Under the pieces are notes generated by a model. It was not told the DNA's origin. It did no database searches and was given only the letters and a program-made list of their open reading frames with translations. From Victivallaceae bacterium (GTDB taxonomy: Bacteria > Verrucomicrobiota > Lentisphaeria > Victivallales > Victivallaceae): a stretch of DNA of 42,172 nt. The DNA is taken from contig JAQUYX010000004.1 in assembly GCA_028691615.1 (NCBI GenBank), positions 1-42,172 of the forward strand, in the 5' to 3' direction. The translations under genes were made by a program, and so were the position numbers. This document shows, piece by piece, positions 1-42,172 of the stretch. Position 1 is the first letter of the stretch, and every line of letters starts with the position of its first letter.

Positions 1-992
1 AAGGTGAAAAAACGCATCTTTGCAATGCCGAGCGCCGCAAGAAATCGCTCCTTGTTCGCTGCGTCCAGTTCGCCTGTCACGTCGTCCACCAGCGCCAAAA
101 CCGGCAATTGTTCCCGTCGACAGCTGAGCGACAGTTCCGCCAGCTTGAGAAAGAGCGAGATTAAACGCGTCTCTCCGGTGGAACCATAGTGCCGCAGCAG
201 ACGATCCGCGTAGTGAAAATGAAATTCGTCCAGATGCGGACCGGTTCCGCCGAATCCGCGCTGGAAGTCCCGGTTCTGTTCTTTTGCCAACCGGGCTTGA
301 AACTCCTCCGGCTCCAACGGGTAGTCGTAGCGGTATTCGATTCCAAACTCCTTGAGTCCGGCCTCCTGCGCGATTTTTGCGGTTTCTCTGGACAGAAGCT
401 CTGCGGCGGCGGCGCGATGGCGTTCGATGACCGGTGCACATTCGGCCAAGACCGCCGAAAACGCTCTTGCCATTGCGCGGGTTGCCGGAGTCGCGCCGCG
501 TTTCAGAACCGCGTTGCGCTGTAAATTTGCCGCATGGTATCTTTGCAGCGCGGCAAGATATTCCCCGCTGGCGTGGGAGCAGAAAATATCAAAAAAACGT
601 CGCCGGGCACCGGATGCCCCCGTCACAATCGCGCGGTCTTCCGGCGCGAAGACGACAGTCTGAAATTCATGAATGAAATCGCTGGCTCGCCGTACCGCTT
701 CCTGGTTGATGAAGAGCTTGCGGGTGCTGCCGGAAATCTCCACAGAGAGCGTCGTTTGGCTGTTGCGTTCCTCAAGAAGCCCTCCAACGAAGAAGGAGCC
801 GCCTGCGTCACCGCGAAGTTCTTCCAGCCGCGGGGTGCGAAACGAGCGCAAAACGCTTAAAAAATGAATTGCTTCGAGCAGATTTGTCTTGCCTGCGCCG
901 TTGGGACCGCAGAAGACCACGGTGTCCGCGTCAAACTCTCCGGTGAAATCCCGGTGGTTGCGCCAATTCCGAAGCGTGAGTTTCCGCAGCAT
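1..992 (-). CDS. recF: RecF, DNA repair and replication ATPase (partial, C-terminus off the left edge)
   Basis: RecF is an SMC-like ABC ATPase that binds gapped DNA with RecO and RecR and helps load RecA in the cytoplasm. The minus strand reads open from an ATG at 992 to the window edge, giving 330 residues of a usual 350-370, so only the last few dozen are missing. The Walker A motif GPNGAGKT lies at residues 29-36 right after a typical start (MLRKLTLRNWRNH). The Walker B/D-loop region LALVDDVTGELD is near residue 303. The signature region reads YGSTGETR (around residue 270), where most RecF proteins have S-x-GQ-x-R, so the glutamine is replaced by glutamate. The gene follows dnaN by 31 bases on the same strand, the classical dnaN-recF order. 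Confidence 0.93.
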   Translation of the reverse strand, partial: MLRKLTLRNWRNHRDFTGEFDADTVVFCGPNGAGKTNLLEAIHFLSVLRSFRTPRLEELRGDAGGSFFVGGLLEERNSQTTLSVEISGSTRKLFINQEAVRRASDFIHEFQTVVFAPEDRAIVTGASGARRRFFDIFCSHASGEYLAALQRYHAANLQRNAVLKRGATPATRAMARAFSAVLAECAPVIERHRAAAAELLSRETAKIAQEAGLKEFGIEYRYDYPLEPEEFQARLAKEQNRDFQRGFGGTGPHLDEFHFHYADRLLRHYGSTGETRLISLFLKLAELSLSCRREQLPVLALVDDVTGELDAANKERFLAALGIAKMRFFT

Positions 993-1023
993 CTTTTCGG
1001 GGCCGGGCCGAAAGCGACGGCCC

Positions 1024-2124
1024 TCAGGCCTGCGTCTTGCGGATCGGCATAATCACGTAGAGGAATCCCTCGCTGCACTCCATGGCCACCGGATTGAAGG
1101 AGTCGTTGAGTTTCAGCCGGATCGTGTCGGCCGTGCATACCTTCAGGGGGTCGGCCAGATACACCGGGTTGAACGACACTTCCATCGGATCGAAGGCGTA
1201 GCTTACTTCCAACTCGTCTTCGCCTTCGCCCACTTCACTGGAGGATGCCTGCAAGGAGAGCTTGTTCTCCGAGAAGGAGAGGATAATATATGCCGTGGAG
1301 TTGCTCAAGACCTGCGAAACCATTTCGATCTTGGCCAGCAGCAGCGACGCCGGAATTTCCACAACGCGCTGGAAAGACGTGGGAATCACCTGCCGGTAAT
1401 TCGGATAATTACCCTCGATGAGTTTGCTGGTTAAATTGAAGTTCTCGGTTTCGAACGAGCAGAATTTGTCTCCGATGCGGATGATCAACTTGCTGTCGCC
1501 TTCCAGAAGACGCTTGACTTCCGTCACCGATTTGAGCGGAATGATGCACTCGCCGTCGCTTCCGGTGATGCTTTCCGGGGATTTTTCCTGAAGCGCGAGG
1601 CGTTTGCCGTCGGTGGCCACCAGAGTCATGCTGCTCGCGCTGGTGGTCAGCAGCACGCCGGTGAGCACGATTTTGCTGCTGTCGATGCTGACCGCGTAGG
1701 AGATCGCGCCGAGCATGGTTTTGAAATCTTCCTGCGCGATTTTGATTTCTTTGTTGGAGGCGAATTCGATGCCGGCGGGAAAGTCCGCCGAAGAGAGTCC
1801 CAGCAGATTGAATTTACCGGTGCCGCAGCGGATCTTCGCATGGAAATTTTCGTCCACGTCGAACGTCACCTTGTCCGCGACGAAACGGCTGACCAGCGCC
1901 AGCAGCTTGCGCGCCGGAACCGTGGTGGAGCCTTCCACTTCGACCTCGGCTTCGATGGCGGTCGAAATACGCACCTCCAAATCGGTGGCGCAGAGCGTCA
2001 ATTTCCCGGCGCGGGCGTCGAAAAGGACGTTGCCGAGCACCGGAAGCAGCGGACGTGTGCCGATGATGCTGCAGACCTTCTGCAGAGACTTGAGCAGCGA
2101 ATCTTTGTTCACCGAGAATTTCAT
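1024..2124 (-). CDS. dnaN: DNA polymerase III beta subunit (sliding clamp)
   Basis: DnaN forms the ring-shaped dimer that tethers DNA polymerase III and many repair proteins to DNA. The 366-residue product has the normal family length and three-domain pattern. It starts MKFSVNKDSLLKSLQKVCSI, has the central LVATDGKRLA motif, and ends with YVIMPIR near the C-terminus, the hallmark of the third domain that contributes to the partner-binding pocket. The ATG at 2124 has an AAGAGGAG ribosome site 8 bases upstream. recF follows 31 bases downstream, so the two are very likely co-transcribed. dnaA, the usual upstream partner, is absent here; a divergent gene lies upstream instead. Confidence 0.97.
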   Translation of the reverse strand: MKFSVNKDSLLKSLQKVCSIIGTRPLLPVLGNVLFDARAGKLTLCATDLEVRISTAIEAEVEVEGSTTVPARKLLALVSRFVADKVTFDVDENFHAKIRCGTGKFNLLGLSSADFPAGIEFASNKEIKIAQEDFKTMLGAISYAVSIDSSKIVLTGVLLTTSASSMTLVATDGKRLALQEKSPESITGSDGECIIPLKSVTEVKRLLEGDSKLIIRIGDKFCSFETENFNLTSKLIEGNYPNYRQVIPTSFQRVVEIPASLLLAKIEMVSQVLSNSTAYIILSFSENKLSLQASSSEVGEGEDELEVSYAFDPMEVSFNPVYLADPLKVCTADTIRLKLNDSFNPVAMECSEGFLYVIMPIRKTQA

Positions 2125-2361
2125 GAGCGGGCTCCTCTTTGCTGAATCAACGGTTTTTTGTGAAAAAATATTATCATAAGATAAGGTAACGTTTTTTTTG
2201 TTTTTTTCAAAGCCTTAAAGGTTCTTTTTTCACGAAATCTTTAGATGACGGTGCCCGCCAAAAGTCGAGCCGCGTCCTCCGGCGGCTTGGAAACGGTCTG
2301 CAATGGAGGATTTTTCCGGAGTTTTCCGGATTGAGGGACTGTTTTTTCCCCAAAGAAATGC
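2125..2361. promoter_or_regulatory. AT-rich divergent intergenic region between dnaN and the phosphatase operon
   Basis: About 350 bases separate the two divergent starts. The dnaN-proximal half (2150-2230) is rich in A and T runs and probably holds the dnaN promoter. One possible minus-strand pair is TTGAAA at 2210-2205 with TACCTT at 2188-2183 (16-base spacing), but this is weak. The direct repeat TTTTCCGGA occurs twice at 2312-2330. I found no match to the DnaA box TTATCCACA, so there is no support for an origin. No gene is visible here. Confidence 0.4.
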
Positions 2362-2369
2362 TATATTAC
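2359..2369 (+). promoter_or_regulatory. Extended -10 promoter element for the phosphatase/rpiB-glyA/serS operon
   Basis: The sequence TGCTATATTAC has a TG one base before TATATT, which matches an extended -10 element and can compensate for a weak -35; no good -35 is visible. It would leave a leader of about 105 bases before the start at 2482. The same TATATTA core occurs upstream of topA, fmt, the PurN-like gene and the EamA transporter gene in this window. Confidence 0.45.
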
Positions 2370-2481
2370 CGAACCCGCATCGCTTTGACTTCGGATTTGC
2401 CCGTGTTCTACACGCCGCCGGAGGAAAGGGGGCGGCTGGAAATGAGGTTTACTCTTGCACGATAAGGGAGAATGTTGCGCC

Positions 2482-2922
2482 ATGAAGGTGATTTTTGTTT
2501 GTACCGGCAACACCTGCCGCAGTCCGATGGCGGAACTTTATTTTGCGTCGCTGTGCCGCAAGGCCGGACGCGACGATATTCAGGTCGGTTCCTGCGGACT
2601 GGCCACCTGCGAGGGCAACGTCATCAGCGAACACGCCGCGGAAATTCTGCGTGCGCAGGGGATCGACTCCTCCGGCTTTTGTTCCTCCAGCCTCACACCG
2701 GAAAGAATCTCGGACGCCGATTATGTCGTCGGGATGACCGATGGCCACGCCAATGTGCTGCGCCGTTTCCCCGTCCGCGGCAAGGTGTGCATGCTCGGAG
2801 ACTTCGCCTCCGGTAACGGGATCGACGATCCCTTCGGCGGCGACTATGACGCTTACCGCAGATGTTTTTCCGAAATGAAAAAAGCATTGGATCACTTCTT
2901 TTGTACCATACAAAAACCATGA
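2482..2922 (+). CDS. ywlE: Low-molecular-weight protein phosphatase, likely protein-arginine phosphatase (YwlE-like)
   Basis: This 146-residue cytoplasmic enzyme has the low-molecular-weight phosphatase fold. The P-loop is CTGNTCRS (residues 7-14), the C-x5-R-S motif with the nucleophilic cysteine first. The general-acid loop DPFGGDYDAY is near the C-terminus. The threonine in CTGNTCR is the position that in Bacillus YwlE favours phosphoarginine; tyrosine phosphatases usually have a bulkier residue there. I chose ATG 2482 because GGGAG sits 11 bases upstream and the P-loop then starts at the normal position; an upstream ATG would add an unconserved nine-residue tail. It lies 15 bases before the rpiB-glyA gene, and Bacillus has a similar ywlE-rpiB-glyA neighbourhood. 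Substrate specificity is inferred. Confidence 0.85.
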   Translation: MKVIFVCTGNTCRSPMAELYFASLCRKAGRDDIQVGSCGLATCEGNVISEHAAEILRAQGIDSSGFCSSSLTPERISDADYVVGMTDGHANVLRRFPVRGKVCMLGDFASGNGIDDPFGGDYDAYRRCFSEMKKALDHFFCTIQKP

Positions 2923-2937
2923 GGAGAACCCGGACAA

Positions 2938-4662
2938 ATGAGTAGCGTGAGAGATTTTCTCGATGGACAGAACAACCGTATCCGCATTGCCATCGGCAGC
3001 GACCACGGCGGATTCGAGGCGAAAAATGCACTTCTGACCGCCCTTTCCGGCAAATTTGCCATGATTGATTGCGGTCCGTTTCAGCTGAACCGCGAGGATG
3101 ACTATCCGGATTTTGCCACCCCCGTGGCCCGGATGGTCGCACTCGGCGCGGCCGACGCAGGCATTCTGATCTGCACTTCCGGCATCGGCATGTCGATCGA
3201 CGCCAACCGGTTTCACGGCGTGCGCGCCGCGCTCGTCGGCAACGCCGACTCCGCCGCAATCAGCCGGGAGCATAATTGCAGCAACGTGCTCGTCCTCGGC
3301 GGCAAGGCGCTTTCGCATGGCGACATGCTTGCCATCGCCAATCGCTGGCTCTCCACGCCTTACAGCAAAGAAGCCCGGCACACCCGCCGTCTCGAGAAAA
3401 TCGAAACCAGCACTTACGACGATATCGCCGCCATTCGCCGCCGCGATCCTGAAGTCGCCGCGTTCATCGACAAAGAGGCCGCCCGCCAGAACGACGGAAT
3501 CGAACTGATCGCCTCCGAGAACTTCACCAGCTGCGCCGTGCGCGCCGCGCAGGGATCGGTGCTGACCAACAAGTATGCCGAAGGCTATCCCGGCAAGCGT
3601 TATTACAACGGCTGCGAATTTATCGACGAGATCGAGAAAATCGCCATCGAGCGGGTTTGCAAGCTTTTCGGCGCCGAGGCCGCCAACGTGCAGCCCCACG
3701 CCGGAAGTCAGGCCAATATGGCCGTCTATATGGCGTTGATCAATCCCGGCGACACCGTGCTCGCCATGAGCCTTGACCACGGCGGGCATCTGACGCACGG
3801 ACATCCGATGAATTTCTCCGGCGCGCTTTATCACATTGTTCCTTACGGCGTCAACCGCGAGACCGAGCGGATTGATTACGACGAGATCGAGCGTCTGGCA
3901 CTGGAAAACCGCCCGAAGATGATTCTCGCCGGCGCCAGCGCATACGCCCGTATTATTGACTTCCCCCGGCTGCGCGAAATTGCCGACAAGGTCGGCGCCT
4001 ATCTCTTCGTCGATATGGCGCATATCGCCGGACTGGTCGCCGCCGGCGAGCATCCGAACCCGGTGCCTTATTGCGATGTGGTCAGCTCCACCACGCACAA
4101 AACCCTGCGCGGACCGCGCGGCGGATTGATCCTCTGCCGGGAAAAATACCTCAAAGCAATCAACTCCAAAGTGTTCCCCGGCATTCAGGGCGGCCCGCTT
4201 GAGCATGTGATCGCGGCCAAGGCGGTTTGTTTCGGAGAGGCGATGACCCCGGCGTTCAAGAGCTATCAGCATCAGGTGCGGCTCAATGCGGCGTGTCTTG
4301 CCGGCGAACTTGCCCGGCGCGGCTTCCGCATTGTCTCCGGCGGCACCGACAACCATGTGATGCTCGTGGATCTGCGGCCCAAGCACTGTACCGGAAAGGC
4401 CGTGGCCAACGCGCTGGATCTGGCCCGGATCACCGTCAACAAGAATATGATTCCTTTTGATCCCGAGAAACCTTTTGTGACCAGCGGCATTCGCATCGGC
4501 ACTCCGGCGGTGACCACCCGCGGCATGAAGGAGCCGGAGATGGTTCGCATTGCTGAATTCATCGAAAAAGGCGTCGAACTTCGCGACGACGAAGCCAAAC
4601 TCCGGGCGCTCGGGGAAGAGGTTAAGGCGTTTGCCAACACGTTCCCGCTGCCGCAGTTTTAA
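2938..4662 (+). CDS. Fusion of ribose-5-phosphate isomerase B and serine hydroxymethyltransferase
   Basis: One uninterrupted 574-residue frame holds two complete enzymes. Residues about 14-155 are Rpi[10 protein letters not shown] at 21-29, the catalytic-cysteine loop [12 protein letters not shown] with Cys79, and the REHN and ARHTRRL phosphate-binding segments. Residues about 157-574 are serine hydroxymethyltransferase of full length (about 418 residues): ELIASENF near 189, FVDMAHIAG at 357-365 with the PLP-contacting Asp359 and His362, and the PLP lysine Lys388 in [13 protein letters not shown]. RpiB interconverts ribose-5-phosphate and ribulose-5-phosphate; SHMT makes glycine and methylene-tetrahydrofolate from serine. 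Both feed nucleotide synthesis. Both active sites look intact. The junction has no stop or obvious frameshift, and the second half has no separate start with a ribosome site. Confidence 0.95.
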
Positions 4663-4709
4663 GCATTGAACCGATTCGGAAAATTCCGAAGAGTGAGGAG
4701 AATAATCCA

Positions 4710-5957
4710 ATGATCGACATCAAAGTGATTCGTGAGAATATTGATCTGGTTCGGGAGACGGCCAAGCGGCGCGGCTGCCCGGTGGATATTGACGCGCTTA
4801 TGCAGCTGGATACGAAGATCCGCGGCATTTCGCAGGAGGTTGAAGCCATGCGTGCCGAGCGTAACCGGCTCAGCAAAGAGTGCCAGAGCAGCCCCGAGGC
4901 GCGTTCTCAGGTCAAGCAGCTCAAGGAGGTCATGTCCGAGAAGGAGTCCTCTCTGAATGCGTTGAACGATAAATTCTTCAAGATGATGAGTTTTCTGCCG
5001 AACCTGCTCGCCCCGGACGTCCCGGACGGCAAGGACGATGCGGACAATCTGGAGCTGCGCAAGGTCGGCACGATCCGGACGTTTGATTTTCCGGTGCGCG
5101 ACCATCAGGAGCTCGGAGAGATGCTGGACATCATCGACACCGCGCGCGGCGCGAAGGTTGCCCAGTCGGGGTTCTATTATTGGAAAGGGAAGGGCGCGGA
5201 GCTTTGTCAGGCGCTGTACTTCTGGACGCAGAAGGAGCTGGTCAAGCGCGGTTTCACGCTTTTCATGACGCCTTGCGCGGCCAAGGAGCATACGCTGTTC
5301 GGAACGGGGTATTTGCCCTTCTTCGCGGATCAGACCTACCGGATTGAGGGGGAGGATCTCTCGCTGATCGGCACCTCTGAGCAGACGCTGGTGGGATATC
5401 ATGCCGACGATGTGCTCGACGGGGCGAAGCTGCCGTTGTGCTACACGGCGTTCACGCCCTGCTTCCGGACGGAATCGGGCAGCTACGGCAAGGCATCGCG
5501 GGGGATTTTCCGGGTGCATCAGTTCCATAAGGTTGAGCAGATCATCTTCTGCCGCCCCGAGGATTCGGTCAAATACCATGAATTTGCGCTGGCCAACGAG
5601 GAGTATTTGCTCCAGCAGCTGGGGCTGCCGTATCATGTGGTCAATGTTTGCGTGGGCGATCTCGGAGCACCGGGGTACAAGAAGTACGACATCGAAGCGT
5701 ATTTCCCCAGCTTCGGCGGCTATCGCGAAGTGACCAGCAATACCAATCTGACCGGTTTCCAGAGCCGTCGGCTGAATATCCGTTACAAGGATGTCGACGG
5801 AAAGCGCGATTTTGTGCATACGATCAGTGCCACGGCAATGACCGACCGCGCGGCGATCGCGATTTTGGAGAACTACCAGCAGAAAGACGGCTCGGTGATC
5901 GTGCCGGAAGTGCTGCGTCCGTTTACGGGGTTTGACAAGATCGAACCGGTGAAATAG
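4710..5957 (+). CDS. serS: Seryl-tRNA synthetase
   Basis: SerRS charges tRNA-Ser, and the 415-residue product is the usual bacterial length. The first 110 residues have the charged heptad pattern of the tRNA-binding coiled coil (MIDIKVIRENIDLVRETAKR onward). The catalytic domain has the serine-binding TSEQT segment, class II motif 2 (CFRTESGSYGKASRGIFRVH) and motif 3 (GFQSRRLNIRY). The C-terminus VPEVLRPFTGFDKI is typical. GAGTGAGGAG lies just upstream of the ATG. It is the third gene of the operon, 47 bases after the rpiB-glyA fusion, and a terminator follows. A serine-charging enzyme next to a serine-consuming one may reflect shared supply, but that is inference. Confidence 0.97.
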   Translation: MIDIKVIRENIDLVRETAKRRGCPVDIDALMQLDTKIRGISQEVEAMRAERNRLSKECQSSPEARSQVKQLKEVMSEKESSLNALNDKFFKMMSFLPNLLAPDVPDGKDDADNLELRKVGTIRTFDFPVRDHQELGEMLDIIDTARGAKVAQSGFYYWKGKGAELCQALYFWTQKELVKRGFTLFMTPCAAKEHTLFGTGYLPFFADQTYRIEGEDLSLIGTSEQTLVGYHADDVLDGAKLPLCYTAFTPCFRTESGSYGKASRGIFRVHQFHKVEQIIFCRPEDSVKYHEFALANEEYLLQQLGLPYHVVNVCVGDLGAPGYKKYDIEAYFPSFGGYREVTSNTNLTGFQSRRLNIRYKDVDGKRDFVHTISATAMTDRAAIAILENYQQKDGSVIVPEVLRPFTGFDKIEPVK

Positions 5958-5978
5958 TTCTCCGGAAAGAAAAAACGA

Positions 5979-6016
5979 CCGGAGGGAGGGATTCGTCCTT
6001 TCTCCGGTTTTTTTTT
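5979..6016 (+). terminator. Rho-independent terminator after serS
   Basis: A stem of about 11 pairs, some G-T, opens with CCGGAG and closes with CTCCGG (5979-6007). Its loop is about GATTC, and nine T residues follow. It lies 21 bases after the serS stop and separates this operon from topA. Confidence 0.9.
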
Positions 6017-6069
6017 GAAAATGCGCTGTATTTTTTGTCCGGGGAAGGCGAGTTGTCGAAGAGTGGGAT

Positions 6070-6100
6070 TTGCAAAACAGGCAGGCAGCGGTTATATTAC
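6070..6100 (+). promoter_or_regulatory. Promoter of the topA operon
   Basis: TTGCAA at 6070-6075 and TATATT at 6093-6098 are exactly 17 bases apart, which fits a housekeeping sigma factor. The -10 lies about 45 bases before the topA start and just after the serS terminator. Its surroundings (GGTTATATTAC) are almost identical to those of the fmt promoter. Confidence 0.7.
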
Positions 6101-6144
6101 AGCGAAAGTTTGTTGCTACAGCCAATCACAACGAAAGAAGTTTC

Positions 6145-8643
6145 ATGAAAAGACTGCTCATTGTCGAGTCCCCGACCAAGGCGGGAACGATCGGCAGAAT
6201 GCTTCCCAAGGATTATAAGGTCATGGCCTCGATGGGGCACGTCCGCGATTTGCCGGAACACTCCTTCGGCGTTGACATCGAGCATAATTTCACCCCGGAA
6301 TATGTCAGTACGCCCCGCAGCTCCGGGATCATCAAGCAACTGAAATCCGCCTGCGCCGACGCGGACGAAATTTATCTGGCGCCCGACCCGGACCGGGAAG
6401 GAGAGGCGATCGCATGGCATCTGGAGAGCGTGCTCAAAAGCAAGAAGGACAAGCGCCCCTTTCACCGGGTCGCTTTTCACGAAATCACCCGTTCGGCCAT
6501 TGAGCGGGCGCTGCAGGAGCCGGGCAAAATCGACCTCGCCCGGGTCGATGCGCAGCAGGCGCGCCGGGTGTTGGACCGGATCGTCGGCTATATGGTCAGT
6601 CCGCTGCTCTGGGCGCAGGTCGAAAAGGGCATCAGCGCCGGTCGCGTACAATCGGTGGCGCTGCGTCTGATCGTTGAACGGGAACGCGCCATTCTGGATT
6701 TCAAACCCGAAGAATACTGGGTGTTCTCTTTGCTGTTGGAGGACGAGCACAAACGCCAATTCAAAGTCACGCTCTTCAAGGTGGACGGCAAGAAATTTCA
6801 GGTTGGCAACGCCGCTGCCGCCGCTGCTTTGCTTGACGCGGTGCTGGCCGGAAGCGTGCCGCGTGTGGAGTCGATCGAAAGCGCGCCGCGCAAACGGTTT
6901 GCGCCGCCGCCGTTTACCACCAGTACGCTGCAGCAGGCCGCCAATACCATGCTGCATTTTCAGACGACCACGACCATGCGTTGCGCGCAGCAGCTTTATG
7001 AAGGAATTGCGCTGGCGGGGCAGTCGGGAGGTTCGGTCGGTCTGATTACGTACATGAGAACCGACTCGGTGACGCTCTCGAAGGAGGCGCAGGCGATGGC
7101 GCACGACTTCATTTTGGCGAATTACGGCGGGGACTATGTGCCGGACAAGCCGAATTATTTCAAGAACAAGGCCGCTGCGCAGGAAGCGCACGAGGCGATT
7201 CGCCCGACCGACGTCAATCGGACGCCGGAGATGCTTGCCGGGAGTCTGGACCCGATGCAGTTGAAATTGTATACGCTTATCTGGAAGCGTTTTGTCGCCA
7301 GCCAGATGACGCCTCAGATTTCCGAGCAGATGACGCTGGACGTGCTGGTGGCGGGTTCCGATGGCAAGGCTTATGATTTTCGCGCCGCCAGCTCGGTGGT
7401 GCGTTTCCCGGGATTTTCAAAAGTGTTCCGGGACGAGAAGGAAGACTCCGATCCGGCCGCGCAGCAAATCGAGGAGATTTTCCGTTCGCTTCGCACCGGA
7501 CAGAAGCTCGCCATCGGCGAAGCGCATAAGGATCAGAAATTCACCGAGCCGCCCAGCCATTACACGGAAGCGACGCTCATCAAGGAGTTGGAGGAGAATG
7601 GAATCGGCCGGCCGTCCACCTACGCGACGATCATCAAAACCATTCAGCAGCGCAATTATGTCACGCGCGACAAGGCAAAACTGGTGCCGACGGAGCTGGG
7701 CTTCAAAGTGACGGATTTTCTGGTGTCGCACTTGCCGGACATCTTCAATGTGAGTTTTACCGCCGGGATGGAGCAGCAGCTGGACGACGTGGAGAATGGC
7801 TCCGTCGAATGGACTGGCATGGTGGGGAACTTTTACGAGCGCTTCAAAGGCTCCGTCGAAGCGGTCAAGGACGGCAATTCCTGTGATGCCGCGCTGGCCG
7901 GAAAATTGATTCAGGCATTGGCCGATGTCCAGTTCCAAACGGCGGAGAAGGGCGGCGGAAGAGTTTTCGACGATGGAAAATTTTACCGTTCGATCCAGCG
8001 GCAGTACGAGAAGGACGGAAAATTGTCATTGCGTCAGTTCGATGCGCTGATCTCCATTTGCGGCAAGTACCGCGCGCAGATTCACGCCGAACTGCCCGCC
8101 GAGGTCGAGGCCGGAATCGCCGCCGCCGAGGAGCGTTACCGCAGTCGGGACGAAGCGCGCAAGGCCGGTCCCGGAGAAGCGCTGGAAAAATTATTCGCGG
8201 CGTTTGCCTCCGTCACCTGGGCGGAGCCGGTCAAGCGGGGAAACCGCACGTATGACGACAAGAAGTTTTTTGATTCTTTGCGCGAGCAGGCGGTTTCCGG
8301 GAAACCTCTTTCGGAGAAACAGCTGGCCGCGCTGAACCGGATGGCGGCGAAATATCAGCTTGGGAGCAGCGTGCCGGGAGGAGAAGCCGGGGGTGCCACG
8401 GCCGCGGAGAATGCTCCGACGCCCGAAGTCACCGCCGAAATTGCCCGGCTCTTTGAGCAGATGAGTCATGTGACCGTCTGGGCCGAACCGGTCAAGAAAG
8501 GGCGCTTCACGTATGACGACAAAGCGTTCTATGAATCGCTGCTGCGTCAGCATAAAGAGGGGCGCAATTTGTCGTTCAAACAGCTTGCCGCGCTGCGGAA
8601 AATGGCTGGAAAATATCACAAGGAAACCGTGGAGACCGCCTGA
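6145..8643 (+). CDS. topA: DNA topoisomerase I with a novel triple-repeat C-terminus
   Basis: TopA relaxes negative supercoils by a transient tyrosine-DNA bond. From ATG 6145 (GAAAGAAG upstream) the product has 832 residues. The TOPRIM domain starts MKRLLIVESPTKAGTI and has the acidic motif DPDREGEA. The catalytic tyrosine is Tyr303 in YMRTDS. ENGIGRPSTYATII marks the end of the core. After about residue 590 I see no tetracysteine zinc ribbons. Instead there are three divergent copies of a roughly 50-60 residue unit (near residues 593-643, 683-740 and 768-828) with the pattern [TF]DD-x-[KA]F[YF]-x-S[IL] ... G-x-LS-x-[KR]Q-x-AL ... KY. Copies two and three also share WAEPVK. An in-frame ATG 75 bases upstream is possible but overlaps the promoter. 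Confidence 0.95.
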   Translation: MKRLLIVESPTKAGTIGRMLPKDYKVMASMGHVRDLPEHSFGVDIEHNFTPEYVSTPRSSGIIKQLKSACADADEIYLAPDPDREGEAIAWHLESVLKSKKDKRPFHRVAFHEITRSAIERALQEPGKIDLARVDAQQARRVLDRIVGYMVSPLLWAQVEKGISAGRVQSVALRLIVERERAILDFKPEEYWVFSLLLEDEHKRQFKVTLFKVDGKKFQVGNAAAAAALLDAVLAGSVPRVESIESAPRKRFAPPPFTTSTLQQAANTMLHFQTTTTMRCAQQLYEGIALAGQSGGSVGLITYMRTDSVTLSKEAQAMAHDFILANYGGDYVPDKPNYFKNKAAAQEAHEAIRPTDVNRTPEMLAGSLDPMQLKLYTLIWKRFVASQMTPQISEQMTLDVLVAGSDGKAYDFRAASSVVRFPGFSKVFRDEKEDSDPAAQQIEEIFRSLRTGQKLAIGEAHKDQKFTEPPSHYTEATLIKELEENGIGRPSTYATIIKTIQQRNYVTRDKAKLVPTELGFKVTDFLVSHLPDIFNVSFTAGMEQQLDDVENGSVEWTGMVGNFYERFKGSVEAVKDGNSCDAALAGKLIQALADVQFQTAEKGGGRVFDDGKFYRSIQRQYEKDGKLSLRQFDALISICGKYRAQIHAELPAEVEAGIAAAEERYRSRDEARKAGPGEALEKLFAAFASVTWAEPVKRGNRTYDDKKFFDSLREQAVSGKPLSEKQLAALNRMAAKYQLGSSVPGGEAGGATAAENAPTPEVTAEIARLFEQMSHVTVWAEPVKKGRFTYDDKAFYESLLRQHKEGRNLSFKQLAALRKMAGKYHKETVETA

Positions 8644-9266
8644 TGTCACCGATTCAGAAACTTGTCGTTGGTCCGCTGGAAAACAACTGTTATCTGGTGC
8701 AGACTGTTTCCGGCGGGGTGTTGTATGTGATCGATCCGGGAAGCGAACCGGAGCGGATTGTCCGGGAGGCGGGGAATTATCTTTCGCGGTCGTCGGTGGT
8801 GATTTTGCTCACGCATGCGCACGCCGATCACATCGGAGCGTTGCCGGTGGTGGCGGAGAAGCTCGGCGTGACGAAGGTGCTTTTGGACGCGGGGGATCGG
8901 GCGATGTATGATTCCCCGGCCAATCGGATCGGGGATCTCATCGCACACCCGGGCAATCTGCCTGCAACCGAGCGTCCAGTGGACACGGAGGATTTTCAGG
9001 TGATCCATACGCCGGGCCATTCGCAGGGGGGAGTTTGTTATTATTTTGGAGCCCTCCAGACGCTTTTTTCGGGGGACACACTTTTTTCCGGTTCTGTCGG
9101 GCGCACCGATTTGCCCGGCGGCAGTTTCGAGCAGCTCAGTTCCTCCATTCGCGAGTGGCTTTTCCTGCTGCCCGACGCGACGGCGGTGCTGCCCGGACAC
9201 GGTCCGGCTTCGACCATCGGATCTGAAAAGAAGAACAACCCTTATGTGGGCGGGGAAGGGGAATAG
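8643..9266 (+). CDS. Metallo-beta-lactamase-fold hydrolase (glyoxalase II-like, YcbL type)
   Basis: The 207-residue protein has the metal-binding motif THAHADHIGA near residue 57, then HTPGHSQGGV, SGDTLFSGSVGRTDLPGG and PGHGPAST. These are the successive histidine and aspartate ligands of a binuclear metallohydrolase. The opening VVGPLENNCYLV is typical of the glyoxalase II/YcbL group, which hydrolyses thioesters such as S-lactoylglutathione. The long C-terminal substrate domain of true glyoxalase II is missing, so it is the short form and its substrate is uncertain. The start codon overlaps the topA stop (TGATG), implying translational coupling, and glmM starts 3 bases after its stop. Confidence 0.85.
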   Translation: MSPIQKLVVGPLENNCYLVQTVSGGVLYVIDPGSEPERIVREAGNYLSRSSVVILLTHAHADHIGALPVVAEKLGVTKVLLDAGDRAMYDSPANRIGDLIAHPGNLPATERPVDTEDFQVIHTPGHSQGGVCYYFGALQTLFSGDTLFSGSVGRTDLPGGSFEQLSSSIREWLFLLPDATAVLPGHGPASTIGSEKKNNPYVGGEGE

Positions 9267-9269
9267 ACA

Positions 9270-10613
9270 ATGAGAAAATTATTCGGTACCGACGGAATCC
9301 GCGGCAAGGCCAATGTGTATCCGATTACGCCGGAGACGGCGCTTCTGGTCGGTAAGGCCGTCGCCAAGGTGCTCGGTGACGGCGGCAGCCGGCGCGTGGT
9401 GCTCGGCAAGGACACCCGGCTCTCCGGGTATATGCTGGAAACCGCGTTGACCAGCGGATTTCTGTCGATGGGAATGGATGTGCTTGCCGTGGGGCCCATG
9501 CCGACTCCGGCGGTGGCGCACCTGACCCGGAGTATGGTGGCCGATTGCGGCGTGATGATTACCGCCAGCCACAATCCGTCGGAGGACAACGGGATCAAGG
9601 TGTTCGGTGCGGACGGCTTCAAATTGCCCGATGAAGTGGAAGCGCGGATTGAGGAGGCGATTTTCTCCGGGACGCTTGAGAACGAGCATATTGCCCACGG
9701 TTCCATCGGCAAGGCGTACCGGATTGACGATGCGAAGGGGCGTTACATTGAGTTTGCCAAGAGTTCCATCGGCAGTGTGTCGCTCAAGGGGCTGAAAATC
9801 GTGCTGGATTGCGCCAATGGGGCGGCGTATGCGATTGCGCCGACGATTTTCCGGGAGCTTGGGGCGGAAGTGATCGAATATGCGGTCAAGCCGGATGGAT
9901 TGAATATCAACCATGATTGCGGGGCGACCCACCCCGAGGCGGTTGCCCGTCTGGTGGTGGAGCACCATGCGGATGTGGGAATTGCGTTGGATGGAGACGC
10001 CGATCGTGTGATTTTCTGTGACCGAGCGGGCGTCGAGGTCAATGGCGACCGGATTCTGGGGATGACCGCGCTGGATTACGCGTCGCGCGGACGTCTGGCC
10101 AACAACACGCTGGTGGTGACCTCCATGAGCAATCTGGGACTGCACCGGGCGATGCAGAAGGCGGGAATCCATGTGGAGGTCACCGATGTCGGCGACCGTT
10201 ATGTCATTGAGCGCATGAGAGAACAGAATTTCAATCTCGGCGGCGAACAGTCCGGGCATGTGATCTTTATGGATTATGCGACCACCGGAGACGGAATCAT
10301 CACCGCGCTCCATGTGCTCAAATTGATGCGCAAACGCAATTGCGATTTGGCTGCGCTGGCGAGTTTTATGACGGTTTTTCCGCAGGAGATCCGTTCGATC
10401 CGCGTTCGTGAAAAGCGGCCGATCGGGGAATTGGAGCTGGTTGGGAAAGTGGTTGCCGAGTGTACCGCGGCGCTGGGGGCGTCCGGGCGGGTGATTGTGC
10501 GGTACTCCGGGACGGAAAATAAGATTCGTCTTCTGCTGGAGTCGGAGAGTGCCGACGAGGTTCGGCGCTGGTCGGACAAACTGGCGGAAGCCGTGGAACA
10601 GGAGCTGTGCTGA
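9270..10613 (+). CDS. glmM: Phosphoglucosamine mutase
   Basis: GlmM converts glucosamine-6-phosphate to glucosamine-1-phosphate in the cytoplasm, on the way to UDP-GlcNAc for peptidoglycan and lipid A. The 447-residue length is standard. The N-terminus RKLFGTDGIRGKAN is the family signature. The phosphorylated serine is Ser100 in TASHNPSEDNGIK. The metal loop DGDADRV, the sugar loop GGEQSGH and the C-terminal phosphate loop RYSGTENKIRL are all intact. It sits between the hydrolase gene and the GlmU-like gene, one base from the latter, so mutase and acyltransferase are likely made together. Confidence 0.97.
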   Translation: MRKLFGTDGIRGKANVYPITPETALLVGKAVAKVLGDGGSRRVVLGKDTRLSGYMLETALTSGFLSMGMDVLAVGPMPTPAVAHLTRSMVADCGVMITASHNPSEDNGIKVFGADGFKLPDEVEARIEEAIFSGTLENEHIAHGSIGKAYRIDDAKGRYIEFAKSSIGSVSLKGLKIVLDCANGAAYAIAPTIFRELGAEVIEYAVKPDGLNINHDCGATHPEAVARLVVEHHADVGIALDGDADRVIFCDRAGVEVNGDRILGMTALDYASRGRLANNTLVVTSMSNLGLHRAMQKAGIHVEVTDVGDRYVIERMREQNFNLGGEQSGHVIFMDYATTGDGIITALHVLKLMRKRNCDLAALASFMTVFPQEIRSIRVREKRPIGELELVGKVVAECTAALGASGRVIVRYSGTENKIRLLLESESADEVRRWSDKLAEAVEQELC

Positions 10614-10614
10614 A

Positions 10615-11466
10615 ATGGCGCTGTTTTTTTTACCGGAAGAGTCGGTTAAGCTTGCGCCGCTGCATTGCGCGGTGGCCGAGGTGGAGATCGCGGGGCGTCC
10701 CTATCGGGAGCACCTGAAGGATCGTTTGAAGCAGTTTTCCGCAGAGAAGCTCGAAGTGCGGGGGAATTTTTTCCCGTCGAAGGCGCTTCTGGAGGCGGTA
10801 AGTTCCCAGGCCTCCTGCCAGGTGGTATCCGCAAGCGGAAAAATTCTGCTGACACGCAATGACGGCGCGGTGCAGATTCCCTGCGACGAAGAGTCTTTGG
10901 AAGTGATTTATCCGTGGCAGCTGCTCAATTTGATGGAGAAGATTTTTGCGGGGCTGACCATTTTGCGCGGGGAAGGGGTTATTCGTCCCGGCGTCACGAT
11001 TGACGGCGAGGTGCATGTTGGAGCGGGTACGATTATTCTTCCCGGCGTTTATATCGAGGGCAAAGTTTTCTTCGGGCGCAACTGCAAAATCGGGCCGAAT
11101 TGCTATCTACGCGGGCCGGTTTCCATGGGGGACAACTGTCACATCGGCCAAGCGGTCGAGGTCAAGTGTTCGTTGCTGATGACCAAGGTCGCCATCGGGC
11201 ATCTGAGTTATGCGGGGGATTCGGTGATCGGCAGTCGCGTGAATTTCGGAGCGGGCACGATCATTTCCAACTTCCGGCATGACGGAGCCAACCACCGGTC
11301 CATGTCCGATGGTGTGCTCATTGACACCGGCCGCCGGAAATTCGGCGCGATTCTGGGCGATGATGTGCATACCGGAATCCATACTTCGATTTATCCGGGG
11401 CGCAAGATTGGCAGTGGTGTTTCGACGCTTCCGGGCGAGATTGTCCGCTATGACAAGGATTGCTGA
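10615..11466 (+). CDS. GlmU-family left-handed beta-helix acyltransferase with a shortened N-terminal domain
   Basis: The 283-residue protein ends in hexapeptide repeats (roughly residues 115-275) that form a left-handed beta helix. The segment IGHLSYAGDS matches the GHLTYLGD region of GlmU, including the catalytic histidine of the acetyltransferase. FGAGTII-N and GDDVHTG also match. The N-terminal 110 residues lack the nucleotide-binding G-x-G-x-R-M loop of classical GlmU. They instead resemble the short sugar-nucleotidyltransferase-like domain of the GlmU-family proteins of Bacteroidetes (for example the motif VIYPWQLLNLMEKIF). The placement one base after glmM argues for acetylation of glucosamine-1-phosphate. 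Whether it also makes UDP-GlcNAc is unclear. ATG 10615 avoids a long overlap with glmM. Confidence 0.8.
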   Translation: MALFFLPEESVKLAPLHCAVAEVEIAGRPYREHLKDRLKQFSAEKLEVRGNFFPSKALLEAVSSQASCQVVSASGKILLTRNDGAVQIPCDEESLEVIYPWQLLNLMEKIFAGLTILRGEGVIRPGVTIDGEVHVGAGTIILPGVYIEGKVFFGRNCKIGPNCYLRGPVSMGDNCHIGQAVEVKCSLLMTKVAIGHLSYAGDSVIGSRVNFGAGTIISNFRHDGANHRSMSDGVLIDTGRRKFGAILGDDVHTGIHTSIYPGRKIGSGVSTLPGEIVRYDKDC

Positions 11467-11560
11467 AAGAGGATAAGGAAGCGCTGGTTTGCGCTTGTGC
11501 GAACTGCAATCATGCAGATTCGTTTTTTCGAAAAGAAGTTTTGGCGAAAGGAAACGGGAA

Positions 11561-12094
11561 ATGGAACTCAAAGGATCTAAAACGGCGGCAAATCTGGCTT
11601 ATGCGTTTGCGGGGGAATCCCAGGCGCGCAACAAGTACACCTATTTTGCGAGCAAGGCCCGCAAGGACGGCTATGAACAGATCGCCGCAATTTTCGAACA
11701 GACCGCCAACAACGAGAAGGAGCATGCCAAACTCTGGTTCAAGGCGCTTGGCGGCATCAACTCGACCCCGGAAAACCTCCTTGCCGCCGCCGCTGGCGAG
11801 CATGAGGAGTGGACGCAGATGTACAAGGAATTTTCGGAAGTCGCCCGCAGCGAAGGGTTTGTTGAACTTGCCGACCAGCTTGCCGCGGTTGCGAAGATCG
11901 AGAAGCGCCACGAGGAGCGTTATCGCAAACTCGCCGCGAACATTGAAAAGCAGGAAGTTTGGAAGAAGGTCGGGGAAAACCGCTGGGAGTGCCGCAATTG
12001 CGGACATGTTTTCATCGGCAAAGAGGCCCCCGCGGTTTGCCCGGTGTGCAAACATCCGCAGGCTTATTTCGAGATCGAGGCGGAGAACTATTGA
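11561..12094 (+). CDS. rbr: Rubrerythrin
   Basis: Rubrerythrin is a cytoplasmic non-haem iron peroxidase of anaerobes that reduces hydrogen peroxide. The 177-residue protein has the ferritin-like four-helix domain with iron-ligand glutamates ([13 protein letters not shown] near residue 18, [20 protein letters not shown]). A C-terminal rubredoxin-like domain follows with two CxxC pairs, CRNCGHVF and CPVCKHP. ATG 11561 has AAAGGAAA upstream and gives the normal N-terminus [12 protein letters not shown]. It lies 94 bases after the GlmU-like gene. That gap holds a small hairpin (CTGCAATCATGCAG) followed by a T run, so rubrerythrin may have its own promoter. Its presence suggests an anaerobic or microaerobic life. 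Confidence 0.96.
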
Positions 12095-12155
12095 GTTCTC
12101 TTTTGGATTGGGAAACGAATTTTCTCTGCGCATTTTGCGGGAAGTTCGGAATCAT

Positions 12156-12188
12156 AAAAAAAAGGCGCTCGTTGCGAGCGCCTTTTTT
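12156..12188. terminator. Bidirectional terminator between rubrerythrin and the GH78 gene
   Basis: A perfect eight-pair stem, GGCGCTCG with CGAGCGCC, has a three-base loop and is flanked by eight A residues and six T residues. The hairpin therefore works on both strands. It lies between the convergent stops at 12094 and 12231. Confidence 0.92.
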
Positions 12189-12230
12189 GTGCTGATGTTG
12201 TTTTCTTCTATTCAGACGGCATTGTCATCT

Positions 12231-13829
12231 TCAGGCGAGAACGGGTTTCGTTTCCACTCGCACTTGCGAGGGGGCGTCAACCTCCAGCTTGCCTGACGCA
12301 TCCGCATGAATCGTCACGGGGCCGAATTTTGTCGGATAAGCACCGTGCGCAAAATCCAGACCGCCCAGCTCCGGCGCAACCAGAATCTTGCTTCCGCCCG
12401 GTTCCAGAAAACGGATTCCCAGAACGCGTTCGCTCAGAAAGGGGGCCGGTCCGGCAGCCCATCCGTGACAGAGGCTGTGACGCAACCCCTTGTAACAATA
12501 GTTGCCGAAATCCGCGTGCAGATCTTTCTTGCCCGGTTGCGGCAGCTCGGAGATCGGCGTGGTGTCGGCAATCCAATCCAAATCAAAATCCTCCCAGAAG
12601 GTGGTCGCGCCATAGTCGAGCATCGCACCCCAGTAGCGGCGAATCACCTCCAACGCGGGACGCGTCGGCTGCGCCAGCAGCATGTAAAATCCGTAGAAGG
12701 TGCTGATCCCGTGTAGCGGATCGCGCAGAATCACATCCGTTCGATCGGCCAGACCGCTCAGCGTCTGGATTGCTGCCGCCGCCTTGCTGTTGTGGCAATC
12801 GGGAATGTGGCGGACCATGCGCTGTAGCGCCGCGTCGATTTCCGCCGGAAGCGTGACATCGAGGATCCGGCAAAGCTCCTTGCCCCGGCGCAGCGTCCAA
12901 TAAAGCAGCCCCTGCAATCCGGCGTGCATCGCCGGCGCATTGTCATAATTGGGCCAGTCCAGAAAACGCATCGGAGGAACCTGTTCGGAACCGGCTTCAT
13001 CGACGTATGCGGCAAAGATCGGCAGGAGCTTGGCAAGCATCTCTTTCTGGCAAGTCAGATAGGTCAGATCGCCGGTGTGCCAATAATAATCCGCCAACGT
13101 CAGAACCCACCAGAAGGAATAGGTGCGGATCTCGTTCATATTCTCCGGCTGATCGCTGTGCGAAGTCATGAAATCGAGGGATTTTGCCACCAGTGACACG
13201 TCGTCGAAGACCGCCTGAATCGCCCGCACCTCGGGATTGAGGTCGCCCATCCAGACCAGACGGTCGCGTTTGACGCCGTCATAGATATAGTCCTGCATGT
13301 TGAGCCGGACGGTGTAGACGGCGGTTTCCCAGATCCGGTCGAGCCGTTCGTCGGAGGAATGAAACGCTCCGACCGCTTTCTGATCGCGATAGAGTGCGAC
13401 CGCGCAGAGATTCAGGAACGTGACCGGCTCGCTTGCCGAGATGACATCGACGCGAACGAAGCGGAATGCCGTGTTGCCGTATTCCAGCATCCCCATGACC
13501 GGCAGATCCAGCTGCGTATCGTGGATTGCATGATCCTGATTGGGGGTATTCATCGCCTCGCTCGCCGACTCTCCGAAGCGGATGCGCACCCGGCAGCGCT
13601 GCAGACCGATCAGCCGGATGCCGCCGTGAAGTTCCGTGCCGAAATCAAGCAGAATGCCGCCGCCTTCGCGCAGCACCAGATAAGGCCTGTGCGCAGTCAC
13701 CTGCGGCTGGATTTCCCGACTCTGAACCGGCCACTGCGGATTGGTGGCGTTTTCCGACCACAGAACACGTTTGGCGAAGAGATATGCCCGCACCCGATCA
13801 TCATGAAGCGCATCCGGATAAATCGACAT
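12231..13829 (-). CDS. Alpha-L-rhamnosidase-like glycoside hydrolase (GH78 family)
   Basis: The 532-residue protein resembles the catalytic (alpha/alpha)6-barrel part of GH78 rhamnosidases. It has a short beta-sandwich region before residue 170, then the barrel, then a small C-terminal beta domain (LEPGGSKILVAPELGGLDFA). The active-site segment DGVKRDRLVWMGDLNPE corresponds to the family pattern DCPQR-E-x-LGW-x-GD. The first and last aspartates are kept, but the position that is glutamate in characterised Bacillus enzymes is aspartate here. SLCHGWAAGPAPFL matches the second conserved block. No signal peptide is visible, so it is probably cytoplasmic. It follows the EamA gene by 79 bases on the same strand's far side and is transcribed alone. 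Rhamnoside substrate is inferred. Confidence 0.82.
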   Translation of the reverse strand: MSIYPDALHDDRVRAYLFAKRVLWSENATNPQWPVQSREIQPQVTAHRPYLVLREGGGILLDFGTELHGGIRLIGLQRCRVRIRFGESASEAMNTPNQDHAIHDTQLDLPVMGMLEYGNTAFRFVRVDVISASEPVTFLNLCAVALYRDQKAVGAFHSSDERLDRIWETAVYTVRLNMQDYIYDGVKRDRLVWMGDLNPEVRAIQAVFDDVSLVAKSLDFMTSHSDQPENMNEIRTYSFWWVLTLADYYWHTGDLTYLTCQKEMLAKLLPIFAAYVDEAGSEQVPPMRFLDWPNYDNAPAMHAGLQGLLYWTLRRGKELCRILDVTLPAEIDAALQRMVRHIPDCHNSKAAAAIQTLSGLADRTDVILRDPLHGISTFYGFYMLLAQPTRPALEVIRRYWGAMLDYGATTFWEDFDLDWIADTTPISELPQPGKKDLHADFGNYCYKGLRHSLCHGWAAGPAPFLSERVLGIRFLEPGGSKILVAPELGGLDFAHGAYPTKFGPVTIHADASGKLEVDAPSQVRVETKPVLA

Positions 13830-13908
13830 GTAAGGTTGTTCCTTCCTGAGTTATTTTCTCAATCTCAAAAAATAGCACGGAACGGGGAAAAAGCAACCCC
13901 GGAAGGAT

Positions 13909-14772
13909 TCAAAGTGCGAGCAGAAGAATTGCTCCGACGCCCGAAGTCAGGGCCGCGATGCTCCATACGGTGATCTTTTCCTTGAGCAACCATACGCTCA
14001 ATGCGAAGGTGAGTAGAAAACTCATTTGCTGCAGCGGCAGGACCACCGCCGCGTTTCCCAGCTGAAGCGAGGCGGCCATGAAGAACACAATCCCCGCGAC
14101 CAGAAGCCCCGAAATCGCGCCGTAGCCCAGTAATTTCCGGTTCCAGCAGCGCAAGGTTTCCGGTTCTCTCAAGAGCGTATAGATTGCTCCACCGAAGATC
14201 CAGAAAAGTGCGTTGATCTGCACGACCGCGTTGCGATCCGCGCCATGAAGGAATCCATAGCGGTAACTCAATCCCATTCCTGCGCGCATGATTGCGGCTG
14301 CGAGAACCATCCAGACCCCCGTCCGTGCCAGAAAAGAATTTGACGATGCGCCGTGTGTTTGCGCTGTTTTGCCGCGAGGCATGAATGCGCTGATTGCAAA
14401 GATTGCCAACAGTACTCCGAGATATTGAAGAAGCGCGAGGTGTTCGTGCAGCAGCACTGCCGCGCCGGGTACGACCAGCACCAGATTGAGCCGGTAGATC
14501 GTCGAGCACATGCCTGCAGACTCTTTGCCCATCGCTTCAATCAGCAGAATGTTTGCTCCCACGGAGAAGATCCCGGAAATTCCTCCCCAGAGGAGCGTCT
14601 GACGCATGTTCCATCCCGCCGCAGGCGGAAAATACAACAGCGCCAGAATCCAGATGATGCCGATCAGCATGATGAACAAACCGCGCGGCCTCGGCTTCCG
14701 GGCATAAAATTTGAAAACAATGTCGTTGACTGCCGTCAGCAGCAGACAAATCAAAGCATAGACAATCGCCAT
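13909..14772 (-). CDS. EamA/DMT-superfamily transporter
   Basis: The 287-residue integral membrane protein has about ten hydrophobic helices in two repeated halves, the layout of drug/metabolite transporters of the EamA group. The N-terminal half begins MAIVYALICLLLTAVNDIVF. The conserved end of the first half (YRLNLVLVVPGAAVLLHEHL) is mirrored in the second by LPLQQMSFLLTFALSVWLLKEK, where a charged residue closes helix 9. The substrate cannot be read from sequence. A GAGGAGCG ribosome site lies just upstream of ATG 14772. The gene is downstream of a lipoprotein gene but separated by 135 AT-rich bases with its own promoter-like element. Confidence 0.85.
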   Translation of the reverse strand: MAIVYALICLLLTAVNDIVFKFYARKPRPRGLFIMLIGIIWILALLYFPPAAGWNMRQTLLWGGISGIFSVGANILLIEAMGKESAGMCSTIYRLNLVLVVPGAAVLLHEHLALLQYLGVLLAIFAISAFMPRGKTAQTHGASSNSFLARTGVWMVLAAAIMRAGMGLSYRYGFLHGADRNAVVQINALFWIFGGAIYTLLREPETLRCWNRKLLGYGAISGLLVAGIVFFMAASLQLGNAAVVLPLQQMSFLLTFALSVWLLKEKITVWSIAALTSGVGAILLLAL

Positions 14773-14812
14773 ATCGGTCGCTCCTCTTTGGGCGTAATGC
14801 TGTTATTTGTTA

Positions 14813-14842
14813 TAATATAATGCTTGTTAAGGCAAAAACAAA
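14813..14842 (-). promoter_or_regulatory. Possible promoter of the EamA transporter gene
   Basis: On the minus strand TATATTA is at 14819-14813 and TTTGTT at 14842-14837, 17 bases apart. The -10 fits the element shared with other promoters here; the -35 is poor. It lies about 40 bases upstream of the start codon. Confidence 0.4.
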
Positions 14843-14863
14843 TATTAAAATTTGAATATTTGT
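14838..14863. repeat. AT-rich 9-base inverted repeat upstream of the EamA promoter
   Basis: ACAAATATT and AATATTTGT face each other around an eight-base centre. The repeat overlaps the proposed -35 box, so it could be an operator. A second, shorter inverted repeat (ATCAC-N5-GTGAT, 14884-14898) lies nearby and may be a weak terminator for the lipoprotein gene upstream. Confidence 0.35.
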
Positions 14864-14907
14864 AAAATATGTGAAGACGCAAAATCACGCAATGTGATCT
14901 CTACACA

Positions 14908-15429
14908 TTATTTTTTCGGTGGAATCTGTTTGGAATTCGGAACTTCGCTGTTTGCGGGGGCTGCGCCGTAACGGACGAATTCGGCCCGGATCACACGCAG
15001 ATAGCGCGGAACTTTGCCCTGTCCGACCTGTTTTTTGCCGATTTCGCCATAACCGCCGTCAAAATCGCTGACCATGCTGTTCCAAGAGTAGGTGGTGTCG
15101 GCGCTGACTGCGGCGAGGGTATTGGACTCGGGGTCTACGGATACGACTTTCCCGTCCGGAATCACCTGTGTTCCGGTGACGATGACCGCCTCGGCTCCGC
15201 GCAATTGCGCCTCGGACTGTAGTTTCTTGAGCATTCGTTCCCGGGTGATATCCCCGTAGGAACCGGAGACGACGGCCCGTCCGATCACGGTATACCCGGC
15301 AGGCGCCTTGGCTTGGGAGAGATAGAGCTTGGCACTCTCTGTCTCCGGGAAGGTTTCGCCTTTGTATTCAAAGCTCATGCACCCGGAAAGAAGCGCACAG
15401 ACCACCATTGCCGCAGAAATAATTCTCAC
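14908..15429 (-). CDS. Lipoprotein of unknown function
   Basis: The 173-residue product starts with a GTG at 15429, eight bases after a GAGGAG ribosome site. Residues 1-16 are a hydrophobic signal peptide ending in the lipobox LLSGC, so Cys17 is the probable lipidation site. The mature part has mixed alpha/beta content: AGYTVIGRAVVSGSYGDITRERMLKKLQSEA resembles small envelope lipoproteins with a repeated G-x-V-x-V core followed by a helix and AEAVIVTGTQVIPDG. I do not recognise the family beyond that. It has its own promoter-like sequence and lies between the heptosyltransferase and EamA genes on the same strand. Confidence 0.8.
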   Translation of the reverse strand: MRIISAAMVVCALLSGCMSFEYKGETFPETESAKLYLSQAKAPAGYTVIGRAVVSGSYGDITRERMLKKLQSEAQLRGAEAVIVTGTQVIPDGKVVSVDPESNTLAAVSADTTYSWNSMVSDFDGGYGEIGKKQVGQGKVPRYLRVIRAEFVRYGAAPANSEVPNSKQIPPKK

Positions 15430-15467
15430 GCTTATTGCTCCTCGCGAATTGTTTGTACTCCGTTGAT

Positions 15468-15495
15468 ACAATAAAGCCTGCGGCGGATTTTTCAA
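15468..15495 (-). promoter_or_regulatory. Probable promoter of the lipoprotein gene
   Basis: On the minus strand TTGAAA (15495-15490) and TATTGT (15473-15468) are 16 bases apart and end about 38 bases before the GTG start. The rest of the 15430-15632 gap holds no gene that I can see. Confidence 0.45.
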
Positions 15496-15632
15496 GCGGA
15501 TCGTCTGGAAAACAGGAAAGTTTCTTGAGAGAAGACGCCACTCGCCAAAACTCGCATCGCGTCTTCCATTTCCTTGGAAAAGGTTTGAACCGCTGGCTGT
15601 TCGGGAGTTCCCCGGCTGTCCACGCTGTCGAA

Positions 15633-16709
15633 TCAGTCGCGTTGAACCGGATGTACGGCGGAATTGCGATCCAGCAACTCTCCCAGCACGGTCGCTGCGA
15701 TTGCCGGTGTAATCGCATGACACGGGGGAGGTTGAGAGATCGGGCATTCCCGTTTGAGGCAGCCGGAACACTCGCCATGCGCGCTGAGAACCTCCGCCAT
15801 TTCCGGGTGCAGCGGCATCGGTCCGGTTCGTTCCGCACGGGTCGGCCCGATGAATGCCGCCACCGGCGTTCCGTCCGCGGCGGCAATGTGCATCGGCCCC
15901 GAGTCGTTGCAGAGCACAACCGAAGCAAGACGCAACACTTCGATCAGGGTGTCGATGTCCGTCTGACCGACGAGGTTGACAATCTTTAGATCCGGCGCTT
16001 CCGCCAAAACCTCCCTGGCCGCTTGCGCCTCCGCGGGCCCTCCGGTCAACAAAAAACGACATCCCGGCCGCTGTTCATTGAGGATCTTTGCACTGGCGGC
16101 AAAAAGTTTTGGCGGAAATGCTTTGCTTTTCCAGCGTGCGCCGGGGACGAGAACGACAATTTTCTCCGAATGGGGGTGCTCGATCCCATTTTTCTCCAAC
16201 AGGGCGAGCGCCTTGTTTCGGGCTTCCGGCGAAGGCGGGAATGGTAGAATCCGGTAATCCGGTACGCCGGTCAATGCTGCGGTGAGCTCAAGGTTGCGGC
16301 GAAGCGCGTGCGCTGCATTGTCAACCGGAATTTTTTTTGTATAGAAAAATTTGGCCGGAAATTCCCGTGGCTGGGCAAATCCCGCGACAATTTTCGCCCC
16401 GGAAAATCCGGCAAAGATCGCGCTCTTCATCAATCCCTGATAATCGATAGCCAGATCGTAGTGCTCTTTTCGCAGCTGACGGATCAATCCGATCGAATAA
16501 GGCAGCATCGTCAACGGAGCGCCGAATTTTTTGCGGTCAAAAAGAATCAGTTTGCCGAGGTTCGGGGTTCTCTTCGCCACATCCGCAAATGCCGGAGACA
16601 CCAAAAAGTCAAACTTCGCATCGGGAAGATGTTCCGCAAGAATTTCGACGGCCTGCAGTGCGTGGATCACATCTCCGAGACTGCTGGTCTTGACCACCAG
16701 AACTTTCAT
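15633..16709 (-). CDS. waaC: Glycosyltransferase family 9 protein, heptosyltransferase I-like
   Basis: GT9 enzymes add L-glycero-D-manno-heptose from ADP-heptose to the LPS inner core at the cytoplasmic face of the inner membrane. The 358-residue product opens MKVLVVKTSSLGDVIHALQA, close to WaaC. It has the acceptor-side segment DYQGLMKSA and the donor-binding block CNDSGPMHIAAADGTPVAAFIGP near residue 275. The C-terminus holds a cysteine-rich stretch (CSGCLKRECPISQPPPC) seen in some GT9 members. I chose ATG 16709, with AAGGGG eight bases upstream, over a GTG nine bases earlier. It is the last gene of the operon that starts at 18701, five bases after the DUF486 gene. Heptose specificity is inferred from similarity. 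Confidence 0.87.
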   Translation of the reverse strand: MKVLVVKTSSLGDVIHALQAVEILAEHLPDAKFDFLVSPAFADVAKRTPNLGKLILFDRKKFGAPLTMLPYSIGLIRQLRKEHYDLAIDYQGLMKSAIFAGFSGAKIVAGFAQPREFPAKFFYTKKIPVDNAAHALRRNLELTAALTGVPDYRILPFPPSPEARNKALALLEKNGIEHPHSEKIVVLVPGARWKSKAFPPKLFAASAKILNEQRPGCRFLLTGGPAEAQAAREVLAEAPDLKIVNLVGQTDIDTLIEVLRLASVVLCNDSGPMHIAAADGTPVAAFIGPTRAERTGPMPLHPEMAEVLSAHGECSGCLKRECPISQPPPCHAITPAIAATVLGELLDRNSAVHPVQRD

Positions 16710-16714
16710 TGATC

Positions 16715-17056
16715 TCACCCCTTGAAGATGAAAAGAACTGCACCCAGAAGACAGACTGCCGCCCCGAGATAATTCCAGCGCAAGGGTTCATGCATGAAAT
16801 AGATCGAAAACGGGACAAATACGCCCAGCGTGATGACTTCCTGCATGATTTTCAACTTCGGCAGGCTTAGCGCTTCATGGCCGATCCGGTTTGCGGGCAC
16901 TTGCAGCGTGTACTCGAAAAAGGCAATTCCCCAACTGATCAAAATGGCATAAAATACCGGTTTCCCCGATAAATTTTTCAAGTGACCATACCACGCAAAT
17001 GTCATGAAGACATTGGAGGCGATCAGAAGCAAAATACATTTTAGCACCGGCGACAT
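16715..17056 (-). CDS. DUF486 (DMT-related) small membrane protein
   Basis: The 113-residue protein is almost all hydrophobic, with four predicted helices. The motifs SNVFMTFAWYGHLKN, SWGIAFFEYTLQVPANR and LPKLKIMQEVITL are characteristic of the DUF486 family, whose members resemble half of a drug/metabolite transporter and probably work as dimers. Function is unknown. AAGGAG lies nine bases before ATG 17056. It sits between the small lipoprotein gene and the heptosyltransferase gene, so a role in envelope precursor handling is possible but unproven. Confidence 0.88.
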   Translation of the reverse strand: MSPVLKCILLLIASNVFMTFAWYGHLKNLSGKPVFYAILISWGIAFFEYTLQVPANRIGHEALSLPKLKIMQEVITLGVFVPFSIYFMHEPLRWNYLGAAVCLLGAVLFIFKG

Positions 17057-17083
17057 TGCGGATTACTCCTTCCGATCTACCCG

Positions 17084-17233
17084 TCAACGAGCGATCTGCT
17101 GGTTTTCCCATGTCGTCGGACGATTCTGAGGAATCGGGGAGACTCCGGAGCGTTCCTGCGGGGAACATCCGCCGAGAAGGACGCCAAAGCTAACGAAAAG
17201 CATGAGCGCAATGCTCAAAATTACGATTTTCAT
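17084..17233 (-). CDS. Very small lipoprotein (49 residues)
   Basis: This short gene starts at ATG 17233, overlapping the stop of the 72-residue gene upstream as ATGA. It encodes a basic start (MKI), a hydrophobic stretch and the lipobox VLLGGC with Cys23 as the expected lipid-carrying residue. A short mature tail follows, rich in proline, asparagine and glutamine (SPIPQNRPTTWENQQIAR). The signal peptide, lipobox, translational coupling and operon position argue that it is real despite its size. The mature part is only 27 residues, so it may be a small outer-membrane or periplasmic accessory. I do not recognise a named family. Confidence 0.72.
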   Translation of the reverse strand: MKIVILSIALMLFVSFGVLLGGCSPQERSGVSPIPQNRPTTWENQQIAR

Positions 17234-17448
17234 TTGCTCGCCGGAGCCTCTGGTGCGGGCTTCTCCGCTTCCGTCGCTGTCGCAGCGGCAGGAGCTGAAG
17301 TCTCAACACTTTTTGCTTTTCCGAAACGCGCTTGGAGCGTTTCGAAGAGATTGTAATCTTTTATTTCCAACACCTGAAATGCCACCGCCGCAGCCAAAGC
17401 CAGCGCAGTCAGCGATGCCACCACAGCAACCAGTTTGGATGAATACAC
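17230..17448 (-). CDS. Small single-pass membrane protein with an Ala/Pro-rich tail (72 residues)
   Basis: The start is a GTG at 17448 with a strong GGAGG seven bases upstream. Residues 5-25 form one membrane helix (LVAVVASLTALALAAAVAF), then comes a short charged helix (QVLEIKDYNLFETLQARFGKA). The last 27 residues are low-complexity alanine, proline and glutamate. Such tails are often flexible periplasmic or cytoplasmic linkers. It follows the 410-residue coiled-coil gene by 20 bases and overlaps the 49-residue lipoprotein gene, so the three are probably translated as a unit. No family recognised. Confidence 0.75.
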   Translation of the reverse strand: MYSSKLVAVVASLTALALAAAVAFQVLEIKDYNLFETLQARFGKAKSVETSAPAAATATEAEKPAPEAPASK

Positions 17449-17468
17449 GTTATGCCTCCGGTACGGAA

Positions 17469-18701
17469 TTATTTCTTCAGAGCCTTCTTGACGCCCCCCG
17501 CAGGGGCAATGCAGACGGAATCCCCGACTTCAATCGGATTTTCCTTGTCGCCTTCCACAACCTCTGCTACAGAGTTGCCCGCCGTCACATCCGTGAGCTT
17601 GAGCCGACTGACGTATTTGACCTCCGGCGTGTCCATATTGCGCACGACCATGACTTCCATTCCAGATTTGAGCAGGGCACGAACTTTGTTCTTGCTGTTG
17701 CCGACGGTCTGTGCAACCACGGTCTCCTTGCCGATGTCAAGAACATAGAATCCATAACGGGTGTTGATGTAAAGCACTTTCCCGCGAACCGCGCGAAGCG
17801 CCTCCGGGCAGCCGTCGGTCCACAGTTCCGGAAGCGGTCCCTCCGGCAGTTTGAGAATCGTGCGAAGTTTTCCGATATCCTGATTCTGCTTGCCGACGGT
17901 GGTATTCAAATTGCGGATCTTCCCATCGCGGTCGGAGAGCTGGCGGGTAAGATTGCGGACCTTCTCCAGTTCGTTGCGATAGTTGCGTTCCGTCTGGATC
18001 ATCCGGTTGTTGAGGTTGTTCACACCCTGCGTAATCGTGTTGGCCGCGCCCATATAGCCGTTGTCGCTGAAATCCGGAGAGGAAACCCGAACCACACGTC
18101 CGATATTACGAAGCGTGTCCTGATAAACGGAGATTTGCTTGAGTTTGAAACGGATGCGGTTGTCAATCTGCTGAAAAACCGGCGCCGCATTGCCGGAGGC
18201 CAGATCGTTCTGGTTGACGCGCACTCCGAGAATGGAAGCGGAGCTGGAAATCCGGCGGATCAGATCGTCCCGGCGATCCCGGAACACTTTCGCCGCCGCC
18301 AAAACGTCCTTCGTGGCCGCGCCGTAATCGCTCATCGCGGTGAACTTCGGCTGCGCCGCAAGATTCTGCATCTGAATGATTGTGCCCAACTCATGGAGCG
18401 CCTGCGCCAATTCGTTGCGCTGCTGAACCATGCGCGCGGCCTGCTCATTGAGATTCTTCAAATTCTCGTCAAGCTGTCCGTAATTTTCGTGGTTCAGCAC
18501 GGTGGCTGCGTCCAGTTTTTTGGAAACTTGCGTATTGCTGTCTTTGTCCAGCGCGGCGGATGTCTCCTGAATTGCAACTGCTAATTTGTTCCATCCGCTG
18601 AGCATCTGCGCACGCTTCTCAAAGAGAAAAAAGCTGAATACCGCGCTGGCCGCCGCCAAAAGCAGAATAACCACGCTCAGAATAATGTTGACAATCTTCA
18701 T
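17469..18701 (-). CDS. Membrane-anchored coiled-coil protein with a C-terminal beta domain
   Basis: The 410-residue product has one N-terminal membrane helix (residues 5-27, NIILSVVILLLAAASAVFSF). A long helical region to about residue 290 has coiled-coil heptads, strongest at 65-105 and 230-285 (QTERNYRNELEKVRNLTRQL). The last 110 residues look like a small beta-barrel: GKVLYINTRYGFYVLDIGKE, then LLKSGMEVMVVRN, then VSRLKLTDV, SVAEVVEG and VGDSVCIA. This K-V-x-x-V-N-x-x-x-G-F-x-V-L-D-I-G pattern recurs in unnamed envelope proteins of planctomycetes and verrucomicrobia, as far as I recall. GAGGGAG lies upstream of ATG 18701, and it is the first gene of the operon ending in the heptosyltransferase. 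Molecular function unknown. Confidence 0.8.
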   Translation of the reverse strand: MKIVNIILSVVILLLAAASAVFSFFLFEKRAQMLSGWNKLAVAIQETSAALDKDSNTQVSKKLDAATVLNHENYGQLDENLKNLNEQAARMVQQRNELAQALHELGTIIQMQNLAAQPKFTAMSDYGAATKDVLAAAKVFRDRRDDLIRRISSSASILGVRVNQNDLASGNAAPVFQQIDNRIRFKLKQISVYQDTLRNIGRVVRVSSPDFSDNGYMGAANTITQGVNNLNNRMIQTERNYRNELEKVRNLTRQLSDRDGKIRNLNTTVGKQNQDIGKLRTILKLPEGPLPELWTDGCPEALRAVRGKVLYINTRYGFYVLDIGKETVVAQTVGNSKNKVRALLKSGMEVMVVRNMDTPEVKYVSRLKLTDVTAGNSVAEVVEGDKENPIEVGDSVCIAPAGGVKKALKK

Positions 18702-19061
18702 TGAACGCTCCCTCGCAAAGTATCCTTTATCATGTTTTCAAAAAAATAGCCAAAAATTCAAACCCGATCCTTGGGTATCATCTGCATGACTTCCAAGTGA
18801 CTGGGAAAAAACTTCTCTTCGAACGCCGCCGCACATTCTCCCGCGCCGCCCCGTTCTTTCGTTCAATTCTTCCCCGTGCGACAGTGACTCCTGCCGCAAT
18901 TCTACAACAACTGCTCTGAAATTAACACCGCTGTCCTATTTTTGCAAATCGTCTCGTCGCTTTTTTTATCTTTTTTTGCAAAAAAAGCTTTTTGGCGGGG
19001 ACTTTTGTCAGCGCCGTCTTTTGCCGACACTCGCCAAACGTCTCGCCGCAAATTTTTCTAC
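18702..19061. other. Gene-free stretch with a perfect 18-base AT palindrome
   Basis: This 360-base gap lies between trmB and the coiled-coil operon on the same strand. It must hold the end of the trmB transcript and the start of the next. I see no convincing open frame in it. At 18970-18987 CTTTTTTTGCAAAAAAAG is a perfect palindrome, with more T and A runs on either side, which may be part of a terminator or a bent region. The start-proximal part (18720-18765) is AT-rich and probably holds the promoter for the gene at 18701. Confidence 0.4.
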
Positions 19062-19679
19062 TCAATGCCCGATTGAAACCGGACGCGGCAAGGGACGAAC
19101 TGCCAGATGCCGTACCGTTTTGCCTTCTTCCAGCCAACGCATTTCAAAATCACTCTTCGTTTCCGTCAGCTCCGGCAGCATTTCCGGCGCCGATTCGAAA
19201 ATTCCCGATCGCTCCAACTGCTCAAGCACCGAATCAAAATACGGTTCATCGTCGCTGGAAAAATGAAAAATTCCCGTTCCCGGCTTCAAAATTCGATGCA
19301 GCTGGGAGAGAAAATCCGCCGTCACTAGCCGGTGTCCCCGGTGTCGATCTTTCGGCCACGGATCCGGACACAGAATGTGTACCACATCCAGCGCACCGTC
19401 GGGAAGCATCCGGGATACCAGCGTCCGCGCCTCCACCCGCAACACTTCCAGATTCGCCAAGTTGCGGCGATTGCGTTTTTTGACCACTTTACGCAGACGG
19501 CCGATCATCACGTCCGCCGCCAGAATCATCCGCTCCGGGTGCTTCTCCGCGCGCGACAATGCGTAAGAGCCTGCGCCGCACCCCAGATCCAGCTCCGCCG
19601 GACTGCTTCGGTCAATCGCGTACAGCGCATAGACCCCGGTCAGAATATGCATCTGAAAATCTTCTTCAAACTGGTACAT
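19062..19679 (-). CDS. trmB: tRNA (guanine-N7-)-methyltransferase
   Basis: TrmB methylates G46 in the variable loop of tRNAs, using SAM. The 205-residue product has the SAM-binding motif ELDLGCGAGSYAL near residue 39, the acidic end of strand 2 (LAADVMIGRLRKV), and the family signature CPDPWPKDRHRGHRLV around residue 115. FHFSSDDEPYF follows. ATG 19679 is preceded by AGAGGA and gives the normal short N-terminus; an earlier in-frame ATG would run into the preceding methyltransferase gene. It is the third gene of the PurN-like/PmtA-like/trmB group. Confidence 0.93.
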   Translation of the reverse strand: MYQFEEDFQMHILTGVYALYAIDRSSPAELDLGCGAGSYALSRAEKHPERMILAADVMIGRLRKVVKKRNRRNLANLEVLRVEARTLVSRMLPDGALDVVHILCPDPWPKDRHRGHRLVTADFLSQLHRILKPGTGIFHFSSDDEPYFDSVLEQLERSGIFESAPEMLPELTETKSDFEMRWLEEGKTVRHLAVRPLPRPVSIGH

Positions 19680-19698
19680 GAATGGGGGATTCCTCTGC

Positions 19699-20298
19699 TC
19701 AATTCGTTTTGCGGCATCGATAGACAAAGGCAGGCGGGAAGTTCCGCCAGACAATCGGACTGGCCTGCACATCATCGAACAACTCGTTCAGCCTTCGGCG
19801 AAACCGCTGCGCTTTGGGAAGCAAAGCACTCTGAAGATAGGCAAATGTACAGAATGTCCCCTCCTCCGCCAGATTATCGTAGACCGCAGTCAAAATCGAA
19901 TCCTGCAACGCGCCCGGGAAAACCGCCCAAGGCAGCCCGCTGATGATCACATCGGCCCGTTTAAGATGATTTTCCCTCAACGCCTCCCCGATCGCCTCCG
20001 CACTCTGATTGCGGAAGTATTGCGCGCCAAACCTGCTGCACAACTGTCCGTACAGCCGCGTGTCCAGTTCAAACGCCAGAAAGTCCGTGGCGGCTTGCTT
20101 CTTCTTTAGAATTTCCGCCGTGAACACTCCCGTTCCCGGCCCCAGCTCCACAATCACCTTCGCCGACTCCAGCTTCGCCTCCGACGTGATGACCCGGCAG
20201 AGCGCCGGAGAGGATGGACAAACCGCGCCGACTTTGGTCGGATGTCGGAGAAATGCTTTCAACAATGCTCCCGTCTGCGTAGAGGTGCTTCCGGTCAT
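19699..20298 (-). CDS. SAM-dependent methyltransferase, phospholipid N-methyltransferase (PmtA)-like
   Basis: The 199-residue protein has a class I SAM-binding fold with motif I VIVELGPGTGVFTAEIL and motif II DFLAFELDTRLYG. The opening FLRHPTKVGAVCPSSPALC and the motif ADVIISGLPWAVFP resemble the PmtA/LigN-like group, which methylates the head group of phosphatidylethanolamine, and more distantly the rRNA dimethylase KsgA. Substrate is inferred. The start overlaps the stop of the PurN-like gene by one base (TAATG), with GGAGGAAGAGG in the end of that gene as ribosome site, so translation is coupled. trmB follows 19 bases on. Confidence 0.75.
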   Translation of the reverse strand: MTGSTSTQTGALLKAFLRHPTKVGAVCPSSPALCRVITSEAKLESAKVIVELGPGTGVFTAEILKKKQAATDFLAFELDTRLYGQLCSRFGAQYFRNQSAEAIGEALRENHLKRADVIISGLPWAVFPGALQDSILTAVYDNLAEEGTFCTFAYLQSALLPKAQRFRRRLNELFDDVQASPIVWRNFPPAFVYRCRKTN

Positions 20299-21170
20299 TA
20301 TGCCTCTTCCTCCATCGGATGTTCCAGTCCGCGCGGGCCGTATTCGACGGTGCGCACCTTCGAGAAACCATTGCGGGTGCGGAAGTAGAGATCGTCCGAC
20401 TCCCGTGCGTAATCCCCGGCTGCGAAATGTTCGACGGTGGCCGGAAAGACCACATGATCTCCCGCGTATTTGAGTTTCTCCAACGACGCGGCCGCCACCT
20501 GGCTGAGCAAGTCGCCGGTCAATTTGCCGGGAACCGACCGCCAATCGATTCCCGCGACAACTTCCTCCGGCGGAAAGCCGAGCCAGTCGGGTTTGACCGG
20601 CGTCGAAATCCCCAGAACCAATCCCCCGTCCACATCGTTGGCGCCCCGGCACGGCTGCGCCAGAATGACGCTGCTGCGCAGCCCCTTGTCCCCGTTCAGC
20701 AGCAAAGCGCGCTTGACCGGAAGGTGGTGCAGTCCCGCCAGAATCCGAACTCCGTCGATTTCACAGGTCAAATCGCCCGGATGGACGTTCAGACAGGGAA
20801 AATCCGCGACGATATTGCTCAACGGCACGAAGCCGGCAAGAATGCCGAAGTCCACATGGTACGGCGCAATGATTTCCCGCAACGTATCCGTCCATTGATC
20901 GCGCAACTGCCACGCCTTGTCGCTGGTGAGCGCGATCGACTTGAGGCCGTGATCCCGATAGAGTTTGCGGATGTCGCAGAGTGCGAAAGGCAGATGAAAT
21001 CGTTCGGCAATGGCTTGTGCGTTGCATTCCGCCCGGTCGCTGACAATCAGAACCGGATCCCAGTTGCGCGTGGCCGATTCCAGCAGTTTTTCCGCGTTGG
21101 TGCCGCTGCCGCTGATGAAAATGACTGCGCGCGCCGATTTGCCCGGACGCGGTTCGTACAATAATCTCAT
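20298..21170 (-). CDS. Formyltransferase-family protein, PurN-like with a C-terminal extension
   Basis: PurN transfers a formyl group from 10-formyl-tetrahydrofolate to glycinamide ribonucleotide in purine synthesis. The 290-residue product has the phosphate-loop motif FISGSGTNAEKLLE near residue 18, the folate-side motif LNVHPGDL with the catalytic Asn and His, and a later VDGGLVLG that fits the catalytic aspartate region. True PurN is near 190-215 residues. Here an extra segment of 80-90 residues follows, rich in charged residues and ending in EEEA, and a longer insert precedes the LNVHP motif. The acceptor could therefore be glycinamide ribonucleotide or another amine. ATG 21170 has a weak ribosome site (GGATTGG). 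It heads the three-gene unit ending with trmB. Confidence 0.72.
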   Translation of the reverse strand: MRLLYEPRPGKSARAVIFISGSGTNAEKLLESATRNWDPVLIVSDRAECNAQAIAERFHLPFALCDIRKLYRDHGLKSIALTSDKAWQLRDQWTDTLREIIAPYHVDFGILAGFVPLSNIVADFPCLNVHPGDLTCEIDGVRILAGLHHLPVKRALLLNGDKGLRSSVILAQPCRGANDVDGGLVLGISTPVKPDWLGFPPEEVVAGIDWRSVPGKLTGDLLSQVAAASLEKLKYAGDHVVFPATVEHFAAGDYARESDDLYFRTRNGFSKVRTVEYGPRGLEHPMEEEA

Positions 21171-21217
21171 GTCCAATCCGAACTGCTTTGTTTTTGAAAA
21201 AATGATATCAATTTTAA

Positions 21218-21247
21218 TAATATACCGCGCTTTTGGTCGTTTGTCCA
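21218..21247 (-). promoter_or_regulatory. Promoter of the PurN-like/PmtA-like/trmB operon
   Basis: On the minus strand TGGACA (21247-21242) and TATATT (21224-21219) are 17 bases apart, which fits a housekeeping promoter. The -10 is about 48 bases before the start at 21170. It lies between rpe and the PurN-like gene, so these are probably separate transcription units. Confidence 0.65.
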
Positions 21248-21276
21248 CCAAATGCCATTGTTTTTCCGCGGATTTT

Positions 21277-21960
21277 TTAGCGTAACACTTTGATTCCGTG
21301 TTCGATTCCGAGTTTATTCCGGAATACGCTGCTGCCGGCGACCAGAATATTCGCGCCCGCCTGTTTGACCACCGGCGCGGTTTTTTCGTCGATTCCACCG
21401 TCCACTTCCAGATGCACCGCCAGATTGCGCCGTTTGATTTCCTTGCGAAATTCGCTCAATTTCACGGCCTGATCGGCCAGAAAGGACTGGCCGCCGAACC
21501 CCGGTTCGACGGTCATGACCAGCACCAGATCCACTAGATCAAGCAGGTCAAAGAGTTTCTCCGCCGGAGTCGCCGGCTTGAGAGAAATTCCAACCGTGCA
21601 ACCCAGCGAACGGATCTTGGCGATTACCTCGCGCGGATCGTTGTTGGACTCCCAGTGAAATGTGATGTGGTCGGCCCCCGCCTTGGCAAAATCCTCCGCA
21701 TATTTCAGCGGATCCTCGATCATCAAATGCGCATCGAAAAGCAGATTCATATGCCGTGCGCGCAGATTCGAAATCACCACGCTCCCGAAGGAGAGATTCG
21801 GCACCAGATGCCCGTCCATCACATCCAGATGCAAGAGCTCCGCTCCCGCGCGCGCAATATCATCAACTTGCGTATCCAAGGAACCAAAATCCGCCGCCAG
21901 CAGAGAGGGGCTGATCAACAAACGCTCCGTGGAGTAATCTTTGAGATTCCTGCTTGTCAT
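21277..21960 (-). CDS. rpe: Ribulose-phosphate 3-epimerase
   Basis: Rpe interconverts ribulose-5-phosphate and xylulose-5-phosphate in the pentose phosphate pathway. The 227-residue product has the TIM-barrel signatures ISPSLLAADFGSL, LHLDVMDGHLVPNLSFG with the metal-binding His and Asp, FDAHLMIEDP, MTVEPGFGGQSFL and LEVDGGIDEKTA with the second catalytic aspartate, and ends in the phosphate-binding AGSSVFR. The start at 21960 overlaps the fmt stop as ATGA; an ATG two codons earlier is equally usable given GGAAGGG upstream. With RpiB in the fusion gene at 2938, both ribulose-5-phosphate interconverting enzymes are in this window. Confidence 0.96.
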   Translation of the reverse strand: MTSRNLKDYSTERLLISPSLLAADFGSLDTQVDDIARAGAELLHLDVMDGHLVPNLSFGSVVISNLRARHMNLLFDAHLMIEDPLKYAEDFAKAGADHITFHWESNNDPREVIAKIRSLGCTVGISLKPATPAEKLFDLLDLVDLVLVMTVEPGFGGQSFLADQAVKLSEFRKEIKRRNLAVHLEVDGGIDEKTAPVVKQAGANILVAGSSVFRNKLGIEHGIKVLR

Positions 21961-22949
21961 GTGCATTCGTTCCCTTCCGTTTCGATGACCCGGAGCATGC
22001 CGCGCTCTTCCTTGGGCCAGCCGTTGAGAAAATCTTTCACCGGCATTGGTTTTTTGCCTGCCGGGGCCACTTCCAGAAGCGCCAGAACCGCGTCGCCGCA
22101 GGCAATTCGGATTTCGCCGGGATTCGCCGATGGCAGCCGGTCGCCCGGCTTCGCGTCGGCGGGACGATCCGCGATGACCGCCGCGCGGCGGATGGTCAGC
22201 GCAATCTGCTTGCGTGCCGTCCCCAGCGTGCAGAAGGCGCCCGGCCAAGGCCGGTATGCCCGGGTCATTGCCTCAATCTGTGCGGCGCTTGCCTCCCAAT
22301 GAATCCGTCCGTCCGCCTTGTGCACCTTGGTGCATACGGTTGCTCTTTGCGCATCCTGCGGGACGGCGCAGAGCGTGCCGGAGGCGATTTGAGAAAGCAC
22401 TTCGGGCAGATGCTCCGCGGCGAGAAGTCCCAGCGCGGTTTCCAAGGTGTCCGCGTATTCGTCGCCGCGCAGTTCGCGTTCGATGGTGCGAAAGACCGGA
22501 CCGCTGTCCAGTCCTTTTGCCATTTGCATGAAAGTCACTCCGGTGACCGGATCGCGGGCGAGCAGCGCGCTGGTGATCGGAGACGCTCCCCGGTAGCGTG
22601 GCAGCAGCGAGGCGTGCACATTGATGCAGCCGAAACGGGGCAATTGCAGGATCGGAGCTTTGAGCAGCTGTCCGAAAGAGATGAGCACGATGAAATCCAG
22701 ATCCATTGCGGCGAGCCGGGCGATGAAATCGGGGTCGTTGACGCTGTGCGGTTTATCGGAAAGAATCCCCATTTTTTCAGCCGCCTGCGCCAGCGGGGTG
22801 GGGGTGATGGCGCATTTGCGTCCTGCGGGGCGGTCGGGCTGGCTGCCGACGCCGGAAAGCTCCACGAAATCGCATGCGTTTCGCAGAACGCTCAGCGACG
22901 GAACTGCGATGGCTCCTGAGCCTAAAAAATATACTTTCAGTCGTTTCAA
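21957..22949 (-). CDS. fmt: Methionyl-tRNA formyltransferase
   Basis: Fmt formylates initiator Met-tRNA with 10-formyl-tetrahydrofolate. The 330-residue product has the N-terminal formyltransferase domain with VYFLGSGAIAVPSL, the folate/catalytic block CINVHASLLPRYRGASPI containing Asn and His, and LDSGPVF with the catalytic aspartate. The C-terminal OB-like domain starts near residue 205 (IHWEASAAQIEAMTRAYRPWPGAF). I choose a TTG start at 22949, six bases after GGAG, giving MKRLKVYFLGSG; the next in-frame ATG lies about 170 bases upstream, beyond the promoter. It is followed directly by rpe. Confidence 0.95.
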   Translation of the reverse strand: MKRLKVYFLGSGAIAVPSLSVLRNACDFVELSGVGSQPDRPAGRKCAITPTPLAQAAEKMGILSDKPHSVNDPDFIARLAAMDLDFIVLISFGQLLKAPILQLPRFGCINVHASLLPRYRGASPITSALLARDPVTGVTFMQMAKGLDSGPVFRTIERELRGDEYADTLETALGLLAAEHLPEVLSQIASGTLCAVPQDAQRATVCTKVHKADGRIHWEASAAQIEAMTRAYRPWPGAFCTLGTARKQIALTIRRAAVIADRPADAKPGDRLPSANPGEIRIACGDAVLALLEVAPAGKKPMPVKDFLNGWPKEERGMLRVIETEGNECT

Positions 22950-22987
22950 GATAAGCTCCGAACTGCGATTTTCAACTTTTTGCCCGG

Positions 22988-23017
22988 TAATATAACCGTT
23001 CAATCTGTTTTTTACAA
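22988..23017 (-). promoter_or_regulatory. Promoter of the fmt-rpe operon
   Basis: On the minus strand TTGTAA (23017-23012) and TATATT (22994-22989) are 17 bases apart, ending about 39 bases before the TTG start. The -10 context GGTTATATTAC is shared with the topA promoter. Confidence 0.7.
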
Positions 23018-23138
23018 GGTTCTTCTCCGCCGGAAAAAGCAAAACCTCCGCGTGGGGGGATGGAACAGTCCCGCCGGGTGGAAATTTTAAGAAGCGTTGG
23101 CGCGTCAAGGAAAAACCCATTTCTTTCCGTCAAAGTTC

Positions 23139-23167
23139 TTGAAATTTTGGGAAACGGAGGCTATTAT
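23139..23167 (+). promoter_or_regulatory. Promoter of the membrane-kinase operon
   Basis: TTGAAA (23139-23144) and TATTAT (23162-23167) are 17 bases apart, and the -10 lies about 54 bases before the start at 23222. It faces away from the fmt promoter, so the 22950-23221 gap is a divergent promoter region with no gene of its own. Confidence 0.65.
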
Positions 23168-23221
23168 ATGGAATGTTTGCCATATTGTCAAGGTCGTTTT
23201 CTTAATCAGGAGTGGTCAAAG

Positions 23222-23761
23222 ATGAAATCTGCCGCCTTCGTCAAAGTCTTTCTGCCGGCGCTCATTGCCTTCGCCGCCGCCGTGTTTGTATTGAACTACT
23301 ATTATGACAACAACGAATTTTTCCGCAATATCTTTGCGCAGCAGCCCGCCGCGTCCATGGAGGTCGGGTCCGCCGCCGCCGCGGTCGCCGCAGCCCAACA
23401 GCAGAGCGATATGCTCGTGCTCTCCGGGAGAATTTCCATGTTTTCCTGCGCATTCATCACATTCCTTCAGATTCTCGCCTTTCTCGCCGCGGCGTATGTG
23501 CGGCACGGGATTCTCAAGGACAGCTGCTCTCCGGCGGCCAAACTTAAAAAACTGGAAAACGCCGACATCTTCTTCGATCTGCCGCTTTATCTGGGGCTGT
23601 TCGGCTCGGTCACGGCGTTTCTGCTGATTAATTTCTGCCCGCAAAGCAGCAAGATCATCGCGTATTCTTCGACGATGATCGGAATTATTTTCAGCGTGGT
23701 TCTGCGTCTTGCCCTGCTCTATCCGGCGCGGCGCAACCTGCTTCAGGCCAAGGGGGAATAA
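23222..23761 (+). CDS. Four-helix membrane protein with a TolQ/ExbB/MotA-like core
   Basis: The 179-residue protein has about four membrane helices: residues 6-26, 68-92, 118-138 and 143-165. The last two resemble the pore helices of TolQ/ExbB/MotA proteins: PLYLGLFGSVTAFLLI parallels the family's P-x-x-GLLGTV-x-G helix, and AYSSTMIGIIFSVVLRLAL parallels the A-L-x-x-T-x-x-G-L-x-x-A-I-P helix. The large cytoplasmic loop of MotA is missing. An Ala/Gln-rich linker (44-64) lies between helices one and two. Family members form proton or sodium channels that power mechanical work. The similarity is read by eye and is weak, so function is a hypothesis. GGAG precedes ATG 23222, and the coiled-coil gene starts 3 bases after the stop. 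Confidence 0.7.
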   Translation: MKSAAFVKVFLPALIAFAAAVFVLNYYYDNNEFFRNIFAQQPAASMEVGSAAAAVAAAQQQSDMLVLSGRISMFSCAFITFLQILAFLAAAYVRHGILKDSCSPAAKLKKLENADIFFDLPLYLGLFGSVTAFLLINFCPQSSKIIAYSSTMIGIIFSVVLRLALLYPARRNLLQAKGE

Positions 23762-23764
23762 CAA

Positions 23765-25315
23765 GTGAACCGCTCGATTCTGGTTGTCATCTGCGACTTC
23801 CTGATCCTGTCGATGTTCGCGTTGAACACCGTCGGGCCGTCGCAGCAGGAGGGCGGTTCGCCCCTGCCGGTCATCGTCGGCAAGGTCGAGGCGAAAAAAA
23901 CCGAGGCAACTTCCCCCGAAAAGGCGCTGGCGGAAATCGCCGGTGAACGCGACGCGCTCGCCAATGCGTTGCGCAGAACCGTCGATGAGCTGAAACTCGA
24001 ACGGGAACGGCTGCGCACCATGCAGACCGAGACGGTCGAGCTGGAAAAACGCAATCTGCGCACCGGACGGACTTTGGAAAGCACCCGGCGGGAACTGGCC
24101 GAAAGCCGCGGCAAACTTTCGGTGATGAACGAACGCCTCTCCGAATACCGGGTTTCCCTTTCCACGCAGGAACGGGAGCTGATCACCGCGCTGGAGAAGC
24201 TCGAACGCTCCATCGGGGAACTCAAACAGTCCAATCTTCAATCCGACGAATACCGCAAAAAACTCGGCGAATACGAAGTGAATATCTCTTACACTTCCGG
24301 GAAACTGTCCACCATTGAGCGGGAACTGGCCGAAACCAAGGGCCGTCTCTCCGTGACCGCCCGCAACCTCGGCAGCCGCGAGGTCGAACTGGGCGAGAGC
24401 CGGCGGCAGGTCGACCATCTGCGCGGCATGCTCTCCTCCACCGTCGCGGATCTCGGCGCCGAACGGCGCACCGGAATTGAAAAACAGCAGAAGCTTTATG
24501 AACTGCAGAAACTTCTGGCGGAGGCCGCCAACCGTCCTTCCGACAGTGTTCGGCGCGATGTCTTTTCCAGTTACGCGCAGGCGGTCGGAAAATTCTCCGT
24601 GGTTATGCGCGAGGATCGGCTTTTCTCCGACTTCGTTGGCGGCGGGGACTATTACCTGCCGGTGCTGGAGCTCAACAAACGGCGCATCTTGATTTTCGAC
24701 TTCGGCAAGCTTACCGGCAATCCCCCGGGACGAACCAACTTCAATCGCGTCAGTGAACTCGGGTATTCCTTCGCAAAGGCCGGCGCCGCCGGGAAGGGCA
24801 AGTCGGTTCAAGGTCCCATGGGGTATTGGAAGAAATCCCCCGCGATTGGCGTATTTGAACTCGGAGAGCATGCCAACGGATTTACCGCGCTCAAGATTTT
24901 GACGGCGGAGGAGCTGAAAAAACGCGGCACCGAGGATCTGTATCTTTTCAAAGCCGGAAGCGCCGGACGCGACAGCGTCAATCTGGCGGGACGTTGCTCG
25001 TTGGATCTCGCCAGCGAATATCAGTCGCTTTGCCTTCGGAACGCCGGAAGATCCGTGGTCTCCGAGCTGCGCGCCGAACCGGGAGATTTCGTGCTCACCG
25101 GAGATGGGAAATTTGCAGCATTGGTTACGCATATTGAATCTTTCGATCAGGGACGCAGACAGGAAGCGCGGTGTTTTGTGTTTCCGAAAGATTTCCGGTT
25201 CGAGGATGTGAAGAACGTGGACATCTCCTCGAAAAATTCCGACGGCCTCTATCAAGTCTTTGCAAAGGACGCAAGCGAGGCACTCCGGCAGGCGGGCGAA
25301 GAATCCAGAAACTGA
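23765..25315 (+). CDS. Membrane-anchored long coiled-coil protein with an aspartate in its single membrane helix
   Basis: The 516-residue product starts at GTG 23765, seven bases after AAGGGGGA. Residues 4-22 are one membrane helix with Asp11 near its start (RSILVVICDFLILSMFAL), an arrangement like the channel-lining aspartate of MotB and ExbD. From about 50 to 260 a very charged coiled coil follows, with tandem E-R-E-L-A-E-x-x-G-x-L-S phrases. The last 250 residues are a globular domain I do not recognise (FVGGGDYYLPVLELNKRRIL near 290, then mixed beta strands). It is not the OmpA-like peptidoglycan-binding domain of MotB. It lies between the TolQ-like gene and the kinase gene in one operon. 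Confidence 0.75.
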   Translation: MNRSILVVICDFLILSMFALNTVGPSQQEGGSPLPVIVGKVEAKKTEATSPEKALAEIAGERDALANALRRTVDELKLERERLRTMQTETVELEKRNLRTGRTLESTRRELAESRGKLSVMNERLSEYRVSLSTQERELITALEKLERSIGELKQSNLQSDEYRKKLGEYEVNISYTSGKLSTIERELAETKGRLSVTARNLGSREVELGESRRQVDHLRGMLSSTVADLGAERRTGIEKQQKLYELQKLLAEAANRPSDSVRRDVFSSYAQAVGKFSVVMREDRLFSDFVGGGDYYLPVLELNKRRILIFDFGKLTGNPPGRTNFNRVSELGYSFAKAGAAGKGKSVQGPMGYWKKSPAIGVFELGEHANGFTALKILTAEELKKRGTEDLYLFKAGSAGRDSVNLAGRCSLDLASEYQSLCLRNAGRSVVSELRAEPGDFVLTGDGKFAALVTHIESFDQGRRQEARCFVFPKDFRFEDVKNVDISSKNSDGLYQVFAKDASEALRQAGEESRN

Positions 25316-25370
25316 TCCGGTCTTCCCCTGGCCCGGAAGCATTCCGGCAGGAGAGCGGTCAAGGAGCATT

Positions 25371-27755
25371 ATGGGCGAGTGCGAAAAGACAATCTGTCTC
25401 GATCGCGAAGGCGACGGCGCGCGCATTACGTCCGCGGAATTTAAGGCGATGCTGGATGTCCCCGAGATCGTCCGTCTCGGGGATTTCCGGGATGTGCGTC
25501 TCTTAGGCAAGGGCGGCGTGGGCGAAGTTTATTCGGTGCGCGACAACACCCTTTTGCGCAATGTCGCGCTCAAAACGCTTCGCCCGGAACAGCGATACCG
25601 CCGCAAGGCCGTCAACGATCTTATTCGTGAGGCGCGCACGACCGCGCAGATCGATCACCCCAACGTCGTGCCGGTTTACAATATCGGCGTGCTCGATGAT
25701 TACGGGGTCTATTTCACCATGAAAAACCTCTCCGGCGGGGAGACGCTCCAGGAGGTGATTACCCGGCTTCGCACGCATGTGCCCGGCTATGACAAGCGCT
25801 ATTCATTGCGGCGGCGCATGGAAATTTTCGTCTCCATCTGCAATACCATGGCCTTTGCGCACAGCCGTGGCGTCCTGCATCGCGACCTCAAACCCGGCAA
25901 TATCATGCTCGGCGAGTACGGCGAGATCATGATTATGGACTGGGGAATGGCGCTTTACCGCAAAGAGATCGCCCGCGACGGCCACGCAATTCTTCTGGAA
26001 GGAGAGGGGCAGGCTCAGGCAGAACAGGTTCTGCACAAGGAGGGCGGTTCGGATTTTTCGGTGGGGGGAACTCCCGCATTCATGTCGCCCGAACAGGTGC
26101 GTGGATACCTCAGCGAGCTCGATGAGGCCGCTGATCAATACAGTCTGGGCGCAATTCTTCACTGTCTCCTGACCTTGCAAAATTCGCCCTTCGAAGAGAA
26201 TTTGGAGACAAAGGCGCTGCTGGGGCGCGTGCTGGCCGGAGCGATTGTGCCGCCGCGAAAACGCGCCCCGCGGCTCAAAATTCCCCGGGAATTGGAGGCG
26301 ATCTGCACCAAAGCGATGAAAACTGACAAACGTCAGCGTTATGAATCCGTGCTGGCGCTGGCCACGGACGTGCGCAACTATCTGGACTTCTACCCGGTAA
26401 GCGCGTATACCAGCAAGATCGGTCGGCTTGCCAAACTTTGTCGCCGTCGCCCGCTGATTCCTGCGACGCTGCTGGGCGCGGGGTTCGCGCTGTTGGTTAC
26501 TTATGCGGGAATTGGTGCGCAGAAATATTTGGAACAGCGGGATTTTCAGCGCCAGATCGACAGCCGTTACGAGGAGTTGATGCGCAAGACGGCCATGGCC
26601 AAACACGAGTATTTCAACAGCAAGAACGATGCCCGGCTGCCTTCCGAGGCGTTTCTGCTGGCTCAGAGTGAAGCGCAGATGATTGCCAGTGTGATCTTGC
26701 ACGACATCGAAGGGGCCAAAACCTATTCGAATTATTCGTCCGCGTCGCGGAATTTTGCGGAAAAAACGATTGAACACATGCTCAATTACTATCTGGCAAC
26801 CGAAAACAGCGAACAGCTCGGCCAATTCTTCCGGGAGATGCGTTCCCGCTGGCAGGGAGAGCTTCTTTCGGTGTTGGGCAGGGATGCAAAGCTCTCCCGC
26901 AGTTACGCGCTGCAGAATCGCAACGAGGCAATGGTTCGCATTGAATGCAATCGCCCCAGCCGGGTGACGGTGGTCAAACGACTTTTTCCGCCGGTAAAAG
27001 TCACCCCGGGGGAGAAAATTCGGGAACTGCCTGACGAGGCGGCGCCGTTTCATGGGACTTTGCCGGCCGGAGAGTATCTCTTCCGGATTTCCGGCCGATT
27101 CGGGGCGTTTTCGCTGATTCTCAAAATGCCGCCATCGTCGCAGCGCACCATTCGGCTGGAACTGCCGGAGAAGGTGCCTGACGATAGCATTTTCGTGGCG
27201 GATTGTGAAAATTCCGGGAATGCGCTGTCGTATGGATTCCTCGCCGGGCGCGAGGTGGTTTCGCTGGGGGAATATCTGGAATTTTGGAAAACGCTTACCG
27301 ATCCGCAGGCGCGCAGCCGCTGCATGGCCCGAACGATTTTCGATCCGGCCACCGGTAAAATCGAACCGCTGTGGGATGCGCAGGGAAATTTGCGCGGACG
27401 CTTTCGGCCGGACGATCCGGTCACCGGGATCAGCGGCGTCGCCGCCCGGGAATATTGTCGTTACCTCTCAGAAAAGCATGGCGTTACCTACCGTTTGCCG
27501 ACGCCGCAGGAGTGGATTTTTGTGCTCAAGGCGTTGCGCTCGGATCAGCTTGATTTCCAAACGCGTCGCGGGGGCGATTTGCGGGAATTCACGGCAAACG
27601 GGGCGCGTTCGTCGCGATTTCAGGTGATGTCGGAGCGGGATTTGACCCCTTCCGCCGCCGAGCTTCCCCGGTATGATGGCGGATTCCCCGCACCCGATCT
27701 TGGTTTCCGCTGGGTGATCGATCCGGACGCGGGCAAGGAAGAGGCGAAGCGATGA
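25371..27755 (+). CDS. Transmembrane serine/threonine protein kinase with a degenerate FGE/SUMF1-like C-terminal domain
   Basis: From ATG 25371 (AAGGAG upstream) the product has 794 residues. Residues about 40-335 are a eukaryotic-type kinase: glycine loop GKGGVGEVY at 46-54, the ATP lysine Lys68, catalytic HRDLKPGN (170-177), DWG at 190-192 in place of DFG, common in this group, and GTPAFMSPEQ for the activation segment. A membrane helix lies at 361-383. A periplasmic helical region follows, then a PEGA-like beta domain (about 560-650, GTLPAGEYLFRISGRFG). Last is a formylglycine-generating-enzyme-like domain (about 660-785, REYCRYLSEKHGVTYRLPTPQEW ending GFRWV) without the catalytic cysteine pair in evidence, so probably a binding domain. 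Chlamydial Pkn1 has a related kinase-plus-FGE layout. Its substrates may be operon partners. Confidence 0.9.
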   Translation: MGECEKTICLDREGDGARITSAEFKAMLDVPEIVRLGDFRDVRLLGKGGVGEVYSVRDNTLLRNVALKTLRPEQRYRRKAVNDLIREARTTAQIDHPNVVPVYNIGVLDDYGVYFTMKNLSGGETLQEVITRLRTHVPGYDKRYSLRRRMEIFVSICNTMAFAHSRGVLHRDLKPGNIMLGEYGEIMIMDWGMALYRKEIARDGHAILLEGEGQAQAEQVLHKEGGSDFSVGGTPAFMSPEQVRGYLSELDEAADQYSLGAILHCLLTLQNSPFEENLETKALLGRVLAGAIVPPRKRAPRLKIPRELEAICTKAMKTDKRQRYESVLALATDVRNYLDFYPVSAYTSKIGRLAKLCRRRPLIPATLLGAGFALLVTYAGIGAQKYLEQRDFQRQIDSRYEELMRKTAMAKHEYFNSKNDARLPSEAFLLAQSEAQMIASVILHDIEGAKTYSNYSSASRNFAEKTIEHMLNYYLATENSEQLGQFFREMRSRWQGELLSVLGRDAKLSRSYALQNRNEAMVRIECNRPSRVTVVKRLFPPVKVTPGEKIRELPDEAAPFHGTLPAGEYLFRISGRFGAFSLILKMPPSSQRTIRLELPEKVPDDSIFVADCENSGNALSYGFLAGREVVSLGEYLEFWKTLTDPQARSRCMARTIFDPATGKIEPLWDAQGNLRGRFRPDDPVTGISGVAAREYCRYLSEKHGVTYRLPTPQEWIFVLKALRSDQLDFQTRRGGDLREFTANGARSSRFQVMSERDLTPSAAELPRYDGGFPAPDLGFRWVIDPDAGKEEAKR

Positions 27756-28369
27756 CAAATCCTTCTTTTCGCGCTCCCGCCGGCGGACGAAGCCGGGCAG
27801 GGCGTGTGGCGGCGTCCGGGCACGCTCCCCAAAAACTCCGCTGGGCATGGATTGCCGCCGGAATCGCAATGAGCTGTGGGCTGTTTTTCCTGTTGCGCGC
27901 CAGGACGCAGATGCAGGCGCCTTCGCTCCCCCCGGAAGAGGAGGCCATGCAAAATTTCAAGCGGGCGATCGCAGAGGACTCGCAGATGCTCGGAAAACTC
28001 TATCATTTGCAGCGCAGTCTTGCCGCGAGCCGCAAAATTCCGCAGGAGCAGCGGCGGCAAATGCTGATTCGCGCCGCGAGTTCGGCCGTATGCTCGGTGA
28101 TGGAGGATTTTTCCCGGCTGCCGGAGAAGGATAAGGACAAGCGGGCGTCGGTTTTGCAGGCGGACGCCGACTCCATGCATCGCGCGTTTCGCGCATTGCC
28201 GCCGGAAAAACGCAAAAAGGCGCTCGAACTCTTGCAAAACGATCCCGAGGCGAAGGCGAATTTCGACCGCGCGATTCGGCTCTCGGCCAATCGTCTTTCG
28301 CCCGCCGACCGGGGCAGACTCGGGCCGACCATTGCGCTTTGGCAGAAAATATTGGAAGATAAACCGTGA
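27752..28369 (+). CDS. Single-pass membrane protein of unknown function, coupled to the kinase gene
   Basis: The 205-residue product overlaps the kinase stop as ATGA. A basic, disordered 28-residue cytoplasmic start is followed by one membrane helix (residues 31-48, WAWIAAGIAMSCGLFFLL). The periplasmic part is all-helical and charged, with repeated E-x-x-R-R-x-x-L motifs (IPQEQRRQMLIRAASSA; LPPEKRKKALELLQNDP). The R-x-L-P-P-E-x-R phrase resembles helical repeats in DUF3106-like proteins of related bacteria. The arginine- and serine-rich start could be a kinase target, which is inference. No enzyme motif is visible. It is the last gene of the operon. Confidence 0.75.
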   Translation: MTNPSFRAPAGGRSRAGRVAASGHAPQKLRWAWIAAGIAMSCGLFFLLRARTQMQAPSLPPEEEAMQNFKRAIAEDSQMLGKLYHLQRSLAASRKIPQEQRRQMLIRAASSAVCSVMEDFSRLPEKDKDKRASVLQADADSMHRAFRALPPEKRKKALELLQNDPEAKANFDRAIRLSANRLSPADRGRLGPTIALWQKILEDKP

Positions 28370-28408
28370 TTGTTTGGTCACCAAAATACAGCAAGGAGTA
28401 GAGAAGAA

Positions 28409-29215
28409 ATGTTGCGAGTCACAGTAGTAGGCGCAGCCGGACGGATGGGACGAACCTTGGTCAGCGCGGTTCACGCCGCGCCGGACATGACACTGGTCGG
28501 GGCGTTGGAGAATGCGGGAGTTCCGTTTCTCGGGCAGGACGCGGGACTGCTCGCGGGCTGCGGAGAGTCCGGAGTGAAAATCTGCGACGATCCGGCCGCG
28601 GCGTTGAAGGACGCGGATGCCGTGATTGTCTTTGCCACCGGAAATGTTCTGGAGGTCGTTCGCATGGCCGCCGCGGCAAAGATCAGCGCGGTCATCGGCA
28701 CGACCGCGCTTTCGGCCGCAGAGAAGGAGCAACTGCGCGAATTGACCCAAACGCAGGGCGCGCGCATTGTCTGTTCGCCCAACATGAGCGTGGGGGTGAA
28801 TTTGCTTTTCAATCTCGCACGCAAGGCTGCTGAAATTCTCGGCAAGGATTACGATGTGGAAATCGTTGAGATGCACCACAATCAGAAGAAGGACGCGCCC
28901 AGCGGAACCGCCGTCCGGCTTGGCGAGGTGATCTGCGCGGCGAAGAATCTCGATTACGACAAGGACGTCCGGCACGGCCGGGTCGGCATAGTCGGCGCAC
29001 GCACCGATCATGAAATCGGAATGCATTCGTTGCGCGGCGGAGACGTGGTTGGCGATCATACGGTGATCTTTGCCACGGAAGGCGAGCGCGTCGAGCTGAC
29101 TCATCGGGCATCCAGCCGGATGACGTTTGCTTCGGGGGCGCTGCGCGCGGTGCGGTTTTTGGCGGAGAATCCGGCCGGATTGTACGATATGACCGATGTA
29201 CTGGGACTCAAATAA
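28409..29215 (+). CDS. dapB: 4-hydroxy-tetrahydrodipicolinate reductase
   Basis: DapB makes tetrahydrodipicolinate with NAD(P)H, a step towards diaminopimelate for peptidoglycan and lysine. The 268-residue product starts with the nucleotide motif VTVVGAAGRMGRTL (residues 4-17). It has VIGTTALSAAEKEQL, the catalytic region EIVEMHHNQKKDAPSGTA near residue 155 with the His-His pair and Lys, and the C-terminal GGDVVGDHTVIFA. ATG 28409 follows AAGGAG by about ten bases. It is 39 bases after the kinase operon and overlaps lpxB by one base (TAATG). A short inverted repeat TTTGGTCACCAAA (28373-28385) lies in the gap. Confidence 0.96.
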   Translation: MLRVTVVGAAGRMGRTLVSAVHAAPDMTLVGALENAGVPFLGQDAGLLAGCGESGVKICDDPAAALKDADAVIVFATGNVLEVVRMAAAAKISAVIGTTALSAAEKEQLRELTQTQGARIVCSPNMSVGVNLLFNLARKAAEILGKDYDVEIVEMHHNQKKDAPSGTAVRLGEVICAAKNLDYDKDVRHGRVGIVGARTDHEIGMHSLRGGDVVGDHTVIFATEGERVELTHRASSRMTFASGALRAVRFLAENPAGLYDMTDVLGLK

Positions 29216-30396
29216 TGGAGACTGTCGCAAAAAAACGCCGTTACTGGATTATCGCCGGAGAGTCTTCCGGGGATAATTACGGGGCGCGTTTGGCAAACGA
29301 GTTGCGCAAGCTCGGCGCGCGCGAGGGGGTCGAGGTCGACGTCGCGGGCATGGGCGGCGAGAAAATGCGCGGCGCGGGAGTGCGAATGCATGTGGATTCC
29401 ACGGAGCTGGGCGTGGTCGGTGTGGTGGAGGTGTTTCGGCACATTCCGCATTTCCTGTCGATTTTTTTCCGTCTGCTGCGACTGGCGGCGGAGGAGAAGC
29501 CCGAGGCGGTGGTCCTCATCGACTATCCCGATTTCAATATGCTCTTGGCGCGCTTCCTCAAATTCAAGAAAATTCCGGTGATCTGGTATGTCAGTCCGCA
29601 GCTTTGGTGCTGGCGGCGCGGCAGACTGCGGACGATTGCTAAAATCTGTCGCAAGATGATGGTGATTTTTCCCTTCGAATTGGAGGTTTACGCGCCGACT
29701 TGTCTGGAGGCGGTTTTCGTCGGACACCCGCTGCTGGATATTGTGCGGGAGCGGCGGGACGATTCGATTGTCCGCGACCCGAATCTGGTGATGCTGCTGC
29801 CCGGAAGCCGGGGCATGGAGGTGAACAAGCTCTTGACGCCGATGCTCGATACGGTCTGCGATCTGGCTGCGGCGCATGGCAATCTGCAATTCGCATTGGC
29901 AGCGCCGCGGGAGAAGATCGCGAAGAACTGCGCGGCGCAGATCGCGGCTTATCGGGCAAAGCACCCGGAACTACCGGAAATCGCCGTGGAAGTCGGCCGG
30001 ACGGGATATTATCTTCAGAAGGCCGCTGCGGGAATCGCGTCGTCGGGGACGGTCACGGTAGAGGCTGCGGTGAGTATGCTGCCGCTGGTTTCCGTCTATA
30101 AACTCAATTATCTGACGCTGCTGATCGGCGCGGTGCTGGTGCGGTTGTACCGGGGATTTTTCACGATGCCCAATATCATCGCGGGGCATTGCGTCTTTGA
30201 GGAATTTCTTCAGTGGCGGGTCAACCGGAAGAGACTGGTTCCCGCAGTGGAAGCAATTCTGCCGGGCGGAAGCCGCGACGAGGAAGTGCATCGCGGCATG
30301 CGGGAAGTGGTCGATCTGCTGACTGGAACCGAGGCCAACGCCTCCGCATCGGCGGCGCGCGCGGTATGGGAAACCGGAGAAACGAAGGCAAAATGA
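29215..30396 (+). CDS. lpxB: Lipid-A-disaccharide synthase
   Basis: LpxB joins UDP-diacylglucosamine to lipid X to form the lipid A disaccharide at the inner face of the inner membrane. The 393-residue protein opens WIIAGESSGDNYGARL. It has GMGGEKMRGAGV, VGVVEVFRHIP, the block VLIDYPDFNMLLAR, WYVSPQLWCWRRGRL and VGHPLLDIV followed by LLPGSRGMEV. Late motifs include SSGTVTVEA and PNIIAG. All are standard LpxB signatures. The gene overlaps dapB by one base and pncC by four (ATGA). With the heptosyltransferase gene this supports an LPS-bearing outer membrane. Confidence 0.96.
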   Translation: METVAKKRRYWIIAGESSGDNYGARLANELRKLGAREGVEVDVAGMGGEKMRGAGVRMHVDSTELGVVGVVEVFRHIPHFLSIFFRLLRLAAEEKPEAVVLIDYPDFNMLLARFLKFKKIPVIWYVSPQLWCWRRGRLRTIAKICRKMMVIFPFELEVYAPTCLEAVFVGHPLLDIVRERRDDSIVRDPNLVMLLPGSRGMEVNKLLTPMLDTVCDLAAAHGNLQFALAAPREKIAKNCAAQIAAYRAKHPELPEIAVEVGRTGYYLQKAAAGIASSGTVTVEAAVSMLPLVSVYKLNYLTLLIGAVLVRLYRGFFTMPNIIAGHCVFEEFLQWRVNRKRLVPAVEAILPGGSRDEEVHRGMREVVDLLTGTEANASASAARAVWETGETKAK

Positions 30397-30860
30397 ACCA
30401 TGCGGAATCATTGGTCCGGCTGCTCACGGAACGAAAATTGACGGTCGCGACCGCCGAGTCCTGCACCGGCGGCCTTGTGGCCGGAGCCATCACCTCGGTG
30501 CCCGGCTCCTCCGAGGTTTTTCCCGGCGGGGTCGTGTCGTATGCCAATCGGATCAAGGAGACGGTTCTGCACGTGCCGTCCGGCGTGCTTGAACAGCACG
30601 GGGCGGTCAGCGCCGAGTGCGCCGAAGCCATGCTGGACGGGGTGCGCGCTCTCTTGGGGGCGGAGTGTGCCGTTTGTACGACCGGGATTGCCGGACCGGG
30701 GGGGGGGACGAAGGAGAAACCGGTGGGCTTAGTTTATATCGGAGCGGTTTCGCCGGAACGAAGAATGGTGTTGAAACAATTTTTTTCGGGCGGACGCGAC
30801 CTGATTCGGCGGCAGGCCGTCGAACGGGCGCTGGAGCTGCTTTGGGAAATACTGAATTAA
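30393..30860 (+). CDS. pncC: Nicotinamide-nucleotide amidase (CinA C-terminal domain, PncC)
   Basis: PncC deamidates nicotinamide mononucleotide to nicotinic acid mononucleotide for NAD recycling. The 155-residue protein is only the C-terminal domain of CinA, with no N-terminal MoCF-like part. Motifs are TVATAESCTGGLVAGAIT near residue 17 with the catalytic serine, the segment GGVVSYANRIKETVL, and TGIAGPGGGTKEKPVGLVYIG. The start overlaps the lpxB stop as ATGA. The link to lipid A synthesis looks like operon packing, not shared function. The stand-alone short form is common. Confidence 0.94.
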   Translation: MNHAESLVRLLTERKLTVATAESCTGGLVAGAITSVPGSSEVFPGGVVSYANRIKETVLHVPSGVLEQHGAVSAECAEAMLDGVRALLGAECAVCTTGIAGPGGGTKEKPVGLVYIGAVSPERRMVLKQFFSGGRDLIRRQAVERALELLWEILN

Positions 30861-30884
30861 TCGAATCGACAGGAAGTTTGACAC

Positions 30885-32081
30885 ATGGCGGATTTTTGGG
30901 GCGAAGAGATCGAAAAGTATCGTCGGGAACTGGAAAATTCCGTGATCCCTTTCTGGGCGTCGCATTGCCTGGATCGGGAGGTGGGGGGATTTTTTACGTG
31001 TCTGGACCGGGACGGAAGCGTATATGACAAGACAAAATACCTTTGGATGCAGTGGCGAATCGTCTATCTGTTCGCTGAACTATATCGTTCGGAGTACGGA
31101 GAGGACAAGCAATCTTATCTGACGATCGCGCGGGACGGATTTGACTTTCTTACAACACATGGGCGTGCGCCGGACGGAAGTTATTATTTTTCGCTCAACG
31201 GCCGGGGGGAACCGGCGACGGCGCCGTTCAGCATCTTTTCGAACTGCTTTGCGGCGATGGGCGCGGCGGCGCTGTACCGGGCGACCGGCGAGAAGCGTTA
31301 CCGCGACGAGGCGGAATCGGCCATGCGCATCTACATCGACCTGATTCCCAATCCAAAGCGGCAATGGGAAAAGGCGCTGCCCGGCAAGACGAAATATCTG
31401 TCGTTCGGCAGTTACATGATTCTGGCCAATCTCGGATGTGTGATGGCCGATTGTCTGCAGACCGACCGCTATGAGAAAGAGTCCCGCGAGGCGATCGATT
31501 TTGTGATGGACAAATTCTGGAAGCCGCAGTATGGCGCGATTTTCGAGAATATTCTGCCGGACGGCTCGGTGGATCTGGAGAGCAGCGAGGGACGGCATTT
31601 GAATCCGGGGCACGGTCTGGAATCGATGTGGTTCGTGATGAATTACGCGGAGAAGCACAACGACCGCGCGCTGATCGAACGCGCGGCCGAATGCACCGAG
31701 GCCTTGCTGAAGCTCGGGAGCGACCCGGAATACGGCGGGATTTACTATTTCATGGACGTGTTGGGCAAGCCGCACATGGAGCTGCAATACGACATGAAAC
31801 TCTGGTGGCCGCATTGCGAGGCGATCCTCGCGTCGCTGTATGCGTACCGTCTGACCGGGCGGGTGCAGTTCAAAGAGTGGTTTGAGAAACTCGACCGATG
31901 GAGTTTTCAGCACTTTGCCGACCCGGAATACGGAGAGTGGTTCGGTTATCTGAACCGTCGCGGCGAAGTGACGCACACGCTCAAGGGGGGCAAATGGAAG
32001 ACGATGTTCCATTTGCCGAGAATGTTGCTGGTGGCATTGGAACAGATGAAACAGATCCGGGAAATGGAGTTGGGGAAATGA
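30885..32081 (+). CDS. N-acylglucosamine 2-epimerase (AGE) family protein
   Basis: The 398-residue protein belongs to the AGE family, an (alpha/alpha)6-barrel family that includes N-acylglucosamine 2-epimerase and cellobiose 2-epimerase. The N-terminus VIPFWASHCLDREVGGFFTC, then TKYLWMQWRIVYLFAELY, the histidine-containing LNPGHGLESMWFVM and the late WWPHCEAILASLYAYRLTG are family blocks with the conserved histidines. No signal peptide is visible, so it acts in the cytoplasm. The exact sugar cannot be read from sequence; N-acetylglucosamine/N-acetylmannosamine or a disaccharide is possible. It follows pncC by 24 bases and overlaps the cupin lipoprotein gene as ATGA. Confidence 0.87.
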   Translation: MADFWGEEIEKYRRELENSVIPFWASHCLDREVGGFFTCLDRDGSVYDKTKYLWMQWRIVYLFAELYRSEYGEDKQSYLTIARDGFDFLTTHGRAPDGSYYFSLNGRGEPATAPFSIFSNCFAAMGAAALYRATGEKRYRDEAESAMRIYIDLIPNPKRQWEKALPGKTKYLSFGSYMILANLGCVMADCLQTDRYEKESREAIDFVMDKFWKPQYGAIFENILPDGSVDLESSEGRHLNPGHGLESMWFVMNYAEKHNDRALIERAAECTEALLKLGSDPEYGGIYYFMDVLGKPHMELQYDMKLWWPHCEAILASLYAYRLTGRVQFKEWFEKLDRWSFQHFADPEYGEWFGYLNRRGEVTHTLKGGKWKTMFHLPRMLLVALEQMKQIREMELGK

Positions 32082-32551
32082 ATTCATATCTTCGAAATGC
32101 AGCTGCTTTGTCCGTCTTGGCGATCTTGACCGGATGCTTTGGGGGGCCGGAGCAGCGGCCGCAGGCGGTGATCCGCGATTTTACGCAGGCGCCGGTGTTG
32201 AAAAATCCGCTGCTGGGGGATGTTAAACTCATCAGCTTTCTGGATCCGGTGCGCGATCATCTGGCGGATCTGCCGCATTCGATGCTGGTGGTGGAGGTTC
32301 CCGTGGGCGGCCGGATGGCGGCGAGAAGACTGAAACTCTCGGAAACGGTGGTGGTTTTCTCCGGGTTCGGCAGACTCACGGTGGATCGTCAGATCATTCT
32401 GCTCAAACACGGCAAGGCGGTATTCATCCCTGCCAACGCGGTTCAGCATACGGAGAATACGGGGACGGAGCCTTTGATTTATCTTTCGGTGATTGCGCCG
32501 TCTTATCGGGACGATCTGGCGGAATTTGTGCCGAAAATCCCGGGGAAATAA
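32078..32551 (+). CDS. Cupin-domain lipoprotein
   Basis: The 157-residue product has a signal peptide ending in the lipobox AILTGC, so Cys20 should be lipidated and the protein held in the envelope. The rest looks like a cupin barrel: MLVVEVPVGGRMAARRLKLS, then VVFSGFGRLTVDRQIILLKHGKAVFIPANAVQHTENTG, the second cupin motif with P-A-N-x-x-Q-H, and EPLIYLSVIAP. The first motif lacks the usual His-x-His pair, so metal binding is doubtful; it may only bind a sugar or other ligand. It is co-translated with the AGE-family gene, which hints at a sugar-related role. Confidence 0.78.
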   Translation: MNSYLRNAAALSVLAILTGCFGGPEQRPQAVIRDFTQAPVLKNPLLGDVKLISFLDPVRDHLADLPHSMLVVEVPVGGRMAARRLKLSETVVVFSGFGRLTVDRQIILLKHGKAVFIPANAVQHTENTGTEPLIYLSVIAPSYRDDLAEFVPKIPGK

Positions 32552-32714
32552 GAAGAATATTTGCGGATGCGGGCGTTTTTTTTATGCTGCCGCTGAAAGT
32601 CGCGTCCGAACGGGTAAAAAACCGCGATTTCGGGGTTGTATTTTTGCAAAAGGATATTACATTATAGCCAACCGGATTTCATGCGGAAAGAATTTTTTGA
32701 TCAGGAGAAAAATC

Positions 32715-33281
32715 ATGTTGAAGAAGAGTCTGCTTTTCATTGGACTGGCGATGGCTTGTGTGATGCTTGTCGGCTGTGCGAAGAAAGGCACGGACGAAAA
32801 TGCGGATGGCGAAGTTCCGCCGCCGTTGGAAGGGGAAGTACAGGCCACACCCGGAGAATGGGCGCCCGGCGCCAATGATAAATCGGTCGGCGCAGGCAAC
32901 GGCGGTGCCGCCGGAGAGTGGACGCCGGTTCCCGGCGGGCTGAATTTCCCGGTGATTTACTTCGGATTCAATTTGGACGAGGTCGATCCCTCGCAGACCG
33001 CGAGCCTTGACAAGGTGGCGGGATATCTGAATAAGCATGCGCAGCTGGGACTGATCATTGAAGGGCATTGCGACCAGCGCGGCACGGAAGAATACAACCG
33101 CGCGCTTGGTGAACGCCGTGCGAATTCCATTCGCGCATATCTGACGGGCAAGGGACTGGCCGACAGTCGGATCAAGACGCTTTCGTTCGGCAAGGACCGT
33201 CCGGCCGTCGAGGGATCCGGCGAAGATGCATGGAAGAAGAATCGCCGGGGCATGCTGATTCCGGCAACGATGAATAAATGA
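32715..33281 (+). CDS. pal: Pal/OmpA-type peptidoglycan-associated lipoprotein
   Basis: The 188-residue product has a signal peptide and lipobox VMLVGC (Cys21), then a low-complexity linker in which GEW-[AT]-P-x-x-G repeats twice (residues about 54 and 74). The OmpA-like domain follows (about 85-188): VIYFGFNLDEVDPSQT, LIIEGHCDQRGTEEYNRALGERRANSIRAYL and SFGKDRPA, with NRRG near the end. Pal tethers the outer membrane to peptidoglycan and partners with TolB and TolQRA. ATG 32715 follows AGGAG. An AT-rich promoter region at about 32636-32665 (TTGTAT, then ATATTACATTATAG) precedes it, and a terminator follows, so it is probably monocistronic. No tol genes are next to it. Confidence 0.92.
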   Translation: MLKKSLLFIGLAMACVMLVGCAKKGTDENADGEVPPPLEGEVQATPGEWAPGANDKSVGAGNGGAAGEWTPVPGGLNFPVIYFGFNLDEVDPSQTASLDKVAGYLNKHAQLGLIIEGHCDQRGTEEYNRALGERRANSIRAYLTGKGLADSRIKTLSFGKDRPAVEGSGEDAWKKNRRGMLIPATMNK

Positions 33282-33333
33282 CATCGTTTTAATTTCCGCG
33301 TCAAGTGCCGCCTTGCGTCTGTCGTTACAACCG

Positions 33334-33354
33334 AAAGCCGCCGGCGGCTTTTTT
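33334..33354 (+). terminator. Rho-independent terminator after the pal-like gene
   Basis: AAAGCCG and CGGCTTT form a seven-pair stem with a CCGG loop, followed by a run of T residues. It lies 52 bases after the stop at 33281 and 50 bases before metK. Confidence 0.85.
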
Positions 33355-33403
33355 CGCATGATGAGCATAAACAGTCAAAATCAATAGAGATAAAGGAAAA
33401 AGG

Positions 33404-34603
33404 ATGAGCAAGATCAAAGCCGATCACATTTTTACCTCGGAATCGGTTTCCGAGGGACACCCGGACAAACTTTGCGACGCGGTCAGTGATGCGATCGTCG
33501 ATGCATGTCTGATGCAGGATCCTGAAAGCCGTGTCGCGTGCGAGACGCTCGCTACGACCGATTTGCTGGTGATTTCCGGTGAGATCACCACCAATGCGCA
33601 GGTTAATTGGCAGAAGGTTGCCTTGAATGTTGTTCGCGACATTGGTTATGTCGACGGGACCATTGGGTTTTCGGCCGACACCGCCAAGGTGATGGTCGCC
33701 GTGCATAAGCAGTCTCCCGACATTTCGCAGGGGGTGACCGCCGGGATGGGGCTTTTCTCCGAGCAGGGGGCCGGCGATCAGGGCATGATGTTCGGTTATG
33801 CCAGCAACGAAACCGAAGCGTATATGCCTGCCACGATTTATTATGCGCACCGGATTGTCGAAGAATTTGCCCGGTTGCGCAAGAGCGATCCGGAGAAGTA
33901 CCGTTACCTGCGGCCCGACTCCAAGAGTCAGGTCTCGATCCGTTACTCCAACGGCAAGCCTGTCGCCGTGACCAGCGTGGTGCTGTCGCATCAGCACACG
34001 CACGACATGCCCCGCGAATGGCTGGAAGCGGAGACGCGCCGGGTGGTCGAGCAGGTGATTCCCGCTTCGCTGCGGACGGAGGAGATTCGTTACTTTGTCA
34101 ATCCCACGGGACGTTTCGAGGTGGGCGGTCCGCATGGCGACACCGGTTTGACGGGACGGAAAATCATTGTTGACACTTATGGCGGCGTCGGTTCGCATGG
34201 CGGCGGCGCGTTTTCCGGCAAAGATCCGAGCAAGGTGGATCGTTCGGCGGCATACATGTGCCGTTATGCGGCAAAGAATATCGTCGGGGCCAAACTTGCC
34301 GACAAATGCGAGATTCAGGTCGCCTACGCAATCGGCGTGGCCGAGCCTTTGAGCATCAATGTGGACACCTACGGAACCGGGAAAATTTCCGATGCCGATC
34401 TGGAAAAGGTAATTCGGGAAGTGTTTTCCTTTAAGCCGGCGGAGATTATCAAGACGCTCGATCTCAAGCATCCGGGCAAGACTTGGTGTTACCGGGACGC
34501 CGCGGCCTACGGGCATTTCGGCCGTCCGCAGTTCCCCTGGGAGAAGCTGGACAAAGCCGGGGCGTTGGCGGAAGCGGCCAGGAAGTATGCGGATAAGAGA
34601 TGA
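33404..34603 (+). CDS. metK: S-adenosylmethionine synthetase
   Basis: MetK makes SAM from methionine and ATP. The 399-residue product has the opening [32 protein letters not shown], the phosphate-loop block [19 protein letters not shown] and [10 protein letters not shown]. It aligns with full-length bacterial MetK. The leader of about 50 bases after the terminator has AAGGAAAAAGG before the ATG. I could not make out a SAM riboswitch. The stop overlaps the next gene's start as ATGA, and with that kinase and ahcY it forms a SAM cycle operon. Confidence 0.97.
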
Positions 34604-35589
34604 AAAATAAGCCGATTCTCGGCGTCGGTGCGCCTCTCTTGGATTTGCTGTTTCGCGCGGACGAGGAATTTGTCGCCCGTTATGCGGGGGAAAAAGGCGG
34701 GATGCAGATGGTCGATTTCGACCGTCAGAAGGAGATTCTCGATCACGCTGCATCGCCGATCGAACATGTTCCCGGCGGATCCGCTGGGAACACGGTTCGG
34801 GCGTTGGCCCGACTGGGGGCCGCCGCCGGAATGCTGGGCAAGCTGGGCGATGATGCGGACGGCAGAAGATACGCCGAGGCGCTTGCGCGCAACGGCGGCG
34901 GGACAGAATATTTGTTTCGCACCTCCGAGGAGCCGACCGGTCGATGCATTTGTCTGGTGACTCCTGATGGAGAACGCACCATGCGTCCGTCGTTGGGGGC
35001 ATCGACCAAAATTTGCGCCGAGGATGTGCGGAACGTCGATTTCAGCAAGTTTGAGAGCGTTCACATCGAAGGATACGCGCTTTTTGCCGAAGAGTATTTT
35101 CAGGCGGTTGTCAATGGCGCGCAGTCAGCCGGATGCCGGATTTCTCTGGATTTGGCGAGCTTCGAAGTGGTGCGTGCATTCCGGGACAAATTGCCCGGGA
35201 TTTTGGAAAAAAACATCGATCTGGTCTTCGCCAATGAAGACGAGGCCGATGCGCTTTTGCCGGATGCTTCGCCTGCGGAACAGGCGGAAAAACTGGCGTC
35301 GTGGTGTTCTGTGGCGGTGGTCAAACAAGGAAGCCAGGGGTGCTATGTCAAAGGCGGCTCCGAGCCTGCGTTTCATGTGCCGGCCCGGAAGGTGCGTCCG
35401 GTGGACACCACTGCCGCGGGGGATTTTTTTCAGGCCGGATTCCTTTACGGAATGACCTTGGGGCGGCCGCTGGAAGATTGTGCGAAAATCGGCGCGCTGC
35501 TGGGCAGTGAGATCGTCGGAGTCATCGGTGCGGAATTGCCCGACCGGGTTTGGAATATGCTTCGCGGAAAAATCGCGATGCAGGCGTAG
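34600..35589 (+). CDS. PfkB-family kinase, probable adenosine kinase
   Basis: The 329-residue cytoplasmic kinase of the ribokinase fold has the substrate motif [17 protein letters not shown] near residue 58, and [18 protein letters not shown] near residue 268. The aspartate in AAGD is the catalytic base of the second PfkB signature (usually D-T-x-GAGD; here Ala replaces one Gly). The position between metK and ahcY suggests adenosine as substrate, since ahcY releases adenosine. PfkB enzymes also take sugars, so this is inference from context. It starts in an ATGA overlap with metK, and ahcY follows 32 bases on. Confidence 0.83.
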
Positions 35590-35621
35590 AACGGAAAAAG
35601 ATGGAGACGGAGAGCAGAAAG

Positions 35622-37037
35622 ATGAAGAATATAGAGTATCAAGTCAAGAATATTGCCCTTGCCGATTTCGGACGCAAGGAGATCGACATTGCCGAACACG
35701 AGATGCCCGGACTGGTTGCCACGCGGATCAAGTACGGCCCCGCGCAGCCGCTGGCGGGAGTCAAGATCGCCGGAAGTCTGCACATGACCATTCAGACGGC
35801 GGTGCTCATTGAATCTTTGAAATTTCTCGGCGCGGACGTGCGTTGGGCCAGCTGCAATATTTTTTCGACGCAGGATCACGCCGCCGCTGCGATTGCCGAG
35901 GACGGAGTGAGTGTTTTCGCATGGAAGGGCGAGACGCTCGAGGAGTATTGGCAGTGCACCTATCGCGCATTGACCTGGCCGGACAACTCCGGGCCGGATC
36001 AGATTGTGGACGACGGCGGCGATGCGACGTTGTTGATTCATCGCGGGGTCAAAGGCGAAGACAATCCCGCCATTCTGGATGAGCCGACCGACAATCATGA
36101 GCTGGCGATCATCAATGCGCTCTTGAAGCAAGTCCGGGAAAGAGACCCGCAGCATTGGCACAAGGTGGCTGAACATGTTCGCGGCGTCTCCGAAGAAACC
36201 ACCACGGGAGTGCATCGTCTGATTCAGATGGCCGCGAACAACGAACTGTTGTTCCCCGCGATCAATGTCAACGATTCGGTGACCAAGAGCAAGTTTGACA
36301 ATATTTACGGCTGCCGTCATTCTCTCGGGGACGGGATCAAGCGCGCTCTGGACGTGATGATCGCCGGCAAGACGGTGATGGTTTGCGGCTACGGCGACGT
36401 CGGCAAGGGATGCGCCGAGGCCATGCGCAGCGAACGCGCCCGGGTGCTGGTCAGCGAGGTCGATCCGATCTGTGCGCTGCAGGCGTGCATGGCGGGATTT
36501 GAAGTTTGCACGGTGGAAGATGCGCTTTCCCGCGCGGACATTTTTGTCACCTGCACGGGGAATTGCGATATTATCACGCTTGAGCACATGCAGAAGATGA
36601 AGGATCAGGCGATCGTCTGTAACATCGGACATTTCGACAACGAGATTCAGGTTTCCCGGTTGGAGAATTGCCCCGGAGTGGTCAAAATGCAGATCAAGGG
36701 CGCCGAATGTCCGGTGAGCCGCTTTACGTTTGACGACGGTCACAGCATCTATCTGCTGGCGGAGGGGCGTCTGGTCAACCTCGGCTGTGCCACCGGGCAT
36801 CCGTCGTTTGTCATGTCGAACAGTTTCACCAATCAGGTGCTTGCGCAGATCGATATCGCGCGTCATGCAGAGCGTCCCGCCGGAGTGTATCTGCTGGACA
36901 AGAAGCTTGACGAAGAGGTCGCGCGGCTCCATCTGGAGAAACTCGGCGCCCGGCTGAGCAAGTTGACGCCCCGGCAGGCGCAGTACATCGGCGTGCCGGT
37001 CGACGGTCCGTTCAAAGCCGAAACCTATCGTTACTGA
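35622..37037 (+). CDS. ahcY: Adenosylhomocysteinase (S-adenosylhomocysteine hydrolase)
   Basis: AhcY splits S-adenosylhomocysteine to adenosine and homocysteine, removing the product of SAM-dependent methylation. From ATG 35622 (GGAG nine bases upstream) the product has 471 residues; an in-frame ATG at 35601 would add seven residues. Motifs include [38 protein letters not shown], the NAD-binding loop [14 protein letters not shown] near residue 254, and [14 protein letters not shown]-like and [15 protein letters not shown]. It ends KAETYRY, the family's typical C-terminal tyrosine tail. It follows the adenosine kinase-like gene in the SAM cycle operon. Confidence 0.97.
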
Positions 37038-37055
37038 TTGCGGAGGAAAAATACA

Positions 37056-37862
37056 ATGAAGAAAAATCAGCTGAAAACGCTTGTCATCACCGGATTCGGA
37101 CTCAACTGCGAAAAGGAGACAGCCGCGGCTATCGAGCATGTCGGAGGAAGCGCCGAACTGGTGCATCTCAATGATCTCATCGCGGGAAAACGCAAACTGG
37201 AGGAGTTTCATTTTCTCACGTTCATCGGCGGTTTTTCTTTTGGCGACCACCTCGGTTCCGGGACGGTTTTTGCCAACAAAGTCAAATTTTCGTTGCGGGA
37301 GCAACTGGAGAAGTTTGTGGCCGACGGGAAATTGGTCATTGGAATCTGCAACGGATTTCAGACCCTGACCCGGCTGGGGCTGGTTCCCGCGCTGAACGGG
37401 CATTATTTCCAGCAGGAAGCGGCGTTGGCTCACAACGATTCCGGGTTGTTCCGCGACGACTGGTGCACGTTGAAGGTCGAGGCCGGCAATCCGAGCGTGT
37501 TTCTCCGGGGAATTGACACGGTGCGTTTGCCGTTGCGTCACGGCGAGGGCAAATTTGTGGCGGAGCCGGAGGTCCTTGACGCGATTGAAAAGAATCATCA
37601 GGTCGCGGTCCGGTATGTCAATTCCGACGGAAGCCGCGCCGAAGCGTTCCCGGAAAATCCCAACGGCTCGCTCAATTCCATTGCCGGAATCACCGACCCG
37701 ACCGGCCGGATTTTCGGGCTGATGCCCCACCCGGAGGCGTTTCTGTCGCCGTACAACGCGCCGGACTGGACGTTGGCAAGAAGCGAAAACCGTTTGCCCA
37801 AAGAGGGCGACGGAGTGGTTTTCTTTGCCAATGCGATCGACTATTTGGCTCAAACCTTCTGA
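37056..37862 (+). CDS. purQ: Phosphoribosylformylglycinamidine synthase, glutaminase subunit (PurQ)
   Basis: PurQ releases ammonia from glutamine for PurL in the fourth step of purine synthesis. The 268-residue class I glutamine amidotransferase has FIGGFSFGDHLGSG, the nucleophile motif LVIGICNGFQTLTRLGLVP with the cysteine, the VRLPLRHGEGKFV segment, and the catalytic His-Glu in GLMPHPEAFLSP. The length is somewhat longer than Bacillus PurQ (about 227), with an extra stretch before the HGEGKF block. GGAGG is 9 bases upstream of ATG 37056. It sits 18 bases after ahcY and 9 bases before the exchanger. Confidence 0.93.
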   Translation: MKKNQLKTLVITGFGLNCEKETAAAIEHVGGSAELVHLNDLIAGKRKLEEFHFLTFIGGFSFGDHLGSGTVFANKVKFSLREQLEKFVADGKLVIGICNGFQTLTRLGLVPALNGHYFQQEAALAHNDSGLFRDDWCTLKVEAGNPSVFLRGIDTVRLPLRHGEGKFVAEPEVLDAIEKNHQVAVRYVNSDGSRAEAFPENPNGSLNSIAGITDPTGRIFGLMPHPEAFLSPYNAPDWTLARSENRLPKEGDGVVFFANAIDYLAQTF

Positions 37863-37871
37863 TTGGCCCAC

Positions 37872-38882
37872 ATGGAATTTGAACTTCACAGCGCCTCGCT
37901 CTGGCTGAATTTGGTCCTTTTTGCGGGGGGCTTTTACCTGTTGATTAAAGGCAGTGACCTTTTTGTCGATGCGTCCGCGGCAATTGCGCGGCGTTGGCAT
38001 GTGTCGGAGCTGGTGATCGGTCTGACGCTGGTGAGTATCGGTACGTCGTTGCCGGAATTCGCGTCCAGCTGGTACGCCAGTTTTACCAACCAGCCGGATT
38101 TCATTGTCGGAAATATCTCCGGGAGCATCGTGACGAATATCACGCTGATTCTGGGGATCGGCGTGTTGATGGCCGGCGGAATGTGCTTCGACAAGCGGCT
38201 CCTTTCGCGCGACGCGGTGCTGATGAATGCGGTCTTTCTGGTCACAATGGGAATGATCTGGGGCGGCCGGGCGGTCGCGCCGAATGGCAGTGTGACCTAT
38301 GGAATCAACCGGTTCTGCGGGGCGCTCCTGCTCCTCGGCGCGGTGGGATATTGCTGGTGGCTGCTGCGGGAACGGCAATCGGAGATCGTGTGCGAACATT
38401 GCCAGCCCGATACGCCGAAGGATCCCGGCCGATCCTGTGCGGTGTTGTTTCTCCTGGTGCTGGTGGCCTTGGGGATGATTACGTTCGGTTCGAAGCTCCT
38501 GGTGGACAATGTCGTCTGGGGGGCGGAGAAACTCGGCGTCAGCGCGCTGCTCATCTCGGTGACGGTCGTCGCATTCGGAACGAGTGTGCCGGAGCTGGCG
38601 GTCACGATCGCCGGTGTGCGCAAAAAATGCAATGATCTGGCACTTGGTAATATCATCGGAAGCTGTATTTTCAACGTCCTGTTGATTTATGGGATTTGCG
38701 CTTTGACCCGTCCTCTGGCGGTGGTGGGGCTGCCCGGATTGTTCAATATGGGAATGATGTTCGGTTCCGGGGTGCTGTTGCTGGTACTGATGGCGGTACG
38801 CCGGCGTCTTACCCGGATCTGCGGATGGATTTTGCTGCTCGGCTACGTGGGCTTCTTCCTCTACAACCTGATGGCCTGCTGA
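37872..38882 (+). CDS. CaCA-family cation exchanger (Na+/Ca2+ exchanger-like)
   Basis: The 336-residue membrane protein has about ten or eleven helices and the two inverted alpha repeats of the Ca2+/cation antiporter family: GTSLPEFASSWYASFTN...GNISGSIVTNI in the first half and GTSVPELAVTIAGV...GNIIGSCIFNV in the second. The acidic residues in P-E lie at the ion site. The middle loop holds a Cys/His-rich stretch (ERQSEIVCEHCQPD), which is unusual and may be a metal site. ATG 37872 is chosen over an upstream TTG; neither has a strong ribosome site. The gene ends the SAM/purine operon and converges with the sensor gene. Ion specificity is not determined. Confidence 0.88.
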   Translation: MEFELHSASLWLNLVLFAGGFYLLIKGSDLFVDASAAIARRWHVSELVIGLTLVSIGTSLPEFASSWYASFTNQPDFIVGNISGSIVTNITLILGIGVLMAGGMCFDKRLLSRDAVLMNAVFLVTMGMIWGGRAVAPNGSVTYGINRFCGALLLLGAVGYCWWLLRERQSEIVCEHCQPDTPKDPGRSCAVLFLLVLVALGMITFGSKLLVDNVVWGAEKLGVSALLISVTVVAFGTSVPELAVTIAGVRKKCNDLALGNIIGSCIFNVLLIYGICALTRPLAVVGLPGLFNMGMMFGSGVLLLVLMAVRRRLTRICGWILLLGYVGFFLYNLMAC

Positions 38883-38951
38883 AATTTTCTATGGTCCCGG
38901 GAAGAAATCGATTCTTCCTTGTGCTTTGCACGTGCCTTGGGATCATCCAGG

Positions 38952-41396
38952 TTATGCCGCGTTCGGGGGCGGCGTGGAAGCATCCTCATCCGGTTGCGGG
39001 GAATGAACTAGAAGCAGCAATCGGCGCTGCGGCACTTTCAACAGAATGCGGCGGGTTTGCCAGCGGATCAGAATTCCATCCGGGTTGTACGCCTCATAAT
39101 GGGAATGGGTTTGGGAAGGCGCCAATTCCGCCGCATGCGCATCGTCTTCGCGCAGCTGCGGCACAAGATCCACACCGCTTCTCGTCCGAAAGCCGGAGAA
39201 CAGTACCTGATCATCAATATCCACGGCGCTTGCGAAGCGATGAAGGCGAAGCATTCTGAGGATATTGCGGTTGCTGAACAGGTATTTTCCGGTCGCAAGG
39301 TCTTTGACCAAAATGCTTTCGCTTTGCTGCTCAAGCACTTCTGTCAACAGTTTGTTGCTGACCGCCAGCTCTCTCCGGGTGGTTTCCAGCTCGGTGATGT
39401 CCGTACTGACCAGCAGCAGTGACTTCGTGCCGAAAACATCGTCCGGCAGCGGCAGGGACATGCATTGACGCAATTTTACGCCGTCTTTCCCGGAAAGCTG
39501 CCAGAAAAATTGTCCCGGCTGGTTGGTGGTGGCTGTGCGCGTTACCGCCGCCATCATCTTTTCGGCGTCATCCGGGGCGTAGATCGTCCGGATATTGTCA
39601 TGCACCTTGACATGCCGGTAAGTTCCCCCCGGCATCAGTCTGCTGTTGTGGATGAAAAGATAATTTCCCTCGGTATCGACAATCGCAATGCGAATCGGCA
39701 GATTTTCCAGAATCGAACGCAGCTTCAACTCCTCTCCCGCCAGCGCTTTCATCGTATCATAGCGCTGCACGGCCAGAATCAACAGCTGCGCCGCCGAATT
39801 GAGAAAATCAAACTCTCCGCTGTCAAGCCGTCGGCCGGTTGTGGCAAAATCCAACTTGAGCATTCCCCAGAGCCGATTTCCCCGCAGCATCGGAAGCGCC
39901 GCCACCGCTCCGGAGGGAACCAGCAAACGGATCGGGGAGTGCTCCCCGGTAAATACCACCGAACGCACTGCCTTGAGCTCGCCCAGCAGCGTGGAGACGG
40001 TTCCGGCCGGATAGAACTGCGTTTCCTCCGGCAACTCTTCCGACATGCGATAGCTGCTGAAGCATTCCAGACCCCGTTTCCCCGGCACATATTGATACAT
40101 CGAACACCCTGCCGCATCCAGATGCTTGCCGATCTGTTCGAGAATCATGGAAATGGCGTATTCGGCCTGATCGCTTGAGACAATCAGCATCAGAATCATA
40201 TTGATGCACCGGGTGTGCTTGTCGCTGCTGCCCAACTCTCCCGCCAGCGACCGCGCGGACAGCATGAAATAGCCGGCGAGCAAGAGCAGAATCAGCAGCA
40301 CCAGCAACGTAAGCAGCAGAAGCACAACCCGGTGGGTTTCGAAAAAAGAGGCCTTGCGATTGATCAGTTCCGCTTCGGCCGGAATGATGTCCGGCGCAAT
40401 TCCAAAATAATCCAGCTCCGAAGCATCATACCACGGAACTGCAATCGCTCCTTTGACCGGCAATTCCGCCGGATTGCTTCCGGTCAGCAATTTTTCTGCC
40501 AACGATGCGCCTTTGCGTCCCAGTTCATCGGAATCCACCCGCAGTCCTCCCAGCGCGCCCGAGCCGACCGCGCCTTCCCGCAACGTCAGAATCGGTCCGG
40601 CAAAATAATTCTCCCGCAGCATCGAGATCACCAGGCGATCCGGGGAAAAAACTCCACCCCTTCCCAAATTCCACGAACCGAACACCAGGCAGGTGGTGTC
40701 TTTGTTCTCCTTCGCCAATTTTCGGAAAAAGTTTTGATCCGTCCAATTCGTTTCGCTCAAAAATTCCAGCTTCGCTCCTTCGAAAAACGCCAGATTTCCC
40801 CGCAACTGCTCGTCCATCGCCAGCCCGCCGGTGCTGTCGTCGGTCACAAAAATAAATTTTTCCAGCCGGGGCAGCATCCGCATCGTCCGGCGCAGCATTT
40901 GCTTGACCGGAAGTTCATTGGTCATGCCGGTCACATTGTTGCGCAACGGGAAGTCTTCCGGCCGATAGGCATACACGTCGGTGAAAAGCAGATCCGTATA
41001 CTCCGGAATCTTATTCTGGTAGCGCACCAGCAGCCGGTATGCGTCCTCACCGATTCCATAAATCAGATCAAAACGCCGCCGGGTGATCTCCGCCATCGCT
41101 GCATTTGTCGATTGTTTGCGGTCCTCCGGGGTGCTGCGGCGAAGCGCATCCAGGTAAATCAACTGTACACGCGGATCCATTCCGCGCCGCTTCAAGTGCG
41201 TTTGAAAAGCGGCAATTTGCGCTTCCCCCTGACGGTGTTGACGGTGATAGCTGCTGAGAATTAAAATATTTTTTTGCGGAATTTCCTGTGCAATCGGATT
41301 CGGCTGCGGTGGCATCGAGGATGTGTCTGCATGACTGACCCCGGCGGAAAAAATTGCCGCCAGTGCGATTGTCCCAAAGAACAAGCCCCTCTTCAT
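38952..41396 (-). CDS. Transmembrane sensor: periplasmic binding-protein-like domain, GAF and two PAS-like domains, no output domain
   Basis: The 814-residue product has a signal peptide (to Ala23), then a periplasmic domain (about 41-340) resembling ABC substrate-binding proteins of the DUF/ABC_sub_bind type (NILILSSYHRQHRQGEAQ; LIYGIGEDAYRLLVRY; LLFTDVYAYRPEDF). A long membrane helix lies at 356-380. In the cytoplasm a GAF-like domain (about 400-545) and two PAS-like domains (about 555-670 and 680-800) follow. The protein then ends in a short proline-rich tail with no histidine kinase, GGDEF, EAL or methyl-accepting part. The frame is open throughout, so this is not an obvious truncation. 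It overlaps the ispG stop as ATGA. Confidence 0.85.
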   Translation of the reverse strand: MKRGLFFGTIALAAIFSAGVSHADTSSMPPQPNPIAQEIPQKNILILSSYHRQHRQGEAQIAAFQTHLKRRGMDPRVQLIYLDALRRSTPEDRKQSTNAAMAEITRRRFDLIYGIGEDAYRLLVRYQNKIPEYTDLLFTDVYAYRPEDFPLRNNVTGMTNELPVKQMLRRTMRMLPRLEKFIFVTDDSTGGLAMDEQLRGNLAFFEGAKLEFLSETNWTDQNFFRKLAKENKDTTCLVFGSWNLGRGGVFSPDRLVISMLRENYFAGPILTLREGAVGSGALGGLRVDSDELGRKGASLAEKLLTGSNPAELPVKGAIAVPWYDASELDYFGIAPDIIPAEAELINRKASFFETHRVVLLLLTLLVLLILLLLAGYFMLSARSLAGELGSSDKHTRCINMILMLIVSSDQAEYAISMILEQIGKHLDAAGCSMYQYVPGKRGLECFSSYRMSEELPEETQFYPAGTVSTLLGELKAVRSVVFTGEHSPIRLLVPSGAVAALPMLRGNRLWGMLKLDFATTGRRLDSGEFDFLNSAAQLLILAVQRYDTMKALAGEELKLRSILENLPIRIAIVDTEGNYLFIHNSRLMPGGTYRHVKVHDNIRTIYAPDDAEKMMAAVTRTATTNQPGQFFWQLSGKDGVKLRQCMSLPLPDDVFGTKSLLLVSTDITELETTRRELAVSNKLLTEVLEQQSESILVKDLATGKYLFSNRNILRMLRLHRFASAVDIDDQVLFSGFRTRSGVDLVPQLREDDAHAAELAPSQTHSHYEAYNPDGILIRWQTRRILLKVPQRRLLLLVHSPQPDEDASTPPPNAA

Positions 41397-42172
41397 GAGT
41401 TACGCTCCGCCATTTCCCGCAGAGTCTCTTCCAGCTTCGCGAGAATCATTTTTTCCGGATAAACGCCCAGCGGCCGCCCTTCGCGGAAGAGCACGAAGGC
41501 GTCTCGGCCTCCCGCCAGCCCCACATCCGCACCCTTCGCCTCTCCCGGTCCGTTGACCGGACAGCCCATAACCGCAATTCGCGCGGGAAGACGCACTCCC
41601 TGCCGCCGGAGTTTTGTCGTCAGCTCCTCCACTTGCCGAACCACGGCAAAGAGATCCACTTCCGTTCTGCCGCAGGTCGGGCAGGAAATGATTTCCCCGG
41701 TGGATTCCCGGAGTTGGCAACTTTGCAGAATCTCCATGGCCGCAATCACTTCCGCTTCCGGTTCCTCCGACAGACTGACCCGGATGGTGTCCCCGATCCC
41801 GTCCAGCAGAAGCGATCCGATGCCGATGGCCGATTTTATCCTCGCACGATTCCCGAACCCCGCCTCCGTCACGCCCAGATGCAGCGGATAGTCGGTCGCC
41901 GCGGCGAACATTCTGGCCGCCGCCGTCGAAGAGGGAACATCGGAGCCTTTGATCGATACTTTGATCTTCTCCACACCGAATTTTTCCAGAATCAAACACT
42001 GTTCGCGTGCGCTTTGCGCCAGAGCTTCGGCAAGGATTTCCGTGCAGCGTGCGCCGTCCGCGGCGGCAAGTTTTAAGCGATACGATTTGGCCAGACTGCC
42101 TGAATTCGCGCCCACCCGGATCACAGTGCCGTGCTTGCGCGCGGCCTCCGCGACCTGCCGGACCGCGTCCTC
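41393..42172 (-). CDS. ispG: 4-hydroxy-3-methylbut-2-enyl diphosphate synthase (partial, N-terminus off the right edge)
   Basis: IspG is the iron-sulfur enzyme of the non-mevalonate isoprenoid pathway. The minus strand reads open from the window's right edge, giving the last 260 residues; the first hundred or so are missing. It has the TIM-barrel segment GTVIRVGANSGSLAK, VKVSIKGSDV-like and LHLGVTEAG strands and the GIGDTIRVSLS motif. The 4Fe-4S domain has SCPTCGRTEVDL and MGCPVNGPGEAKGAD, which carry the three cluster cysteines and the conserved Glu of E. coli IspG. The stop overlaps the sensor gene start. Confidence 0.96.
   Translation of the reverse strand, partial: EDAVRQVAEAARKHGTVIRVGANSGSLAKSYRLKLAAADGARCTEILAEALAQSAREQCLILEKFGVEKIKVSIKGSDVPSSTAAARMFAAATDYPLHLGVTEAGFGNRARIKSAIGIGSLLLDGIGDTIRVSLSEEPEAEVIAAMEILQSCQLRESTGEIISCPTCGRTEVDLFAVVRQVEELTTKLRRQGVRLPARIAVMGCPVNGPGEAKGADVGLAGGRDAFVLFREGRPLGVYPEKMILAKLEETLREMAERNS

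Follow-up and report, generated by a model that had tools for sequence, protein, structure and literature searches.

The locus lies in the window, the whole stretch of 42,172 nucleotides that was analysed, and consists of four genes, here P1 to P4, carried on the forward strand between positions 23222 and 28369. P1 and P2 are separated by 3 bases and P2 and P3 by 55, and P3 and P4 overlap by 4 bases, an arrangement that the first-pass annotation had placed correctly. Housekeeping genes surround the P1-P2 pair. The genes and the sequence ahead of them are as follows:

23139..23167, + strand: promoter-like TTGAAA-17-TATTAT ahead of P1, with 10/12 matches
23222..23761, + strand: P1, 179 aa, a four-helix membrane protein and putative ring (A) subunit
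23765..25315, + strand: P2, 516 aa, GTG start, putative central (B) subunit
25371..27755, + strand: P3, 794 aa, a membrane Ser/Thr kinase with an FGE-sulfatase-like stretch in its C-terminal part
27752..28369, + strand: P4, 205 aa, a small single-pass protein that overlaps P3

The TTGAAA-17-TATTAT sequence, previously read as the single promoter of the cluster, is present; however, a scan of the region found 5 promoter-like sites where 1.8 +/- 1.5 were expected, and therefore this site proves little and is not evidence of function. When P1 to P4 were searched with Pfam, NCBIfam, and PADLOC, only the kinase and the FGE-like stretch were recognised, the remainder being coiled-coil noise.

Across 388 genomes surveyed in the phylum, P1 was found in 125, P2 in 127, and both in 124, and where both were carried the two genes were nearly always adjacent. 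Victivallis vadensis DSM 14823 is among the carriers (locus L164). The 80 loci listed from a contig scan all lie in records named as Lentisphaerota groups or uncultured bacteria. The P1 and P2 identity matrices correlate (r = 0.91 across 66 loci), and the sequences indicate that the pair is vertically co-inherited. The conserved core is thus two genes, P1 and P2, and narrower than the four that had been expected to co-occur; the kinase accompanies them only in Victivallaceae and some of their kin. P4, which had been put forward as a partner or substrate, was rejected in that role, as its homologues are few, lie elsewhere, and are unlinked to the pair, and no relative of P4 was found at the other P1-P2 loci. 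We judge that the conserved system does not include it.

The distribution also bears on a suggested parallel with Zorya, under which the genes would form an anti-phage system. Zorya has a stator-like 5:2 pair (PMC11890865), a feature that would be common to both, and PADLOC kinase profiles match P3, as they do any such kinase. However, PADLOC gave no Zorya profile match, the pair appears to be vertically co-inherited among housekeeping neighbours, and no relatives were found on viral contigs or plasmids. The parallel found no support, a defence or mobile origin was rejected, and we consider a Zorya-type role very improbable.

We then turn to P2, in which the following features were located:

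23777..23830, + strand: membrane helix, about residues 5 to 22, a single N-terminal hydrophobic helix
23795-23797, + strand: Asp11 codon GAC, the Asp being 11th from the start codon in 74/74 homologues
23897..24514, + strand: coiled-coil region, about residues 45 to 250, with 3.5-residue periodicity and SMC coiled coils as best profile matches
24530..25312, + strand: residues 256 to 516, predicted trypsin/HtrA-like fold (AF2 pLDDT 93, pTM 0.91; Foldseek DegP)

Conservation of Asp11 had been set beforehand as a test, and the residue lies at exactly position 11 in every homologue, its spacing from the start codon never varying. A single N-terminal helix with an invariant Asp is the hallmark of the B subunits MotB, TolR, and ExbD, and P2 carries it throughout these sequences. 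A signal peptide was judged unlikely, because an Asp fixed at position 11 within the hydrophobic stretch would not then be kept. The coiled coil of about 200 residues proposed earlier agrees with a hydrophobic periodicity of 3.5 residues over residues 51 to 250 (power 11.3, where 99% of shuffles fall below 7.0), suggesting that residues 45 to 250 or so are probably a coiled-coil stalk. Beyond it, P2 has no Pfam match, and no OmpA-like or ExbD/TolR periplasmic domain was recognised. The C-terminal end, formerly described as globular and unfamiliar, is indeed predicted to be globular but not to be unfamiliar. The model of residues 256 to 516 resembles the HtrA family (DegP, DegS, DegQ, HtrA1), with DegP as a PDB match at E 2.4e-6 and probability 1.00 by Foldseek and with DegS/DegP among the matches. 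The head differs from that family in having only about 10 to 13% identity, no PDZ domain seen, and no catalytic Ser, and in being borne on a stator-like helix and a coiled coil. G440-D441-F442 occupies the place of the HtrA GNS, and at position 442, the motif-aligned place of the catalytic Ser, the residues listed from 69 sequences include no Ser. On the predicted fold, the end of P2 is an HtrA/DegS-like trypsin domain that has become a pseudoprotease, an assignment new to the present analysis. Therefore, P1 and P2 would make up a stator-like pair in which P2 supplies a pseudoprotease head on what is probably a coiled-coil stalk.

P1 had been described as having four helices, the last two of which resembled pore helices of TolQ, ExbB, and MotA. 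The AF2 model is all-helical (pLDDT 93, pTM 0.84), and the segments in question fall in its last two membrane helices, where these features lie:

23579..23722, + strand: last two membrane helices, residues 120 to 135 and 140 to 167, with the conserved FDxPLYxGLFGTV ... AYSSTxxGI motif
23606-23608, + strand: codon of residue 129, a T/S position
23672-23674, + strand: codon of residue 151, a T/N position

Among 70 sequences, Q83, L122, Y123, G125, A147, Y148, and G154 are invariant, residue 129 is always Thr or Ser (T58/S12), residue 151 is always Thr or Asn (T57/N13), and residue 162 in the last helix is Arg or Lys in all but one (69/70). Many other families of the phylum carry about 380 residues ahead of the P1 domain, and examples of this stretch scanned with Pfam and NCBIfam gave no match.

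The likeness to pore helices stands as regards the polar positions and the motif register, whereas profile libraries do not recognise P1 as MotA, TolQ, or ExbB. P1 has no match to MotA_ExbB in Pfam or NCBIfam, the PF01618 profile does not detect it in 41 genomes, and PF01618 is absent from the 25 commonest families listed for 70 P1 members at E up to 10. Direct comparison with ExbB/TolQ-type profiles gave a weak signal (hhalign E 0.004 to 0.006 for one pair, probability 6 to 9%), equalled or bettered by 3 of 450 column shuffles. When the model was compared with 350,542 PDB chains by Foldseek, ranks 1 to 3 were all TolQ, at E-values that are insignificant throughout (at least 0.65), and TolQ/PomA/MotA chains, of which the PDB holds about 218, made up 11 of the best 50 rows, with TM-scores of at most 0.30 and none significant. 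These two signals are not independent, since sequence enters both. A PDB sequence search with the P1 and P2-head profiles yielded nothing beyond designed proteins of helical type and a single Hfq, all of which we regard as spurious.

Residue equivalence between P1 and TolQ rests on a motif-based register, the best-supported one, in which PLYxGLFGTV of P1 matches SPYIGLFGTV of TolQ and STxxG matches ATAIG. Residues 129 and 151 consequently fall on TolQ T145 and T178. In TolQ-TolR, these two residues form a polar ring facing TolR D23, and all three are indispensable and lie along the path proposed for protons (PMC12583513). Given this register, the polar-ring feature is present in all 70 P1 sequences, although the Asn found at residue 151 in 13 of them counts against the stator-like interpretation. 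As in P1-P2, TolQ-TolR and ExbB-ExbD (PF01618, ExbD/TolR) combine a subunit of several helices, among them those bearing GLFGTV and TxxG, with a single-helix partner that has a membrane Asp. P1 nevertheless differs from TolQ in its tighter hairpin (22 residues between ring positions versus 33), and from TolQ and ExbB in its conserved basic residue 162 and its very small cytoplasmic loop, helices 2 and 3 being joined by only about 25 residues where MotA and ExbB have a large cytoplasmic part. In P2, the coiled coil and pseudo-HtrA head replace the TolR/ExbD fold.

The basic residue at 162 suggests another reading, in which P1-P2 is an envelope sensor and not a motor: residue 162 and Asp11 would form a buried salt bridge with no ion flow, and the head would act in the manner of DegS by sensing proteins that are unfolded or belong to the outer membrane, the signal being passed inside, by the kinase where present. 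HtrA-like heads such as DegS and DegP are known periplasmic sensors and chaperones, and the DegS/DegP matches of the head and the kinase beside the pair in Victivallaceae fit this reading. However, residue 162 sits 11 positions nearer the cytoplasm than residue 151, hence likely at the membrane face, and the TolQ position that corresponds to it in the register used is not occupied by a basic residue. A sensor would also leave the GLFGT/TxxG signature and the T/S and T/N pair unaccounted for, and carriers outside Victivallales have no kinase beside the pair. We regard it as unlikely, though worth keeping in view. The reading we prefer, on balance and with modest confidence, is that P1-P2 is a divergent stator-like, ion-driven inner-membrane complex of the 5:2 type.

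The transmembrane kinase named in the first-pass annotation was readily recovered in P3, which has a Pkinase match (E 5e-33), one membrane helix, and the C-terminal FGE-sulfatase-like stretch (Pfam). Its residues K68, D172, N177, and D190 are conserved in 31/31 sequences, and the kinase motifs are intact; the C-terminal part, including the FGE-like stretch, is probably extracytoplasmic. Kinases with an FGE/NirV-like C-terminal domain have been reported in Chlamydiae (PMC1262709), and they resemble P3 in starting with a Ser/Thr kinase and carrying an FGE-like stretch at the C-terminus, whereas P3 has a membrane helix between both parts and lies in the P1-P2 operon. P3 adjoins P2 in nearly all sampled Victivallaceae, and the order P1-P2-P3, close and on the same strand, is kept across many genera of the family, which argues against a kinase that is a mere neighbour, or co-transcribed without a functional link, while P1-P2 act alone. 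That alternative is nonetheless a serious one, if not the one we favour: the kinase gene follows the pair only in Victivallaceae and a few kin, no related kinase was found beside it in 30-odd verrucomicrobial loci read or in five genomes of the same order (G053, G058, G027, G037, and G012), and genomes that lack P1-P2 (e.g., G042, G049, G052, and G057) also have kinases with a similar C-terminal part.

A precedent for a 5:2 motor with no obvious sequence homology to MotAB is GldLM (PMC9389320). Like P1-P2, GldL-GldM is stator-like, is difficult to connect with MotAB from sequence, and has a long periplasmic shaft (PMC9389320); compared by description, the shaft of GldM has four domains and functions in gliding and type IX secretion, whereas in P2 a trypsin-like head follows a coiled coil. 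In the proposed complex, P1 would form a ring, pentameric by analogy, around the paired N-terminal helices of dimeric P2, with Asp11 level with the polar ring of residues 129 and 151. The charge pattern is consistent with both ends of P1 lying inside and with P2 running from N-in to C-out. Ion flow, probably of protons, past Asp11 would turn or shift P2, and its periplasmic coiled coil would transmit the motion to the HtrA-like head, which may bind without cleaving and thereby grip an envelope target, for example the wall or a protein of the outer membrane. Where the membrane kinase shares the operon, in Victivallaceae, its probable role is either to sense the state of the periplasm or to tune the complex through phosphorylation. 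Of the ion-driven or tension-sensing complex with a kinase originally suggested, the P1-P2 pair is upheld by its co-occurrence and the invariant Asp, whereas the kinase link is limited to Victivallaceae and some kin and P4 has been dropped.

Overall, P1-P2 has the appearance of a motor or force sensor that is new to the literature, and no description of the pair was found in the open-access literature searched. The fuller proposal, that it is an unrecognised class of 5:2 ion-driven motor distributed across one phylum, with a coiled-coil stalk and a periplasmic pseudoprotease head and under kinase control in Victivallaceae, is more tentative, and we hold it at somewhat less than even confidence. 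The three conserved positions, Asp11 of P2 and residues 129 and 151 of P1, yield sharp predictions that are directly testable. Known 5:2 motors power flagella, uptake and constriction at the outer membrane, gliding, secretion, and defence against phages. If the proposal is true, a motor class whose HtrA-like head does not cleave would broaden the range of targets on which such motors act, and the neighbouring kinase would be a rare case of signalling coupled to a motor of this kind.

The four genes, the gaps between them and the 4-base overlap were found exactly as the first-pass annotation had described them, and the locus reads as follows.

23222-23761, plus strand: P1, four-helix membrane protein, 179 amino acids
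23765-25315, plus strand: P2, N-terminal helix with Asp11, putative coiled coil and globular head, 516 amino acids, start codon GTG
25371-27755, plus strand: P3, membrane Ser/Thr kinase, 794 amino acids
27752-28369, plus strand: P4, small single-pass protein, 205 amino acids

The promoter-like TTGAAA-17-TATTAT does occur upstream, but a scan found such sites so common in the region that it carries little weight. On the minus strand, a perfect sigma-70 consensus (TTGACA-17-TATAAT, 23163-23191) overlaps the promoter region ahead of P1 and points towards 21957-23120, a gene that is methionyl-tRNA formyltransferase-like by reading; near it, 20298-21398 (minus strand) has the look of a PurN-like formyltransferase (SGSGTNAEKLL..., NVHPGDL). 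The divergent neighbour of the pair in the window looks like a methionyl-tRNA formyltransferase, and in 16 loci from other families of the phylum (L248-L250, L259-L271) the divergent gene upstream of P1-P2 resembles peptide deformylase. An old link to a def-fmt region is possible, as is a chance arrangement.

The window's genome is a 3.1-Mb draft, with relatives among the Victivallaceae and other Lentisphaeria. Of 61 genomes searched, this one and 60 relatives, 37 had P1 and 42 had P2, mostly as adjoining genes. A phylum-wide profile search of 388 genomes recovered P1 in 125; the P2 head was recovered in 127, and 124 genomes were common to both lists. The sole P1-only genome (G119) has P2 cut off by a contig end (locus L274), and the P2-only genomes are G012 (contig end), G389 and G139 (marginal match). 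In this search the two genes adjoined almost everywhere, genomes G355 and G349 being exceptions. Across 66 loci, the identity matrix of P1 correlated with that of the P2 head at r = 0.91 (1000 permutations reached at most 0.13), as expected if the two are inherited together vertically. Many other families of the phylum carry the P1 domain at the C-terminal end of a longer protein, ~550 to 600 amino acids in length; the preceding ~380-residue region (L239-L240, L246, L248-L271, L276) matched no known family in the examples that were scanned. A link to Zorya defense systems, raised earlier as a comparison, was dropped: no Zorya profile matched, no relative was found on plasmids or viral contigs, and the pair's neighbors are housekeeping genes.

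The conserved order did not extend to all four genes. A P3 homologue follows P2 on the same strand at 30 of the other Victivallales loci read and at locus L272, but none was found beside the pair in five genomes (G053, G058, G027, G037 and G012), at locus L273, or at any locus read from other orders. Some members of the order that lack P1-P2 carry kinases related in their C-terminal part. P3 is thus a frequent, lineage-specific partner outside the core. It is probably active, because the catalytic residues Lys68, Asp172, Asn177 and Asp190 do not vary among 31 sequences, in which DWG replaces DFG. P4 had no relative at the other loci examined, and its homologues, in 14 genomes, are all unlinked to the pair. 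Downstream of the kinase there is often a gene for an ABC-F-like ATPase (protein start MIDF...; L065, L067, L068, L070-L072, L074, L076, L077, L082-L085), and at L099 such a gene directly follows P2.

The aspartate singled out in P2 proved conserved, residue 11 being Asp in 74 of 74 homologues checked; it lies within a hydrophobic stretch immediately behind a short basic N-terminus. Residues 51 to 250 show a hydrophobic period of 3.5 residues, consistent with a coiled coil, and a helix of 200 residues would measure ~30 nm. The globular end was modeled confidently (pLDDT 93, pTM 0.91), and the model matched DegP, DegS, DegQ and HtrA1 (best E 2.4e-6, probability 1.00; 60 matches at E <= 0.001). 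Despite this likeness in predicted fold, the GNS of HtrA is missing: nearly all sequences have G-D and a bulky hydrophobic residue there, and the Asp and His of the triad are not kept either. Since no Ser was seen at this position across the family, with the motif aligned by eye, Ser-dependent protease activity of the head is unlikely.

P1 was also modeled confidently (pLDDT 93, pTM 0.84). Conservation across 70 sequences peaks in the last helix pair, where L122, Y123, G125, A147, Y148 and G154 are invariant, as is Q83 in helix 2. P1 gave no match to the MotA/TolQ/ExbB family profile and therefore should not be filed as a member. By hhalign against ExbB-type proteins of the same genomes, YxGLFGTV fell on LLGLFGTV (E 0.004-0.006, low probability; observed score 24.9, with 3 of 450 column-shuffled profiles above 25.1), and a low-stringency full alignment placed AYSSTxxG on ATTxxG of the next helix. 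Escherichia coli TolQ has SPYIGLFGTV and IATAIG. In this motif register, P1 positions 129 (Thr in 58, Ser in 12 of 70 sequences) and 151 (Thr in 57, Asn in 13 of 70) match TolQ T145 and T178. In TolQRA these two threonines make up a polar ring opposite TolR D23, all three residues being essential (PMC12583513). Against 350,542 PDB chains, the first three structural matches were TolQ, and TolQ, PomA and MotA took ranks 1, 2, 3, 7, 10, 18, 19, 21, 27, 36 and 44, a large enrichment given a superfamily of ~218 chains (summed), although repeated entries for one protein do not count independently and generic helical bundles also rank high. All matches had E >= 0.65, with TM-scores that show no good superposition. 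Since the search also uses sequence, it does not stand apart from the hhalign result; it offers support, not proof.

No such pair is mentioned in the passages searched from a survey covering MotAB homologues and from a review on 5:2 motors, and a word search of the open-access literature, with subscription papers outside its scope, returned no description of it. P1-P2 are best read as a stator-like complex: P1 would enclose the helices of P2, Asp11 would lie at the polar ring, and the coiled coil would carry movement to a periplasmic binding head; positive charges of the P2 N-terminus and P1 loops suggest this orientation. The main rival has the same proteins forming a sensor, salt-bridged through basic P1 residue 162, with no ion flow. 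That residue is Arg or Lys in 69 of 70 sequences, but it sits 11 positions closer to the cytoplasm than 151, and basic residues are nothing unusual there. The stator-like motor is preferred because it explains the Asp, both ring positions and the GLFGT and TxxG motifs together. GldLM is a precedent for a motor whose sequence is not obviously homologous to MotAB (PMC9389320), and P1-P2 may likewise work as a MotA/TolQ/ExbB system does.
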